Assembly (NCBI GenBank): GCA_015232555.1
Contig: JADFZJ010000002.1
Coordinates: 62,001 to 126,000, forward strand
Direction of reading: 5' to 3'
Length of the DNA stretch: 64,000 nucleotides
Source of the DNA: Desulfamplus sp.
GTDB lineage: Bacteria > Desulfobacterota > Desulfobacteria > Desulfobacterales > Desulfobacteraceae
The translations under genes were made by a program, and so were the position numbers. Below the pieces are notes generated by a model. The model saw only the letters and a program-made list of their open reading frames with translations, made no database searches and was not told the DNA's origin. This document shows, one piece after another, positions 1 through 64,000 of the stretch; position 1 is the first letter of the stretch; each line of letters opens with the position of its first letter.

Positions 1-596
1 TATCTCTCATCGCTTTTTTTAAGCTCTTGCTGAGCCTTGATACGCTCAGCCTCAATTTTAGCTGTATATATGGCAACATCAATGGTGACTTTAAGCTCTC
101 TTGTTGAGATAGGAGTAAGAACATAACCAAATGGGAAATCAAGTTTCACTTCAGATATAGAATCTTCGTTTGTATGTCTTACAATAAAGATAATTGGTAT
201 ATGGTGTTTATCTCTTATCTCTTTTGCAGTTTCTGAGGCATCCATTAGATGATTGACATGTGAAGAGGTTATGTTTGTTGAACAGGAATCTTCTTTATTG
301 AGTCCAATATCCAAAAATATAACGTCTGGAATTGTTGTTTTTGGATATGATTTTATATCTTCGTCTGATATAGACCTATATTCATCTAATAGAGAACTAT
401 CGTCGTCTGATATAGACCTATATTCATCTAATAGAGAACTATCTTCGTCTGATATAGAACTAAGAAAATCAAGAGCTTTTTCTCCTGAACCGACTGTTGA
501 TATAACATCGCAATATAGATAACTAAGTTGCATTTTCAGCTCTTTGATAACTGAATCATCTCCTTCAACAATCATTACTTTTGTCATTTTTATCAT
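1..596 (-). CDS. Response regulator receiver protein (partial, runs off left edge)
   Basis: Reading leftward from 596, the product begins MIKMTKVMIVEGDDSV and has a receiver fold: beta1 with IVEGDD, an alpha1 helix, beta3 with PDVIFLDIGL (likely phospho-acceptor Asp), then IPIIFIV and GYVLTPIS. After this comes a helix heading toward a coiled coil, so an output domain may lie off-window. The start at 596 is favoured by a GAGG five bases upstream; 587 is an in-frame alternative. Two features are odd. The usual conserved Lys before Pro (normally KP) is Thr here, and the first acidic-pocket residue is Gly. A 42-bp tandem repeat inserts SSLLDEYRSISDED-like units into the alpha2/beta3 loop. It lies 113 bases downstream of a histidine kinase on the same strand, which is its probable partner. 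Confidence 0.8.
   Translation of the reverse strand, partial: MIKMTKVMIVEGDDSVIKELKMQLSYLYCDVISTVGSGEKALDFLSSISDEDSSLLDEYRSISDDDSSLLDEYRSISDEDIKSYPKTTIPDVIFLDIGLNKEDSCSTNITSSHVNHLMDASETAKEIRDKHHIPIIFIVRHTNEDSISEVKLDFPFGYVLTPISTRELKVTIDVAIYTAKIEAERIKAQQELKKSDER
361..458. repeat. 42-bp in-frame tandem repeat, about 2.3 copies
   Basis: The string TCGTCTGATATAGA recurs at 361, 403 and 445 with exact 42-base spacing. The first two units are almost identical over their full length and the third diverges after about 14 bases. Being a multiple of three, the repeat keeps the receiver reading frame open and adds 14 residues per unit. Confidence 0.9.
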
Positions 597-709
597 AACA
601 ACCTCATTGTCAACATACATGGCAGACTGAGCTGCGTCAGCCCAAAACTGCTTTTGCCCAAGCTAAAAAAATAAAAAAGGGAGTTGGAAAATTTTATGTT
701 TTTCAGAAT

Positions 710-2452
710 CTATATACAAATAGGCAGAGTAATTGTAAATACAGAACCTTTATCTTTTTCACTCTTAACTGATATTGTGCCGCCAAGTTTTTCAATTATG
801 CGGTAACTGATAGACAGCCCAAGACCAGTTCCCTTTTCTTTCTCTTTTGTTGTAAAGAAGGGATCAAATATCCTATTTTTAATATGTTCAGGGATACCAG
901 AGCCTGTATCTTTGATATCAATGACAATTTTATCACAATCGTTGCGGGAGTCGTGCTCTCTGCGGGTGGTTATTATAACATCTCCCTTATTTGTGATAGA
1001 GTCGATAGCATTATTAAGAATATTGAGAAACACCTGCTGCAACTGAGAACGGTCGCTGTTGATTTCAGGAAGGGCTTTGTCGTAATCGGTCTTAATCGCG
1101 ATATTGTTAATCTGTGCGTGGTGGTTCAAAAATTCAGTAGTTTTAGTAAGCAGAGAGTTAATATCTACACTCTCCATTACAGGTTCCATACTTCTTGCAA
1201 AACCTAACATGTTGTGGGTTATCTTGCCTGCCCTTTGAACATGCTCCTCAATTTTATCAAGGCACTCCTGAAACTCCTTGAAATTAGGACTCTCTTTGAA
1301 CTCCTCCTCATCTAATAGGTCTCGCATCCAGCCAGCTTTTGTAGAGATGATTCCAAGCGGATTGTTGATCTCATGTGCAACTCCAGCAGCCATTTTGCCA
1401 AGTGCTGCTAACTTGTCTGTCTGAATAAGATGTGCATTAAGTTCAGCAACCTCTTTATCCCGCTCCTGAAGAGTGTTGACGCTTATGCTTGTTGTAATTA
1501 CTGTAGTTATTACAATACCAAAAAGAGCAATTAAAAAGAGAGTAATCTGTTCAGCTACCATATCTGAAAAAGATAAAATATTCTCATCAGGATTTTGAGA
1601 CACAACAAGCAGCCACTGTCCCTCTTTTATCCATAAACCATTATAAATACGATTCTTATCAGGACCTTCTCCCTTTCTTATAACAGTTATATTTGCACCA
1701 AACATGCTTGTATCAATTCCTGAATTTGTCAGGATATTATCCTTCTTAAATCGTGAAGGAGATTGATATATGCCGTCTCTGCTTATTATAAAAGCATCTC
1801 CTGTGTTGCCCATCTGTGCAGTGCTCACAATTCTTGTAAAGACATCAAGATCAATAGTTGCCCGTAAAATCCAATTTACTCCATTTCTGTTAGCTCTTAC
1901 AGCAATGATGAAATGAGGAATTTTGCGGTAGCCCATATAGACATCGCTTATATAAAGACCTTTGACCATAACCTGATCAAACCACGCCTCTTTGCTGTAA
2001 TTAATACCTTTAAGATTGTAAGGTCCTATGTAAGCAAGGTGCTCTCCTGCACTGTTGATTACTCCTAAATCAATAAGTCCCCCACCTGTTTTTTGATTGA
2101 TATTTTGAAATAGGCTTTGAAGATGCAATATATCCTGAAAATATTCAGGAGTTGACATATTTGCAATTGCTGCGAGAATTACTAACCTCTCCTCAAGGAA
2201 GATATCAAGTGTCTGAGCACATGCTCTAAGTCTTGAGTTGATCTGCTGTTCAATTCGCTGATGGTAGGCTTTAGCAAATCCATAATATAAAGTGTAGCCA
2301 AGAAGAGCGAGCGGGACAAATGATATGAAAAGAGTCATAATAATTATTTTGCGTCTAAATGCTCGGTACATGGAATCTCCTTTAAACATAGATGGTGGGT
2401 GTAGGTTCACCCTAAATTTTTCTTCTTGTTCATATAAAATCTTCTTGCTCAT
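710..2452 (-). CDS. Membrane sensor histidine kinase with extracytoplasmic Cache-type domain
   Basis: This 580-aa protein has a membrane helix at about residues 33-57, a large extracytoplasmic region of double-Cache character (about 60-300, including LIDLGVINSAGEHLAYIGPY and GDAFIISRDG), a second membrane helix at about 305-328, a HisKA domain with H-box AAGVAHEINNPLG near 355, and an HATPase domain ending with GTGLGLSISYRI. The NtrB-like H-box and the absence of HAMP and PAS domains suggest a soluble-ligand sensor. The ligand cannot be named. It is followed on the same strand by the receiver protein at 1-596, with which it probably forms a two-component pair. Confidence 0.9.
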   Translation of the reverse strand: MSKKILYEQEEKFRVNLHPPSMFKGDSMYRAFRRKIIIMTLFISFVPLALLGYTLYYGFAKAYHQRIEQQINSRLRACAQTLDIFLEERLVILAAIANMSTPEYFQDILHLQSLFQNINQKTGGGLIDLGVINSAGEHLAYIGPYNLKGINYSKEAWFDQVMVKGLYISDVYMGYRKIPHFIIAVRANRNGVNWILRATIDLDVFTRIVSTAQMGNTGDAFIISRDGIYQSPSRFKKDNILTNSGIDTSMFGANITVIRKGEGPDKNRIYNGLWIKEGQWLLVVSQNPDENILSFSDMVAEQITLFLIALFGIVITTVITTSISVNTLQERDKEVAELNAHLIQTDKLAALGKMAAGVAHEINNPLGIISTKAGWMRDLLDEEEFKESPNFKEFQECLDKIEEHVQRAGKITHNMLGFARSMEPVMESVDINSLLTKTTEFLNHHAQINNIAIKTDYDKALPEINSDRSQLQQVFLNILNNAIDSITNKGDVIITTRREHDSRNDCDKIVIDIKDTGSGIPEHIKNRIFDPFFTTKEKEKGTGLGLSISYRIIEKLGGTISVKSEKDKGSVFTITLPICI

Positions 2453-2545
2453 GTTAAATTTTACACGAATGTTGGATCGTGCAATTGATATGCCATTGTG
2501 TTAAGATTGGTATTGAGGTGAGTTGGATGTGTTTGATTTGATTGA

Positions 2546-2581
2546 AAAAAGCTCTTGACACATATACAATCGTGTCAAGAG
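2546..2581 (-). terminator. Terminator-like hairpin in the leader of the kinase gene
   Basis: CTCTTGACAC (2552-2561) and GTGTCAAGAG (2572-2581) are perfect 10-base arms around a 10-base loop. Read on the minus strand, the hairpin is followed at once by six T residues. It lies about 100 bases upstream of the kinase start on the same strand, so it would act as a leader attenuator or as the end of a short upstream transcript. Confidence 0.45.
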
Positions 2582-2676
2582 AAGATATCTCTGAGCATTC
2601 GCCTGATTTTACAAAGTGTAAAGTAATCTGACAGCAAATAACGATTTTTTAAACGTAAAAGTTACAGCCATCAAAG

Positions 2677-2755
2677 CAATTACATTCAAAGAGATCGCAA
2701 AAAAGCTAATATAAATCAATTACATCTAAAGTTCTCGCAAAAAAAGCTAATATGA
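2677..2755. repeat. 40-bp imperfect direct repeat, two copies
   Basis: CAATTACAT starts at 2677 and 2717, and each copy ends in a CGCAAAAAA-GCTAATAT segment. The two units differ by a few substitutions and one A. The repeat is noncoding and of unknown role. Confidence 0.75.
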
Positions 2756-2917
2756 AACTGTCTCACAAAAAATATTATTGATAAATCAAATTATCAGCGT
2801 TATAAGATATCGTTGGAATTATTCATAAATCACTACAATTTTACCAAAATTTATTGATTTTTAATTTTTTTAAAACCTACAATTTTTAATTTTTAGAGAC
2901 ATCGGGAATACAATATT

Positions 2918-4372
2918 ATGCAGTATGAACCTGTAATAGGGCTTGAAGTCCACGCTCAACTTAAAACTGAAACAAAAATATTCTGTGGCTGCTCCACACG
3001 CTTTGGAGCTGAACCAAATGAAAACACCTGCCCTGTATGTACCGGTATGCCGGGAGTATTGCCTGTTTTAAACCATAAAGCTGTAACCTTTGCCATTAGA
3101 TGTGCCCTTGCTACAAACTGCAAAATTGCACGCGAGAGCCGTTTTGACAGAAAAAATTACTTCTATCCTGACCTTCCAAAGGGCTACCAGATTTCCCAGT
3201 ATGCCTATCCAATAGCAGAACGCGGCTACCTCTCAATTGATATTGAAGATGGGCTTGAAAAAATAATAGGAATCACCAGAATCCACATGGAAGAAGATGC
3301 GGGCAAGCTGATACACGATCCACAGAGGGCAAGAAGCATGGTTGATCTCAACCGAACTGGAGTTCCGTTAGTGGAAATCGTAAGTGAACCTGATATCCGT
3401 TCTGCAGCAGAGGCTGGAGCATATTTAAGAAAACTTCACTCCATTTTAAGATATATTGATGTATGCGATGGCAATATGGAAGAGGGAAGTTTCAGATGTG
3501 ATGCCAATATTTCTCTCAGACCTGTTGGCGATGAGAAATTCGGCACCCGAACAGAGCTTAAAAACCTCAACTCGTTCAAGCATGTGGAAAAGGCAATACA
3601 GTATGAGATTCAACGGCAGACCTATCTTCTTGATGAAGGTAAGGAGATTGTTCAGGAGACCCGCCTTTGGGACCCTGTAAAAAACATGACAAAATCAATG
3701 AGGGGTAAGGAAGATGCCCATGACTACCGATATTTTCCTGATCCTGATCTTGTTCCTCTTATTGTTGATGATGCGTGGATTAATGCGGTTAAAGCAGATA
3801 TGCCAGAGCTTCCCAACGATAGAAAATTACGATTTATCAATCAATACAAAATTTCTAATTATGATGCAGATGTTCTTACATCTTCAAGAAATCTTGCAGA
3901 TTATTTTGAGGCAACTGCGGCTCTGCTTAATGATAAGAAACTTGCAGCAAACTGGATAATGGGTCCCATACTTGCAATGGTAAAGAGCGAAGGTAACACC
4001 ATTGAAGACCCTCCAATAGCATCAACTGATCTTGCAGATATTCTTACGCTTCTTGAAAAGAATCTGATTAATACCACTGCTGCAAAGACCATCTTTGAAA
4101 AGATGGTCTCATTAAACAGACAATTTAGTGAAAAATCTGGCAGGCTAAAAGCTGCTCAACTGGTCAAGGAGATGGGACTTGAACAGGTGTCAGATCAATC
4201 TGAACTTGAGACTATTGTAGATGAGGTGATTTCACAGAATCCATCTGAACTTGAGGCTTACAGAAATGGTAAAACAAAACTCTTCAGCTTTTTCATGGGG
4301 CAGATTATGAAAAAAACAAGGGGTAAAGCTGATCCAAAAATAGTTACTCAGCTTCTTAATGAAAAATTATAA
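2918..4372 (+). CDS. gatB: Aspartyl/glutamyl-tRNA(Asn/Gln) amidotransferase subunit B
   Basis: This 484-aa protein is of typical GatB length. It begins with the diagnostic [15 protein letters not shown] and contains CVCTGMPG-type and [18 protein letters not shown] signatures, a central kinase-like catalytic half, and a C-terminal GatB/YqeY helical domain (about 330-484). With GatA and GatC it transamidates misacylated Glu-tRNA(Gln) or Asp-tRNA(Asn) in the cytoplasm. gatA and gatC are not beside it, as is common in this phylum. The following gene starts within 20 bases, so the two are probably cotranscribed. Confidence 0.97.
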
Positions 4373-4391
4373 CTTTATAATCGGAGTAGCG

Positions 4392-5210
4392 ATGAGATCA
4401 AAAACAATAATAGTAATAAAAGAGAAATTTTATCTTCTTCTTATATGTATCATGCTACAATTTCCAGTATTTATTTTTGCTGAGACAGGAGATATATATC
4501 AAGTCAAAAAAATTTCAATTATTCCATTTGAAATCCACTCTCAGCAAGATTTGTCTTACATAAAAAACGGTGTTTCTCAGATGCTCTCATCAAGGCTTGC
4601 GTGGAAAGATAATACCCTTGTAGCAACTGAAAAAGAGATAAACGAAACTCTTATAAAAATTAATTCTATCAATCGCACTCATTCGGGTTCAGGCACTATG
4701 GGGTCAGCAGACGCTTCCTTTGCTGACTACCTCATTAAAATCGCCGAAAATACGAAATCTGACTATATTATAAGTGGAAGCATAACTGAATTTGCAGGAG
4801 CATTCAGTGTTGATGCCACTGTTTACAGTATCAGTCAAAACAGTTCACAATCTTTTTTTACACAGGCAGAGACACCAGAAAAGATAATCCCCAGTGTTGA
4901 AATATTGAGTGCTAAAATAAATAAAGAGATTTTCAACAGAGAGACACCCTCTCTTGCATTGATAGATGAAGAGAAGAGCAAATCTGCAACCCGTGCAAAC
5001 CCTGAGAAATTGATGCCGTTAGCATCTCTTGAGCAGAGTGAAAAAAAAGAGAAACCTTTCTGGAAATTCTGGGGTAAAGATAAACCATCCGAGACAAGAG
5101 TTGAACAACATCAGCAGCAGGAAGAAGAGGGTGTAATAGAGATACCAATCGATACTGAAGATGATGAAGATCACGAAGAGGATAAAAAACCCTTCTGGAA
5201 ATTTTGGTAA
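4392..5210 (+). CDS. Secreted TolB/FlgO-like protein with duplicated KPFWKFW motif
   Basis: I chose the ATG at 4392 because GGAG lies five bases upstream; an in-frame ATG at 4359 would overlap gatB. The 272-aa product has a signal peptide (residues 1 to about 26, ending FIFAE), then a domain with KKISIIPFEIHS, NGVSQMLSSRLAW and SDYIISGSITEF. This pattern fits the alpha/beta fold of TolB N-terminal and FlgO-like proteins. The C-terminal third is charged and contains KPFWKFW twice, once internally and once as the last residues. The function is unknown. It sits 15 bases ahead of phoB-like and is probably in the same operon. Confidence 0.75.
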   Translation: MRSKTIIVIKEKFYLLLICIMLQFPVFIFAETGDIYQVKKISIIPFEIHSQQDLSYIKNGVSQMLSSRLAWKDNTLVATEKEINETLIKINSINRTHSGSGTMGSADASFADYLIKIAENTKSDYIISGSITEFAGAFSVDATVYSISQNSSQSFFTQAETPEKIIPSVEILSAKINKEIFNRETPSLALIDEEKSKSATRANPEKLMPLASLEQSEKKEKPFWKFWGKDKPSETRVEQHQQQEEEGVIEIPIDTEDDEDHEEDKKPFWKFW

Positions 5211-5225
5211 AACAGGTACAAACTG

Positions 5226-5939
5226 ATGCTAAAAGAGACCATTCTGATTGTTGACGATGAAGAAGATATACTTGAGCTTGTAAAGTATAACCTTGAGCGA
5301 GAGGGTTATACAACAATATCAGCTATTACAGGGGAAGCTGCATTGAAATTGGCATCTGAGATACAGCCCTCTTTAATTGTTCTTGACCTTATGCTTCCAG
5401 GTATAGATGGACTAGAGGTTACAAAAATACTTAGAGCAGCTTGCTCAACTGCCCATATTCCGATTGTGATGCTTACAGCTAAAGGGGAGGAGTCAGATAT
5501 TGTAACTGGACTTGAGCTTGGAGCAAATGATTACATGTCAAAACCTTTTAGCCCAAGAGAGTTAGTTGCCCGTATCAGAGCTATTTTGAGACGAGTTCCT
5601 GCTCAAAGTGGCACTATCAGAGAAACTGACAACATCGGGTACACTATTTTAGGAGAGATGGTGATTGATCATGGAAGGCATATTGTAAAAATAGCTGACA
5701 ATCCAGTTGATCTAACCTATTCAGAATTTGAGCTGCTGGCATTTCTTTCTGCTAAAAGAGGATGGGTATTTACCCGCGGGCAGATTATGGATGCTATTCA
5801 CGGTGACAATTACGCAGTAACAGAGAGAAGTGTAGATGTAATAGTGGCTGGTCTGCGTAAAAAACTTGGAGAGTTTGCCAATTCTATTGAAACAGTCAGA
5901 GGGGTAGGATACAGGTTCAAAGATGATAATCGTGAATAA
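5226..5939 (+). CDS. PhoB/OmpR-family response regulator
   Basis: This 237-aa protein has a receiver domain (residues about 5-120) with acidic pair DDEED, phospho-acceptor Asp in LIVLDLMLPG, and Lys in MSKPFSPREL. A winged-helix trans_reg_C domain follows (about 140-235) with ERSVDVIVAGLRKKLG and VRGVGYRF. It overlaps the next gene, a PhoR-like kinase, which is its cognate partner by position. PhoB-PhoR is a likely assignment by architecture, but no phosphate-transport genes are in the window, so the signal is not proven. Confidence 0.92.
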   Translation: MLKETILIVDDEEDILELVKYNLEREGYTTISAITGEAALKLASEIQPSLIVLDLMLPGIDGLEVTKILRAACSTAHIPIVMLTAKGEESDIVTGLELGANDYMSKPFSPRELVARIRAILRRVPAQSGTIRETDNIGYTILGEMVIDHGRHIVKIADNPVDLTYSEFELLAFLSAKRGWVFTRGQIMDAIHGDNYAVTERSVDVIVAGLRKKLGEFANSIETVRGVGYRFKDDNRE

Positions 5940-7914
5940 AAGAAGAAGAAAAATATTGTGGCAGATTTTCCCCTCTTTTTTAATAATTACTGTTCTTTCT
6001 CTGACTGCTGTAACATTTTATTCTACAAATGTTTTTAAATCTTTTTTTCTAAATAACACCGAACATGACCTTACCAGCAGAGCAGAGTTTGTAAAAAGAG
6101 AGTTTCTCGCACGTTTCCCCAATTTTGACATCACTTCATCAAACATGGATATTGGTGATATTGACCGTCTCTGCAAAGATATTGGTCAAACTACTGGTAC
6201 CAGAGTAACCATTGTTCTTCCGTCAGGTAAAGTTGTAGGTGACTCTTTCAGCAATATTAACTCTATGGAAAACCATAAGCACAGATATGAGATTGCCCTT
6301 GCAATGAAAGATAAAAAAGGGGTTTCAATCAGAAAGAGTGGAACATTGGGAGAGAGCATGATGTATATTGCCCTTCCTGTAGTTAGGTATGATAACTCTA
6401 TATCTGTCAATGCTAATAAAGCTGATCATAATATTGATGTTTTGTGGATTGTAAGGGTCGCAATTTCAATAGCATCCATTGAAAAGCAGATAAGATCAAT
6501 ACAGAAGAATATTTTTATTGCCCTTTTAATTACAGTTACTGCCGCAGCTGGAGCAAGCCTTTTTGTGGCAAGACGGATCACAAGACCAATTGAGGAGATG
6601 AGAAACGGTGCGGCTAATTTTGCAGATGGTAAATTGACCCTTCCCCTTCTTCTACCTGACTCTGAAGAGCTTTTTCAGCTTGCTCTGACCATAAATCTTA
6701 TGGCACAGACGCTTGATGAAAAAATAAAAACATTAGAAGACCGCACTATGGAGCTTGAAGCTGTCCTATCAAGTATGCGAGAAGGTGTGATAGCAGTTGA
6801 TCCTGACGAAAAGATAATTACTGCAAACCATGCTGCTGCTGAAATGTTTGGCTATCCTACTGATCTTATAAAGGGCAGAAATATCCATGAAATATCAAGA
6901 TATTATGAACTTCAGAAACTTCTTTCCAGAGCACTTGCCAATGCTGATCCTGTTGAAGACGATATTGCAATACATGGTAATGGCGACTATATTTACAATG
7001 TGCACTCAACAGCTCTTTGCAACTCTTCAGGAGCAAAACTTGGCATCCTGATTATTTTCCATGATATTACAAGAATACGAAAACTTGAAACCATGCACAA
7101 GGATTTTGCAGCCAATGTCTCCCACGAACTGAAAACGCCGCTCACATCTATAAAGGGTTTTGTGGAAACTCTTGAAAATCTTATTCAGGAGCAGCAAGAT
7201 AGCACTAACCATTGCTTCAAAGATGTTGAAAATAAGTCTGAACAAAATGAGCATAAAAACCAAGATTTTATCAAAGATGACGGACAGCGTTGCAAACATG
7301 AAAAAACGGCAAAATTTATTAAAATCATTCAAAAAAATGTAGATCGTCTTATTGCCTTGATTAATGATCTGCTTGCACTGTCAAGAGTTGAACGGGAGGA
7401 GGGTGCAACTGTCCGACTTGAACCGCATGATATTACCCAGATTATTCAAGCGGCAATTGATGCCTGCACGTCAATCGCTGCTGCTAACAATATCAATATT
7501 GAATATATTTCTCAAAATATTGTTGAAGATGATTCTAAAGGAAATTCAAAAGATAGAAGCATTATAGCTTTAATTGACCCCATCCTCATGGAGCAGGCTA
7601 TAACCAATCTTATTGACAATGCAATCAAATACAGTGCTTCTGGCAATCGGGTTGTTGTTACCTGTGACTCAACTAACCGCACTATTATGATAAATATCAC
7701 TGATTATGGTACAGGTATTGGCGGTGAACATCTTTCAAGAATTTTCAATAGATTTTACAGGGTTGATAAATCAAGAAGCAGGGATATGGGGGGCACTGGT
7801 TTGGGTCTTGCAATTGTTAAACATATTATAAGGTATCATAAGGGTGATATCTCTGTTACAAGCACAGTGGGAAAAGGAAGCACATTTAAAATAACCCTAC
7901 CCGCTGTCTCTTGA
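5923..7914 (+). CDS. PhoR-like sensor histidine kinase with expanded HisKA loop
   Basis: This 663-aa kinase has a TM helix at about 10-30, an extracytoplasmic sensor of about 160 residues, TM2 at about 196-216 and HAMP (RRITRPIEEM). It continues with PAS (about 275-385), HisKA with NVSHELKTPLTSIKGF (about 398-413), and HATPase ending GTGLGLAIVKHII. The start overlaps the regulator by 17 bases; a GTG nine bases later is an alternative. The two HisKA helices are separated by about 35 extra hydrophilic residues (7190-7310), where PhoR proteins normally have a short turn. It pairs with the upstream regulator. Confidence 0.9.
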   Translation: MIIVNKRRRKILWQIFPSFLIITVLSLTAVTFYSTNVFKSFFLNNTEHDLTSRAEFVKREFLARFPNFDITSSNMDIGDIDRLCKDIGQTTGTRVTIVLPSGKVVGDSFSNINSMENHKHRYEIALAMKDKKGVSIRKSGTLGESMMYIALPVVRYDNSISVNANKADHNIDVLWIVRVAISIASIEKQIRSIQKNIFIALLITVTAAAGASLFVARRITRPIEEMRNGAANFADGKLTLPLLLPDSEELFQLALTINLMAQTLDEKIKTLEDRTMELEAVLSSMREGVIAVDPDEKIITANHAAAEMFGYPTDLIKGRNIHEISRYYELQKLLSRALANADPVEDDIAIHGNGDYIYNVHSTALCNSSGAKLGILIIFHDITRIRKLETMHKDFAANVSHELKTPLTSIKGFVETLENLIQEQQDSTNHCFKDVENKSEQNEHKNQDFIKDDGQRCKHEKTAKFIKIIQKNVDRLIALINDLLALSRVEREEGATVRLEPHDITQIIQAAIDACTSIAAANNINIEYISQNIVEDDSKGNSKDRSIIALIDPILMEQAITNLIDNAIKYSASGNRVVVTCDSTNRTIMINITDYGTGIGGEHLSRIFNRFYRVDKSRSRDMGGTGLGLAIVKHIIRYHKGDISVTSTVGKGSTFKITLPAVS

Positions 7915-7991
7915 AAATGTTATAAAAATTTTAGGTCGATATTTAAGTATTTGGGAGTGTAATTTTTTAAATCAAAAACGGGTAATAGCAG

Positions 7992-8939
7992 ATGTTTTTC
8001 AAAAGCGTGGATCATGTGATGGAAAAATTAGAGGCGGCAAATTATATTGCGTCAAAAGAGATTGCCACTGTAATTTTTATTGCCATCTCCACAGATAAAC
8101 CAGTTCTGGTTGAGGGGCCTGCAGGAGTCGGTAAAACCGAACTTGCAAAAGCCCTGTCTGATTGCATGGGCAGAAGGCTTATACGTCTTCAGTGTTATGA
8201 GGGGCTTGATGAGGCAAAAGCACTTTATGAGTGGGAATATGCCAAGCAACTTCTCTATACCCAAATGGTAAAAGATAGAATTAACACAATTATTGCAGAT
8301 ACAATCTCTCTTTCTGATGCAGTTGATAAAATTGCAGCCCAAGAAGATGCCTTTTTTTCAGAACGGTTTATTCAGCCTCGCCCTCTACTTCAAGCTATCT
8401 TATCCCCGGAGCCTGTTGTGCTGCTAATTGATGAGGTAGATAAATCTGATCCTGAATTTGAGGCTTTTCTGCTTGAGCTTTTAAGCGATTTTCAGGTAAC
8501 TATTCCTGAACTTGGAACACGGAAACCTGTAACCATTCCCTTTGTATTTTTGACATCCAACAACTATAGAGATATGAGCGATGCACTAAAAAGGCGGTGC
8601 ATTCACCTGTATATTGACTATCCTACACCACAAAGGGAGAAAGAGATTGTCCAGCGAAAACTTCCTCATATAAACCAGATACTGCTTGACCAAATAATCA
8701 CAAGTGTCAATAAAATAAGGGAAATGGAGCTTAAAAAGAGTCCTTGTGTTTCAGAATCAATTGACTGGGCAAGAGCACTTATGGCACTTGGAGTAAAAGA
8801 ACTTAATGACAGACATATCATGGAAACTCTCAATGTTATATGCAAATACCAGTCAGATCATAATATTGTCAGCCACAATCTAAGCCAAATTCTGCCTCAA
8901 ACGAAGAGTTGTTGCATAAAAGCTGAAACTATTGCATAA
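7992..8939 (+). CDS. MoxR-family AAA+ ATPase (CoxD-like)
   Basis: This 315-aa ATPase has Walker A GPAGVGKT (residues about 41-48), Walker B VVLLIDEVDKSD, sensor-1 LTSNN and arginine-finger region LKRRCIHLYIDYP. The layout matches the MoxR/CoxD branch that acts with a VWA-domain partner to remodel or activate other proteins. The expected CoxE-like VWA partner is encoded 5.7 kb downstream at 14646. The interval is filled by a roadblock protein, an MglA GTPase and three unusual genes. The next gene starts 35 bases downstream in the same direction. Confidence 0.88.
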   Translation: MFFKSVDHVMEKLEAANYIASKEIATVIFIAISTDKPVLVEGPAGVGKTELAKALSDCMGRRLIRLQCYEGLDEAKALYEWEYAKQLLYTQMVKDRINTIIADTISLSDAVDKIAAQEDAFFSERFIQPRPLLQAILSPEPVVLLIDEVDKSDPEFEAFLLELLSDFQVTIPELGTRKPVTIPFVFLTSNNYRDMSDALKRRCIHLYIDYPTPQREKEIVQRKLPHINQILLDQIITSVNKIREMELKKSPCVSESIDWARALMALGVKELNDRHIMETLNVICKYQSDHNIVSHNLSQILPQTKSCCIKAETIA

Positions 8940-8974
8940 AGTTGAGAACTAAAGAAAATATTTAAATTTTAAAC

Positions 8975-9382
8975 ATGGCGGTGAACATGAAATACCCTAT
9001 CTTAACTGAAAAACAGCTTGATGCTATTGATGATATCCTGAATCAGAAACTTATCAAAGCAGGCGTAAGAAATGTTATGCTTATTGACATGGCAGGAAAT
9101 ACTATTTCAAAACAGGATAATGGTAAGTTCAAGCTTGATACCATAGCCTTTGCGGCATTGGCTGCCGGTAATTTTGCAGCCGTGGAAGCTATGGCAAAAC
9201 TTGTTGGAGAATCTGAGTTTTCTCTTTTATTTCATAAAGGAGAGACTGCCAGTGTCCATTTTAGTAAAATAAATAAAGATTTTCTCTTAATTACCATGTT
9301 TCAAAAAGACCTTTCCCTTGGTATTATACGATTGAAAGTAACTGACACTATTGATGCACTTACTAAAGTTATTTATACCTGA
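8975..9382 (+). CDS. Roadblock/LC7-domain protein (MglB-like)
   Basis: This 135-aa single-domain protein shows the roadblock pattern: GVRNVMLIDMAGNTISKQ, AALAAGNFAAVEAMAKLVGE, then FLLITMFQKDLSLGIIRLKV. Roadblock proteins of the MglB group act as GAPs or partners for MglA-type small GTPases, one of which follows 123 bases downstream. An ATG at 8987 preceded by GGTG could be the true start. This protein is shorter than Myxococcus MglB but complete for the domain. Confidence 0.85.
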   Translation: MAVNMKYPILTEKQLDAIDDILNQKLIKAGVRNVMLIDMAGNTISKQDNGKFKLDTIAFAALAAGNFAAVEAMAKLVGESEFSLLFHKGETASVHFSKINKDFLLITMFQKDLSLGIIRLKVTDTIDALTKVIYT

Positions 9383-9505
9383 TTTACAAGGATAATATGT
9401 TATTATTAAAAAGTATAGTACATGATACAAAAAGGTATCACTCTATGATATGTTTAGAAGCATTATTCAGTTATTTGCGGTGATTTGTGGTAAGGAGGAT
9501 ATGTT

Positions 9506-10111
9506 TTGGCTTTTATCAATATTAAAACCAAGGAAGTGCAGGTAAAAATAGTCTATTACGGTCCAGGCAGAGGCGGAAAAACAGCAAACCTTGAATATAT
9601 CTACAATAAATACCGCAATAATATCACTACTGAAATGGTCAGCCTTAAAACCCATGATGACAGGACTCTTTTCTTTGATTTTCTTCCCTTTGATGTTGGT
9701 AAAATTAGAGGATATGATGTATCAATACAGTTATACACTGTACCTGGACAGGTAAAATACAATGCAACTCGAAAACTTGTATTAAAAGGTGTTGACGGGA
9801 TTGTCTTTGTAGCTGATGCCACTGTAGAGCGACGAAAGAGCAATATAGACTCTCTCAAGCAGCTTCAAGAGAATCTTGAGTCATACAATCTTAATATCAA
9901 TACTATTCCGCTTGTTATGCAATACAATAAATATGATTTAAAGGATGCGGGTGTTCCTCTGCTTTCACCACAGGTGATGCAGCAGGATTTAAACAGCCAA
10001 CTGAGAGTTCCTGCTTTTGCAGCAAGTGCTTTAGTCGGAGGCAATGTCATTGCCACATTAAAAAAAATTATCTCATTGACTTTGTCGTCAATTCAAGATC
10101 AACTCTTTTAA
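9506..10111 (+). CDS. MglA-type Ras-like small GTPase (TTG start)
   Basis: This 201-aa protein has P-loop GPGRGGKT, the MglA-typical RTLFFDFLPFDVG and QLYTVPGQVKYNATRKLVLKG (switch 2/G3), FVADAT, and G4 motif NKYDL. It is a canonical MglA-family polarity/motility GTPase. The TTG at 9506 is chosen because a perfect AAGGAGG ends seven bases upstream; the nearby ATG at 9501 is out of frame. The preceding roadblock gene encodes the expected partner. Confidence 0.92.
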   Translation: MAFINIKTKEVQVKIVYYGPGRGGKTANLEYIYNKYRNNITTEMVSLKTHDDRTLFFDFLPFDVGKIRGYDVSIQLYTVPGQVKYNATRKLVLKGVDGIVFVADATVERRKSNIDSLKQLQENLESYNLNINTIPLVMQYNKYDLKDAGVPLLSPQVMQQDLNSQLRVPAFAASALVGGNVIATLKKIISLTLSSIQDQLF

Positions 10112-10143
10112 GACACAATCTCTCTTTTTAAGGAGGTGCACAT

Positions 10144-12426
10144 TTGAGCACAATATCTAATAAAAACAGCAACTCTCCAGTCAGTTACCTGAAGCACCTC
10201 ACGCTTTCCATTGATAGAGGTATAACAGATGAGGTTAATCAGCAGATTATCAAAATAACAGACGAGTTAAGTCAGCAATGGCAGAACGACAAGGTTCTTT
10301 CAACATTTATTAAAATGACCCGTGCATTATCAGACTACACTGCTTCTGGAAAAAGTAATATCAATGCAGATGCAGTTGCTCTTATACGTTCTATTGTAAC
10401 ACAAATGGAAAATCTTTCCAGCCCGCCCGGAATTGATCTGCCAACGGCAAAAAAACAGGCTATTCTAACTGAAGAGATTGCAAAATATAATACGCTCAAA
10501 CAGCAGATAAAAACGCCTTCAAAAGGAGAGACTCAAGAGATATCTGATACTTCGGCTATATCATATCAGGCTGAGATGGATGGCAATGTGATTTCTGAAC
10601 TTAAAAGTATTATCCTTTCGTTAGACTGGGAGATCACAGATGAACTTATCCAGAAATTAGATAAGGAAGTGAATCGGCTGCAAACTTACTGGCAGAACAG
10701 TAAAATCCATCTCTCATTTCTTCAGATGTTTAAAAGTATTGGCAGCTATGTGATGAATAAAGGTTCAAACACTCATCCTGATGCTATTTCGCTGCTCAAT
10801 TCGCTTTACAGAAATCTTGAAAAAATTGTGCTTAGTCCAGCCATGACATCTACTGAGCAAAAAGATATCCTTTTAAACGAGATGAAGAAATTCAACGATC
10901 TCAAAAAGATCATCTCTTCTGCAAAAGTATCTAAGCCGCGTTCTAACTTGAGTGCTCCTATGTTTACATCTCCTGCGGCTGCTCCTCCTGCATCACGCTA
11001 TGCTGCTCCTTCCATGAATCCAATGGATGATCTTATCGGAACTAAAAGCAGCAATCTATCTCCTGTGGATGACCTTATCGAAGAGATTCACATGCTTCAA
11101 GATTCTGGAGACAGAACCCATTCTCTTGATGCAAACAGGATTACTCAGAGTTCTGGCGGTGCTACCTCTAACCCTGAAATCAAAGAAGTTATTCCAAACC
11201 GCCTTAAAAAACAGCCTATCGAGGAAATCCAGACAAGACTTGATGCCTTTTTTGATGAAGATGAACCACTGTCAGAACTCTCTTTTGCAGACTCTGGAGA
11301 CGAAGTTGTTCCGTACAAAGGAGATACTGGAACATCAGGTTATGCCAACATAACATCAGAGCAGGAGCCTGATTTCAATAACAAGACTGAAGAAGATACG
11401 GAAGGTATCCTATTTGAGGATGAAAGTGTTGAAGATGCAGAGACAAATGACTCAGATGATGCTGGAATCTCATTTGAAGATTATGATACTTCTGATTATA
11501 AGGTTGATTCATCAGCATCACAACAATCTGCAACCATAGAATCTAATGAGAAGATTAGCAATGCATCTTCTGACGCTACTGACGGTATTGTACCTTATGA
11601 TTTGGATAGTGAATTTTTTGAAGAAGATATAGAGCCTGTAGATCCTGAGCCTTCCATTGGTAGTCAGAAAGAACAGGCAGCCAATATGCAAAAATCAGTG
11701 GAAGAGCAGAGAGTATTATCGGCTGAATTACGGGTAGCAAGAGATATACAGATAGAATCTAATACAAAATCTATGGATAATAGTCCTGAATCTGCCAATG
11801 ATACCTCAGCAACAAACCAAAAGGAGATGGAACTGCTTGAAGAGCTTAAATCTGCTCTTGGTAAATCAATGTTTCATGGTGGTATCACGGAGATAAAAGA
11901 GATCAATGATAAAATAGCATCATTGGAACAGTTATGGAATGAAGAACCAGAAAAACAGATTCTTTTAAAAATATTAAAATCCCTTGCAGGCTATTTTGAT
12001 CTGCTTGCACCAGCACCAGAAGCTCAGACACTTGAACTTATGCTCTATATTGTTGAGTCAATGGAAGATAGTGAACTCAAATCAAGGGATGCTTTAACAG
12101 GTGTTACGAGTGGTGAAAAAATTGGAAATATTGATATTATTAATGTGTTTTCTAAATACATTGATTTTCAAAATATAGTAGCTATGAAACGTCCATCTGC
12201 AGAGGAACAGATGGCTGTTGCTGATGAGAGAACATTGAAAGCAGAAAGAGAAGATTATTCTAAGTCAGAGGCATATTCTGAAAATACATTAAGTAAAGGA
12301 GAAACTCTGGCTGAGAAGGAGATATTGTATGACGAGCCTCATCAAGAAGATGCTTTGGACATTGAAAAGAAGATTACAGAGACAAAGAGCATCTGGTCAA
12401 AAATTAAAAATTGGTTAGGATTTTGA
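10144..12426 (+). CDS. 760-aa acidic protein with three copies of a helical domain
   Basis: I recognise no named family. The start is TTG with AAGGAGGTG five bases upstream. Three related units of about 110 residues are visible at roughly 14-122, 149-260 and 563-680. Each has an ELK-x-hydrophobic opening, an ITD/ITE turn, a W in the middle, and a hydrophobic-G/D-Y stretch (ALSDY, SIGSY, SLAGY). Between units 2 and 3 lies about 300 residues of Asp/Glu/Ser-rich, probably disordered sequence with a short Ala/Pro stretch. There is no signal peptide or membrane helix. Position 32 bases after the MglA gene suggests an effector or scaffold for that GTPase, which is inference. Confidence 0.75.
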   Translation: MSTISNKNSNSPVSYLKHLTLSIDRGITDEVNQQIIKITDELSQQWQNDKVLSTFIKMTRALSDYTASGKSNINADAVALIRSIVTQMENLSSPPGIDLPTAKKQAILTEEIAKYNTLKQQIKTPSKGETQEISDTSAISYQAEMDGNVISELKSIILSLDWEITDELIQKLDKEVNRLQTYWQNSKIHLSFLQMFKSIGSYVMNKGSNTHPDAISLLNSLYRNLEKIVLSPAMTSTEQKDILLNEMKKFNDLKKIISSAKVSKPRSNLSAPMFTSPAAAPPASRYAAPSMNPMDDLIGTKSSNLSPVDDLIEEIHMLQDSGDRTHSLDANRITQSSGGATSNPEIKEVIPNRLKKQPIEEIQTRLDAFFDEDEPLSELSFADSGDEVVPYKGDTGTSGYANITSEQEPDFNNKTEEDTEGILFEDESVEDAETNDSDDAGISFEDYDTSDYKVDSSASQQSATIESNEKISNASSDATDGIVPYDLDSEFFEEDIEPVDPEPSIGSQKEQAANMQKSVEEQRVLSAELRVARDIQIESNTKSMDNSPESANDTSATNQKEMELLEELKSALGKSMFHGGITEIKEINDKIASLEQLWNEEPEKQILLKILKSLAGYFDLLAPAPEAQTLELMLYIVESMEDSELKSRDALTGVTSGEKIGNIDIINVFSKYIDFQNIVAMKRPSAEEQMAVADERTLKAEREDYSKSEAYSENTLSKGETLAEKEILYDEPHQEDALDIEKKITETKSIWSKIKNWLGF

Positions 12427-12443
12427 TTTTGGATAGCAGCAAT

Positions 12444-12496
12444 AACATAAGTAGCTTAGCTTAAATTATTGTTAGATTGGAATCCCTGCATAATAC
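12444..12496 (+). repeat. Dispersed intergenic hairpin repeat, copy A
   Basis: AACATAAGTAGCTTAGCTTAAA is followed by ATTATTGTTAGATTGGAATCC. This matches the family also seen at 27452, 37612, 37646 and 57987. The GTAGC-TTA-GCT core can form a small stem. The element lies between the 760-aa gene and the zinc-ribbon gene. Confidence 0.7.
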
Positions 12497-12524
12497 AATA
12501 TTAGGCTATAAGGAGGGCAGAATA

Positions 12525-12731
12525 TTGATTTTCTTTTGCGAAGATTGTGGAACAAGAAATAGTTTAACAGATGAGAATATTAAACATGGTATTGTTACAT
12601 TTAGATGTAACGTATGTGATTATTTAAATTCATATCCACTGCCGGGAAATATACGCCAATATGCTGTAGATACGCCCCCTAAAAAAAACAAAAACTTAAA
12701 TAAAAGTGCAAAAAAACAAGCATTGGATTAA
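12525..12731 (+). CDS. Small zinc-ribbon protein
   Basis: This 68-aa protein is read from the TTG at 12525, chosen because AAGGAGG lies eight bases upstream. A longer in-frame TTG at 12477 falls inside an intergenic repeat. CEDCG near the N-terminus and CNVCD about 22 residues later form a two-knuckle CxxC/CxxC ribbon, and the tail is Lys-rich. This looks like the MJ0042-type mini zinc ribbon often seen in Desulfobacterota regulatory or envelope proteins, but here it stands alone. It is part of the rightward block with the GTPase and the small membrane protein. Confidence 0.7.
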   Translation: MIFFCEDCGTRNSLTDENIKHGIVTFRCNVCDYLNSYPLPGNIRQYAVDTPPKKNKNLNKSAKKQALD

Positions 12732-12767
12732 AATTTCTGAATAAACAAAATAAAACTGGAGGTATTA

Positions 12768-13043
12768 ATGTCAGCTCAGACAGTTATTCTAATTTTTACT
12801 TTGGTCATTTATATAATTATTATTTTTGTATTTAATAAAGCACGCAAAAAATATGCGGGGGGAAAAGTTGGTGAGGTTGTCAATCTGATTATAGTAACAG
12901 TTGCACTTCTATTTATAGCAGACTATGCGGGAATGCTGTCATCTTATGTTGACGGAGAAATTATTGATATAATCAAAGCTCTTTTTAGAACTGCAGGACT
13001 CTCTTTTCTTGCCTACGGCGGGGTGAGGGTTGCGGGAGCATAA
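12768..13043 (+). CDS. Small integral membrane protein
   Basis: This 91-aa protein has GGAGGT just upstream of its ATG. A first helix (about 6-24, VILIFTLVIYIIIIFVF) is followed by a basic loop, a second helix at about 39-58 and a weaker C-terminal hydrophobic segment at about 70-90. No family is recognised. It closes the rightward run that began with the MoxR gene and could be the membrane anchor of that system, which is inference. Confidence 0.65.
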   Translation: MSAQTVILIFTLVIYIIIIFVFNKARKKYAGGKVGEVVNLIIVTVALLFIADYAGMLSSYVDGEIIDIIKALFRTAGLSFLAYGGVRVAGA

Positions 13044-13199
13044 GGAAAAACGGGCACCCGTAGGCATACAAAAGATTGATTGGTAATTTTAGGATGCTTC
13101 CGTGTTACTTCTTAATATTTTGTGTAATCTTTAAGCCTTAATCAGGGTGCTCTTTATTTGCCATTTGAATATTCTATTTTCTATTGAAAATCTTTAGCT

Positions 13200-14444
13200 T
13201 TAACTAAACAACGAAAAGAATCCCTTTCCTTTGGTACGCTTCTGTGCACTGCCACCCTGCTGAGATGTCATACCGCTTATGATATCTGTAACATCGTTCA
13301 CAATTCTGTTCTTCTCCAATGATTCAGCGTGATATTTTTTTACATACCCAATTATATTTTCAATCTCCTGTAATATAGTCTGCATAGGATTCATCCCAAG
13401 AATAGCTGCGATTTTTTTAAGTACAAGGGTTGTATAGGAATTAAAACCATTAATCAGAATCTCTTTACCGCTCTCTTCTTCCTTCTCAATTGATGCTATC
13501 TGTGCGATAATGGACTGAATGTTTGAGCTTGAATGATTTGACGGATGATAATTTTCAAAAATCTGTCTGTAATCATCGGCAAGAGTGTCCTTTACCTCAT
13601 TAAAGACTGATGCTGCCCTGTCTCCTAATTCCTGTTCTATATTTTTTAACACAGATTGAAGAATATCGTTATACACAGTTATAACAGCAGAATACTCCTC
13701 TTTCCCTGCACCGCTGTCGCTTAACTGTATCTCCTCTTTCTGTTCAATAAGTCCATAGGAGTTGAGAGAAAATATAATCTTATAAACAGCAAACTCATCA
13801 TAACCGCTCTGTGAAACTATCTGGCGTATAGTACGGTTTCCGTCAATCAAAGAGAGAATCCGCCATTCATTTGCATTTAATCTTATCTCATCTTCCTTAT
13901 TCTGAACATGCCCTGTAATCTTGAACACAAGGTTTTCACTTGTGATAACAGTATTAAGTACAGATAGCTCATCAATCCGCCTTGATGCTTCAAGAATCAG
14001 CTTCATAGGGTTAAGCTGAGTTATAACCATGCCCTCTAAATTGAGCTTAATATCTTTATATTCAAACTTCCCTTTTTTCCAGAGCAGAAGGCTGTAGAGA
14101 ATTTCCTCTACCTGTTTGGTATTGTATTTTTTTAGCGTGCTCATGGTTACATATCCCTTGTCAACAAGTATTTTACCAAGAGATAGTTTCTGTTCACGTC
14201 CAAGGGCAAGACATTTTTGCAACTGTTCAGCGGAAATAATACCATCCCGCCTCAGTATATAACCAAGACGAGACTCTTTCTGAGAACCTGAAGCATATAC
14301 AATGGTTCCCTCTTCAAAAAAGACTTTACACTCATTATCTCCACTTGTCACTCTGAGCAGACCAGTTTTCTGGTCGTTGCACAAAAGCTGAAGAATACTT
14401 GTCAGAAACAAGCCCTCAAAATCACCTTGAAGATTCATAGTCAA
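13200..14444 (-). CDS. DUF4388 (PATAN-type) domain protein
   Basis: This 414-aa protein opens with LQGDFEGLFLTSILQLLCNDQKTGLLRV and CKVFFEEGTIVYASG, the signature of DUF4388. Next comes a segment resembling the N-terminal domain of type II/IV secretion ATPases (RLGYILRRDGIISAEQL, GYVTMSTL), a second FEY-type region, a winged-helix-like stretch (about 205-245, NEWRILSLIDGNRTIRQIV) and a C-terminal helical domain. DUF4388 proteins are common in deltaproteobacteria next to signalling and polarity genes. It is on the opposite strand to the MglA block but sits between it and the VWA gene. Confidence 0.8.
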   Translation of the reverse strand: MTMNLQGDFEGLFLTSILQLLCNDQKTGLLRVTSGDNECKVFFEEGTIVYASGSQKESRLGYILRRDGIISAEQLQKCLALGREQKLSLGKILVDKGYVTMSTLKKYNTKQVEEILYSLLLWKKGKFEYKDIKLNLEGMVITQLNPMKLILEASRRIDELSVLNTVITSENLVFKITGHVQNKEDEIRLNANEWRILSLIDGNRTIRQIVSQSGYDEFAVYKIIFSLNSYGLIEQKEEIQLSDSGAGKEEYSAVITVYNDILQSVLKNIEQELGDRAASVFNEVKDTLADDYRQIFENYHPSNHSSSNIQSIIAQIASIEKEEESGKEILINGFNSYTTLVLKKIAAILGMNPMQTILQEIENIIGYVKKYHAESLEKNRIVNDVTDIISGMTSQQGGSAQKRTKGKGFFSLFS

Positions 14445-14645
14445 ACTCTCTTGCTTAAGGTTGTTTTTATTATGTTGCTCAAAAATGAGATATTATAATA
14501 ATATGGCATCAGAAACAATATTTATAACATAGCATAACAATCAATATTTATCACATACTATAACAATATTGATATCACTGACAACTGGAAAAATAATTAT
14601 GGATTTACTATTATCTGCAAAAAAACAGGAGAAATCGTCATTAAA

Positions 14646-16082
14646 ATGCTTGATATCATGGTTGAATTTACAAACTGCTGTCGATCTTATGGACTTAGAG
14701 TATCAACAAGTGAAGTGTTAGATTGTATACGGCATATCAGCCTTATTAATCTGCTTGATGAACAAGAATTTCACACTGTTCTACAGAGTAATTATGCAAA
14801 AACAAAGCGAGAGCAGAACCGTTTCAACTCGTTGTACAATCTTTTTTTTCATGGTAGAAAATCTGTAAAATTGGAGAATAGTTTCACACATCTTGCAGGC
14901 ACATTCAATAAAATTATGGATATCATGGAAAAAAATCATGATAATGAACCAACAAAAAAAGCTCTTACTGAATTTATGAGAGGAAGACCGGCACAATTTT
15001 TGGCTCAGATTCACAGGCTTAATATAATGAGCGTAAGAGAGCAGAAATTTTTTAAATCAAACATGGATCAGCTATCTGCAAAACTCAGCGTGATGCTTGC
15101 CATCAATCAGATGAGACAGAAAATTATGGAGCTAAACGGTACTAATTTTGATAATTTAAATCAAGAGAGCATAAAAATTGTAAATAGCCATTTTGATAAA
15201 ATTTTAGATAAAGCCTACACTCTTCTTACAGACGAACCAAGAGAAAATAACAGCTCTATTGTAGAACGAAAATATGGAATACAATCTGATATTGAGCTTA
15301 ATCAGAGACCTTTCTCCTCATTAAGTGTTAAAGAAGTTGCACAGGTAATAGAAGTTATAGAGATGTTTGCTAAAAAACTTAAAGATCAGGCAAGCAGACG
15401 TTTCCGTATTAAAAAACGAGGTGTCATAGATATAAAGAAAACTCTTCGCAATTCAGGTAAATATCAGGGGGTACCCTTAGACATAAAATTCAAAGACAAA
15501 CCTATTAACAAAAGCTCACTTATCGTTCTTTGTGATGTGTCTGGCTCTGTATGGTCATCTGCAAGATTTATGCTCAATGTTCTGTATGCTCTCCAAGAGT
15601 GTTTTGAACGTATCAGAAGTTTTATTTTCGTTGCAGAGATTGTGGAAGTAACTGAATATTTTAAGAGATTAGATAATAATGCCGTCAGCACCGATAGCAG
15701 AGCCTGTTTTATCAGCGGAGTTGATGCTGTAAACTCTGCAATTGAGACTATATTAAACAGCAGTATTATAAACAAAAATGAACATACTGATTACGGTGCT
15801 GTATTGAACTCTTTTAAAAAAAGGTATCTAAACATTTTAAACCATAAAACCACTGTGATTATAATGGGAGACGGGCGTTCAAATTATCTAAACCCTCAGG
15901 CTCATATTCTCGGTGAAATAAGAGAAAAATGTAAACGGGTTATCTGGCTCAATCCAGAATCTCACAACACATGGGACAGCGGTGACAGTGAAATTTTTGC
16001 ATATAAACAGCACTGCCATGAAATTCGTACATGTATAAACTTAAACCACCTGACTCAATTTGTAAATGAGCTTGTACTTTAA
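14646..16082 (+). CDS. CoxE-like VWA-domain protein
   Basis: This 478-aa protein has an N-terminal half with the CoxE pattern (FTNCCRSYGLRVSTSEVLDC) and a C-terminal VWA domain. The MIDAS motif DVSGSVW lies near residue 296, and the later acidic position is in VIIMGDGRSNY. VWA proteins of this group work with MoxR ATPases in chaperone-like assembly or activation. The matching ATPase is at 7992. The start is not firm: AGGAG lies 14 bases upstream of the chosen ATG, and an in-frame ATG occurs at 14658. Confidence 0.85.
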   Translation: MLDIMVEFTNCCRSYGLRVSTSEVLDCIRHISLINLLDEQEFHTVLQSNYAKTKREQNRFNSLYNLFFHGRKSVKLENSFTHLAGTFNKIMDIMEKNHDNEPTKKALTEFMRGRPAQFLAQIHRLNIMSVREQKFFKSNMDQLSAKLSVMLAINQMRQKIMELNGTNFDNLNQESIKIVNSHFDKILDKAYTLLTDEPRENNSSIVERKYGIQSDIELNQRPFSSLSVKEVAQVIEVIEMFAKKLKDQASRRFRIKKRGVIDIKKTLRNSGKYQGVPLDIKFKDKPINKSSLIVLCDVSGSVWSSARFMLNVLYALQECFERIRSFIFVAEIVEVTEYFKRLDNNAVSTDSRACFISGVDAVNSAIETILNSSIINKNEHTDYGAVLNSFKKRYLNILNHKTTVIIMGDGRSNYLNPQAHILGEIREKCKRVIWLNPESHNTWDSGDSEIFAYKQHCHEIRTCINLNHLTQFVNELVL

Positions 16083-16186
16083 AAAAGACAAAAAGAGAAA
16101 AAATCCTTAGCTCCAAAAATGCCTTATTTACATGGAACATGGAGGTGTTTGAAAACAATTTGAACGAATGGGTATGAATTATGGAT

Positions 16187-17044
16187 TTATCTAATTGAGC
16201 ATCGCTCTACGTAAGGTTCAACTATCAGCTTAAATTCATCAAGTTCATCATCACTAAAAAAGGGATTTGGATATGGGTTGTTTTTTTGGAAAAATAGGGG
16301 GTTGAGCATATTTGAATTTTTTGAGCAGTGCTGAATCACATAGTGTGATGCTCCCTTTATCATCTTACCGATTTCAGTCATAATTTCTTGTGAGATAAAT
16401 GGTTTGATGCAGGTAGTTCTAAATTCATAGTCAGGTGCATGTTTCATTATCAGTTTGATACTTTTAAGGATTAAAGAGAAATCAAATTTTATATATTTAA
16501 TCTTTTCTGAGCTACATTTTGATTTTTCACTACCCGCATTGATTGGCAGACAGTATTCTCCATCTTTAACAAAATATTGATATCCAGTACAATTACTCTT
16601 TATATCCATTGCAATAAAATCGACAAGCTCTCTTTTAATAAGATTTTCAATCACATCTGGTCTACTACCATTAGTATCTAATTTAACCTTGAGTCCCATA
16701 TTTTTAAGCCTGAAACAGAATGGTTCAAGACCCGTCTGGAATGTAGGCTCTCCGCCTGTAATGGCAACTCCATCAATTAGACCTTTTCGTTTTTTTAAAA
16801 AAGCAAAAATTTCGTTCACATTGATAAGTTGATTGGTTTCAAAGTATTTATTCACTTGAGTATTTATATTTTTTTGAAGATTTGTTTGATGTGAATCTGT
16901 TTGAAAGGGATAAAAAGGGATAAGAGCGGGGTTGTGGCAGTAAGGACAACTGAAATTACACCCCTGTGTAAAGACAAGTGAAGCCACAACCCCTGGAAAA
17001 TCAATCAATGTGTTCTTCTGGAAACCACCGATATTAAAATGCAC
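16187..17044 (-). CDS. nrdG: Anaerobic ribonucleoside-triphosphate reductase activating protein
   Basis: This 285-aa radical SAM enzyme has the CxxxCxxC cluster motif in GCNFSCPYCHNPAL and the GGEPTFQ SAM-binding motif. The N-terminus GGFQKNTLIDFPG matches the NrdG2/PflA-like activase group. It generates the glycyl radical in NrdD. The start is GTG with AAGAGG upstream. It is longer than classic NrdG because of an insertion of about 40 residues after the cluster motif (16800-16920) and another near 16490-16560. It lies 71 bases downstream of nrdD in the same direction. Confidence 0.9.
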   Translation of the reverse strand: MHFNIGGFQKNTLIDFPGVVASLVFTQGCNFSCPYCHNPALIPFYPFQTDSHQTNLQKNINTQVNKYFETNQLINVNEIFAFLKKRKGLIDGVAITGGEPTFQTGLEPFCFRLKNMGLKVKLDTNGSRPDVIENLIKRELVDFIAMDIKSNCTGYQYFVKDGEYCLPINAGSEKSKCSSEKIKYIKFDFSLILKSIKLIMKHAPDYEFRTTCIKPFISQEIMTEIGKMIKGASHYVIQHCSKNSNMLNPLFFQKNNPYPNPFFSDDELDEFKLIVEPYVERCSIR

Positions 17045-17115
17045 TATTGCCTCTTTCTATCAAAATCTATTTATCTGCGACCCGTTTGAATTAAACTATC
17101 ACAAAAAGAGGTCAT

Positions 17116-19218
17116 TCAAGAGGCAACTTTAAAGGTTTTACGCATACAGAACTCTGTCTGTTTGCCATTGTTCCACTGCTTAACAGGTCTGAGATATCCT
17201 ACAACTCTTGAGTAAACTTCTGTCTCTTCACCGCAGTTTGGACAGTGTTCTATTGAACCTGAAATATATCCATGTGAGGGACAGACACTGAATGTGGGGG
17301 TTATTGTAAAGTATGGCAACTTATAATTCATAGCCACCTTTCTTACCACGTTTTTAACAATTTCGGGATCACAAACTTGCTCGCCAAGGAACAGATGCAT
17401 AACAGTGCCGCCTGTATATCTTGTCTGTAACTGATCTTGAAGTTCTAAAGCTTCAAACAGATCGTCAGTGTAATTTACAGGCAGATGAGTTGAGTTTGTA
17501 TAAAAAGGAGATTTCCCCTCTTTGTATTCTGTCTCATTGGCACAGATTATATCAGGATAACGCTGCTTATCCATCATGGCAAACCTGTAGGTTGTCCCCT
17601 CTCCTGGTGTTGCTTCAAGGTTGAACATCTCGTCTGTCTCTTCTTGAATCTTTTCCATTCTGTTACGTATATGATCCATAACTCTTACAGCAAATGCCTG
17701 TCCTTTTTCAGATGCAATCCCTTCACCTTCACCCATAAAGTTGATACACGCCTCGTGCATACCAAGAATACCAATAGTGGAGAAGTGGTTACGCCAATAG
17801 CAATCTGACTGCTCCTTTATTTTTCTTAAATAGAATTTTGAGTATGGATAGAGATTACCATTTGTAAATTTTTCCAACACCTTCCTTTTTATTACAAGGG
17901 AGTCAGACGCAATGTTGATAAGATCATCTAAACGTTTGATAAAATCTTTTTCATTGTCAGCAAGATATCCGATACGAGGCATATTTATTGTCACAACACC
18001 GATAGAGCCTGTGAGCGGATTTGCCCCAAAAAGCCCTCCCCCCCTTTTTTGAAGCTGCCTGTTATCAAGACGAAGTCTGCAACACATTGAACGGGCATCA
18101 TCAGGAGACATATCTGAATTGACAAAATTTGAAAAATAGGGAATACCATATTTCCCAGTCATCTTCCAGATACTCTCAAGGTTTGGGTTATCCCAGTTAA
18201 AATCCTCTGTGATGTTGTAAGTAGGAATCGGGAATGTAAAGACACGACCTTTAGCATCTCCCTCCATCATAACTTCTGCAAATGCCCTGTTTATAACATC
18301 CATCTCTTCCTGATAATCACCATACGTACTATCTTCACGGTATTTCCCGCCGATAATTACGGGTGAGTTCTTAAGGGTAGAGGGGACATTTAAATCCATT
18401 GTAATATTGGTAAACGGGGTCTGAAAACCAACACGGGTTGGAATGTTGATATTAAATACAAACTCCTGAAGAGCCTGTTTGACCTCTCTATATCCGAGCT
18501 TGTCTTCCCTGACAAACGGTGCAAGAAGTGTATCAAAATTTGACATTGCCTGAGCACCAGCAGCTTCTCCCTGAAGAGTGTAAAAGAAGTTCACCATCTG
18601 TCCCAATGCGGTTCTAAAATGGCGTGGCGGAGAGCTTTCAACTTTGCCTGCAACGCCCTTAAAACCCTCCATAAGAAGGTCTTGAAGATCCCAGCCGACA
18701 CAGTATACAGACAGCAGACTTAAATCATGTATATGGATATCTCCCCTGTTATGGGCATTTCTCACCTCAGGAGGATAGATGCAGTTTAGCCAGTATTCGG
18801 CAGTTATATCCGATGAGATGTAATTATTCAAACCCTGGAGCGAGTAACTCATATTGCTATTTTCTTTTACTTTCCAGTCCATTTTTCTGATATAGCTGTC
18901 CATCAGTTCAACATGTTCACGTATGGTAATCTTTCTTATCTGATTGTGCTGCTCACGGTAAATGATGTATGATTTGGCAGTTTTGTAAAATGGAGAATCA
19001 AGGAGAACTCGTTCAACAATATCTTGTATCTCCTCCACATCAGGACAGTTTCCAAGACGGAGGTCTCTTGCAAGAGTCATAACCTTGAGAGTCAGTTTTT
19101 TTGCCTCACGCTCATCAAATTCTCCTGTTGCCTGACCCGCCTTCGCGATGGCATCACTGATTTTGGATGAATCAAAGTCAGCAACTCTTCCATCCCGTTT
19201 TTTTATCTTTTCAAACAT
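17116..19218 (-). CDS. nrdD: Anaerobic (class III) ribonucleoside-triphosphate reductase
   Basis: This 700-aa protein has an N-terminal ATP-cone (KKRDGRVADFDSSKISDAI) and the catalytic barrel with RGDIHIHDLSLLSVYCVGWDLQ-type sequence. A C-terminal zinc site follows (CPSHG and CPNCGEET), then the glycyl-radical region RVVGYLRPVKQWNNGK. It reduces NTPs to dNTPs under anoxic conditions and needs NrdG, encoded just downstream. AAGGGG precedes the ATG. Paired NrdR-box-like sites lie about 165-210 bases upstream. No aerobic class I genes are seen in the window. Confidence 0.96.
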   Translation of the reverse strand: MFEKIKKRDGRVADFDSSKISDAIAKAGQATGEFDEREAKKLTLKVMTLARDLRLGNCPDVEEIQDIVERVLLDSPFYKTAKSYIIYREQHNQIRKITIREHVELMDSYIRKMDWKVKENSNMSYSLQGLNNYISSDITAEYWLNCIYPPEVRNAHNRGDIHIHDLSLLSVYCVGWDLQDLLMEGFKGVAGKVESSPPRHFRTALGQMVNFFYTLQGEAAGAQAMSNFDTLLAPFVREDKLGYREVKQALQEFVFNINIPTRVGFQTPFTNITMDLNVPSTLKNSPVIIGGKYREDSTYGDYQEEMDVINRAFAEVMMEGDAKGRVFTFPIPTYNITEDFNWDNPNLESIWKMTGKYGIPYFSNFVNSDMSPDDARSMCCRLRLDNRQLQKRGGGLFGANPLTGSIGVVTINMPRIGYLADNEKDFIKRLDDLINIASDSLVIKRKVLEKFTNGNLYPYSKFYLRKIKEQSDCYWRNHFSTIGILGMHEACINFMGEGEGIASEKGQAFAVRVMDHIRNRMEKIQEETDEMFNLEATPGEGTTYRFAMMDKQRYPDIICANETEYKEGKSPFYTNSTHLPVNYTDDLFEALELQDQLQTRYTGGTVMHLFLGEQVCDPEIVKNVVRKVAMNYKLPYFTITPTFSVCPSHGYISGSIEHCPNCGEETEVYSRVVGYLRPVKQWNNGKQTEFCMRKTFKVAS

Positions 19219-19381
19219 TCATATACCCCTTGAAATAGATGCAGTATTAGATTATTTAATGTGTAAAGAGCCGTTTAAATGGTTCTTATTGTTATTATTT
19301 GTCTGATTTAAATTTTTATTCTTTAACCATTTTGAGATATAACAGCCAGATAGTTCAATAATGGTAAGTTTTAACAAGAAT

Positions 19382-19427
19382 AGTCAATATGTAGTTTGAA
19401 GTCAAGATAAAATTCGATATATTGTGT
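19382..19427. promoter_or_regulatory. Paired NrdR-box-like sites
   Basis: Two 16-base sites resemble the ACACTATATATAGTGT consensus: 19382-19397 (about 12 of 16 matching) and 19412-19427 (about 13 of 16, including GATATATTGTGT). Their start-to-start distance is 30 bases, close to three helical turns and typical of NrdR tandem boxes. They lie upstream of nrdD, whose repression by NrdR in response to nucleotide levels is well established in other bacteria. Confidence 0.6.
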
Positions 19428-19495
19428 TAAAATTACCAAATCAGCGTGAAACAGAACAGATAAAAAACGTGAAAACAGAGGAAATTACAGAGAAT

Positions 19496-19744
19496 ATGGA
19501 ACTTGACAAGAGCGATTTTTTTAGAAGAATTATTATTCCATGGTATGATTCGTATCCTGTCTGCTGGATATTAATTTTATGGGCAATATCTATACTTATG
19601 TTTGCATTAACTGGCATGCAAATTGCCATTATAAATGAATCACTAAATGACTATATATGGTTTCCTGCACTGCTGGCAGTTCTGGCTTTTATGATGTTCC
19701 TTAGTCTTGTATTTCGCATAATCTATCGAAATATAAACCGATGA
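19496..19744 (+). CDS. Small two-helix membrane protein
   Basis: This 82-aa product is read from ATG 19496. Longer versions from GTG 19424 or 19469 would begin inside or next to the NrdR-like box and lack a ribosome site. Two membrane helices are visible (CWILILWAISILMFALTGM and WFPALLAVLAFMMFLSLVF) with a basic C-terminus. An aromatic-rich lead-in, IIIPWYDSYP, precedes helix 1. No family assignment is made. It is divergent from nrdD and convergent with the Nudix gene. Confidence 0.6.
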   Translation: MELDKSDFFRRIIIPWYDSYPVCWILILWAISILMFALTGMQIAIINESLNDYIWFPALLAVLAFMMFLSLVFRIIYRNINR

Positions 19745-19754
19745 TTTAGCGAGA

Positions 19755-20372
19755 CTAAGAGATGCGGGGAATAATAATTTCCATAAGATGGTGAATAATC
19801 TTAGCCGTAACTCCCCATACAACAACATCTTGATATGGGTAGGTAAGCTCATATATTCCGGGTAGTCTTCCTATAAAATTATTGTCTTTATGTACCTTTA
19901 TTAAGTATCTCAGAGGGATATTGATAACCCTTGAAATCTCTGATTTGTCAAATAAAATGTTCGAGATATTATGACTAATATCTCCCGTTTTCTTCCATAT
20001 TCCAAGAAATGCTTCGATATCCCTATTATTTATGGTCTGAAAGTGACCGATTGAGCCAATCATCTCGACCTCTTCTTTGGGGATATGCAGCTCCTCTTCA
20101 AGCTCCCTTAATGCCGTAGCTTCTCGGCTTAAATCTTCAGGATCACTGTTGCCTCCCGGAAATGCCATCTGATTTCTCCATGGATAGCCTTCAATATCAG
20201 CCTTTTGAATGAAAATTAAGTTTGTGTCAGCTTCAAGGGTAAAAAGTCCCATAACGCTTGTCGGTTGAAACGTATTAATCTCTGGAGCTTGAGGGTGCTT
20301 TCCATCTCTTAATGCTTTGATAATAAGCTGATGACAGCCGATGTTTTCTGACACTCCCTCTTCTAAAAACAT
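19755..20372 (-). CDS. Nudix hydrolase, CoA pyrophosphatase-like (NudL/YeaB)
   Basis: This 205-aa protein has FPGGNSDPEDLSREATALRE followed by LEEEL, the Nudix box in the longer NudL form. The usual late Gly is His here (EELHI). NudL-type enzymes cleave CoA and related pyrophosphates to 4'-phosphopantetheine and adenosine 3',5'-bisphosphate. GGAG lies upstream of the ATG. It is separated from the upstream barrel gene by a strong terminator. Confidence 0.82.
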   Translation of the reverse strand: MFLEEGVSENIGCHQLIIKALRDGKHPQAPEINTFQPTSVMGLFTLEADTNLIFIQKADIEGYPWRNQMAFPGGNSDPEDLSREATALRELEEELHIPKEEVEMIGSIGHFQTINNRDIEAFLGIWKKTGDISHNISNILFDKSEISRVINIPLRYLIKVHKDNNFIGRLPGIYELTYPYQDVVVWGVTAKIIHHLMEIIIPRIS

Positions 20373-20411
20373 ATCTTACATCTCCATTTTTATTAAAAAT
20401 ATTTTTACTTT

Positions 20412-20460
20412 TTTCAAAAAAAAAGAATCACCTGACATATAAAATGCCAGGTGATTCTTT
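20412..20460 (-). terminator. Intrinsic terminator of the outer-membrane barrel gene
   Basis: AAAGAATCACCTG (20422-20434) and CAGGTGATTCTTT (20448-20460) form a perfect 13-base stem with a 13-base loop. Read on the minus strand, the stem runs into a long T-run. It lies about 135 bases past the barrel gene stop. Confidence 0.9.
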
Positions 20461-20595
20461 CTATTCCAAATCATAGCTTTGTTTCAAGTCATATCTTTGA
20501 ACTTATAATCCCATCCTGATTTCCGGTGTTCAATAAAACAAGGATATAGGATCAAAAGATCATTGATTTGAACGTTCTATCCCAAATAGATATCA

Positions 20596-21837
20596 TTACA
20601 ATATCGTATAAATCATCTGAAAATAGAAACGGCTGTCAATCTCATCGTCTGGATTATCTCCCTGATCTTTGTGATTAAACTGAAGACCAGCTTTAGCATC
20701 AATGGTATTTGAAAGATAGAAACGAAGACCAGTATCTATCATATTTAAGTAAGTATCATCTCTGTCAGAATCTGACTCCCATACAATGTCAAATTTCCAA
20801 ATATTTTCCCAGTCGATCTTATCTGTCATCTCATAATTAAGTTCAAGTGCATTTGAGATATTGTGAGCAGCATCTCCAAACTCTCCATCTACAAGAACAG
20901 TTGAATAGCTAACTCTATCAATGAGCTGCCATTTCAAACCATAAGGTTTTGCATACTCAAAATAAGCACCTAATCCAGGATCATCATCATTTCCTGAATA
21001 GTCTGAAATAAGATAGTCAACCTGAACACCTGATTCCCAGCCATGTTTACGTTTAAGTACCTGCTCGTCAGTGAGAATATCTTGAATTCTGATAATTCCA
21101 AGTGCCCCAAGAGTCTCATTTCTTAATATACCAGCCTCTTTAAGAACAATCTCCATATCCTCATACCAATATTTTTCGTATTCACGTTTGCTGTAACGGC
21201 TTTTGTATTCAGCCTCTTTTGCAATTACATCTGCAAGTTTAAGGTAAACTTCATCTTTAACTTCTCCTGCAATCAGACCGTATTTAGTCAAATCTTCAAC
21301 GCAGCGAATTGCCTCCATAAGAGGCGTTGCATTTGTGATTCTACCATATCCAAGACCTGCAGAAACTTTTAAATATGGGTCATCATCGTCAGTTGCTTCA
21401 AGATCACGAACACCAACAAGCAGTCCGCCATAAACAAATGGTCCTGTGTAGTCGCCAAGATATTTTTTGACTGTTGTATCGCCGTCAATATAAATGTTTC
21501 TGTTGGAGCTGTCATTATCATCGCCGCCTCTGCTGAAATCAGTATCAGCACTAAGATTTACGTCCCACTTAAGAGGCAGAGTGCTGTATTCCATATCATA
21601 GGTCAGATAGCCGGTACCATTGTAGCTAAGCTGATCTTGATTTCCGTCTCTCATATCAAACTGCAGACCAAGTTCAGCATCATGATACTGGTAATTTGGA
21701 TCAAGATAGTCAGTCAGCTCAATGGCAAGTGCTGAAGCAGGCATAGCGATCGTAAGGCATACAAGCAGAGCCATAAATTGAGCTTTAATGGATGTTTTAC
21801 CCTTTATTGCATTACTTTCTCTATTTTTAGTTTCCAT
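20596..21837 (-). CDS. Predicted outer-membrane beta-barrel protein
   Basis: This 413-aa protein, read from the ATG at 21837 (GGGAG nine bases upstream), has a signal peptide ending ASALA. Alternating polar/aromatic strands typical of a barrel follow (YLTYDMEYSTLPLKWDVNLS, YFEYAKPYGLKWQLID). It ends in a C-terminal aromatic-containing strand, SRFYFQMIYTIL. Upstream in-frame starts exist at 21873 and 21921 (GTG), but the DNA there is a purine-rich imperfect duplication giving an overlong basic leader. A DUF481-like or porin-like barrel is possible; no substrate can be inferred. Confidence 0.7.
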   Translation of the reverse strand: METKNRESNAIKGKTSIKAQFMALLVCLTIAMPASALAIELTDYLDPNYQYHDAELGLQFDMRDGNQDQLSYNGTGYLTYDMEYSTLPLKWDVNLSADTDFSRGGDDNDSSNRNIYIDGDTTVKKYLGDYTGPFVYGGLLVGVRDLEATDDDDPYLKVSAGLGYGRITNATPLMEAIRCVEDLTKYGLIAGEVKDEVYLKLADVIAKEAEYKSRYSKREYEKYWYEDMEIVLKEAGILRNETLGALGIIRIQDILTDEQVLKRKHGWESGVQVDYLISDYSGNDDDPGLGAYFEYAKPYGLKWQLIDRVSYSTVLVDGEFGDAAHNISNALELNYEMTDKIDWENIWKFDIVWESDSDRDDTYLNMIDTGLRFYLSNTIDAKAGLQFNHKDQGDNPDDEIDSRFYFQMIYTIL

Positions 21838-22023
21838 TTTTACTTTCTCCCATTCTCCATTTTTAGTTTTCATTTTTCTCTTTTCCCTTTTCCCTTTTTC
21901 TAATATATACAACACGAACACCGGAAATTATGACAATTCATTCTAAATACTTTTTAAAGTAATTAAAATTACCTTTTTTATAGCCAATCAATTATAACAA
22001 AGTCAAGGAATAACGATAAAAAT

Positions 22024-24984
22024 ATGGAGACTCTTCTTAAACAATTAATACTTTCATCATTTATTCTTATAGCCTCTTTTATATTTACACCAACTCTATC
22101 TGCAGATGAACCTGACGAACCTCAACGGTTAAACTCAAACCCTACCGATGTAAATACAACTGCTGCAAGCACTATAAATGAGATTAAAAAAATTTTAGAA
22201 CAGAGTGCTTTGATTGAAAAAACCCTTGAAATGGAGGCAAAAGAGAATAATGACCTTTCCTCATACCTTGAAGATATCAGAAAAAAGAAGACAGAATTTG
22301 AATCTCAAACTAATGTCTATAAAATAGAATTGACCACATTTTCAAATCAGTTACATCTTCCTGATATTGAAACTAAACTGATTGAAAAAGCATACATGAG
22401 TTCTCAAGCTGCTGTTGCTAAAATTAATAAAGATATATCTGCTCTTAATCAGAAGAGTGAGCAGTTAAAACAGACCCTCCAGATATCTTATGAACAGAAG
22501 ATGGGTAATGATAAATTTCTGATGGAACTTGAAAGCAGCCCAACCTACAACATTGAAATACACAAGAGTTCTCTTGAACAAAGCTCTGAATCAAAAATTC
22601 AGAATAATGAACAAAAAGATGCTAAAGAGTCAAAAACTCAAAATAAGACTGAGCAACCAAAGCAAGATATAAAATCAGCAGATACTATTTCTGAGGAACA
22701 AAAACGATTAGATTCTGCAAAGCAGCAGCTTGGATTAGGTAAGCATGGTGACCCTCAGCAGATAGCAGCTTTAGAGCAGAGAATTGCTTTTGAGCAACAG
22801 CAGGCAGAAGAGCAGAGAGTTTTAGATGCACAAAAAGAGTCGGACAAGCAGAAATCAGCAGAGTCCCATAGAGCCGCACTCAGCCAGTTGCAGATACATT
22901 TAAAATATCTCCAGACCGCTCTTACAAGAAAGATACTCCTAATACAATCGATCTATTCTATTATAAATGAAGAGCTTCCTGTTCTTGAAGAGATAGCGGG
23001 AAAATATAAAACTCTTGTAAGTGATCTTGAAATTCGTCTTCGTGATGCAAAAAAAGCAGAACTTTTAACACGGACAACCAACCCGCTTACTCAAGATGCA
23101 TGGAAACGCTTAGGAGAGGATATAAGTCAACTTAATTCTATTGGTGTATCTATGTTTGAACTGGAAAGCTGGAAAGATACTTTCAGTTTTCTCTGGTTAT
23201 CAGGTCTGCATAAACTTATTGCATTTATTGTAATTCTCCTGATAGCCGCGGTTATCGGAATAAGATTGAAAATATTAATAAAAAAATTTTGTGCATTGTC
23301 ACCTCATCTTGAAAAACGCTACTGGAGCAGAATAGTCCTTGAAATTTTTACAAAAAATCTGCTTCTTTCAGTAATAACTGCATTTTTATATCTATGTGTA
23401 AAATTTAGACTTTTTTTTAGCTACTCAATCTTAGCAAATCTTATTGTTGAAATATTAATGATCATGATTTTTATATTATGGACAATATATTTTTTAGAAC
23501 ATATCCAAAAAATATATCCTGCCACTCCATCAAAAGAGCTGATAATATTTTTAAGGTGGTTAAATGTTGTAGCTATTATTTACATTATGCTCGGTTCTGC
23601 CTTAAGAATTGACAGCAGTATTATTATTGCATACCGCCTGATGTGTGAGATCATTTTTTATGGCTGGCTTGTCTATTTTCTTAAAAAACTTATGCCTGCA
23701 ATGACCCGTTACTGCGAAAAACAGAATAAAACTATTCAGATGGTTCCAGCATTTTACAAAAATGGACTCATTATAGCAGCTATTACAGGTATTGTTTTAG
23801 AACTTTTAGGATACGGAACACTTGCATTTTACTGGTACACCTCATGGGGAAAGACAATTGTTGTTCTTATGTGGTCAGGTTTAATAATAAGTGCATCAAA
23901 AGAGTGGATAGACGAGGAAACTTCTGATTCAACTAATGTAAATAGTTCTCAAAGTCAAGGACAGCATGCTCATACAAAAACTGGCATCTCAATGCTCTGG
24001 CTCACAAAAAAAATAGCTTTTGCGATTATGTTCTTTATTGTAACCATAACTCTAATGCTTTCGTGGGCAAGCAGTGATTTTGTATTTGCATGGCTCTACA
24101 AAATTTTTACCTTCACATTTACCGTTGGCTCAATGAATTTTAGTATCTCTACGACTGTTCAAGCTATGCTTATTCTTCTTGCCACCCATTTTTTTGCCAA
24201 AGCGTGGCGTAGCTTTTTCCAAAAAAACTTTCTTGAAGAGAGCGGGCTTGATCATGGCTTGCAAGAATCAATGACCTCCATAACAGTATATGCTATATGG
24301 ATTTTCGGCATATTTACATCTTTGATTGTGTTTGGTCTTAATACTACCACCCTGACCGTAGCCTTTGGTGCATTAAGTATTGGTATTGGTTTTGGTCTGC
24401 AAAATATTGTAAGCAATTTTATAAGCGGTATTATCCTGCTGTTTGAACGTCCAATTCAGGTAGGAGATGATATTGAAATAAACGGTACATGGGCAACTAT
24501 CAAAAAAACCAATGTTCGTTCAACAATTGCTCAGACTTACGATAATGCAACAATTATTATTCCAAACTCTGAGCTTATAACCAACCGAGTTATTAACTGG
24601 AGCTTTAAGGATAAACGCTTGAGAAGAAAGATAAAAGTCGGGGTTGAGTACGGTTCTGATATTGCACTTGTAAAGAAAACACTTATTGAAATTGCAGGCA
24701 CTACGCCAAGAGTTCTAAAATTTCCAGAAGCAGATGTACTTTTTGAAGATTTCGCAGATAGTGCTTTGATGTTCACTCTAAGATTTTGGACATTTACAGA
24801 CTGCTTTATGACTGTAGAAACAGATATCAGATTTAAGGTTGAGAAGCTGTTTAAAGAGAGAGAAATTGTTATAGCATTTCCTCAACACGATATTAATATC
24901 AGATCAATGCCGATTAATTTCATGGCTCAAGTTCAACAGCAAAATGTTGCTGTACCGCAAAACGTTCCAGCAGAATCAAAGTGA
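22024..24984 (+). CDS. Large MscS-family mechanosensitive channel (MscK/MscM-like)
   Basis: This 986-aa protein has a signal peptide (LSSFILIASFIFTPTLSADE), a long Gln/Glu-rich coiled-coil periplasmic region (about 40-370) and several membrane helices (about 390-720). A C-terminal MscS core follows, with the pore helix AFGALSIGIGFGLQNIVSNFISGIIL-type sequence (about 780-805), the beta domain VGDDIEINGTW, and the VPNSELI-like IIPNSELITNRVINWS. It releases solutes on hypo-osmotic shock. It ends one base from the convergent HD-GYP gene. Confidence 0.92.
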   Translation: METLLKQLILSSFILIASFIFTPTLSADEPDEPQRLNSNPTDVNTTAASTINEIKKILEQSALIEKTLEMEAKENNDLSSYLEDIRKKKTEFESQTNVYKIELTTFSNQLHLPDIETKLIEKAYMSSQAAVAKINKDISALNQKSEQLKQTLQISYEQKMGNDKFLMELESSPTYNIEIHKSSLEQSSESKIQNNEQKDAKESKTQNKTEQPKQDIKSADTISEEQKRLDSAKQQLGLGKHGDPQQIAALEQRIAFEQQQAEEQRVLDAQKESDKQKSAESHRAALSQLQIHLKYLQTALTRKILLIQSIYSIINEELPVLEEIAGKYKTLVSDLEIRLRDAKKAELLTRTTNPLTQDAWKRLGEDISQLNSIGVSMFELESWKDTFSFLWLSGLHKLIAFIVILLIAAVIGIRLKILIKKFCALSPHLEKRYWSRIVLEIFTKNLLLSVITAFLYLCVKFRLFFSYSILANLIVEILMIMIFILWTIYFLEHIQKIYPATPSKELIIFLRWLNVVAIIYIMLGSALRIDSSIIIAYRLMCEIIFYGWLVYFLKKLMPAMTRYCEKQNKTIQMVPAFYKNGLIIAAITGIVLELLGYGTLAFYWYTSWGKTIVVLMWSGLIISASKEWIDEETSDSTNVNSSQSQGQHAHTKTGISMLWLTKKIAFAIMFFIVTITLMLSWASSDFVFAWLYKIFTFTFTVGSMNFSISTTVQAMLILLATHFFAKAWRSFFQKNFLEESGLDHGLQESMTSITVYAIWIFGIFTSLIVFGLNTTTLTVAFGALSIGIGFGLQNIVSNFISGIILLFERPIQVGDDIEINGTWATIKKTNVRSTIAQTYDNATIIIPNSELITNRVINWSFKDKRLRRKIKVGVEYGSDIALVKKTLIEIAGTTPRVLKFPEADVLFEDFADSALMFTLRFWTFTDCFMTVETDIRFKVEKLFKEREIVIAFPQHDINIRSMPINFMAQVQQQNVAVPQNVPAESK

Positions 24985-24985
24985 T

Positions 24986-26440
24986 TTATTTAGGTTTAAG
25001 CCATGCAGGCAGAAGCTCATAAACCTCAAGAGGAGTCTTGATACTGCGGGAAATATCCGCTTTAAGCTCATCTGCAATATGTTCATCTCCAAGGTCAAGC
25101 GGCGGCGGAGATGAACCAGCAGAGAGCGTCTTTCCATCTGAATCTGTAAAAGGCAGCACCAAAGGACCTGCACTCTCAAGTATATATGCTAACTGACCGT
25201 TTTTAAGATAAATCACGCTTCCAGTAGGATAAATCCCGATACTCTTAACAAAGGCATGAAGAACAAATTGAAGCATCTTATCTTTTTTAGCATATTTACG
25301 AAAAATATCAGTAACAACATTGATCGGATTAAATGCCTCTCTGTAACATGTTCTTGAAGTCATTGCATCATACATATCTGCAAGTTTGCATATCTTGACA
25401 TACAGAGGAATTTCATCAGATTTTATATTTTCAGGATAACAGTTACGTTCACCATCAAAGAGTGCTCCATGATGAAGCCCGACGATATTTCTTACAACCC
25501 TGTTTTTAAGCCTATTTTTATCAAGTATCTGAATTCCAAGACCATAGGAGTGTTTTTTTATCATCCCGAACTCCATGTCTGTAAGTTTGCTCTTTTTATT
25601 GAGCACACTGTCAGGGATAAGGGTTTTGCCTATATCGTGGAGAAAAAACCCTGTTGAAATATCAAGTATATCATCTTTGTGATAGTAGATGTAAGAGCCT
25701 CCTCCGCCAGTAGCTCCATTTTCAGAAGAGGATAACGGAAAATCTCCAGCGGCTAACGATGAGTCAATATATTTGTTGACCATGCTGCTAAAATTTATAT
25801 TAAACCGATTCAATATTGCTGTGCCAATTGCACAGACATTTACAGCATGGCTATAAATAATACTATCGTAGTTTATTATCTCTTTTGTCAGATATGCAAA
25901 GGGATTTTCAGCAGTGTTAAGAAATGCTACCAATTCAGATACATTCTCTTCAACACTATTGTAATCAAATTCTCCCTTTGATAGCCTAATTGCATCAAGT
26001 GCTTGTTTGACAGCCTGCTTTCCAATCTCATATTTTTGAGCAGCAGCGATTTTAATCTCTTCAATCACTTTAAGACGTTTTTCAATATCTCCTGAAGGTG
26101 CAGAGATTCTACTGCTTTTAGCTTTACTTATCTGTTTATCTTTTTTTGATGTATGAACAAGCTGAGATACAGAAGGTTTTTCTACTGTTACGCCATCTTG
26201 ATCTATTTTAAGATAATTTCCATCACTATCCCACACCCCTCCATAGTTTTCAGGATTAAGAGGAAGATTTTTTATACCTTGAGATTTAATAACTTCAAGA
26301 GTCTTGACACTGTTGACTAAAATATCCTTTTCAAGAAGAAGCACACCTTTAGCATTGTAAACATCAATGCCTGTTTTAACCTTACCGCCTTGGGCAACAA
26401 TTGCGATAAGATTGTCTATGCTTACCTTTGTTTGGATCAT
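24986..26440 (-). CDS. HD-GYP domain protein, probable c-di-GMP phosphodiesterase
   Basis: This 484-aa protein (from ATG 26440; an ATG at 26476 would overlap rsmA by 17 bases) has an N-terminal regulatory domain and a C-terminal HD-GYP domain with SHAVNVCAIG, GFFLHDIGKTLIP and a later HHGALFDGERNCYP. The metal-binding HD is intact. The GYP signature is altered: the Glu after HH is Gly, GYP reads CYP, and two residues are added. It may be a degenerate or altered-specificity phosphodiesterase. It follows rsmA on the same strand. Confidence 0.85.
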   Translation of the reverse strand: MIQTKVSIDNLIAIVAQGGKVKTGIDVYNAKGVLLLEKDILVNSVKTLEVIKSQGIKNLPLNPENYGGVWDSDGNYLKIDQDGVTVEKPSVSQLVHTSKKDKQISKAKSSRISAPSGDIEKRLKVIEEIKIAAAQKYEIGKQAVKQALDAIRLSKGEFDYNSVEENVSELVAFLNTAENPFAYLTKEIINYDSIIYSHAVNVCAIGTAILNRFNINFSSMVNKYIDSSLAAGDFPLSSSENGATGGGGSYIYYHKDDILDISTGFFLHDIGKTLIPDSVLNKKSKLTDMEFGMIKKHSYGLGIQILDKNRLKNRVVRNIVGLHHGALFDGERNCYPENIKSDEIPLYVKICKLADMYDAMTSRTCYREAFNPINVVTDIFRKYAKKDKMLQFVLHAFVKSIGIYPTGSVIYLKNGQLAYILESAGPLVLPFTDSDGKTLSAGSSPPPLDLGDEHIADELKADISRSIKTPLEVYELLPAWLKPK

Positions 26441-26459
26441 ATTATAAAATTCCGATTTA

Positions 26460-27329
26460 TTAACTGCACAATGCAAGGGAAAGTTTAATAAACTCTTTTA
26501 CACAAAGAGTTTCTGCCCTTCTTTCAGGATCAATCTCTGCAACAGCAAGACCTTTTTCAATCTGCCCCTTGCTCAATTCAAGTTCTGAACCAGCAAGGGA
26601 ATTTCTAAGAGTTTTTCTTCTTTTAGAAAAAGCTGCCTTTATAACCTTAAACAAAAAAACCTCCTGTTCATGAGGTAGATAACAACTGCCTGAAGTCTCA
26701 TATAAATCAGGAGTAAAAAAATTAACCTCAATTACTCTTGATTCAACAGCAGGTTTTGGGAAAAAGAGATTTGCTCCAACATTTGTAAGATTTTTCACAG
26801 TGGAACAATATTGCATCACGGCAGAAAGGCGTCCATAATCTCTATTTCCCGGGGGTGAGGATATTCTCTCGGCAAGCTCTTTTTGGAACATAAGAACAGC
26901 TCTTGATATAAAATCTCTATTTTCAACCAACCTAAAGAGAACCTGAGAAGATATGTTGTAAGGTAGATTCCCAATCACAACAAGTTTTCCGCTATCCTTA
27001 TGATCATAAGCAATATTTTTAATATCAACCTTAAAAATATCCTTGTGAATCAGCTCAACATTATTAATTGATGCTAAAGCAAGTTCATTTTCAAGTATCT
27101 CTATAAGCCGAGTATCTTTTTCCACAGCATATATTTTTGCTGCCTGTTTTGCAGCATGAACGGTTAGTGCTCCAAAGCCAGCACCAATTTCAAGCACGAT
27201 GTCATCCTTTGAAATCCGTGCAAGATTAACAATTCGCTCCGCTGCCTTTGGGTCTGCAAGAAAATTTTGTCCAAGCTCTTTTTTTGCCAAAAGATTTGAT
27301 GTTCTAAGAAGTGTTCCGGGATATGTCAT
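26460..27329 (-). CDS. rsmA: 16S rRNA (adenine1518-N6/adenine1519-N6) dimethyltransferase
   Basis: This 289-aa protein of the KsgA/RsmA family begins with KKELGQNFLADP. Its SAM-binding motif is VLEIGAGFGALT, it has catalytic NLPYNIS, and its C-terminal domain carries KAAFSKRRKTLRNSL. It dimethylates two adjacent adenines in helix 45 of 16S rRNA during 30S maturation. Confidence 0.96.
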   Translation of the reverse strand: MTYPGTLLRTSNLLAKKELGQNFLADPKAAERIVNLARISKDDIVLEIGAGFGALTVHAAKQAAKIYAVEKDTRLIEILENELALASINNVELIHKDIFKVDIKNIAYDHKDSGKLVVIGNLPYNISSQVLFRLVENRDFISRAVLMFQKELAERISSPPGNRDYGRLSAVMQYCSTVKNLTNVGANLFFPKPAVESRVIEVNFFTPDLYETSGSCYLPHEQEVFLFKVIKAAFSKRRKTLRNSLAGSELELSKGQIEKGLAVAEIDPERRAETLCVKEFIKLSLALCS

Positions 27330-27451
27330 CAGTAATTTCGCTTATTTTTAGGTGTCATAGTTGCCTTAATTATTTTAGAACCTTAATTAAAAATTGAATA
27401 AGATGTTATAAAAATATGGAGGTTTATGTCAACATCAATTATACTTTATAG

Positions 27452-27502
27452 AACATAAGCAGCTTAGCTTCAATTATTGTTGAATTGAAATTCCTTAATC
27501 AT
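27452..27502 (+). repeat. Dispersed intergenic hairpin repeat, copy B
   Basis: AACATAAGCAGCTTAGCTTCAA is followed by TTATTGTTGAATTGAAATTCC. It is a full-length copy in the same orientation as copy A, lying in the gap ahead of the Fe-S protein gene. Confidence 0.75.
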
Positions 27503-27607
27503 AAAAGTAGCGACTTACGGCAGTGTGTCATCTCTACAGTTTAATGGTTTGTTATGTCCGTCAGGGTATGATCTTTGTAAAAATAAACGGGGGTTAAAAA
27601 ATATAAA

Positions 27608-28570
27608 ATGATACATACAATTACAAGACGAGCCTTTCTAAAAGGAACTGTAAGTACAGCCTGTTCCATTGCTGCAACGTCTTCTGTGGTAAAAGCAGCC
27701 GAGGCGTTAAAAAATGGAGAACCAATAGCCACTTTGATTGATATCACCAAATGTGTTGGATGTGAAGAGTGTGTTCACGCCTGCAAAAATGCAAATACAG
27801 ATAAATATCCCAAACCAGAAAAGCCATTCCCCCAAATGTATCCATCAGGCGTAAAGACTGAGGATTGGTCAGACAAAACCGATATAATTGAGAGACTGAC
27901 CCCGTATAACTGGCTCTATATTCAATCTGCTGCTGTTGATATGGACGGAGAAGAGATAGAGCTAAATATCCCAAGAAGATGTATGCACTGCACAAATCCG
28001 CCATGTGTAAAGCTCTGTCCATGGGGTTCTGCCATACAGCTTGATAACGGTATCTCAAGGATCGATTCTGATACCTGTCTTGGTGGAGCAAAATGTCAGA
28101 CAGTCTGCCCATGGTTAATACCTCAACGTCAAACAGGAGTTGGGCTTTATCTTGATATTTTACCCTCATTTGCTGGTAATGGTGTGATGTATAAATGCGA
28201 TCGCTGCTATAACAAAATTGCTCAAGGAGAAATTCCAGCCTGTATTGAAGCGTGCCCTGAAAATGTTCAGACAATAGGTTCAAGAGACCAAATTTTGAAG
28301 CAGGCTCACGAACTTGCAGCAAGTATGAACGGTTACATATACGGAGAGAAGGAAAATGGAGGTACAAACACATTTTATGTCTCTCCAGTTCCTTTTGAGA
28401 AGTTGAATGAGGTGATAGAAAAAGGTAAAGGAAAACCTCATCTTGCAAAAGTTGCAAACAGCATGGAGACAGGAGATAAACTTGCTATGGCAATGCTTTT
28501 TGCACCTATAGCTGGAGTTGTTGGAGCTGTGGCACGTTTCTACAGTATGAGTAAAAAAGATAATCAATAG
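27608..28570 (+). CDS. Tat-exported 4Fe-4S ferredoxin-type electron carrier (HybA/FdnH-like)
   Basis: This 320-aa protein has a twin-arginine signal (TRRAFLKG, then a hydrophobic Ala-rich core). Four cysteine clusters follow: CVGCEECVHAC, CMHCTNPPCVKLCP, CLGGAKCQTVCP and CDRCYNKIAQGEIPACIEACP, consistent with four [4Fe-4S] centres. A C-terminal hydrophobic segment (MAMLFAPIAGVVGAVARFY) anchors it to the membrane. It resembles the beta subunits of formate dehydrogenases and hydrogenases. The next gene encodes a cytochrome b-like gamma subunit, but no catalytic subunit is adjacent. Confidence 0.88.
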   Translation: MIHTITRRAFLKGTVSTACSIAATSSVVKAAEALKNGEPIATLIDITKCVGCEECVHACKNANTDKYPKPEKPFPQMYPSGVKTEDWSDKTDIIERLTPYNWLYIQSAAVDMDGEEIELNIPRRCMHCTNPPCVKLCPWGSAIQLDNGISRIDSDTCLGGAKCQTVCPWLIPQRQTGVGLYLDILPSFAGNGVMYKCDRCYNKIAQGEIPACIEACPENVQTIGSRDQILKQAHELAASMNGYIYGEKENGGTNTFYVSPVPFEKLNEVIEKGKGKPHLAKVANSMETGDKLAMAMLFAPIAGVVGAVARFYSMSKKDNQ

Positions 28571-28646
28571 TGCCAAAAATAAGGGTAACAAAAATTGGAA
28601 TTTTATTAACTATGGCTGGCAGCTTAACAAGTAAGGATTAAATAAT

Positions 28647-29057
28647 ATGACACTGCACGATAAAATTATCAGATATTTTTACATGACAACTTTTGCATTT
28701 CTAACATTAACTGGATTTGGTCAAATGCCGATATTCAAGCGTTATCGCATTGCCGATATTCCAGGATTGGGTTGGCTTGCCGAGTTTTATGTTACTCATG
28801 CAATGCACTATATATTTGCATCACTGCTTATCGGGCTTTGTAGTTACCTTTTAGCTGAAAATCTATTAAATGCAAGACAAGAGCTAAAAATCACAATAAC
28901 AGGATATGCAAAAGCTGTTATGATTTTAGGTTTGATTATAACTGGCGGGTTGATGATATTTAAAAATCTTTCAGGCACACCATATTCCCCCTTATGGTCT
29001 CTTTGCTTGATCTTTCTCATTTATCGTTATGTATGGTTCTTCTTGTTTTCAGCTTGA
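28647..29057 (+). CDS. Cytochrome b561-like membrane subunit with probable C-terminal frameshift
   Basis: This 136-aa protein has about four membrane helices and candidate haem histidines in VTHAMHYIF. It resembles the gamma subunit that passes electrons between quinone and an Fe-S partner, here the upstream gene. The frame stops at FFLFSA, but one base out of frame the DNA continues as VFSLITAIRKKGWTA and stops near 29092. That is a plausible basic cytoplasmic tail. A single missing base around 29040-29047 would explain it. Confidence 0.7.
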   Translation: MTLHDKIIRYFYMTTFAFLTLTGFGQMPIFKRYRIADIPGLGWLAEFYVTHAMHYIFASLLIGLCSYLLAENLLNARQELKITITGYAKAVMILGLIITGGLMIFKNLSGTPYSPLWSLCLIFLIYRYVWFFLFSA

Positions 29058-29143
29058 TAACAGCGATTAGAAAAAAAGGGTGGACAGCTTAAATCTCGTG
29101 TTTACATTCTCGGCAAGCCTTCATAGTTATCCATCTCTAAAAC

Positions 29144-29179
29144 ATGCAGGGAATCATATTAAAATATAAATCCCTGCAT
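29144..29179 (-). terminator. Hairpin between convergent cytochrome b and cbiK genes
   Basis: ATGCAGGGA (29144-29152) and TCCCTGCAT (29171-29179) form a perfect 9-base stem. The T-run is weak on the minus strand and absent on the plus strand, so termination strength is uncertain. Confidence 0.4.
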
Positions 29180-29208
29180 TAACTATAACATAGCGGCGAT
29201 GGTATTTT

Positions 29209-30126
29209 CTAAAAATGAGCCATAATAACTTTGATATGGTCAACCCAAATATTCACAAAATCGTCAAATTCAGCAGTTCCTTTCAAGACTGGCTCACACT
29301 TTATTCCTGCTTTGGTTAAAATTGACTTCCAAGAATCTTCCTCTTCTCCAGCCATATCATTTTTTGCATGATCTCCAGCAACAGACATAAACGGCATCAT
29401 GTATGCTTTTTTGATGTTTGATTTTAGCATCAGTGATTTGATATCTTCAATTCCAGGATAACCTTCGACTGTTCCGACAAAGATATTCGGGTCTTTAAGC
29501 TGAATCTGAAACATCAAAGCTGCGTAAAAGGCATTTGCAGGATGCGGAGTGCCGTGTCCCATCAAAACAACTGCTTCGTTTGCCTTTCTCTCTTTTGGGA
29601 TATTTTTCAAAATTGCATCAATAACTTTGACCATATCATCTTGTGTTGACATCATTGGATAGCCCAACATAACCTTTTCAAATCCTCCCATCTGGTTAAA
29701 CGCTCCAACGACTCTTTTCAGATCATCATATTCTTCACCCATAATGGTGTGGAGACTCTGCACAGCCAGATGGGTGAATCCTTCTGCACGCATTTTTGCC
29801 AAAGCAACCTCTGGAGCATCAAGAATCTTACCCTGTTTTGCAAGTTTGTTTCTGATTATGTGTGATGTGTATGCCCAGTAAACAGGAATATCAGGAAACG
29901 CAGCTTTTGTCTTTTTATCAATATTGTCAAAAGAGATTTGTGCACTCTCTTCACTTGAACCAAATGCCACAAGCAAAATTCCCTTTTTCGTCTCTCGTTT
30001 TTCGCCATGTTCTGCTGATGCTGCACTCGCAACAATAAGTGTAAAAATAATTGCCATAATAAAAATAATGCTTTTTTTAATAATACTCTTTTTAACGCTG
30101 CTACTAATTGTCGTTTTGCTTCCCAT
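29209..30126 (-). CDS. cbiK: Periplasmic sirohydrochlorin cobaltochelatase (CbiK-P type)
   Basis: This 305-aa protein has a signal peptide (about 1-38, hydrophobic core FIMAIIFTLIVASAASA) and the CbiK fold: ILLVAFGSSEESA, QSLHTIMGEEYDDL, metal-binding His regions GHGTPHPANAFY and GDHAKNDMAGEEEDSW. CbiK inserts cobalt into sirohydrochlorin in the early-cobalt B12 pathway. A secreted form (CbiK-P) is known from Desulfovibrio and is thought to act on periplasmic metal or haem-related tetrapyrrole chemistry. AGGAGA precedes the ATG. It lies away from the riboswitch-controlled operon at 38 kb. Confidence 0.93.
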   Translation of the reverse strand: MGSKTTISSSVKKSIIKKSIIFIMAIIFTLIVASAASAEHGEKRETKKGILLVAFGSSEESAQISFDNIDKKTKAAFPDIPVYWAYTSHIIRNKLAKQGKILDAPEVALAKMRAEGFTHLAVQSLHTIMGEEYDDLKRVVGAFNQMGGFEKVMLGYPMMSTQDDMVKVIDAILKNIPKERKANEAVVLMGHGTPHPANAFYAALMFQIQLKDPNIFVGTVEGYPGIEDIKSLMLKSNIKKAYMMPFMSVAGDHAKNDMAGEEEDSWKSILTKAGIKCEPVLKGTAEFDDFVNIWVDHIKVIMAHF

Positions 30127-30231
30127 TTTAAACTCTCCTAAATTGATGTTTTTTGTGGTTAATCATAAATTACCTGAGTGTTAGCAATAACATCTGTTGT
30201 TTAATCTATCCTGACACAGGAGCTATTTGGA

Positions 30232-32028
30232 TCAATATTTGTTTATAATTGAGAGTGCAGCCCTGATTCCATCTGATGCACTTGAGATAATTCCACCTGA
30301 ATGCCCGCTCCCCTCTCCTGACATATAGAGATTATCAAATCCTATGCAGCAGCAACTCTTTTCCCGCACCACCGAAACAGGTGAAGATGTTTTGCTCTCA
30401 AGTCCCATTATCAAACCTGTCTCAAAACCTCTTATTTTACGGCTGAAATTCTTTAATCCTTCACCGATTGAACTGCTTATTTCAGCAGGCAGAAGTTCCC
30501 ATAATGGTGCTGATTTTAATCCTAAGGGATAACTTGATTCTGTACTATTACCTGAACGACAAGAATTTAAATCGCAACCCGCATTGCTACGCTGAACCCT
30601 GTTTTCTCTCAATTTTTTATCAATGAAATCTTGTATTGTGCAAAATGGTGCGGCATATCCTCCTGAATACCCGTAAAAATCGTGTTCAATAGATTCCAGC
30701 CAATCAAGCACATCTTCTGCCCCCCTCCCCTCCCCTGCTGAGCCTGATTCTGAAATCAAACTATCAGGATTGACAGCCGCTACACAGGCAGCATTGGCAA
30801 ATTTTTCATTTCTCTGATAACGGCTCATCCCATTGACAATATTGGCATTTTCATAAGCTGTTGACGGCACTATAATACCTCCGGGGCACATGCAGAAGGT
30901 ATAGACAGGCAGATGACCATCTCCTCTTGAGGTTAAGCGGTATTCGGCAGCTTTAACTCCAGCTATAGATTTTTTCCCCCACTGTGCAATATTTATAAGC
31001 TCCTGAGGGTGTTCAACACGGCATCCAATGGCAAAATTTTTGGTTTTAAAAAGAACCCCTTTTGATATAAGCATTCTGTATGTCTCGTATGCTGAGTGTC
31101 CAGATGCGATTATAACTTCATCTGCCTCAATTTCATTATAATCTTCAATCTGACATACAGAGGATTCATACGAATCATCACTATGCGTGCTGTTTGAGCA
31201 GTTAGATTTTGCTGAACTGACCTGTGCCCCTATGACCTTACCATTTTTAATCTTCAAATCTTTGAGCATTGTTTCAAACAGAATCAAACCTCCGATATTG
31301 ATAAAAGATTTTCTCAGATTCTTGACTATCTGTTTTAGGTTATCACTTCCAAGGTGGGGGTGTGCCATGTATAGTATCTCTTGAGGTGCTCCTGCTTTGA
31401 CATAACTTGAGAGGACAAAATCTTTCTCTTTGCTGATATGTTTGCTTCTGGAAGTAAGTTTACCATCAGAAAATGTTCCAGCCCCCCCTTCGCCAAAAGC
31501 GTAATTAGTGACGGGATTGAATCTGCCTGTAGATTCAAACTCTTTTATAGATGCCTCGCGCTTTTTTACATCAGAGCCTCTCTCAATTATGGTGGTATTA
31601 AAGCCAGCTTTTTGTAATACGTAAGCTGCAAAAAAACCTGCTGGACCGCTGCCAACCACTAAAATTTTCTGTTCTCTTTTCCTGTATGGAATATCAAGCA
31701 GAGGTTTTAGGTGTGGAGTACAACAGATGGATTGCTGATATTGATTATCAGCTAAAACTCCTACCCTGATGAGCCAGTGGATATCACTCTTTTTTCGTGC
31801 ATCAAGGCTTTTGTGTAAAATCTTAAACTCAATTTTTTTCCGATTCGCCCCTGACAATTCGGATAGCCTTGATAATTCGGATAGTGCTGGCAGTTCGGAC
31901 AACTCTTGCAATTCGGAGAGTTTCACCAGTTCAGGATTGCCTCTTTTCATCTCTTTTAGTATTCCCTCTCTGAGCTGACTATCGCTGTAGTCTGTGGGCA
32001 TTTTCAACGAAATCTCATGGTATTCCAT
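30232..32028 (-). CDS. FAD-dependent dehydrogenase, COG2509 family
   Basis: This 598-aa flavoprotein, read from the ATG at 32028 (GAGGAG ten bases upstream), has an N-terminal alpha/beta domain ending HKSLDARKKSDIHWLIRVGV. Its FAD Rossmann motif is ILVVGSGPAGFFAAYVLQKAG, followed by GEGGAGTFSDGKLTSR, VIASGHSAYETY and the C-terminal LYMSGEGSGHSGGIISSASDG. These are hallmarks of COG2509 uncharacterised dehydrogenases. An unusual LSEL repeat (LSELQELSELPALSEL and on) is inserted in the N-terminal domain. A longer Cys-rich start at 32133 is less likely. Confidence 0.85.
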   Translation of the reverse strand: MEYHEISLKMPTDYSDSQLREGILKEMKRGNPELVKLSELQELSELPALSELSRLSELSGANRKKIEFKILHKSLDARKKSDIHWLIRVGVLADNQYQQSICCTPHLKPLLDIPYRKREQKILVVGSGPAGFFAAYVLQKAGFNTTIIERGSDVKKREASIKEFESTGRFNPVTNYAFGEGGAGTFSDGKLTSRSKHISKEKDFVLSSYVKAGAPQEILYMAHPHLGSDNLKQIVKNLRKSFINIGGLILFETMLKDLKIKNGKVIGAQVSSAKSNCSNSTHSDDSYESSVCQIEDYNEIEADEVIIASGHSAYETYRMLISKGVLFKTKNFAIGCRVEHPQELINIAQWGKKSIAGVKAAEYRLTSRGDGHLPVYTFCMCPGGIIVPSTAYENANIVNGMSRYQRNEKFANAACVAAVNPDSLISESGSAGEGRGAEDVLDWLESIEHDFYGYSGGYAAPFCTIQDFIDKKLRENRVQRSNAGCDLNSCRSGNSTESSYPLGLKSAPLWELLPAEISSSIGEGLKNFSRKIRGFETGLIMGLESKTSSPVSVVREKSCCCIGFDNLYMSGEGSGHSGGIISSASDGIRAALSIINKY

Positions 32029-32305
32029 ATAGTTGAAGCTCCTCTTGCTGTAATTTAACAAATATTTTTGTATTTTATGTAGGCAGTCTTTGCAGTTACT
32101 TTGTAATTGTGGACAAAGGCAAGCTCCTTGCATTTGTCAGATTTAAGAATTGACAACTTATGATAAATTATCAATTCTATGCTTAATCTATGCTGAAATT
32201 TTATTTATAACGCCCATACAATGACTTACACAACGATAAATGAAATTTAGTTAAGAGACTTTCACATAAAACAGCTTAAAACATCTTTTTAAGGATATTA
32301 AAACA

Positions 32306-32989
32306 ATGCCGCTCAACTCTTTTTCGCAAAATGCTTTTTCCCATGTATTCATAGATATTGGCAAGATAAAATCAATAATCCAAAGCAGCCATGGTGATCA
32401 AATGCTTATCGGGCTGACTGGAGGTATTGCAAGTGGAAAAACTACTGTAGCAGAGATGTTTAGGAGGTGTGGTGCACAAATTGTTGATTTTGATATTTTA
32501 TCAAGAGAGGCTGTTGAACTCGGAACTAAAGGTCTTGCAGACATTACCGCCTCCTTTGGCTTTACTATTCTTGATAAAAATGGATATTTAGATAGAAAAG
32601 CACTTTCACAGATTGTGTTTCAGGATAAAGAGAAGAGAAGAGAGCTTGAAAGAGTAATACATCCAGCAATGTTTGATCTGTTTTGTCAAAAGGTTAAGGA
32701 AGCTGCTTCTGAAAATGTCAAAACAGCTATCATTGCAGTGGCTCCGCTCCTTATTGAGATGAACCTTCAAATTTTATTTAATAAAGTGATTGTGGTCTAT
32801 GTCTCTTCTGATATTCAGCATAAAAGGTTAATGCAGCGGGAGAAAATTGATCAAAAGCGAGCTGATGCCATGATAGAATCACAACTGCCAATTGAGACAA
32901 AAAAAAAATATGCTGATTTTTTGATTGATAACTCAGGCATGGTTGAAAATACATTAAAGCAGGTGCAAGATGTATGGAAAAAATTATAA
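32306..32989 (+). CDS. coaE: Dephospho-CoA kinase
   Basis: This 227-aa P-loop kinase has MLIGLTGGIASGKTTVAEMF, QIVDFDILSREAV and KRRELERVIHPAMF, all diagnostic of CoaE, which makes CoA from dephospho-CoA. Family members normally begin at MLIGLTGG (ATG 32402). The longer start at 32306 is kept because AAGGA lies upstream of it, but the extra 32 residues may not be translated. It overlaps the following kinase gene by 20 bases. Confidence 0.93.
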   Translation: MPLNSFSQNAFSHVFIDIGKIKSIIQSSHGDQMLIGLTGGIASGKTTVAEMFRRCGAQIVDFDILSREAVELGTKGLADITASFGFTILDKNGYLDRKALSQIVFQDKEKRRELERVIHPAMFDLFCQKVKEAASENVKTAIIAVAPLLIEMNLQILFNKVIVVYVSSDIQHKRLMQREKIDQKRADAMIESQLPIETKKKYADFLIDNSGMVENTLKQVQDVWKKL

Positions 32990-35486
32990 ACATAAAAAAC
33001 AGCATCCTATAAAAAAACAGAACAAACAAGATGCTGGAAAAAAACAGTATGCACAACAGGAGCACATGAAACATAACTCCAAACAGGATACTATAAAAAA
33101 ACAGGCTAAACGGAGTTCCATAAAAAAACAGGCTATAAGAAGCAGGATTCTTAACATTAAAAAACATTATAATATGAATCCGCTGGACTTTATTAAAAAC
33201 TTCAGGATACGTTACAAACTGCTTTTTATTTACTCAGTTACATTCATTTTAACCATGGGGCTTGCAAGTCTTATCCTCTACACTATCGTAAAATCGACTG
33301 TTGAGAAAAATATTGAAAGTGAGCTGCAAAACTCAACAACAGCCATACTCAATAACGTCAAGACAGCGGTCTCTGTCTCAATAAAAAACCACATGCGGGC
33401 TACTGCAGAAAAAAATTATGAGATTATACAACATTTGTATAGTCTCCAGCAAAAAGGTGAGATTACACTTGAAGAGGCAAAAGAGAGAGCTTCTGATATT
33501 ATTCTATGTCAGAAAGTTGGAGTAACAGGGTATCTTTGTATTCTTGACGGAAAAGGGAAAGTGTTGAAACATCCTCAAAAGCTATTAGAGGGACTTGATA
33601 TCTCTGACCATAAATTTGTAAAACAGATGATTGCCATGAAAACTGGATATATTGAATATTTTTGGAAAAACCCTGATGATCTCTCTCCGCAGCCAAAAGC
33701 GTTGTATATCAACTACTTTGAACCTTGGGACTGGCTCATTACTGTATCGTCCTATCGCAAAGAATTTGAACGGCTTGTCAATATCAGCGATTTTAAAGAG
33801 AGTATTTCAAGTCAGAGGTTGGGTAAAACTGGTTACTCTTATGTAATGGATACAAAAGGCAATATAATTATCCACCCTGAACTTGAAGGGGTAAATGTTT
33901 TTTCAGATAAAAGGTTCTCCTCAAATTTTTATAACCAGATGCTTAAACAAAAGAACGGAAAATTTATCTATGAATGGAAAAATCCTAATGATGAACACTT
34001 TAGAAAAAAACTTGTTATATTCAATACTATTCCTGAGTATGAATGGATAGTTGCATCTGCAAACTATCTTGATGAGTTTTACTCCCCTCTTAATATCATC
34101 AGAAACATTATAATGATCATGGGAATTGCTTCCCTTATTATTTTTATTCCAGTTACATTTATGCTCAGTTCCACAATTACAAAACCGTTACGTGAACTTA
34201 TGAGCAGGTTTAATCAGGAGATTCATGATGGGTTCTCAGACAGGCTTGTTAGTATGCAGTCAGACGATGAAGTTGGACAGCTCGCTTTTTATTATAATAC
34301 ATTCATGGAAAAACTTGAACGATACAACAGAACTCTTCAAGCTGAAATAGTGGAAAGAAAGCTTGCACAAGAGGCTCTTGAGCTTAGTGAAGAGAAATAC
34401 CGCTCTTTGATGGATGCAACACCTGACCCGATTATAGTTTATAATATGGAAGGGGAAGTGACCTATCTAAACCCTGCTTTTACCCGCGTGTTTGGTTACA
34501 CCTTTGAGGAGAGTGCAGGTTATAGAATGGATAACTTTGTTCCTGAAGAGCACTGGCAAGAGGCTATGAATGCCGTTGGAATGATTTTAAAAGGTGAGCC
34601 TGTTGCTATAACAGAGACCATAAGAAGAGCAAAATCAGGTAAGCTTATTGATGTTAGTATTATAGGTTCTGTCTATAGAGACAAATATGGACGACCTGCT
34701 GGCATTGTTGTTACTCACAGAGATATCTCTGATGTGAAATTTCTTGAAAAAAGTATCATGGAAACAGGGGAGAGGGAGAGGCAGAAAATTGGGAATGATC
34801 TGCATGATGATCTTTGTCCTCATCTTATTGGTATTGAGGGATTGACCAAAGTATTGAAGCGTAAAGTACAAGGATACTCTTACGATGCAGGAAACCTTTC
34901 TGATAAAATTACAGAGCTTATAAAAGAGGCGATATCTAAAACAAGGCGTTTAGCAAGAGGGCTTTGTCCTGCCTATTTTGATTATGGGCTTGAGTCATCT
35001 TTAAGAGAACTTGTAAACAATATAAACCTTATACATCAGGTTGACTGCACTCTTGAATCCAGGGAAACAGTTGATGTCCGCAATCCAATGATAGTGATAA
35101 ATCTTTATCATATTGTAGGCGAAGCAGTTCAAAATGCTATCCGACATGGTAAGGCTGCCAAGATTGTAATTACGCTTGATATTGAGGATGGCAACCTTAA
35201 TCTTTCTGTCCGTGATAACGGAATTGGCATGGATAGTTCAATGGAGACCAAAGGAATGGGAATACGAATTATGAGCTACAGGGCAAAACTGATAGGTGCA
35301 TCATTCACAATTCAATCAAATAACAATAATATTGATGATGAAAAATATTCTCAAATTAGTAGTAATGTTCAATCTGATAGAGATGATAGAGAGATTACAA
35401 AAGCTCAATTAGTCAGAGAGCAAGGAACTTCAGTTATGCTGACACTTCCATTTGATACACTTTGTAATGAATTGAGAAGCAAGTAA
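32970..35486 (+). CDS. NarX-type sensor histidine kinase with tandem Cache, HAMP and PAS domains
   Basis: This 838-aa protein has a basic N-terminal tail with IKKQ three times and TM1 at about 83-104. Two Cache_2-like repeats follow (FEPWDWLITVSSYRKEF and the similar YEWIVASANYLDEF), then TM2 at about 378-400, HAMP, a PAS domain (about 480-590), HisKA_3 with ERERQKIGNDLHDDLC, and an HATPase domain. The HisKA_3 type usually pairs with a LuxR/NarL regulator, none of which is adjacent. An ATG at 33174 would remove the basic tail but has no ribosome site. Overlap with coaE suggests translational coupling. Confidence 0.88.
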   Translation: MYGKNYKHKKQHPIKKQNKQDAGKKQYAQQEHMKHNSKQDTIKKQAKRSSIKKQAIRSRILNIKKHYNMNPLDFIKNFRIRYKLLFIYSVTFILTMGLASLILYTIVKSTVEKNIESELQNSTTAILNNVKTAVSVSIKNHMRATAEKNYEIIQHLYSLQQKGEITLEEAKERASDIILCQKVGVTGYLCILDGKGKVLKHPQKLLEGLDISDHKFVKQMIAMKTGYIEYFWKNPDDLSPQPKALYINYFEPWDWLITVSSYRKEFERLVNISDFKESISSQRLGKTGYSYVMDTKGNIIIHPELEGVNVFSDKRFSSNFYNQMLKQKNGKFIYEWKNPNDEHFRKKLVIFNTIPEYEWIVASANYLDEFYSPLNIIRNIIMIMGIASLIIFIPVTFMLSSTITKPLRELMSRFNQEIHDGFSDRLVSMQSDDEVGQLAFYYNTFMEKLERYNRTLQAEIVERKLAQEALELSEEKYRSLMDATPDPIIVYNMEGEVTYLNPAFTRVFGYTFEESAGYRMDNFVPEEHWQEAMNAVGMILKGEPVAITETIRRAKSGKLIDVSIIGSVYRDKYGRPAGIVVTHRDISDVKFLEKSIMETGERERQKIGNDLHDDLCPHLIGIEGLTKVLKRKVQGYSYDAGNLSDKITELIKEAISKTRRLARGLCPAYFDYGLESSLRELVNNINLIHQVDCTLESRETVDVRNPMIVINLYHIVGEAVQNAIRHGKAAKIVITLDIEDGNLNLSVRDNGIGMDSSMETKGMGIRIMSYRAKLIGASFTIQSNNNNIDDEKYSQISSNVQSDRDDREITKAQLVREQGTSVMLTLPFDTLCNELRSK

Positions 35487-35523
35487 CATTATAAAAAGTG
35501 TCAGCGGCACAAATCGAACACTT

Positions 35524-37584
35524 TTACAGATTTTTCAACGCATTTCCAGCCTCTTCGATTGTAGAGTAAATATGAGGCTCTAAATTTTTCTGCTGCAAGG
35601 CATCACCAAGTTTTATCCGCTGGAATGCACTTGTTGTATATCGTGTTACATAGGCATAAAGTTCATCTACAAGACCTTTAACCATAAGTGTATATTCATC
35701 TAAAATTTCAGGATTGATATAAAAATTATCGTAATTGACAATAGTATAGACCCGCTTGTTGAGAGGACGAATAATTCTCTCAACCGCCTCTTTAACATCT
35801 CTGATTTCATCTCTTGTCTGGATTGAGAAGCCTTCAAAATTGACAAAAAAGAGATTATCTTTTTCATTGTAGGTTAGCCGCTTATCTAACGAAATATTGA
35901 GCATATCCTCTTTTAATCCCATTATCTCATCAATAAATATTCTTGAATCCATCAAAGTTAGAGGATTATCCATTATTGGCTTAAAATCCATATTTGCAAG
36001 AATATCTTTTTCAATATTAATGCCTGGTGCAATCTCAGTAAGTGTAACTCCTTCTGGGGTAAGTTTAAATACACACCTTTCAGTTATATAAAGCACGGGC
36101 TGCCCTTTTTTAACAGCATATTTGCCACTAAAAGTAACATGTTCAACATGCTCAATAAACTTTTTAGATTTACCCTCCTGATCAATTGAAAGCCTGCCAT
36201 TTTGAACATATACTTTAAGCCCTCCTGCTGTAAATGTTCCAACAAACACAACCTTTTTTGCATTCTGGCTGATATTAATAAATCCACCTGCACCCGCAAG
36301 TTTTGGACCAAATTTGCTCACATTCAGATTACCGTGCTGATCTGATTGAGCAAGACCAAGAAAGGCAATATCAAGACCTCCGCCATCATAAAAGTCAAAC
36401 TGGGCAGGCTGATCAATCAGAACATCTGTATTTGTAGCAGCACCAAAATTAAGACCCCCGGCAGGCACGCCTCCAATAACTCCTGGCTCTGCTGTAAGTG
36501 TCAGATAATCAAGTATATTCTCCTCATTAGCAACGCTTGCAACACCTTCTGGCATACCAATTCCAAGATTTACGATATCGTTTGTATTAAGCTCTAAAGC
36601 AGCCCTTCGGGCAATGATCTTTCTTTCACTCATACTCATAGGCTTGATTGACTGCATAGGAACTTTTATCTCTGAACTAAAAGATGGGTTGTAAATCTCT
36701 GCAAATGTCTGCCAGTGGTTTTCAGGCTTTGATACAACAACGCAGTCAACCATAATGCCCGGTATTTTGACTAATCTTGAGTTTAAAGTTCCTTTTTGGG
36801 CAATTCTCTCTACCTGAACAATCACAACTCCGCCTGAATTTTTTGCAGCAGTTGCTATTGCAAGGGATTCCAAAAATAGAGCCTCTTTCTCCATAGTGAT
36901 GTTGCCGTCAGTATCAGCAGTAGTTCCTCGTAACAGTGCAACATTAATTGGAATTGTCTTATATGCAAGATACTCTTTTCCGTCAAAATAGATAACCTCT
37001 ACAAGGTCTTCAGTGGTAAGAGAGTTTATTTTTCCTCCTCCATTTCTTGGGTCAACAAATGTTCCAAGTCCAACTGTAGTGATTGTTCTTGGTTTTTTTG
37101 CAGCAATATCTCTGTAAAGATGCGATATAACCCCTTGTGGCAGATTGTATGAGATTATTTTATTTTCAACTGCAAGTTTTTGCAGCTTTGGTACAAGTCC
37201 CCAATGTCCTCCAATAACTCTTCTGACAAGCCCTTCATGCCCTAAATGGTTAAGACCTCTTGAAACTCCATCGCCCTGCCCTGCTGCATACAGAAGAGTC
37301 AAATCTTTTGGATTGCCTGTTTTTAGAAAATATTCCTCAAGATCAATGGCAAGTTGTTCTGGAAATCCAATGCCAACAAAACCACCTGTGGCAACAGTAT
37401 CCCCTGATCTGATAAGCTGTATTGCCTCTTCACTTGAGACGATTTTACCCTTTTTTGCCCGCACAGGTGTGAGTGTTGACAGCATAGGATGTCCGCTTTT
37501 AGACGGGGCACTATTTTTTGAACCTACATTTGATTGAACTGGCTCAGGAATCTTGGAATATTTATTGATGTTATTTTCTGGCAT
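35524..37584 (-). CDS. Acyl-CoA:acetate/propionate CoA-transferase (family I) with C-terminal extension
   Basis: This 686-aa protein fuses the alpha and beta halves of a family I CoA-transferase. The N-half has [19 protein letters not shown] and the C-half [14 protein letters not shown], and the catalytic Glu is in [14 protein letters not shown]. It transfers CoA between acyl-CoA and carboxylates such as acetate or propionate. Typical Pct/YdiF enzymes are about 520-530 residues. Here about 150 extra residues follow (from roughly 540), with no motif I recognise. CAGGAG lies upstream of the ATG. Confidence 0.88.
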
Positions 37585-37611
37585 ATTTAATCTCCTGTCT
37601 GTTAAAGCGTA

Positions 37612-37645
37612 ATAACACTAATTGTAGCGAAGCTACTTATGTTCT
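37612..37645 (-). repeat. Dispersed intergenic hairpin repeat, copy C (short)
   Basis: In minus orientation this reads GAACATAAGTAGC-TTC-GCTAC followed by AATTAGTGTT. The five-base arms GTAGC and GCTAC pair perfectly. It abuts copy D in tandem. Confidence 0.75.
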
Positions 37646-37696
37646 TATTCAGGAATTTCAGTTCAACACTAATTGTAGCGGAGCTGCTTATGTTCT
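37646..37696 (-). repeat. Dispersed intergenic hairpin repeat, copy D
   Basis: In minus orientation this reads GAACATAAGCAGC-TCC-GCTAC, then AATTAGTGTTGAACTGAAATTCC. It is a full-length copy directly in tandem with copy C, between the CoA-transferase and the cobalamin riboswitch. Confidence 0.8.
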
Positions 37697-37749
37697 TTTT
37701 AATTGACTTATAAAAAAAATAATCTTAGTTATAAAGGATTTTTTTAATT

Positions 37750-38040
37750 TCAGGTGTTTATAAAAGGGAATCCTGTGAAAGTCAGGAACGGACCCGCCGC
37801 TGTAACCGGGGATGAAAGCTGCCTTATATCACTGTTTTTTACTCTATCTTCTCATCTGTTTGATTCATAATCTTTACCATTAAAATTAATTATGAATTTA
37901 GCAAGATATTTAATTAAGAGAGAGTATGAATGGGAAGATGCAGACGAGTAAGTTGATCCGGAAGTCAGAAAACCTGCCTGAATAAAAATTTTTCAGTCCT
38001 TTGTTTCCCGCGAGGTTCGGATAGGACAACAATATAAATA
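37750..38040 (+). promoter_or_regulatory. Cobalamin (B12) riboswitch
   Basis: The aptamer shows AGGGAATCCTGTGAAAGTC, GGACCCGCCGCTGTAACCGG (the B12-box core) and, after a long variable arm, AAGTCAGAAAACCTGCC. It lies on the plus strand upstream of btuC with a terminator between, so excess adenosylcobalamin should reduce expression of the btuCD operon. The peripheral arm of about 110 AT-rich bases (37820-37930) is longer than in compact examples. Confidence 0.92.
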
Positions 38041-38056
38041 TTGAGGGTAAATACGG

Positions 38057-38097
38057 ACTCCCCATATCGCATATTAAACGATATGGGGAGTTTTTTT
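38057..38097 (+). terminator. Riboswitch expression-platform terminator
   Basis: CTCCCCATATCG (38058-38069) and CGATATGGGGAG (38079-38090) form a perfect 12-base stem followed by seven T residues. It sits between the cobalamin aptamer and btuC, implying transcriptional control. Confidence 0.93.
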
Positions 38098-38136
38098 GTC
38101 AATACTGATGCCGCATAAATTTTGAAAATTCAATTT

Positions 38137-39234
38137 ATGACGGCTTGCAATATGGCGGAGAGTAATTTGTCAAACCAATTTAAAACCACATCAGAAAGAG
38201 TGACCAAAATTGCAGCGTTGCTATCTTTGCTGCTTGCTGGATTAATAGTTCTATCTGCCTGCATGGGATACGTAAAGATAGGATTTGTTGATATAGTCAG
38301 AATAATTGCAGCAGAAATTACAGGCAATCACAATTTAACCGCACATATTAACGATAAGTTTCCAGCAATTCAAGAGACGTGGACGGCAATTGTTATGGAA
38401 GTGAGGCTTCCAAGGATTCTCACCTGTGCAATCGTTGGTGCTGCATTGGCACTATCAGGAGTAATCTTTCAGGGGATTTTGCTCAATCCGCTTGCTGACC
38501 CTTATACGCTTGGTGTCTCTGCTGGTGCTGCTTTTGGTGCATCTATTGCTATCTTGCTAAATTTAAGCGCATCATTTGTCTCTATTCCTCTGTTTGCTTT
38601 TATCGGAGCTGCTTTTACACTGTTCTTTGTTATATTTCTCTCTTACTCAGGCAGATCGCCCTCCCCTGCCCTATCCTCAAACAATCTTATACTATCTGGC
38701 ATTATCGTTGCTGCAATTTTATCTGCTGGCATAAGTTTTCTTAAATACGTTGCAGATGAACAGGTCGCAGTCATTATATTCTGGCTTATGGGAAGTTTTG
38801 CATCAAAAACATGGACAGATGTTTTAGTTACAATCACATTCCTTATTATTGGAGGAGCAATAACCTTTATATTTGCAAGAGACTTAAATCTTATCTCTCT
38901 TGGTGAGCGATCAGCCTCTACTCTTGGAGTTGACACTAAAAGAGTTACCCTGATTTTGCTGATTACAGGCTCCATGCTTGCAGCAGTTTCAGTATCTGTA
39001 TCTGGAATTATTGGATTTGTAGGGCTTTTGGTTCCACATATAGTAAGATTCATAACAGGACCAGATAACCGTCTGCTCATTCCTATATCAACGCTCGCTG
39101 GCTCGATTCTGCTTTTAATGGCAGATACTGTTACCCGCTCTATCCTTCCACATGAAATTCCAATCGGAATATTGACAGCTTTAATCGGCGGTCCTGTTTT
39201 CTGCTGGATTTTTAAACGAGGAACTATTCGTTAG
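38137..39234 (+). CDS. btuC: Cobalamin ABC transporter permease (FecCD/BtuC family)
   Basis: This 365-aa protein has about ten membrane helices and FecCD signatures: EVRLPRILTCAIVGAALALSG, GILLNPLADPYTLGVSAGAAFG and GIIGFVGLLVPHIVR. The riboswitch upstream and cbi genes downstream make vitamin B12 or a corrinoid the likely substrate. The start codon is uncertain: TTG at 38122, ATG at 38137 and ATG at 38152 are all in frame with weak ribosome sites. Confidence 0.9.
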   Translation: MTACNMAESNLSNQFKTTSERVTKIAALLSLLLAGLIVLSACMGYVKIGFVDIVRIIAAEITGNHNLTAHINDKFPAIQETWTAIVMEVRLPRILTCAIVGAALALSGVIFQGILLNPLADPYTLGVSAGAAFGASIAILLNLSASFVSIPLFAFIGAAFTLFFVIFLSYSGRSPSPALSSNNLILSGIIVAAILSAGISFLKYVADEQVAVIIFWLMGSFASKTWTDVLVTITFLIIGGAITFIFARDLNLISLGERSASTLGVDTKRVTLILLITGSMLAAVSVSVSGIIGFVGLLVPHIVRFITGPDNRLLIPISTLAGSILLLMADTVTRSILPHEIPIGILTALIGGPVFCWIFKRGTIR

Positions 39235-39259
39235 TTTTTATATTGTCAGGTGATTTTAT

Positions 39260-40162
39260 ATGATTGAAACAAAAAAAATCTCTTTTGGATATGCTGAAAA
39301 ACCTGTGATTAAAGATATCTCACTAACGTTTGAGGCTGGTAAATTCTACTCTATTTTAGGACCAAACGGGTGCGGAAAAACCACTCTTCTTGATCTAATG
39401 ATTGGGCATTTAAAACCTATCTCTGGTAAAGTGGTTCTTAAAATAGCAGGCAGCCATTTTATAACAAACAGTAATAGACAGAGTATTTTCATAAAAAACA
39501 TCAATAAAAAAGATAAATCTGTAAAAGATACAAATAAAAATCAAATTAAGTGCAGTGATGTTTCACGTGAAAAAGATATTCTCTCCATGTCAAAAAGAGA
39601 GGTTGCAAAACATATCGCCCTTGTTGCCCAAAATTACAACATCAACTTTCCGTTTACTGTCAAAGAGATAGTTATGATGGGCAGACATCCATATATCAGC
39701 AGATTTGCAAATCCATCTAAAGAGGATTTTGATATAGTCAGCAGCGTAATGGAACGCACAGGCACAGATACGTTTGCCCATAGAAAAATTACAGATTTAA
39801 GCGGAGGAGAGCGTCAACGGTGCGTATTTGCAAGGGCATTGTCGCAGGATACACCTCTTTTATTTTTAGATGAAGCATTCTCAAACATGGATATCAGCCA
39901 CACTATCACGCTTCTTAATTTGGTCAAAAAAGAGGTGAAATCTCAAAATAGAACAGTTGTATCTGTGTTCCATGATATCAATCTTGCTGCAATCTGGTCT
40001 GACGAGCTTATCTTTATGAAAGATGGTCAAGTTGCAGCTTGCGGCAAAACTGATGATGTTATTAGCGAAGAGATTATAAAAGAGGTGTTTCACGTGAAAT
40101 CAAAAGTTGAACATAACCGATATTCAGGTGTAAAACAGGCATATTTTCAAGGGTATAAATAA
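39260..40162 (+). CDS. btuD: Cobalamin ABC transporter ATPase with internal insertion
   Basis: This 300-aa ATPase has Walker A GPNGCGKTT, Q-loop VAQNYN, signature LSGGERQR and Walker B LLFLDEAFSNMD. Between beta strands near residues 65-110 it carries about 40 extra polar residues (ITNSNRQSIF... to SDVSREKDI) that FecE/BtuD proteins lack. A parS-like palindrome lies in that insertion and another near the C-terminal end. It is probably cotranscribed with btuC, with a 25-base gap. Confidence 0.92.
   Translation: MIETKKISFGYAEKPVIKDISLTFEAGKFYSILGPNGCGKTTLLDLMIGHLKPISGKVVLKIAGSHFITNSNRQSIFIKNINKKDKSVKDTNKNQIKCSDVSREKDILSMSKREVAKHIALVAQNYNINFPFTVKEIVMMGRHPYISRFANPSKEDFDIVSSVMERTGTDTFAHRKITDLSGGERQRCVFARALSQDTPLLFLDEAFSNMDISHTITLLNLVKKEVKSQNRTVVSVFHDINLAAIWSDELIFMKDGQVAACGKTDDVISEEIIKEVFHVKSKVEHNRYSGVKQAYFQGYK
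39559..39574. other. parS-like site 1 (in btuD)
   Basis: TGTTTCACGTGAAAAA matches the ParB-binding consensus TGTTTCACGTGAAACA at 15 of 16 bases. It is inside the btuD insertion and encodes VSRE. Confidence 0.75.
40086..40101. other. parS-like site 2 (btuD 3' end)
   Basis: TGTTTCACGTGAAATC matches 14 of 16 bases of the parS consensus. It encodes VFHVK near the BtuD C-terminus. Confidence 0.65.
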
Positions 40163-40198
40163 CCACAACAACATTTTAGGAGCAGCAACAGAAATAAG

Positions 40199-43063
40199 AT
40201 GCCTTTAAGCTGGAACGAAATCAAAAGCCGTGCCTTAGCGTTTTCAAAAGAGTGGGCTGATGAAACATCAGAAAATGCAGAAGCAAAATCTTTTTGGGAC
40301 GGATTTTTCAACATCTTTGGAATCAGCAGAAGACGTATTGCATCATTTGAAGAGCCAGTAAAAAAACTTGGCAACAAACAAGGATTTATTGATCTCTTCT
40401 GGAAAGGGGTAATTGTTGCTGAACACAAATCACGAGGCAAATCTCTTGATACAGCATACACTCAGGCTCTTGGCTATTTTCACGGAATTAAAGAGCGTGA
40501 TCTCCCCCGCTATATTTTAGTATCTGATTTTGCCAAAATACGCATTTATGATTTAGATGCCTCCCCTACCCTTCTGAACTATCGAGAATTTGAACTCAAA
40601 GATTTATACTACAACGTAAATCTATTTGGTTTTATTGCTGGTTATCAGACTCATAAAATTGAGGAGCAAGACCCTGTAAATATCAAAGCTGCTGAACAGA
40701 TGGGCAAGCTCCACGATTTAATGAAAGATGTCGGCTATGAAGGACACCATCTTGAACTCTATTTGGTGCGTCTGCTTTTTTGCATGTTTGCCGAAGATAC
40801 AGGAATTTTTGAGCGTCAGCAGTTTCAAGATTACATTGAAGATAGAACAAATGAAGACGGCTCTGATCTTGGGCAGCATATAAATAGTATATTTGAAGTT
40901 CTTAACAAGCCTGAAGACAGACGATTCAAAAACCTTGATGAACAGCTTGCAGCGTTTCCATACATAAACGGAAAACTTTTTGAAGAGATGCTGCCGACTG
41001 CAAGTTTTGACAGCTCAATGCGTCAAACTCTTCTTGACTGCTGTGCTTTGGATTGGGGCAGAATTTCACCTGCTATTTTTGGCTCTCTTTTTCAATCAAT
41101 CATGGACAAACAGGCTCGCCGTAATTTAGGGGCACATTACACCAGCGAGAGCAATATTTTAAAGCTGATAAAGCCGCTGTTTCTTGACTCTTTGCGGGAA
41201 GAGTTTGAGAAGATAAAGCATAACCGAAACAGATTGGGTGAGTTCCACGAGAAATTACGCTCATTAAACTTTCTTGACCCTGCTTGCGGGTGTGGGAATT
41301 TTCTTGTTATAACCTATCGAGAGCTGAGGCTTTTGGAACTTGATGTTCTACGGATTTTGTTTGACAAAGAAAAAAAAGAGCAAGCTATAACCGATAAAGC
41401 CGATCCAGTTAAAGAAGAGAGAAGTAAAAAATTAAAAGATAAATTACAGGAAGTTAAGCAGCATACACTTGATATCAACTCTCTGATTAAACTCAATGTT
41501 GACCAGTTTTACGGAATTGAGATTGAAGAGTTTCCAGCACAGATTGCTCAAGTTGCGTTGTGGCTTATGGATCACCAGATGAATCTGCTTGTGTCAGAGG
41601 AGTTTGGACTCTATTTTGCCCGTATTCCGCTGAGTTCCAGCAGCACTATTATTTGTGGAAATGCCCTTCAAATTGACTGGAATGATATCATTGCAGCAGA
41701 ACAATTGAGCTACATCATGGGAAATCCGCCGTTTGTGGGGAAAAAAGAACAATCAGCTGAGCAAAAAAAAGAGTTAATAAGCATTTTTAATAATTTACAA
41801 GGATCTGGAAATTTAGATTACGTAACTTGTTGGTATGTAAAATCTTGCAAATACCTTGAATTAAATCCAAGAATAGAATCTGCTTTTGTAAGTACAAATT
41901 CTATTTCTCAAGGTGAACAAGTCGGCATATTTTGGAGATATTTGAAAGATAATTTTAATATAAAAATAAACTTTACCTATCAAACTTTTAAATGGACAAA
42001 TGAAGCAAAAGGGGCTGTAGCAGTTCATTGTGTAATAATTAGCTTTGCAAAATTTGATAGAACAAATAAAAATATTTTTTTATTTGTTAATGCTAAAAAT
42101 GAACTTGGAGTTTTAAATGTAAAAAAGATAAATTCTTATTTAGTTGAGGCTGATGATATTTTTATTGGAAAGAGAAAATCGCCTATTTGCAATGTTAAAG
42201 AGATGAAATACGGCAGTATGCCGATTGACAATGGTTTTCTGATATTTTCTGACGAGGATAAAAATGATCTAATAAAAAAAAATCCATCAACGATAAAATT
42301 TTTTAGACAATACACTGGAGGATTTGAGTTTATTAATAATCATTTAAGATGGTGCTTATGGCTAAAAGATTTTCTGCCAAATAAAATACGGGAATCACAT
42401 GAAATAACAGACCGAATAGAACAAGTTAGAAATTTTCGTGAAGCAAGCTCAAGAAAAGAAACAATAAAATTATCAGAAACCCCTTATCTCTTTGGAGAAA
42501 TTAGACAACCTAATACTAATTATATTTTAATCCCAAAAGTTTCGTCCGAAAATAGAAAATATATTCCGATTGGCATTTATCCTCCGTCAATAATAGCAAG
42601 TGGAAGCTGTTTAATTATTCCTGATGCTAATTTATTTAGTTTTGGTATATTGACATCAACACTACACATGGCTTGGTTAAGATGTGTATGCGGTAGAATG
42701 AAAAGTGACTATCAATATTCAGCGAGTATTGTTTATAACAATTTCCCGTGGCCTCAAAATCCCACAGATAAGCAGAAAAAAGCGATAGAAGATGCGGCTC
42801 AGGGTGTGCTTGATGCTCGTTCTCAATTTCCTGATTCATCTCTTGCTGACCTTTACGACCCTTTGACTATGCCCCCTACCCTTCTTAAAGCTCATCACAA
42901 ACTTGATAAAGCTGTTGACACGGCTTACGGTAAGACAAACTTTAAAACTGAAGCTGAACGTGTGGCGTTTTTGTTTGAGTTATATCAAACATATTTGAAT
43001 GAGCTGCCTGTGGAAAAATCTGACGCACGGACGTGCGTCTCTACCGACTTACTGAAGAAATGA
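40199..43063 (+). CDS. MmeI-like type IIL restriction-modification enzyme
   Basis: This 954-aa single-chain enzyme begins LSWNEIKSRALAFSKEWADE, like MmeI. The nuclease motif D-x9-ExK is complete (D65, E75, K77 in FIDLFWKGVIVAEHKS). A helical spacer follows, then the N6-adenine methyltransferase with motif I LDPACGCGNFL (about 360) and motif IV MGNPPF (about 510), a target-recognition domain (about 520-840) and a C-terminal helical part. Such enzymes methylate one strand and cut about 20 bases away. The recognition part is visibly more AT-rich than the rest. The last 15 residues are encoded by a palindromic repeat. It interrupts the cobalamin operon. Confidence 0.9.
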   Translation: MPLSWNEIKSRALAFSKEWADETSENAEAKSFWDGFFNIFGISRRRIASFEEPVKKLGNKQGFIDLFWKGVIVAEHKSRGKSLDTAYTQALGYFHGIKERDLPRYILVSDFAKIRIYDLDASPTLLNYREFELKDLYYNVNLFGFIAGYQTHKIEEQDPVNIKAAEQMGKLHDLMKDVGYEGHHLELYLVRLLFCMFAEDTGIFERQQFQDYIEDRTNEDGSDLGQHINSIFEVLNKPEDRRFKNLDEQLAAFPYINGKLFEEMLPTASFDSSMRQTLLDCCALDWGRISPAIFGSLFQSIMDKQARRNLGAHYTSESNILKLIKPLFLDSLREEFEKIKHNRNRLGEFHEKLRSLNFLDPACGCGNFLVITYRELRLLELDVLRILFDKEKKEQAITDKADPVKEERSKKLKDKLQEVKQHTLDINSLIKLNVDQFYGIEIEEFPAQIAQVALWLMDHQMNLLVSEEFGLYFARIPLSSSSTIICGNALQIDWNDIIAAEQLSYIMGNPPFVGKKEQSAEQKKELISIFNNLQGSGNLDYVTCWYVKSCKYLELNPRIESAFVSTNSISQGEQVGIFWRYLKDNFNIKINFTYQTFKWTNEAKGAVAVHCVIISFAKFDRTNKNIFLFVNAKNELGVLNVKKINSYLVEADDIFIGKRKSPICNVKEMKYGSMPIDNGFLIFSDEDKNDLIKKNPSTIKFFRQYTGGFEFINNHLRWCLWLKDFLPNKIRESHEITDRIEQVRNFREASSRKETIKLSETPYLFGEIRQPNTNYILIPKVSSENRKYIPIGIYPPSIIASGSCLIIPDANLFSFGILTSTLHMAWLRCVCGRMKSDYQYSASIVYNNFPWPQNPTDKQKKAIEDAAQGVLDARSQFPDSSLADLYDPLTMPPTLLKAHHKLDKAVDTAYGKTNFKTEAERVAFLFELYQTYLNELPVEKSDARTCVSTDLLKK
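43022..43043. repeat. GACGCAC palindrome at the 3' end of the restriction enzyme gene
   Basis: GACGCACGGACGTGCGTC has 7-base arms and is followed by TCTAC. It is a relative of the element at 51081 and supplies the DARTCVST codons near the end of the protein. Confidence 0.75.
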
Positions 43064-43117
43064 CATTCTGTGATTTTATGGAATGGCTGAAACTCAATAT
43101 TACAGGTGTGGACTGTT

Positions 43118-43894
43118 TTGGATAAGATAAAACAAGAGATAGAATCAAGATTACGGCAGATTGAGCAAGATGAAAGCGTTCATATTTTTTACGCTTGTGA
43201 ATCAGGCAGCAGGGCGTGGGGTTTTCCTTCTGCAGATAGTGATTATGATGTGCGTTTTTTATATGTTCATGATCCTGATTGGTATCTTTCAATTGATGAT
43301 AAACGAGATGTAATTGAGCGTAAAATCACTGATTTAATAGACATAAGCGGCTGGGAGTTACGAAAAGCTCTTAAGCTGCTGAGAAAATCCAATCCGCCTT
43401 TGTTAGAATGGCTTAACTCTCCAATAGTATATTTACAATTACCTCACATTGTAGAACAAATAAAACTCTTGATGCCTGAATATTACTCTCCAAAATCTTG
43501 TATGTATCACTATTTGCACATGGCTGAGGGTAATTTCAGAGTTTATTTAAAAGATGAAATTGTTTGGGTCAAAAAATACTTTTATGTATTGCGTCCGATA
43601 TTAGCTTGTAAGTGGATAGAGTCAGGCTATGGTGTTGTACCTATGGAGTTTGACAAACTTATTAACGAGCTGATAGATGACAACGAGCTAAAAAATGCTG
43701 TCAACAAACTTTTATGGCGAAAAAAAGAGGGGCAGGAGTTAGATCGTGAACCTAAAATAGCTGTTATAAGTGATTTTATTGAATCAGAGCTGGAGTTGCT
43801 TAAAAATAAGCGTTTTAATGAAAATAATAATGTACCAAATACTGAAAAGTTAGATGAGTTATTTCGCTGGGTATTAAATGAGTTGTGGTTGTAA
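43118..43894 (+). CDS. Predicted nucleotidyltransferase, COG3541 (YcgL-like)
   Basis: This 258-aa protein, read from TTG 43118 (GGTG nine bases upstream; GTG 43106 is an alternative), contains the nucleotidyltransferase signature ESGSRAWGFPSADSDYDVRFLY with GS and DxD residues. HDPDWYLSIDDKRDVIE and a helical C-terminal half follow. COG3541 proteins often travel with restriction and toxin-antitoxin genes, as here. The substrate is unknown. Confidence 0.85.
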   Translation: MDKIKQEIESRLRQIEQDESVHIFYACESGSRAWGFPSADSDYDVRFLYVHDPDWYLSIDDKRDVIERKITDLIDISGWELRKALKLLRKSNPPLLEWLNSPIVYLQLPHIVEQIKLLMPEYYSPKSCMYHYLHMAEGNFRVYLKDEIVWVKKYFYVLRPILACKWIESGYGVVPMEFDKLINELIDDNELKNAVNKLLWRKKEGQELDREPKIAVISDFIESELELLKNKRFNENNNVPNTEKLDELFRWVLNELWL

Positions 43895-43918
43895 GACATT
43901 TTTATAGAGGATTTTATC

Positions 43919-44332
43919 TTGGAAGATACAGAGAAAAGCAATTTGAATATTGAAAAATAAAAGAGCATTGGGCTGTAACATCAGACGATGATTTTAAAAC
44001 AATGAACGAGCTATATAACTCTAAATCCTATAATTGGGCTTTGTTTTTATTTAGGTCATATCTCTGTGGAAAAACTGCTCAAAGCCTTATATGTTAAACT
44101 CTATAAAAAACATGCACCAACTATACACAATCTTTATAGACTGGCAGAGTTATGCAAAATTGAATTACCAGAAGGATATGCAGATTGGCTTGATACAATA
44201 ACATCATTTAATATCAATGCCAGATATGATGACTACAAGCGAGAGTTTTATAATCTATGCACTCAGCAATATACAGAAAGTTGGATTAATCGTATAAGGG
44301 AGTTACGAGAATGGATAAAAACGATGCTCTAA
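43919..44332 (+). pseudogene. HEPN-domain toxin gene broken by two frameshifts
   Basis: A TTG at 43919 (AGAGG eight bases upstream) opens a frame that stops at 43958 after NLNIEK. One base out of frame the sequence continues IKEHWAVTSDDDFKTMNELY up to NWALF. Near 44044-44051 another shift is needed to reach GHISVEKLLKALYVKLYKKH, HAPTIHNLYRLAEL and INRIRELREWIKTML. Reassembled, this is a HEPN protein (COG2250 type) of about 137 residues. The part from 44066 remains open as a possible 88-aa fragment. The neighbouring MNT gene overlaps its end by 22 bases, as in HEPN-MNT toxin-antitoxin pairs. Confidence 0.75.
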
Positions 44333-44622
44333 AAATAGCCAGTCAATATGCATCAGTTGTTAAGCGTAATTATGACTGTAAACAGATTTTTATGTTTGGC
44401 TCATACGCAAAAGGGACTAATCGTGAGGAGAGTGATATTGATATTGCTGTTATTTTAAAGGAGTTTGATAATCCAATAGATACTCAATTGGAGTTAATGA
44501 GGTTAAGACGTAAAATAGACAGCAGAATTGAACCTCACCCTTTTAGAGAAAAAGATTTTAATGTTACAAATCCAATTGCAAATGAGATATTGCGATACGG
44601 ACAGCTAATTGAAGCTAACTAA
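44311..44622 (+). CDS. MNT-family minimal nucleotidyltransferase (antitoxin)
   Basis: This 103-aa protein has IFMFGSYAKGTNREESDIDIAVI, the GS-x-DxD signature of minimal nucleotidyltransferases. In HEPN-MNT modules it neutralises the HEPN ribonuclease, by AMPylation in studied cases. GGGAG lies eight bases upstream of the ATG. Its toxin partner appears inactivated, so the gene may be a relic or may have a different role. Confidence 0.87.
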   Translation: MDKNDALKIASQYASVVKRNYDCKQIFMFGSYAKGTNREESDIDIAVILKEFDNPIDTQLELMRLRRKIDSRIEPHPFREKDFNVTNPIANEILRYGQLIEAN

Positions 44623-44641
44623 GTTAATAAAATGAGAAACT

Positions 44642-45604
44642 ATGAAAAAAAATAAATTTGTAAACTTAATATTTGCGATTATGCTGTTTTTCTCAACATT
44701 TATATGGAATTGTTCTGACTCATTTGGACAAAGTGAGGAGTTGAAAATATCTGACGCACCCATAATTTACGATGCCAACGGAAGAAGCATAAAAGTTGAG
44801 AGACCATTTAAGCGGATTATCTCTCTTTACGGGGCGCATACTGAAAACCTATTTTATCTTGAGCTTGACAATGAAATTATCGGAGTTACGAGAAACGAGT
44901 CATATCCAGAGGCTGCAAGAAAAAAGACTGTCTTTTCTGCTCAGGAAGACCCAGAAAAATTTCTCGGCTCAGGTGCTGATCTTGTTTTAGTTCGACCTAT
45001 GATAGAGAGAGGTTATCCTAATCTTATCAAACGGCTTGAACAATCTAAAATTACTGTTATCTCTTTGCAGCCCGGAACAGTTGACGAGATGTATGACTAC
45101 TGGCTTACGCTTGGAATTTTGACTGGCAGAGAGAGTCAGGCAGAAAAGATGGTTGCTGATTTTAAAGAGAGGGTAGAGTTTTATAAATCTAATATTGATA
45201 AACAGATCGCACAAAATAAGATAACTCCTAAGAGAGTCTATTTTGAGGCTATTCATTCAAAGATGAAGACATTTACCCCGGGTTCAATGGCTCTTTTTGC
45301 TCTTGAAGCTGCTGGCGGGGTTAATGTAGCGGTTGATGCGGTTGCTTCACGTGGAACAAATATTGGAAATTACGGTAAAGAAAAAATCCTGTCGCACGCT
45401 GAAGAGATAGATGTTTTTCTTGCTCAAAATGGAGTGATGAACCAGACTTCTATTGATATAATAAAGAATGAGCCGGGATTTGGAGTTATCAAAGCAGTTA
45501 AAGAGAATGAAATATATATAATTGATGAAATTATTGTATCAAGACCATGTTTTAGGCTTTTGCAGGGGATTGAGCAGATAGGTAATATACTTTACAAAAA
45601 ATAA
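44642..45604 (+). CDS. btuF: Periplasmic corrinoid-binding protein (BtuF-like)
   Basis: This 320-aa protein has a signal peptide (LIFAIMLFFSTFIWNCSDSFG; the Cys hints at a lipoprotein but the lipobox is poor). The type III binding-protein fold shows IIYDANGRSIKVERPFKRII, LGSGADLVLVRP and a long backbone helix. It should deliver cobalamin or a related chelate to BtuCD. It belongs with btuC and btuD but is separated from them by the defence block at 40.2-44.6 kb. Confidence 0.85.
   Translation: MKKNKFVNLIFAIMLFFSTFIWNCSDSFGQSEELKISDAPIIYDANGRSIKVERPFKRIISLYGAHTENLFYLELDNEIIGVTRNESYPEAARKKTVFSAQEDPEKFLGSGADLVLVRPMIERGYPNLIKRLEQSKITVISLQPGTVDEMYDYWLTLGILTGRESQAEKMVADFKERVEFYKSNIDKQIAQNKITPKRVYFEAIHSKMKTFTPGSMALFALEAAGGVNVAVDAVASRGTNIGNYGKEKILSHAEEIDVFLAQNGVMNQTSIDIIKNEPGFGVIKAVKENEIYIIDEIIVSRPCFRLLQGIEQIGNILYKK
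45343..45358. other. parS-like site 3 (in btuF)
   Basis: TGCTTCACGTGGAACA matches 14 of 16 bases of the parS consensus, with both mismatches at symmetry-related positions. Confidence 0.6.
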
Positions 45605-45665
45605 TTTTACGAGGCAACAATTTTGTCTCTGTCTATTAATTTAAAGATTGGAATAAGAAAAAATA

Positions 45666-46373
45666 ATGAATCAATATGGTAAACTTTATGGAATTGGTGT
45701 TGGACCTGGTGATCCAGAACTTCTTACACTTAAGGCTGTCCGTATAATTAACGAGGCTGATGTGGTATTTACAGCAGCATCAGCAAAAAGAGATTATAGT
45801 TTGGCTTTAGAGATTTCACGCCCCCATTTTTCACCAAATGTTGTCACAAAATTTTTGTCGTTTACAATGACAAAAGACAAAGCAGCTACAGAGGCTGCTT
45901 GGGACACAAATGCAGAGGAGATAGCATCTATTCTACGCGAGGGTAAAAATGCCGCTTTTCTGACACTTGGCGATCCAATGACTTACTCAACTTTTGGTTA
46001 TATTTTAAAGAGCTTGAAAAAAGTGATGCCTGAAGCACGGATTGAAACTGTTCCGGGAATCACCTCTTTTCATGCTGCTGCTGCCCGTCTTAACAGAACT
46101 TTGGTAGAGGCTGAGGAGTCGCTTTTAATAACATCTGGAGCTTATGGCGGAGATCAGTTGGTCAGGGTAGGGGAGAGCATTAAAAATATTGTTATGCTCA
46201 AGGCTTACAAGAATGTGAAACAGAACAATGAAGCTCTTAAAAAAGCAGGATTTTTTAACAATAGCGTTGCTATATCTAAATGCGGTAGAGATGGTGAAGA
46301 GATAATAGAGAATCTTGATGAGCTTGAGACAAGAACGCCAGATTACTGGACATTAGTATTGGCGAGCAAATAA
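45666..46373 (+). CDS. cbiL: Precorrin-2/cobalt-factor II C20-methyltransferase
   Basis: This 235-aa SAM-dependent tetrapyrrole methylase has GKLYGIGVGPGDPELLTLKAV, LTLGDPMTYSTFGY and ETVPGITSFHAAAARL, which fit CbiL/CobI. It methylates C20 of cobalt-factor II in the early-cobalt route. It is followed by cbiET in the same direction. Confidence 0.93.
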   Translation: MNQYGKLYGIGVGPGDPELLTLKAVRIINEADVVFTAASAKRDYSLALEISRPHFSPNVVTKFLSFTMTKDKAATEAAWDTNAEEIASILREGKNAAFLTLGDPMTYSTFGYILKSLKKVMPEARIETVPGITSFHAAAARLNRTLVEAEESLLITSGAYGGDQLVRVGESIKNIVMLKAYKNVKQNNEALKKAGFFNNSVAISKCGRDGEEIIENLDELETRTPDYWTLVLASK

Positions 46374-46442
46374 GATGCTGCTGATGGTTTTTAATTTAAT
46401 ATATCTTATTTAATTGATGCGGTTTTTGCGGATATTTTTATT

Positions 46443-47999
46443 ATGAGAGTTGTTGAAGTTATAGGTTTTGGGCTTTCACCTGATGATTTGACAGAAAAGC
46501 ACAAACGAATAATAGCAGATGCAGATGTTCTTGTTGCCGGCAGGCGGCATCTTGAGCTGTTGCAAGGCATTGAGAATAGAAAAAAAGTGCCAGAACAAAA
46601 GCACAACTATGATCAAGATCATGCAGACGCTCAAGGTGTTCCACGTGAAAACATTGCTATCACAAAAGATATTCAATCTGTTGTTGATATAATTAAAGAT
46701 AGGATAGGGCAGGGCAGGCAGGTTGTTGTGGTTGCATCTGGTGATCCTCTGTTTCATGGCATTGGCACGACCCTTATCAATGCTTTAGGAAAAGAGAGTG
46801 TAAATATCTATCCAAACATCTCTTCTATGGCTGCGGCGTTTGCAGCAATTAAAGAGACTTGGGATAGTGCTGATCTTATAAGCCTTCATGGAAAAGATTG
46901 TGATATAGAATTTGATAGGCTGAACGATTTGCTATTTAAAGATGAACGTATGTTTAGCAGAACACGAATGTTTAGCAACACAAGGTTAATTGCAATTTTA
47001 ACTGATCACATCAAAACGCCTGCATGGTTGGCAGAATATCTTGCCTCAAAAAAACAAGATGATAAGAGTTTTAATCTGAGCATGTATGTGTTTGAAAATC
47101 TTGGTGCTGACAATCAGAAAATCTCATTTTATGAACATATAGAAGATGCGGCAGATGAAAAATTTTCAAATCCAAATGTTGTTATTATCAAAAAGATAAC
47201 AACAGATAAGCATAAACAAATTGAAGTTGGAAAGGTGGAAGTTGAAAATATAGAAGAGTTAGTTGAGCGGACAGTTGAACATGGACAAAAATCAGAAAGT
47301 AAAAGATATTATCCTCTAAAAATTTATCAGGGCATGGCTGATGATCTCTTTTTTCACGAAAAAGGGCTTATCACAAAATCGGAAATAAGAGCGGTTGTTC
47401 TGTCAAAACTGCAATTAACATCAGATGACCACATTTTCTGGGATTTAGGTGCGGGTTCTGGCTCTGTCTCAATTGAGGTCTCTAAATTTATTCCAAAGGG
47501 TAAAATTTTTGCGGTTGAGAGAAATGAGAGCAGAATTTTAGATATAAAAAAGAACATGGAACAATTCGGACTCTCTGCAACAGATAGCGTGGCGGGGCAG
47601 GGCAGCTTGATAACAGATAGCAGAGCAAGAGCAGGGCAGGACGGATTGATAATAGATAACATAGCAGGGCAGGGTAGTTTGATGACGGTTATTCATGGAG
47701 AGATTTTATATGCTATGCAAAATCTGCCCGAGCCTGACAGGATTTTTATCGGCGGAGGCGGCAAAGATATTGAAGAGATAATCAAAAGGGCAGGGGAGAG
47801 GCTTAAAACTGACGGCGTAATGGTTATCAATACCGTGCTCATTCAAACCATGAACATGGCTATGGATATTCTCAAAACTATGTCGTTTCACGTGAAACTT
47901 ATTCAAGTTCAGGTCTCTGTTTCAAAAGAGATGCCTTTTGGGGAAAGACTTGATGCACTCAATCCTGTCTGGATTATCTCTGGTAAAAAATTAGGATAA
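46443..47999 (+). CDS. cbiET: Fused precorrin-6Y C5,15-methyltransferase / decarboxylase (CbiE-CbiT)
   Basis: This 518-aa fusion has an N-terminal CbiE methylase (VEVIGFGLSPDDLTEKHKRII, VVVVASGDPLFHGIGTTL) and a C-terminal CbiT (FFHEKGLITKSEIRAVVLSKL, WDLGAGSGSVSIEV, PDRIFIGGGGKDI). Together they methylate C5 and C15 and decarboxylate the ring C acetate. Two insertions are visible: a polar segment near residues 45-65, next to a parS-like site, and a threefold repeat at 380-414 (TDSVAGQGSLI-type units) inside CbiT. A perfect 14-base parS core lies near the C-terminus. Confidence 0.92.
   Translation: MRVVEVIGFGLSPDDLTEKHKRIIADADVLVAGRRHLELLQGIENRKKVPEQKHNYDQDHADAQGVPRENIAITKDIQSVVDIIKDRIGQGRQVVVVASGDPLFHGIGTTLINALGKESVNIYPNISSMAAAFAAIKETWDSADLISLHGKDCDIEFDRLNDLLFKDERMFSRTRMFSNTRLIAILTDHIKTPAWLAEYLASKKQDDKSFNLSMYVFENLGADNQKISFYEHIEDAADEKFSNPNVVIIKKITTDKHKQIEVGKVEVENIEELVERTVEHGQKSESKRYYPLKIYQGMADDLFFHEKGLITKSEIRAVVLSKLQLTSDDHIFWDLGAGSGSVSIEVSKFIPKGKIFAVERNESRILDIKKNMEQFGLSATDSVAGQGSLITDSRARAGQDGLIIDNIAGQGSLMTVIHGEILYAMQNLPEPDRIFIGGGGKDIEEIIKRAGERLKTDGVMVINTVLIQTMNMAMDILKTMSFHVKLIQVQVSVSKEMPFGERLDALNPVWIISGKKLG
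46637..46652. other. parS-like site 4 (in cbiE part)
   Basis: TGTTCCACGTGAAAAC shares the CACGTG core and matches 13 of 16 consensus bases. It is the weakest of the six. Confidence 0.45.
47580..47684. repeat. In-frame threefold repeat inside cbiT
   Basis: Three units (47580-47612, 47613-47651, 47652-47684) share GCAGGGCAGG and TTGAT cores and encode TDSVAGQGSLI, TDSRARAGQDGLI and IDNIAGQGSLM. They sit between the SAM-binding strand region and VIHGEILYAM, where CbiT normally has a short connection. Confidence 0.8.
47884..47899. other. parS-like site 5 (cbiT 3' part)
   Basis: GTTTCACGTGAAAC at 47885-47898 is a perfect 14-base palindrome identical to the core of the parS consensus. It encodes FHVK. 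Confidence 0.8.
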
Positions 48000-48098
48000 T
48001 GATAATTTGGGCTTGGTTTCTAAAATCGTCCATCTGTCTTCAAAAACCAGAGTATAACCGGAATTAGAACCACTTCCATAAAGTATGACTAACAAAAT

Positions 48099-48905
48099 AT
48101 GACTAATGAAGATGCAAAGAAAGGTAAAATGCCAACCATACATAATCCAGTAAAATTTGTAGGTGCGGGTCCTGGTGATCCAGAGCTTATCACAGTTAAA
48201 GGACAGAAGGCACTGAATGAAGCTGACCTTATAATATATGCAGGCTCGCTTGTTCCAGAGGCGTTGTTGCAATGGAAAAGAGATGATGCCGAGTCTGTGA
48301 ACAGTGCTTCAATGAATCTTGACGAGATAGTTGAGATGATAAGACAGGCACACGGAGAAAATAAAAATGTTGTGCGTCTTCATACTGGTGATCCATCTCT
48401 TTACGGTGCAATCTTTGAACAGATGAGAGAGCTTGACAAACATGACATATCTTATGAGATTGTGCCCGGAGTTACTGCTGCGTTTGCTGCGGCTGCATCA
48501 ATGGGTATGGAATATACGCTGCCCGAAATTACACAAACCTTAATTCTTACAAGAATATCAGGCAGAACTCCAGTACCTGAACGGGAGGCTTTGGAGCATT
48601 TGGCAGCTCATCAAAGCTCTATGGCTATCTATTTAAGTATTGCTCATGTGGAACAGGTGCAAAAGATTCTTGTTCAACATTATGGTGCTGACAGTACTTG
48701 TGCAGTAGCCTATAAGGTTAGCCACCCTGAGGAGCGGATTATATTTAGCAAAATCAGCGATCTTGCACGAACAGTTAAAGAGGGAAATATCAATCGTCAG
48801 GCACTTATTATTGTGGGAAAGGTTGTGGAAACAGCACAACTAAAAAAAGCTGTTATTAAGTCAAAACTTTATGATGCTAATTTTGCTCACGGATTTAGAG
48901 GGTAA
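48099..48905 (+). CDS. cbiF: Precorrin-4/cobalt-precorrin-4 C11-methyltransferase
   Basis: This 268-aa protein has VKFVGAGPGDPELITVKG, LIIYAGSLVPEALL, RLHTGDPSLYGAIFEQM and ITQTLILTRISGRTPVPE, which identify CbiF/CobM. It methylates C11 of cobalt-precorrin-4. The ATG at 48129 (AAAGG upstream) may be the true start, since family members begin close to that point. Confidence 0.94.
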   Translation: MTNEDAKKGKMPTIHNPVKFVGAGPGDPELITVKGQKALNEADLIIYAGSLVPEALLQWKRDDAESVNSASMNLDEIVEMIRQAHGENKNVVRLHTGDPSLYGAIFEQMRELDKHDISYEIVPGVTAAFAAAASMGMEYTLPEITQTLILTRISGRTPVPEREALEHLAAHQSSMAIYLSIAHVEQVQKILVQHYGADSTCAVAYKVSHPEERIIFSKISDLARTVKEGNINRQALIIVGKVVETAQLKKAVIKSKLYDANFAHGFRG

Positions 48906-48909
48906 TAAA

Positions 48910-50076
48910 GTGTCAGAGATTGGAAAAACAGCCGTATGGGCAATAACTTTTGGCGGGCTTGAAATTGGTCAGAAACTTTTAAAGTCACTATCTTCTGCCT
49001 CGATTTTATTTGTCTCTGATACTATTTCTCGTTCAATCACAAATTTTGACGATACGGTTGTGTTTGACAAACTATCAGCAATGTTTGCAAAGCAGTTTAA
49101 GAATTATGATGCCCATATCTGCATATTTTCCACAGGAATTGCTGTTAGGATTGCAGCTCCGCTTGTTCAATCAAAGATAAGCGATCCAGCAGTCGTTGTT
49201 GTTGATGATCGCGGATTTCACGCTATCAGCCTGCTGTCTGGTCATCTTGGCGGTGCAAATGAGTTGACACTTGAAGTTGCCCGAATTATAGGGGCATCTC
49301 CTGTCATAACTACAGCCACAGACATTAATAAACTCCCATCAATTGATATGGTTGCCAAATCTCAAAATCTTGTGATTGAAAATCCTGACATGATAAAAAA
49401 GGTTAATATGGCATTTCTTCAAGGAGAACGGATAAGATTTATTGATCCGTTTAATCTTGTAAAACCGCATATTCCTCGACAATTCATATTGAACCAATCA
49501 ACGCAGGGTGAAGAGTTTGGCAATGATGTAAAGTTAGCTCAGGAATCAGAATCAGATCAGGAGATAAGGTCAGATCAAGATGCACAGACGATCACTGTCT
49601 TCTGTGATGACACTGCAAAGTATGAGAAGAGGGTAGGGCAGGATAAAGTTTCACGTGAAACTAAAAAACTGCTTCTGCTTCGTCCTCCCTCTCTTGTCGC
49701 TGGAATGGGGTGCAACAGAGGAACAAGCAAGGCTGAGTTGATGGAGCTTTTGATATCTGCATTTAAAGAGCATAATTTATCCGTAAAGAGCCTTGCAGCA
49801 GTTGCCACAACCGCACTTAAGCAAGATGAAACTGGTCTTCTTGAACTTGCTGATGAGTTGGGAAAACCGATAAAATTTTATAGTAAAGATGAGTTAAATT
49901 CAGTTGAAACTATTGAGAATCCATCAGATATGGTGGAAAAACATATTGGAGTAAAAAGCGTATGCGAAGCAGCAGCGATTCTTGCAGCACAAAACGGGCA
50001 TCTGATTGTGCCCAAGATAAAAAAGGGGAACGCCACAATTGCAGTGGCACGAATAATAGTACAACATCTGAGATAA
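48910..50076 (+). CDS. cbiG: Cobalt-precorrin-5A hydrolase
   Basis: This 388-aa protein, read from GTG 48910 (AGAGGG seven bases upstream), has an N-terminal CbiG domain (AVWAITFGGLEIGQKL, ICIFSTGIAVRIAAPLV, LLSGHLGGANELT) and a C-terminal domain (GMGCNRGTSKAEL, SLAAVATTALKQDETGL, NATIAVARI). It opens the delta-lactone with loss of acetaldehyde. The linker between domains (about 205-255) is polar, repeats SDQ-type residues and contains a perfect parS core. Confidence 0.93.
   Translation: MSEIGKTAVWAITFGGLEIGQKLLKSLSSASILFVSDTISRSITNFDDTVVFDKLSAMFAKQFKNYDAHICIFSTGIAVRIAAPLVQSKISDPAVVVVDDRGFHAISLLSGHLGGANELTLEVARIIGASPVITTATDINKLPSIDMVAKSQNLVIENPDMIKKVNMAFLQGERIRFIDPFNLVKPHIPRQFILNQSTQGEEFGNDVKLAQESESDQEIRSDQDAQTITVFCDDTAKYEKRVGQDKVSRETKKLLLLRPPSLVAGMGCNRGTSKAELMELLISAFKEHNLSVKSLAAVATTALKQDETGLLELADELGKPIKFYSKDELNSVETIENPSDMVEKHIGVKSVCEAAAILAAQNGHLIVPKIKKGNATIAVARIIVQHLR
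49647..49662. other. parS-like site 6 (cbiG linker)
   Basis: GTTTCACGTGAAAC at 49648-49661 is again the perfect 14-base parS core. It encodes VSRET in the interdomain linker. Confidence 0.8.
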
Positions 50077-51077
50077 AATCTTGCGATTGTTCAACAAATT
50101 TAAAGATAGATTCTTGCGGCTGTCAATCTGAATCAGATCATTGTCCAAGCAAAACCCCAAGACTTTTTGTAATAGGTACAGGTCCCGGCGATTTAAATCA
50201 TATCTCAAAAAGAGCCGTTGATCTTTTGCAGGCATCTGATTGTGTTGCAGGTTATACAACATATATTGAGCTTATACGAGAGGTTATAAAGGATAAAACC
50301 ATAATCTCAACAGGAATGCAAAGAGAGGTTGACAGGGTTGAGATGGCTATTTCTGAAGCATTAAAGGGCAAATCTTGTGCTATTGTCTCTGGTGGAGATG
50401 CTGGTATTTATGCAATGGCGGGTTTAGTGTTTGAGATATGCCAAAAAAAAGGGTTGAGACTAATCAGGTATGATGAGCATAAAAACAGCACGGAGTTAAA
50501 TGATGAAAAAAAGTTAGATGAGCTGAATAAAGAGTTATGTGAGCAAGATAAAGAGTTGTATGAACCAGATAAGAAATTATGCGGGCAGGATAAAGAGTTG
50601 TATGAACCAGATAAAAAATTATGCAGGCAGGATAAGATTATTGAAATAGAGGTTGTTCCGGGTATTCCTGCACTTGCTGCTGGTGCTGCTCTTTTAGGTG
50701 CTCCTTTGACACACGATTTTGCAGTTGTAAGTTTAAGCGATCTTTTAACTCCTTGGGAGAAGATTGAAAAACGCATATCTGCTGCTGCTCAAGCTGATTT
50801 CGTAATTGCTATCTACAATCCTAAAAGCAAAAAAAGAGATTGGCAGCTCTCAAGGGCAAAAGAGTTGATTCTTGAACATCGAAGAGGCGATACTCCAGTT
50901 GGTGTGGTAACGTCTGCCATGAGAGAAGAGCAAAAAATCACCGTAACTACGCTCAAAGATATGGATATTGCAGATGTTGGAATGCAGACAATTCTGCTTG
51001 TGGGAAATGAGAGTTCTGTGCAGTATTTAGATTTTATGTTTACGCCAAGAGGTTATTCAGGCAAATATGATATATAA
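49962..51077 (+). CDS. cbiH: Precorrin-3B/cobalt-factor III C17-methyltransferase
   Basis: The enzymatic part begins at RLFVIGTGPGDLNHISKRA and includes CAIVSGGDAGIYAMAGLV, VVPGIPALAAGAALLGAPL, FVIAIYNPKSKKR and VTSAMREEQ, all CbiH/CobJ signatures. It performs ring contraction with C17 methylation. The only normal start found is the ATG at 49962, which overlaps cbiG by 115 bases and adds about 65 residues rich in Ser and Cys (CDC, CGC). About 45 extra residues, including five 7-residue KELYEPD-like units, interrupt the domain ahead of IIEIEVVPG. Confidence 0.88.
   Translation: MRSSSDSCSTKRASDCAQDKKGERHNCSGTNNSTTSEIKSCDCSTNLKIDSCGCQSESDHCPSKTPRLFVIGTGPGDLNHISKRAVDLLQASDCVAGYTTYIELIREVIKDKTIISTGMQREVDRVEMAISEALKGKSCAIVSGGDAGIYAMAGLVFEICQKKGLRLIRYDEHKNSTELNDEKKLDELNKELCEQDKELYEPDKKLCGQDKELYEPDKKLCRQDKIIEIEVVPGIPALAAGAALLGAPLTHDFAVVSLSDLLTPWEKIEKRISAAAQADFVIAIYNPKSKKRDWQLSRAKELILEHRRGDTPVGVVTSAMREEQKITVTTLKDMDIADVGMQTILLVGNESSVQYLDFMFTPRGYSGKYDI
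50529..50633. repeat. Five 21-bp in-frame repeats inside cbiH
   Basis: Units of 21 bases beginning AAAGAGTT or close variants run in tandem, with alternate units more alike, giving a 42-base super-period (AAAGAGTTGTATGAACCAGA at 50550 and 50592). They encode KELCEQD, KELYEPD, KKLCGQD, KELYEPD and KKLCRQD. Confidence 0.9.
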
Positions 51078-51080
51078 TTG

Positions 51081-51112
51081 TAGAGACGCACGGCTGTGCG
51101 TCTCTATTTTTT
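51081..51112 (+). terminator. Terminator of the cobalamin operon (GAGACGCAC palindrome)
   Basis: TAGAGACGCAC (51081-51091) and GTGCGTCTCTA (51096-51106) form an 11-base perfect stem with loop GGCT, followed by a T-run. It lies directly after cbiH and is related to the palindrome at 43022. Confidence 0.88.
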
Positions 51113-51165
51113 GCTTGCTACGTCTCTATTTTTTTGTTCGCTACATCTTTTGTTTGTTTAAATCT

Positions 51166-52338
51166 CTAATTGTTTATTTTGAAATTATCATCATTTCTAA
51201 TACGTTCAGACAGCTCTTTAGTCAATGACAACACCTTTGTTGCATGTTCCAAACTCAAAGAGCCTGTTCCACAACTTGGAGTGATAAGGCTTTGAGATAA
51301 AATCTTCTCCCTGCTTATTCCAAGAGATACCAACTCATTAAGCTGATCGTTCCACATTTCCCAAAGAGAATTCAAAGAGGCATTTTCCACATATTCAGGG
51401 TTTCCAGTTGGAACTATTCCCCAAGCAAGAATCCCCCCTTGTTCTATAAACTTCTTTAATGGCTCACGATAGAGAATCAGCCTGTCAAAATAGGAGTAGG
51501 CATCAAAATTGATTATATCTGTGCCAGACTCTAAAGCCAATGTCCAATCCCCATTTGCACATATATGAATGCCGGCAATTCCGCCTCCCTGATGAACCGC
51601 ATCAATCCCCTCTTTTAATGCCTCTATAATCTGCTCACGCGTGATGCTTATATATGTTGAAGAGCCGAACCCAACAACGCCCGGCTCATCAAAAAATATA
51701 ATCGGCTTGTATGAGGTGTTGAGCTTTGATAGCTGAAATACCTGCCATCTTGCATTCATAGCAACCTGTTTGGTTACAATATCCTTCATACGTTCATCAT
51801 AAAAGAGAAGTCGCCCAGCCTGATCCTTGACACCAATGCCCATTGTAATTGGACCTGTAACCTGACCTTTTACAGCAACTGGAACTTTAGGAAGAGATTT
51901 TACAGTCTCCATAAACACAGAAAAACCTTTTGCAGTCGTGTCAGTCAATGCAAATCTTGAGTCATTCAAGATCGATTTTGAACTGGCACTGCTTTTTGAA
52001 CTCACGCTGCCATCAAAAGCAGGTTTCTCAAACCTTGAAGGGCTTTCAGTTATAGACATATACTCTTCATAAAACGCAAGAACCTCATCTTCAAAATTTT
52101 CTCCTGATGTGTCAATGTAGAAATCCTTCTCTTTTGATGAATCGCCCTTCTTTACCACAAGCCCCGGCATTCCTGATAAGAACTGATAGAGCATACCCTC
52201 TTCTTTATACATCGGAAGCTGAACCCAAAGAGGGATTTCAGGTGTATATTGCAGCATAAGATTTGTTGCCTCAAGATGGTCAGCCATAGGCAGGCTTCCG
52301 ACAAGAAGAGGCAGGCAGTTGGGTTTAAAATCAATCAT
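51166..52338 (-). CDS. MetE/UROD-like protein (core methionine synthase family)
   Basis: This 390-aa protein of the COG0620 barrel type contains VKGQVTGPITMGIGVKD, IIFFDEPGVVGFGS, GIHICANGDW and LITPSCGTGSLS. The His, Cys, Glu and late Cys are placed as zinc ligands of cobalamin-independent methyltransferases. It is about half the length of MetE and lacks the N-terminal folate domain, so it may be a core-MetE or a corrinoid-protein methyltransferase. A Ser-rich insertion (SVSSKSSASSKS) lies near residue 110. It follows the transketolase gene closely on the same strand. Confidence 0.75.
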   Translation of the reverse strand: MIDFKPNCLPLLVGSLPMADHLEATNLMLQYTPEIPLWVQLPMYKEEGMLYQFLSGMPGLVVKKGDSSKEKDFYIDTSGENFEDEVLAFYEEYMSITESPSRFEKPAFDGSVSSKSSASSKSILNDSRFALTDTTAKGFSVFMETVKSLPKVPVAVKGQVTGPITMGIGVKDQAGRLLFYDERMKDIVTKQVAMNARWQVFQLSKLNTSYKPIIFFDEPGVVGFGSSTYISITREQIIEALKEGIDAVHQGGGIAGIHICANGDWTLALESGTDIINFDAYSYFDRLILYREPLKKFIEQGGILAWGIVPTGNPEYVENASLNSLWEMWNDQLNELVSLGISREKILSQSLITPSCGTGSLSLEHATKVLSLTKELSERIRNDDNFKINN

Positions 52339-52359
52339 GTTTTAACTATTCCTTATCTG

Positions 52360-54453
52360 CTATTTTGCAGGTTTAGACACTATGCTCTTTGCCTGTTCAA
52401 CAATATTTGCTGTGCTGATGCCGTACTCTGCAAGCACTCTTTCCCCAGGAGCAGATGCACCGAATCGGTTGATTCCGATAACTTTTCCTTTATCTCCAAC
52501 ATACCGCTCCCAACCCATTGTGATTCCAGCCTCCACAGCAAGCCTTATTTTAATATCATGGGGCAGGATTCTCTCTTTATATGGTGCAGGTGCTTTTTCA
52601 AACAACTCCCAGCTTGGCATACTAACAACTCTTGCATAAATACCATCTTTTTCAAGCTCAACTGCTGCATTAAAACACAGATGAACTTCAGAGCCTGAGG
52701 CAATCAAAATAATATCAATATCTTTAACATTATCCACGTCTTTGATTATGTACGCACCATAACGTAAAGACCCATCTCTGCCTGTCTGATCTTTTGGTAA
52801 AATCGGAAGATTCTGGCGGCTTAAAATCAAAGCAGTAGGAGCATCAACAGTAGTCAGAGCAATTTTCCACGCATCTGCTGTCTCATTTGCATCTGCTGGA
52901 CGAATCACACGAAGATTAGGAATTGCCCTTAAAGATGCAATATGCTCGATCGGCTGATGGGTTGGTCCATCTTCTCCTACAGCAACGCTGTCATGTGTGA
53001 ACACATAAATTATCGGAAGTTTCATCAAAGATGCAACCCTTACAGCCGGGCGTACGTAATCGGCAAAAACAAGGAATGTTCCGCCATAAGGACGAACGCC
53101 GCCATGCAGATACATTCCAGACATAATTGCACCCATTGCATGTTCGCGGACACCAAAACGGATATTTCTGCCGTGATATGAGTCTTTTTGGAAGTCGTCA
53201 AATCCAGAAAGGTATGTGTTGTTAGATGGTGCTAAATCAGCAGACCCGCCCATAAGAACAGGCAGATTTTTTGCAATTGCATTTAACACTTTGCCTGATG
53301 CTGCACGAGTTGCAATTGGTTTGTCTGCTGGAGAGAACACGGGAATTTCACTATCCCAGCCTTCAGTAAGATAGCCGCTGACTGCATCAACAAACTCAGC
53401 AGTTTTTTCAGGAAACTCATTTTTATAGCTGTCAAAAATCTCCTGCCATTCACGCTCTTGAGCCTCTCCCCGTTCAACAGCTTTACGGCACTCTGTTAAA
53501 ACCTCATCAGGCACGTAAAAATCTTTATCTGCCGGCACTCCATAAAACTCTTTTACCAACTTTATCTCATCAGCTCCCAAAGGAGAGCCGTGTGCACTTG
53601 ATTTACCCTGTTTATTCGGGCTTCCGTAAGCAATCTGGGTTTTAATTTTTATAAGAGTCGGTTTTTCTGTCTCTTTTTGGGCTGCTTCAATAGCATTACC
53701 AATTGCATTAGTATCATTGCCATCATTAACCACTATAACCTGCCAGCTCATAGCTTCAAACTTTGCCTTTACATCTTCTGTAAATGCAATTGATGTAGAT
53801 CCTTCAATTGAGATAGAGTTATCATCGTAAAGACAGATAAGTTTACCAAGACCAAGATGTCCTGCAAGTGAGATTGCTTCACTTGCAACACCTTCCATAA
53901 GATCACCGTCTCCACACATTACATAGGTAAAGTGGTTGATAAGTGGCTGCTTATCATCTTTTACTCCAGCAGATGTTTGTGATTTTACCCCACCAGATGT
54001 TTCTGAACCCGTTTTCTTATCAATGTTGAACCGAGCAGACAAATGCCGTTCTGCCATAGCCATTCCTACAGCATTGGCGAGTCCTTGTCCAAGAGGTCCT
54101 GTTGTGGTTTCGACTCCCGGGGTGTGACCAAATTCAGGGTGTCCAGGGGTGCGGCTTTTCCACTGCCTGAAATTTTTCAGATCATCAAGTGTAAATCCAT
54201 AGCCATCAAGATAGAGCACACTGTAAAGCAGCATTGAAGCGTGTCCTCCAGACAGTACAAATCTGTCACGGTCAACCCATGCAGGATTTGCTGGATTGTG
54301 CTTCATATACTTGTTCCATAACACATACGCTGTTGGAGCAAGCCCCATTGGTGCACCAGGGTGACCAGAGTTTGCCTTTTGAATAGCATCAATTGATAAT
54401 GTTCTTATAGTGTTAATACATAGCTGTTCAAGCTCTTTAGTGGCACAAGCCAT
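52360..54453 (-). CDS. tkt: Transketolase
   Basis: This 697-aa protein is read from ATG 54453 because CAGGAG lies six bases upstream. It has [38 protein letters not shown], the thiamine-diphosphate motif [12 protein letters not shown], and the C-half [16 protein letters not shown] and [17 protein letters not shown]. It serves the non-oxidative pentose phosphate pathway. Near residues 153-175 a repeated [16 protein letters not shown] insertion precedes [12 protein letters not shown]. Confidence 0.96.
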
Positions 54454-54497
54454 TGTTTTCTCCTGTTTTACTGTTGTTAAAATTTTATGTTTTATCG

Positions 54498-54513
54498 TTT
54501 TTTTTGGGGGGGG
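54498..54513. repeat. Homopolymer pair T8-G8 in the tkt leader
   Basis: Eight T followed by eight G lie between the solute-binding protein stop and the transketolase start, about 45 bases upstream of tkt on its strand. Long G/C runs are prone to slippage. Confidence 0.8.
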
Positions 54514-54517
54514 AAGT

Positions 54518-55312
54518 TCACTCAATTTTTTCGATCATATCAGACGGGTTGACCCCATATTTTTTCAATATCACTACATATTCTTCAGAAAGTTTGAATT
54601 TATCAAGAGCTTTTGAGAACTCATCAGATAGTTTTTTAAGCCCTTTTGCTTTGGAAAATCCTACATATAATTTTTGAGTATGAATTGGCGGCTCAAGAAA
54701 TCTGATTTTATCTCTCAGCCCCATTTTTGCAGCATACCCGCTTATAACCACCTGATTTTCAGCAGCTAAATCATGCCTGTCATTTATGAGCTTTTCAATA
54801 AGCATCTGAGGAGTTTGAGCATAATCTTTTGTCAAATAATCGGCTTTATCAAACGCATCACCGTAAGTAAATCCTGCTATAACACCGATGCTGTAACCTT
54901 TTAACGCTTGATAATTGCCTTTAAATTGAATATTTTTTTCTGTTTTTGTAAAGAGCACGGTTTTTGAGAGGCTTATATAACTATTTGAAAAAAATATGTA
55001 TTTTTCTCTTTCAGGTGTTTTAAGAAGCGACACAAGGGCATCTGCTGTACCCTCTTCTAAATTGAGCAAACACCGCCTCCACGGATATTTTAAAAATTCA
55101 GGTGTTATATTCATCTTTTTCATAACTGCATTGACTATTTCAATCTCAAATCCGAGAGGCTCTTCATTGTCCATATATGTATAGGGATACCAATCAGTAT
55201 ATACAACTTGTATTCTGTTTGTTTGGCTATAGAGTGTTCCGCCGCAGATTGTATATGTAATAACAAAGAAAAAAAGATAACTTAGGACGAATTTTTTCTT
55301 GAATATATTCAT
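54518..55312 (-). CDS. Periplasmic solute-binding protein, family 3
   Basis: This 264-aa protein, read from ATG 55312, has a signal peptide ([18 protein letters not shown]) and a PBPb fold: [58 protein letters not shown], then a C-terminal helix ending KKYGVNPS. Homologues bind amino acids or serve as orphan sensors. No permease or ATPase is adjacent, so it is probably an orphan. A TTG at 55330 is a weaker start. Confidence 0.82.
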
Positions 55313-55362
55313 ATAAAAGACTCTCTGCAACGATTAGAAATCTAAGAATTCACACAATAGGA

Positions 55363-56232
55363 TTAAAGTGCTCTCATATACTCAGGTTTGAGTTTTACTT
55401 TACCGTCAAGTGCCTGTGAAATCAGAGCAAGTGTTTTATCCCTATCCTCTGGAAGGTGTGCTCTAATTGGCAGATAGTTTGAGGCGTGGTTTGCATGAAA
55501 AAGTCCATCAGTAAGATGGGTTGTTGCGATCATGGTACCAAGTTCTTTGAGCATATCGTCAGGTGTAATAAGCTCAAACCTGCCATTCTGATAATCTATG
55601 TGCATCGGTGTCCCGGGTATCAGCATAAGGCTTAATGCACCAACATATTCAGGGTCAATTGCCGACAATACCCGTCCTGTCTCTGCTGCATGAATCTGAG
55701 AACGCTCTCGTCCAGCAAGTCCAAGAAGTACAGTTATAGATAGTTGAATCCCTGCACTGCGTATTTTTTTTCCCATCTCAACCATTTTAGCAGAATCAGA
55801 ACCCTTGTTAATCCGCTCTAAAGTCACATCATCACCAGTTTCAAGTCCCATGTAGACAATCTTTAAGCCGAGAGCATTTAACTCTTTTAGTTCATCTGCT
55901 GTTTTCATCTTTATGCTCTTTGCGTTGGCATAAAGCCCGACTCGCTCAATCCAGGGGAGGCGTTGCTTGATTCGCTCAAGTATGGGTATGAGTCTTTTTT
56001 GTGGGATAATAAGAGCATCACCATCACAAATAAAGAGCCTTGTCTGGCGTTTGCAATATTTTGCTGCAAACTCAATATCTTCAAAAATGACATCATCTTT
56101 TTTTATTGTAAAACGCTCTCCTTTATACGCTCCGCAAAAGGTGCATTTATTATGAGAACAGCCTACAGTAACTTGAAGCAGAATACTGTAAGCCTCGCTT
56201 GGGGGTCTTATAATGTTGCCTTCGTAGTGCAT
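55363..56232 (-). CDS. Radical SAM protein of unknown substrate
   Basis: This 289-aa protein is read from ATG 56232, with AAGG five bases upstream. The cluster motif is CSHNKCTFCGAY. ICDGDALIIP, GLYANAKSIKMKT, VYMGLETGDDVTLERINKG and MLIPGTPMH follow. The pattern fits COG1032-type Fe-S oxidoreductases with an Elp3/MiaB-like barrel. There is no B12 or TRAM domain. The substrate cannot be named. It lies between znuB and the solute-binding gene on the same strand. Confidence 0.85.
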   Translation of the reverse strand: MHYEGNIIRPPSEAYSILLQVTVGCSHNKCTFCGAYKGERFTIKKDDVIFEDIEFAAKYCKRQTRLFICDGDALIIPQKRLIPILERIKQRLPWIERVGLYANAKSIKMKTADELKELNALGLKIVYMGLETGDDVTLERINKGSDSAKMVEMGKKIRSAGIQLSITVLLGLAGRERSQIHAAETGRVLSAIDPEYVGALSLMLIPGTPMHIDYQNGRFELITPDDMLKELGTMIATTHLTDGLFHANHASNYLPIRAHLPEDRDKTLALISQALDGKVKLKPEYMRAL

Positions 56233-56325
56233 AATATCCTTCTTAACTTTATCAAACAATCTTATGAAAACCTATTGCTTCTTATATTGCAACTATTAGA
56301 TTCATCTTCTGTTTTTTACAGGGTC

Positions 56326-57135
56326 TTACCTTTTGATAGCTATAATTCGATCCACAATCAGAGAGATAAAAAAAGCAGTGCCCGCAACCATTATAATAGC
56401 TGCTCCTGATGTGACATCAAAAGTGTATGAAATCCACAATCCGCAAATCGTAAAGATAGTTCCCGCAACACTTGACCAGATCATCATACTCCCAAGAGAG
56501 CGGGCATACCGTTCCACAATAAACGGTGGTATAGTTAAAAGAGCAATAATCAAAATTAATCCAACTACCTGAATAACCACAACAACAGTTACTGCAAGCA
56601 TGGCAATCAACATTATATAAATAGCTTTGACAGGAACCCCGCGAATTTTTGCAAACTCCTCATCGTATGACATCGCCAAAAGGTCTTTATAATAAAACGT
56701 GGTTAATCCTGTAATGAGAATTGACATTGCCAGCATTAGCCAGAGATCAAATTCAGGAACTGTAAGGATGCTTCCAAACAGATAGCTCATCAAATCAACA
56801 TTGTAACCCGGAGATATATCCATAAGTATAATCCCGAAAGCCATCCCTACTGCCCATGTAACACCAATAATTGTATCAGCTCTATGTTTTGCCTTCATGG
56901 TGACAACAGCCATGACCATTGAAACAACAAGCGAAAATCCAAGAGTTGAAGGAAGATAAGGCCAGCCAAAATAAAATCCAAGACCAATTCCGCCATAAGC
57001 TGCATGAGCAATGCCGCCTGAAAGAAAAACAATACGATTCACAACTACTAATGTTCCCATGATGCCGCAGATAATACTTGCAAGCAGACCTGCCATCAGG
57101 GCATTTCTCATAAATTCAAATTGTAATATTTCCAT
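56326..57135 (-). CDS. znuB: Zinc/manganese ABC transporter permease (ABC-3 family)
   Basis: This 269-aa protein, read from ATG 57135 (AGGAA upstream), has about eight membrane helices and the ABC-3 features FLSGGIAHAAYGGIGLGFYFG, DTIIGVTWAVGMAFGI and VVVIQVVGLILIIALL. It transports Zn(II) or Mn(II) with the ATPase encoded just upstream. The binding protein ZnuA is not in the window. Confidence 0.87.
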   Translation of the reverse strand: MEILQFEFMRNALMAGLLASIICGIMGTLVVVNRIVFLSGGIAHAAYGGIGLGFYFGWPYLPSTLGFSLVVSMVMAVVTMKAKHRADTIIGVTWAVGMAFGIILMDISPGYNVDLMSYLFGSILTVPEFDLWLMLAMSILITGLTTFYYKDLLAMSYDEEFAKIRGVPVKAIYIMLIAMLAVTVVVVIQVVGLILIIALLTIPPFIVERYARSLGSMMIWSSVAGTIFTICGLWISYTFDVTSGAAIIMVAGTAFFISLIVDRIIAIKR

Positions 57136-57158
57136 TATATTTCCTGATTCAACAAATA

Positions 57159-57971
57159 TCAACTTCTGCCAAACTCATCTGGCGGCATCTGATGTGCGAT
57201 CATCTCCACAGGACAGACCTCTTCAACTGTACAGGCATACATCTTTTCAAGCATATCTGCCACTCTGCCCTCTTGATAACCTGAAGTCACTAAATCTGAG
57301 CCTGTAAACTGAAAATTGCTATGATAATGCAGATGTCTGTTTAGGCAAATTACAGATTTAACAAAACTTGATACAACAAACAAGTTATGGCTAACCACAA
57401 GAATGGTTATCTCTTTATTAAGCTTTTTTAACATCTTAAAAAAGTCTGTCTGACCTTTGGTATCAATGCTTGAGGTTGGTTCATCTAAAAGAAGTATCTG
57501 AGGCTGAGTAACCAATGCCCTTGCAATAAAAACCCTCTGCCGCTGACCTCCTGACAGATTGCTTATCTTGCGTTTTGCATAATCTGCCATGCCCATCTTT
57601 TCAAGAGCTGTCATTGCCTCATCACGGTCTGTTGATGTCTGACGCTTCCACCGTTTTTCAGGTTTGAGCTTGCCCATTAATACAATGTCAAGGGCAGTTA
57701 TGGGAAAATTACGGTTTAGATTTACATCTTGCGGGACATATCCAATGCAAGATGATGCTTTAACCGCTGGTTTACCCATAACGGTAATTTTGCCTGTATC
57801 AGGTTTTAGCAAACCTAAGATCAATTTCAAAAGTGTCGATTTCCCGCCTCCATTTGGTCCTATCATGGCGATAAAATCTCCTTGAACTATATCAAGATTT
57901 ACACCGTTGAGCACTGCTTGACCATTATACGAGAAAGAGAGATTGTCTATTTGTATAACTTTAGAAGTCAT
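57159..57971 (-). CDS. znuC: Zinc/manganese ABC transporter ATPase
   Basis: This 270-aa protein has Walker A GPNGGGKST, Q-loop VPQDVN, signature LSGGQRQR, Walker B LLLDEPTSS and H-loop VVSHN. It pairs with the ABC-3 permease downstream. The C-terminal tail CPVEMIAHQMPPDE is typical of ZnuC-like proteins in this phylum. Confidence 0.9.
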   Translation of the reverse strand: MTSKVIQIDNLSFSYNGQAVLNGVNLDIVQGDFIAMIGPNGGGKSTLLKLILGLLKPDTGKITVMGKPAVKASSCIGYVPQDVNLNRNFPITALDIVLMGKLKPEKRWKRQTSTDRDEAMTALEKMGMADYAKRKISNLSGGQRQRVFIARALVTQPQILLLDEPTSSIDTKGQTDFFKMLKKLNKEITILVVSHNLFVVSSFVKSVICLNRHLHYHSNFQFTGSDLVTSGYQEGRVADMLEKMYACTVEEVCPVEMIAHQMPPDEFGRS

Positions 57972-57986
57972 TTTTAATCAACTTGT

Positions 57987-58036
57987 ATTCCATTTAGTTC
58001 AATCCAACAATAATTGCAGCAAAGCTGCTTATATTT
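57987..58036 (-). repeat. Dispersed intergenic hairpin repeat, copy E
   Basis: In minus orientation this reads ATATAAGCAGC-TTT-GCTGC followed by AATTATTGTTGGATTGAAC. The five-base arms pair perfectly, with a GC pair where copy C has an AU pair. Confidence 0.75.
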
Positions 58037-58165
58037 AAACACTATATCACAAAACTAATAATTTATATGCCATAATTTTTGAATATTTCTCACTCATCTC
58101 ATGGTATCATTAAAGAAGTTCGTTAAAACATTTTGAATCAGTAGTTCAGACAAAAGGAGAAAAAA

Positions 58166-61100
58166 ATGAAAACAACTTACTGTATTTGTAAAACTATGAT
58201 TTTATCTCTGCTGATTTCCTATAGCATCTGTTTTGCCGCTCAAATACCTGAGTATGTTCCTGAAAATCTTAAACCATGGAGCGGCTGGGTGTTGCATGGA
58301 AAAACAATGCGTATTGATTGCATCCCAAATTTTAATGATCCAGATGCTATTCACTGTGCATTGCCAACATCAATTGTGCTTAATCTTAACAACAATGGAG
58401 GAGAGTTTAAACAGGAGTGGCAGATATACCACGAAACCTATATCACCCTTCCTGGTAACAGCTCAAATTGGCCTAAAGATGTGATGGCAGATAATACTCC
58501 TGCTGTGATAATCCAGCAGAACGACACTTATGGCAATATACTTCCCGTAGTAAAACTTTTGCAGGGCAGACACACCATTACTGGAAGATTCGTCTGGCAG
58601 AAACAACCTGAATATATTCAGATTTCTTCTGAATCTGCCCTTATCAAACTTTTTATGGACAACAGGGAGGTGGAGTTTCCCACTATTGATGATACTGGCA
58701 GATTATGGCTTAAAAATAAAACTGTAAATGTTGAGGAACAAGAGGAGAACAGGCTTAAAATTGAAAGTTTCAGGCTGATTGATGACAGTATCCCTTCACA
58801 GATGCTCATATACGCAACTCTTGACGTGGCTGGAGCTGCAAGAGAGGTTAAACTTGGACCTCTATATTCCCCAAAAAAGTTTATTCCTCTCAATTTAGAT
58901 AGCTCATTGCCGTCAAAATTAGAGTCTGATGGAACAATACGGATACAGTTAAAACCTGGCAGACACTCGTTGACCTTGAACTTAAGGCATATTGGTAATA
59001 TCGAATCTCTTGAATTTGAACCTCCTGACGATGGTTACTGGTCAAAGCAGGAGATATGGTCTGTGGTGCGTCATCCTGATCTTAGGATTGTTGAAATATC
59101 AGGAGTTTCTTCTGTTGATCCAAGAATGACCTCTCTTCCTGAAGAGTGGAAATCCTATCCTGCCTATATTATGACAGCCAAAGAGAGTATGAAATTTAAA
59201 GAGATAAAACGAGGAGACCCTGTTCCGCCACCTGATCAGCTAAATCTCAACAGAACCTTGTGGCTCGCATTTGATGGAACAGGTTACACAGTGCAAGATA
59301 GAATCACTGGAAAGAAGAACAGCGGATGGCGTTTAGAGATGGAATCTTTGATGAAACCCGGTAAAGTAACAGTTGACGGAGTTGAGCAGTTAATTACAAA
59401 TATGGATTTATCAAAACATAGCGAATCTAAACCACCAAACACGGCCGGAGTTGAAGCATCTAACAACACTGCTGGAGTTGAACAATCAGATAGAAAGGGT
59501 CTCAACTTCTACAAAAATGCAGGAGTTGAGTTAAGACGCGGTATTATCGATTTAGTTGCAGAGAGTAAAATTGAAGGTTCTGTTTATACTATTCCAGCAA
59601 CAGGCTGGCGTCATTCTTTTCAGAAGGTGACGGGTCAGCTCAATCTTCCACCTGGCTGGAAACTTGTCTCTGCTAAAGGGGTTGACAATATTCAGGGAAC
59701 TTGGATTAAACGCTGGTCCCTTCTTGATATTTTTATTGTCCTGATATTTACCATTGCCACAGCAAAGCTTTTTTCCATGCCGCTTGCATTTGTGGGGTTT
59801 ATAACTATGGTTCTGCTTTACCATGAACCCGATGCACCCCGCTATGTATGGCTTTTTCTTATCTTAGGTTTTGCTTTTAACCGTGCACAAAAAGAGCTAA
59901 ATTCCTATTCAAAAGATACTATTTTACAATCTTCTACCTCAAATAGAGAAACTCAATCTCTAACAGATACGCATCACAGAAAATTTGGAAAAATGGTTAA
60001 TCTTTATCAATTTATTGTTCTTATATCTCTGCTTGTTATTTCAGTGCCTTATGCAGTTAACTCATTGCGGATAGGAATTTATCCACAATTAGAAAATAGA
60101 TGGATTTCTATGAATGATGCTATGCAAAACCAGCCTCAAATGGCTTTTGAAAAGTTTAGCGGCTCATCACCATCACAACTCCCGACCGAAGCTCTACCAG
60201 AAGCTCCAGCAGATGGTTACAACATGCAGACTCAATACAGAGAAGAATCAAAAGGACAATCAATGGATGCAATGCCAAGTCCCAGAAAAGCTAAAAGTCC
60301 TCTTGCCTATCTTAAATCTGAAAAAGAGTCTCTTGAATCTCAAATTAATGATAAGATGTATGGTCAAGAAAATAAACAGCGTTCAAAGATTATGCAATAT
60401 GATCCAAAATCTTTAACTCAGACAGGACCAGGTCTTCCTCTATGGCAGCCGTTTAGAACTATCAATTTTAGCTGGTCAGGACCGGTTGAGCAGGGTCAGA
60501 CTACCTCATTTATTCTGGTTGGTCCGATTTTTAATCTGGTTTTAGCATTTGTAAGAGTTGCCTTGATTATTCTGTTGACACTTGGCATGGTTCGAGCATC
60601 TGGATTGTTTAAAGGAAAACTAAAAACAGACACAGCCAAGATACTGATTTATATATTAATATCAGCATCTATTTTTATTATAGTGAATCCATGCGTAACC
60701 AATTCTGGTGAAATACCATCTAAAGAGATGCTGGCAGAACTTCAAAAAAGGCTTTTGGAAAAAGATAGATGTTTTCCATCGTGTGCTGATATTTCACAGA
60801 TGGAGATATCTATCATTAAACCAGAAGATATTAAAACAGATGAACAACTTGTAATTACCCTTGATGTTGATGCAGCAGTTGACACAGCTATACCTCTGCC
60901 GGGTCATGCTCTCCACTGGCTGCCTGAACAGGTGATAATAAATGGACAATCAAGCGGCTCTCTATTTCGTTATGGTCAAAATATTTGGGCAATGATTCCA
61001 AAAGGAAAAAATGTTGTTGTAGTGCAAGGCAGAATTGGCAATCAGAGCATTTTTCAGCTTCCGCTTGCTCTTAAACCACATTCAGGAAAGATTAATAACT

Positions 61101-62680
61101 TAAACGGCTGGGAAGTTCAGGGAGTTCAGCCTGACAGCACTCTTGATGACCAGCTCCAATTCAAACGGTTAGCAGAAAAAAGGGCAAAAGGGGAAAAGTC
61201 GCAGCAAGAGCAGGAGATTCTTGCAACTGGTCTTCTGCCCCCATTTGCCCTTGTTGAGAGGACTCTTCTTCTTGGGCTTGACTGGAAAGTGGAAACAACC
61301 GTAAGCCGATTAAGCCCAACTGGTTCTGCGATTGTGCTTAACCTTCCTCTACTTGAAGGAGAATCTGTCATTACCGAAGGGGTTAGAGTGAAAAACGGTA
61401 TGGCGGAGGTAACATTAAATGCGTCTCAAAACAATATGGCATTTGAATCTTTTTTAGAGACTGCCGAGATAGTTAAGTTACATCATGCCTTGTCTGCTGA
61501 TAGCAAGCAGAATCTTGAGTGGACAGAAATCTGGAGATTAGATGCAAGCCCTATTTTCCACGTTGATACAGAAGGAATTCCAGTTATACTGCATCAGAGC
61601 AATGAAAGATGGTATCCGACATGGCATCCTCTGCCCGGAGAGGAGGTGATATTGAAAATATCTAAACCCAAAGGGATTGGGGGGCAGACCATGACTATTG
61701 AAAAGAGCACTCTTGAGCTTCACCCTGGTCAAAAAACTACACGCTCCATACTTAATCTTTCCATAAAGAGCAGTCAAGGAGGGCAACACTCCATCACAAT
61801 TCCTGAAAAGGCAGAACTTCAAGAGGTAAAGATCAACAGCGAGGTTCAGCTTATCCGTCAAGAGGGGCAGAAGGTTGTTTTACCGATTACCCCTGGCAGT
61901 CAAAATGTTGAACTTATATGGAAAGATGCGAATGAAATAGTATCTCTTTACCGAACACCAAAAATCAATCTTGGCACATCAAGTGTCAATGCTGCTATTG
62001 ATCTGCATATATCTTCTGACAGATGGACGCTTTTTGTTGGAGGTGAACAGCTTATGGGACCTGCTGTGCTTTTTTGGTCAAAAATTATTGTGGTGCTGCT
62101 TGTCTCAATAGGTCTTGCAATGAGTGGCTTGACCCCCTTAAAATTTTACCAGTGGTTTCTGCTTGGAATCGGCATGTCAATGAGCAGTGCACCTGCCTGT
62201 ATATTTGTTGCTGCGTGGCTCGTTATTTTAGATTTTAGGAGAAAGTATGGAGAAAAAAATATTTATGACAATAAATTGACTCGGTTTAGGTTTAATCTTA
62301 TCCAGATAGGTATTGTAGGGTTGACATTTTTTGCAGTTATGTCCCTTGTGTTTGCAGTATCTCAAGGGCTTCTTGGACATCCATCAATGAACATTACAGG
62401 CAATGGTTCATCAGGAAATTTTTTTCGGTGGTATCAAGATATAAGTGATGCTGATTTACCTGTTGCATGGGTATTTTCGCTTCCAATGTTTGCCTACAGG
62501 CTTGCAATGCTGTTATGGGCTTTGTGGCTCTCATTCTGGCTGATTTCGATTCTAAAATGGGGGTGGAGTAATTTTGCTTCGCCTGTGATATGGTTAAAAT
62601 CAACTAAAGCAGCACCAGCAGTCTCATCTGACGATTCAGCATCAGAAAAAAATGAGGCTGAACAAACTAAAGATATTTAG
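58166..62680 (+). CDS. 1504-aa multi-domain membrane protein of unknown function
   Basis: AAGGAG precedes the ATG. A signal peptide (ISYSICFAA) leads into a periplasmic region rich in beta strands (about 25-515). Membrane helices follow at about 519-580, 613-632, 789-810 and 826-845, then a second large periplasmic beta-rich region (about 850-1295), and four or more helices at about 1301-1465. WVLHGKTMRIDCIP and ALHWLPEQVIINGQSSG look like conserved envelope domains, but I cannot name a family. A threefold NTAGVE/NAGVE repeat lies near 425-455. It is a single-gene unit ended by its own terminator. Confidence 0.75.
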   Translation: MKTTYCICKTMILSLLISYSICFAAQIPEYVPENLKPWSGWVLHGKTMRIDCIPNFNDPDAIHCALPTSIVLNLNNNGGEFKQEWQIYHETYITLPGNSSNWPKDVMADNTPAVIIQQNDTYGNILPVVKLLQGRHTITGRFVWQKQPEYIQISSESALIKLFMDNREVEFPTIDDTGRLWLKNKTVNVEEQEENRLKIESFRLIDDSIPSQMLIYATLDVAGAAREVKLGPLYSPKKFIPLNLDSSLPSKLESDGTIRIQLKPGRHSLTLNLRHIGNIESLEFEPPDDGYWSKQEIWSVVRHPDLRIVEISGVSSVDPRMTSLPEEWKSYPAYIMTAKESMKFKEIKRGDPVPPPDQLNLNRTLWLAFDGTGYTVQDRITGKKNSGWRLEMESLMKPGKVTVDGVEQLITNMDLSKHSESKPPNTAGVEASNNTAGVEQSDRKGLNFYKNAGVELRRGIIDLVAESKIEGSVYTIPATGWRHSFQKVTGQLNLPPGWKLVSAKGVDNIQGTWIKRWSLLDIFIVLIFTIATAKLFSMPLAFVGFITMVLLYHEPDAPRYVWLFLILGFAFNRAQKELNSYSKDTILQSSTSNRETQSLTDTHHRKFGKMVNLYQFIVLISLLVISVPYAVNSLRIGIYPQLENRWISMNDAMQNQPQMAFEKFSGSSPSQLPTEALPEAPADGYNMQTQYREESKGQSMDAMPSPRKAKSPLAYLKSEKESLESQINDKMYGQENKQRSKIMQYDPKSLTQTGPGLPLWQPFRTINFSWSGPVEQGQTTSFILVGPIFNLVLAFVRVALIILLTLGMVRASGLFKGKLKTDTAKILIYILISASIFIIVNPCVTNSGEIPSKEMLAELQKRLLEKDRCFPSCADISQMEISIIKPEDIKTDEQLVITLDVDAAVDTAIPLPGHALHWLPEQVIINGQSSGSLFRYGQNIWAMIPKGKNVVVVQGRIGNQSIFQLPLALKPHSGKINNLNGWEVQGVQPDSTLDDQLQFKRLAEKRAKGEKSQQEQEILATGLLPPFALVERTLLLGLDWKVETTVSRLSPTGSAIVLNLPLLEGESVITEGVRVKNGMAEVTLNASQNNMAFESFLETAEIVKLHHALSADSKQNLEWTEIWRLDASPIFHVDTEGIPVILHQSNERWYPTWHPLPGEEVILKISKPKGIGGQTMTIEKSTLELHPGQKTTRSILNLSIKSSQGGQHSITIPEKAELQEVKINSEVQLIRQEGQKVVLPITPGSQNVELIWKDANEIVSLYRTPKINLGTSSVNAAIDLHISSDRWTLFVGGEQLMGPAVLFWSKIIVVLLVSIGLAMSGLTPLKFYQWFLLGIGMSMSSAPACIFVAAWLVILDFRRKYGEKNIYDNKLTRFRFNLIQIGIVGLTFFAVMSLVFAVSQGLLGHPSMNITGNGSSGNFFRWYQDISDADLPVAWVFSLPMFAYRLAMLLWALWLSFWLISILKWGWSNFASPVIWLKSTKAAPAVSSDDSASEKNEAEQTKDI

Positions 62681-62720
62681 AGCCTGAACATTTAAACAGG
62701 CTCTTAAATGTTTTTTTTTC
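62679..62720 (+). terminator. Intrinsic terminator of the 1504-aa gene
   Basis: AGAGCCTG (62679-62686) and CAGGCTCT (62697-62704) form an 8-base stem, followed a few bases later by a long T-run. The stem begins within the stop codon. Confidence 0.85.
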
Positions 62721-62729
62721 TTTTAACCG

Positions 62730-62758
62730 TTGACAATGATATTGCAACTATGTATAGA
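62730..62758 (+). promoter_or_regulatory. Sigma-70 promoter of the DAHP synthase leader
   Basis: TTGACA (62730-62735) is followed after exactly 17 bases by TATAGA (62753-62758), preceded by an extended TG. Transcription would begin near 62765, about 65 bases before the leader peptide. Confidence 0.75.
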
Positions 62759-62776
62759 AACAACATCTTAATAAAT

Positions 62777-62827
62777 TTAAACTAAGAGAATACGTTACTA
62801 CTTTAAACTAAAGGAACAAGTTACTAC
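62777..62827. repeat. 25-bp direct repeat ahead of the leader peptide
   Basis: Two copies (62777-62801 and 62803-62827) both run TTAAACTAA to GTTACTAC and match at about 21 of 25 positions. The second carries AAGGA, the likely ribosome site of the leader peptide. Confidence 0.7.
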
Positions 62828-62828
62828 A

Positions 62829-62903
62829 ATGAACCAGAATTTTTCAGGCAGCTACTATTACTTTGGAACCTATTACTACAGGTGGCTGCCTGTGCTGTTC
62901 TGA
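62829..62903 (+). CDS. Tyrosine-rich attenuator leader peptide
   Basis: This 24-codon frame holds SYYYFGTYYYRW: six Tyr, one of its two Phe and one Trp. Tyr comes in two runs of three. It ends in TGA just before the arms of a terminator and precedes a DAHP synthase. This is the arrangement of ribosome-mediated attenuation, where scarcity of charged tRNA(Tyr) stalls the ribosome and favours the antiterminator. Confidence 0.85.
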   Translation: MNQNFSGSYYYFGTYYYRWLPVLF

Positions 62904-62959
62904 TTTGTAACTTATATACAATATGAAAAGCCGCAGGTCAAAAGCCTGCGGCTTTTTTA
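62845..62959 (+). promoter_or_regulatory. Aromatic amino acid attenuator (pause, antiterminator and terminator arms)
   Basis: CAGGCAGC (62845-62852) can pair with GCTGCCTG (62885-62892) as a 1:2 hairpin. CCTGTGCT (62889-62896) can pair, with one bulge, with AGCCGCAGG (62929-62937) as an antiterminator. The terminator arms AAAAGCCGCAGG (62926-62937) and CCTGCGGCTTTT (62945-62956) are perfectly complementary and end in a T-run. The structures are mutually exclusive as attenuation requires. Confidence 0.8.
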
Positions 62960-62981
62960 TTTTTAAAAGGAGAACAGAATA

Positions 62982-64000
62982 ATGAAAAAGACCTATGATG
63001 TAAATGTTGAAAGTTTTATGCCTCTTATAGCTCCTGAGGATTTTAAGAATCAGTTTCCGATGACCCCAGAATCAGAAGATGCTGTTATCGTCGGCAGAGA
63101 GGAGATAAAAAATATTCTTTCATGTAAGGATAAGCGTCTGATGGTAATTACTGGACCATGCTCAGTCCATGACGAAGCTGCCGCAATTGAGTATGCAGAG
63201 CGGCTTTCCAAGCTAAGAGAAAAGGTTAAAGATCATTTTGCGATCATTATGCGGGTATATTTTGAAAAACCGCGTACCACCATTGGCTGGAAGGGGCTGA
63301 TAAATGATCCTTATATGGATGACAGCCGTGATGTTATGGAGGGACTCCGCCGTGCAAGGAATCTGCTTATCCGTATCACCTCAATGGGGCTACCTACAGC
63401 AACCGAGCTACTTGACCCGATTATTCCGCAGTTTATTGATGGTCTAATCTGCTGGGCTGCAATTGGTGCAAGAACAACTGAATCCCAAACACACAGGGAG
63501 ATGTCAAGCGGACTCTCTATGCCTGTTGGATTTAAAAATACTACTGATGGGGCACTGGATACAGCAATTAATTCTATGATTGCAGCAAAATCGCCTCAGA
63601 GTTTTCTTGGGATTGATCCGCATGGAAAAGTGTGTGTAGTCAAAACAAAAGGCAACCCCTATGCCCATATAGTATTAAGAGGAGGGAAACGTCCAAACTA
63701 CGACTCGGTAAGTATCAGAGAGGCAGTTGGAACTTTAAAGAAAAAAAATCTATCCCAATCAATTATTGTTGACTGTTCACATGCAAATTCAGGCAAAAAA
63801 TTTCAGGGGCAGGGAATTGTATGGGAAGATGTGATAAATCAGTATTTGAACGGAAATAGTAGTATTAAGGGGCTTATGTTAGAGAGTAACCTGTGCGAAG
63901 GCAACCAGAGCATTTCCTGTGGTCCTGAAAATCTTCAATACGGTGTATCTATTACGGATGAGTGTATATCATGGGAGACAACTGAAGAGCTTATATTGAA
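62982..64000 (+). CDS. 3-deoxy-D-arabino-heptulosonate 7-phosphate synthase, type I (partial, runs off right edge)
   Basis: About 339 codons are present with no stop before the window edge. AAAAGGAG lies upstream of the ATG. MVITGPCSVHDEAAAIEYAERL, MRVYFEKPRTTIGWKGLINDP, GARTTESQTHREMSSGLSMPVGFKN and IIVDCSHANSGK identify the AroF/G/H type that condenses PEP and erythrose 4-phosphate in the first shikimate step. Enterobacterial paralogues are feedback-inhibited by Tyr, Phe or Trp. The Tyr-rich leader suggests tyrosine as the controlling amino acid here. Confidence 0.95.
   Translation, partial: MKKTYDVNVESFMPLIAPEDFKNQFPMTPESEDAVIVGREEIKNILSCKDKRLMVITGPCSVHDEAAAIEYAERLSKLREKVKDHFAIIMRVYFEKPRTTIGWKGLINDPYMDDSRDVMEGLRRARNLLIRITSMGLPTATELLDPIIPQFIDGLICWAAIGARTTESQTHREMSSGLSMPVGFKNTTDGALDTAINSMIAAKSPQSFLGIDPHGKVCVVKTKGNPYAHIVLRGGKRPNYDSVSIREAVGTLKKKNLSQSIIVDCSHANSGKKFQGQGIVWEDVINQYLNGNSSIKGLMLESNLCEGNQSISCGPENLQYGVSITDECISWETTEELIL

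Follow-up and report, generated by a model that had tools for sequence, protein, structure and literature searches.

A probable ribosome-mediated attenuator with aromatic codons upstream of DAHP synthase in Desulfamplus and other Desulfobacterota

We analyzed a 64,000-nucleotide stretch of Desulfamplus sp. DNA (contig JADFZJ010000002.1 of assembly GCA_015232555.1), hereafter called the window. Near its end, a complete leader is located between an ORF of 1504 amino acids that stops at position 62680 and the start of a DAHP synthase gene at 62982, with all the features described here on the plus strand. The DAHP synthase (62982 to 64000, continuing beyond the window end; 350 amino acids in L001) is of the class I AroF/G/H type, scored 464.9 bits against TIGR00034 (cut-off, 173.2) and is preceded by a ribosome-binding site, AAGGAG, at 62967 to 62972. 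A search confined to this enzyme type found a single match to the protein in its own genome. The nearest named relatives are Desulfamplus MAGs, whose DAHP synthases are 89 to 91% identical, and NCBI places Desulfamplus in the Desulfobacteraceae, Desulfobacterales, phylum Thermodesulfobacteriota (here called Desulfobacterota). At the end of the upstream gene, we read from the sequence a terminator-like hairpin (62680 to 62719) with arms GAGCCTG (62680 to 62686) and CAGGCTC (62697 to 62703) and a T run at 62711 to 62719. This hairpin, which separates the leader from the 1504-amino-acid ORF, is missing from the list of our terminator scanner, whose loop limit is 8. Elsewhere in the window, we noted a Cobalamin riboswitch (37735 to 37995, 87.1 bits), and a tRNA search of the window found none.

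The leader begins with a putative promoter at 62730 to 62758, composed of TTGACA (62730 to 62735), a 17-nt spacer and TATAGA (62753 to 62758). A consensus promoter scan, which accepts only second hexamers ending in T, did not list it and returned instead another site at chance level (1 found versus 1.1 expected). The promoter call therefore rests on conservation: both hexamers are kept in five of six aligned Desulfamplus sequences, the window counted, and the sixth has a gap there. Downstream, a weak candidate ribosome-binding site, AAGGA (62811 to 62815), stands 13 nt from the ATG, a long and poor spacing. The leader ORF (62829 to 62903) encodes the peptide MNQNFSGSYYYFGTYYYRWLPVLF in 24 codons followed by TGA. 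It carries two Tyr-Tyr-Tyr runs as control codons, TAC TAT TAC at codons 9 to 11 (62853 to 62861) and TAT TAC TAC at codons 15 to 17 (62871 to 62879), so that its aromatic run amounts to six Tyr and one Phe. Among 2000 dinucleotide shuffles of the 400-nt region upstream of the gene, only 3 produced an ORF in which 7 or more of 10 codons were aromatic. No NCBIfam or Pfam model matched the leader peptides that we tried. In the 5′ untranslated part, a tandem repeat with a 26-nt unit and 85% identity occupies positions 62776 to 62827, a stretch at which the alignment shows gaps for the other Desulfamplus sequences, and part of the repeat unit resembles the second Tyr-codon stretch.

Between the leader ORF and the structural gene lies an intrinsic terminator, and folding of the region delineated four strands that form three competing helices. 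Strand 1 (CAGGCAGCTACT, 62845 to 62856) pairs with positions 62881 to 62892 of strand 2 (62881 to 62896), an assignment based on folding and covariation. Strand 2 can alternatively pair through 62888 to 62896 with part (62929 to 62938) of strand 3 (62925 to 62938), which is the 5′ arm of the terminator. This 2:3 helix is short in the window, with 7+2 pairs only (62888 to 62894 with 62932 to 62938, plus 62895 to 62896 with 62929 to 62930). Strand 4 (62944 to 62964) comprises the 3′ arm (62944 to 62957) and a T-rich tail; helix 3:4 extends over 14 pairs (62925 to 62938 with 62944 to 62957), within which the 12-nt arms at 62926 to 62937 and 62945 to 62956 are 100% complementary. Helix 2:3 thus shares strand 3 with the terminator, so that the two cannot coexist, and helix 1:2 in turn prevents helix 2:3. 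The region folded with a z score of −5.02, equalled by 0 of 200 shuffles, and the terminator scanner reported three sites (shuffle mean, 0.1), which are all forms of this one hairpin, including a minus-strand one. A preliminary description of this DNA had claimed a promoter, a 24-codon leader with two Tyr-Tyr-Tyr runs, mutually exclusive hairpins and a perfect 12-base terminator ahead of the first shikimate-pathway gene, and each of these elements was recovered at the positions given above.

We then compared orthologous upstream regions, as that description had proposed. The six Desulfamplus regions (window counted) aligned with an intact leader and terminator. At the family level, 86 Desulfobacteraceae genomes were searched, 77 had a DAHP synthase match, and 70 had a usable gene start; G015, G021, G032, G033, G039, G042, and G079 were dropped owing to a missing gene start, a cut gene or a short match only. 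An aromatic leader was found directly 5′ of DAHP synthase in 69 of the 70 genomes. In the remaining one (G077), DAHP synthase closes an operon, pheA-aroE-aroA-aroK-aroC-tyrA-DAHPS (genes named by eye), and the leader MMKVVATGRFFFYFGYYFYHTDLPVVR precedes pheA at the operon head (78.1 bits). ORFs with at least 6 aromatic codons in 10 (ATG or GTG starts, 10 to 45 codons) were present in 69 of 70 family regions of 400 nt, compared to 19 of 1400 dinucleotide shuffles and none of 71 DAHP synthase loci from other lineages (L008 to L081, with L039, L068, and L075 omitted for having little or no upstream sequence).

The leader appears to be under selection at the level of its codons. In seven equal-length leaders out of nine from the genus Desulfamplus, TAT/TAC variation occurred at all six Tyr codons, and 40 of the 42 codon instances encoded Tyr, the two others being one Leu and one Phe. 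Two leaders were omitted from this count for their length: in G006 the first Tyr position is occupied by Phe, and in G004 TFFH replaces the second Tyr run. The C terminus of the peptide, LPVL(R/F), behaves differently, since the G082 ORF ends earlier and the G004 and G060 peptides differ at that place, whereas the corresponding strand, CTGCC(T/C)G, persists in all three. The C terminus thus seems to be kept for the RNA rather than for the peptide.

Next, we evaluated the helices in alignments of relatives. In 34 family sequences (A3, taken from 47 diverse rows out of the 69 in A2), 90.6% of the cells in helices 1:2 and 3:4 were paired, with 22 double-change cells, and 0 of 500 shuffles reached either value. 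In an alignment of 88 sequences that adds other families and phylum members (A4), 135 double-change cells were counted for these two helices, where shuffles gave 45.9 and slid registers no more than 22, with the caveat that A4 was fitted to the structure, which favors it. In the same 88 sequences, 94.0% of terminator cells were paired. Helix 2:3 gave a less uniform picture. Its cells were paired at 85.8%, versus at most 53.6% in slid registers (88 sequences). Column shuffles matched its observed pairing in 165 of 500 cases for the family set; for the larger set, the pairing was reached by 1 of 500 shuffles and the covariation score by none, while its 7 double-change cells were reached by 26 of 500 shuffles and slid registers gave 1 to 9. 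The mean 2:3 duplex energy was −15.0 kcal/mol with the own partner, −13.9 (standard deviation [SD], 0.15) with swapped partners, and −7.75 after base shuffling, an own-partner advantage that may in part reflect relatedness. Hence, helices 1:2 and 3:4 covary, and helix 2:3 is conserved with weak covariation.

Folding of the 69 family sequences agreed with this competition. With strand 4 absent, the 2:3 core was in the minimum-energy fold of 62 sequences, and strands 2 and 3 paired in a different register, judged by eye, in the 7 others; with strand 4 present, the terminator was in the best fold of all 69. Helix 1:2 alone was part of the minimum-energy fold in 51 sequences. RNAalifold run on all 69 sequences recovered the terminator only. 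The terminator and its T tract are kept in nearly all 69, an exception being G060 (L135), which has one mismatch and no T run. This conservation bears on the idea that the leader acts on translation instead of transcription, through attenuation or coupling that opens or closes the DAHP synthase ribosome-binding site. Such control could find a basis in the window, where CTGTTCTGATTT (62895 to 62906) is 83% complementary to AAAGGAGAACAG (62966 to 62977), a segment that contains the ribosome-binding site of the gene; a conserved terminator with its T tract, placed upstream of that site, makes it highly unlikely as the main mode. As an observation on the window alone, the complementarity may point to an additional translational control.

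Terminators accompanied by alternative helices are also typical of metabolite riboswitches and T-boxes, in which the RNA would sense an amino acid or uncharged tRNA directly and the ORF would be accidental. No Rfam family matched the leader at gathering score, and it did not qualify as a T-box, His_leader, Thr_leader or trpB motif. A relaxed Rfam search of positions 62600 to 63100 gave sub-threshold matches only (trpB RF04312, 31.5 against 59 bits; His_leader, 22.3 against 49) and no T-box. Together with the conservation seen at the codon level, these results leave a direct sensor hardly credible.

To survey the distribution of the leader, we built a covariance model from it (R1). R1 matched 238 of 291 genomes of the order Desulfobacterales at an E value of ≤0.01 (159 of 174 among the better genomes), a rough figure that bare terminators inflate and the stricter filters used deflate. 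As minus-strand terminators reached 24 to 52 bits with R1, low-scoring matches were not counted as leaders. With an aromatic leader in all 70 usable family genomes and this rough proportion of the order, the earlier expectation that such an element would be unusual for the phylum did not hold. In the genome of the window, R1 gave five matches at an E value of ≤1, and a single leader was found, that of the window. The other matches were the minus strand of the window's own palindromic terminator, which is not another leader, both strands of a bare terminator at C39 (neighbor genes named by eye), and a weak match of 22.3 bits.

Beyond the family DAHP synthase set, we inspected 72 of the 150 best places (E values down to 7e-10), 60 chosen to spread over families and 12 others. 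They comprised 26 leaders before DAHP synthase, 39 before ADTH synthase, 5 before pheA, 1 before aroE, and 1 masked. The first 60 contributed 24 DAHP synthase and 29 ADTH synthase genes (identified by tblastn), the 5 pheA genes, the aroE gene and the masked place; the other 12 contributed 10 ADTH synthase and 2 DAHP synthase genes. The pheA and aroE targets were taken from the longest ORF, four of the pheA genes by eye. NCBIfam models confirmed ADTH synthase (TIGR01949), prephenate dehydratase and shikimate dehydrogenase in a single case each, together with one DHQ synthase II following ADTH synthase (partial sequence); the ADTH synthase example matched no DAHP synthase model. All 60 places held an aromatic-rich ORF with at least three aromatic residues in a row, which is partly expected among the best matches of a model made from the leader sequence. 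The downstream genes provide independent evidence: they were identifiable at 59 of the 60 places, and all 59 belong to the aromatic pathway. One of the 60 is a second leader (L236) in the family genome G085. The genome G146 also has three leaders (L227, L228, and L229), two of them ahead of DAHP synthase genes and one ahead of aroE, which looks like a regulon of repeated attenuators.

DAHP synthase and ADTH synthase begin alternative routes to dehydroquinate. Since the leader precedes either DAHP synthase or the unrelated ADTH synthase, it is, judged from the genes that it adjoins, a follower of the metabolic step and not of the enzyme family. Of 297 genomes sampled across the phylum, 13 matched R1 at an E value of ≤1e-9, a much stricter threshold that makes this count not comparable to the 238 of 291 obtained at ≤0.01. 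Seven of these leaders lie outside the order. Three precede DAHP synthase, and one heads an operon of aroK, aroC, a type I-beta-like DAHP synthase gene, aroB, and a chorismate mutase gene (by eye). The three others (L251, L254, and L256) have downstream genes without an obvious aromatic role. L251 and L254 (G453 and G575) are Tyr-rich leaders before an acyl-CoA synthetase-like gene (by eye), one of them with eight consecutive Tyr, MKHNQFMQVYYYYYYYYTKGRNLPAY; in G609 (L256/L258), the leader MTANQSRAYLYYYYYYTKRRGLLMD stands before a metallo-beta-lactamase-fold-like gene (by eye).

The near invariance of the terminator sequence and the similar bare terminator elsewhere in the Desulfamplus genome (G000, C39) would also fit a constitutive terminator or a small-RNA locus, where a short transcript would simply stop at the hairpins and the ORF would have no role. 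That explanation leaves unaccounted for the synonymous Tyr changes, the aromatic runs above the shuffle level, the tie to aromatic genes and the covarying 1:2 helix, and we regard it as very improbable. Owing to the conservation, the two covarying helices and the synonymous codon changes, a ribosome-mediated transcription attenuator of DAHP synthase is strongly supported, and we consider this reading of the element highly probable.

From the arrangement of the sequence, we infer how termination, ribosome stalling and the response to amino acids would proceed in cells. RNA polymerase would begin transcription slightly 3′ of 62758, with a ribosome trailing on the leader ORF. When charged tRNA-Tyr (and tRNA-Phe) is ample, the ribosome would reach the stop codon; as this codon (62901) lies just past strand 2, the finishing ribosome would cover strand 2, strand 3 would pair with strand 4, and the terminator would leave DAHP synthase untranscribed. 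When Tyr (or Phe) is scarce, the ribosome would stall within codons 9 to 17, and helix 2:3 would form before strand 4 exists, blocking the terminator and allowing transcription of DAHP synthase. If translation is absent, helix 1:2 would form, followed by the terminator. A ribosome halted at codons 9 to 16 would leave strand 2 free, and one halted at codon 17 would contact its border; when halted at the first Tyr run, the ribosome would mask strand 1 as well. This geometry is deduced from the coordinates and an assumed ribosome footprint, and the first Tyr run fits it well, the second less clearly. The leader thus very probably turns on the first enzyme of the aromatic pathway when tyrosine or phenylalanine is short. 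Leaders of this class would serve many Desulfobacterales genomes in the same way, before the first committed enzyme or, in some cases, pheA, aroE or an aro operon.

We then considered which amino acid is sensed. The 69 family leaders contain on average 5.1 Tyr, 3.4 Phe, and 0.42 Trp; both Tyr and Phe occur in 63 of them and Trp in 29, and of Tyr and Phe, the former is the more frequent in 44 and the latter in 12. Among the 60 order-level leaders, 59 have both Tyr and Phe and 34 have Trp. A typical relative carries a mixed Phe/Tyr run, often with Trp, such as FYFYFRYYFYTGLPVLR. A strictly tyrosine-specific attenuator, for which the charging of tRNA-Tyr alone would matter, would agree with the six Tyr codons against one Phe in the window, with the retention of both Tyr-Tyr-Tyr runs in five of nine leaders of the genus, and with the Tyr-only leaders of another genus (g8; for example, MNLSATDRSYAYYYVYYYTHLPGLP). 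It is nevertheless unlikely, as codon 12 or its equivalent encodes Phe in all nine Desulfamplus leaders and the mixed composition just described prevails in the family and the order. Furthermore, the Corynebacterium glutamicum aroR leader (Phe-Tyr-Phe), located before aroF, is reported in the available part of PMC11802643 to respond to Phe and not to Tyr, so codon content alone cannot settle the signal, and the weighting of Tyr, Phe, and Trp proposed here is an estimate from codons. The class is best called aromatic rather than tyrosine specific, with Desulfamplus as a Tyr-weighted form. Accordingly, the designation "tyrosine attenuator" in the preliminary description suits the Desulfamplus weighting and not the class, and its proposal of ribosome-mediated attenuation of DAHP synthase by Tyr codons stands, on the grounds of conservation, covariation and synonymous change, except that the signal is probably not Tyr only.

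Many relatives carry a second terminator. It follows the first within 70 nt in 43 of 78 order- and phylum-level sequences (the 88 of A4 minus nine reference rows, including L153, and the masked L200), for example, in L170, L171, L172, L176, L091, and L093, compared to 2 of the 69 in the family set; the window has a single terminator and no second hairpin. The 5′ arm of the second terminator tends to complement the 3′ arm of the first. In the 78 sequences, strand 4 and the downstream sequence paired with a mean energy of −15.6 kcal/mol (swapped partners, −14.2 [SD, 0.12]; base shuffled, −9.7), and in the family with −13.1 (swapped, −12.4 [SD, 0.09]; base shuffled, −9.1), values to be read knowing that the base-shuffle control is weak, that the gap to swapped partners may reflect relatedness, and that a second terminator copying the first yields 4:5 complementarity by itself. 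As a lead only, pairing of 2:3 plus 4:5 could disarm both tandem terminators in a coupled six-strand switch. The his leader has strands A to F, which the six-strand version resembles in plan.

The trp, his, and pheA attenuators of Enterobacteria combine a leader ORF rich in codons of the pathway product, competing 1:2, 2:3, and 3:4 helices and a terminator before the gene. The leader described here shares with them a codon-rich short ORF, three competing helices and an intrinsic terminator; it differs in that the Desulfobacterota codons are mixed Tyr/Phe(/Trp) and the target enzyme catalyzes the first common step of aromatic synthesis. The trpL and pheL leaders are described in the available part of PMC11802643. 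For C. glutamicum, attenuation by the aroR leader upstream of aroF was reported (Neshat et al. 2014; PMC11802643 and PMC4046766, in the parts available). As in our case, aromatic codons precede a DAHP synthase gene; compared by description in those parts, aroR has three named aromatic codons, against about seven in the run of the window, and belongs to another phylum. The uORFC-13-1 motif, a computational prediction with 24 representatives from Acholeplasma and unknown environmental sequences, lies ahead of aroF and likewise associates a uORF and a terminator with a DAHP synthase gene, but the available text of PMC8632094 describes it with at least one Phe codon and mentions no Tyr run. In Escherichia coli, an aroF-tyrA attenuator sensing Tyr-tRNA was hypothesized (Camakaris 1980, as cited in the available parts of PMC8632094 and PMC2659441), which, like the leader of the window, would control a DAHP synthase, and aroF is assigned to TyrR/TrpR repression in the part of PMC11802643 at hand. 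The accessible portions of PMC2965389 and PMC4833913 contain nothing on Tyr leaders or Desulfobacterota. For this lineage, the leader is not described in the literature searched, which left most subscription journals outside. The mechanism itself is known; what is new is its aromatic, lineage-wide use, independent of one enzyme family.

Altogether, we lean toward the view that the Desulfobacterota possess an attenuator-based aromatic regulon, in which homologous leaders with Tyr, Phe, and often Trp codons stand before DAHP synthase, ADTH synthase, pheA, aroE, and aro operons, and which has a six-strand, double-terminator version in many species. The leader model could aid the annotation of leader peptides, and the Tyr/Phe/Trp mix, which varies over more than 100 leaders, offers a ready test of codon choice versus attenuator sensitivity. 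How sulfate-reducing bacteria regulate their entry into aromatic amino acid synthesis seems not to have been reported in the literature searched. If the leader is truly tied to the metabolic step, it would represent a regulatory RNA that has outlived the replacement of the enzyme that it controls.
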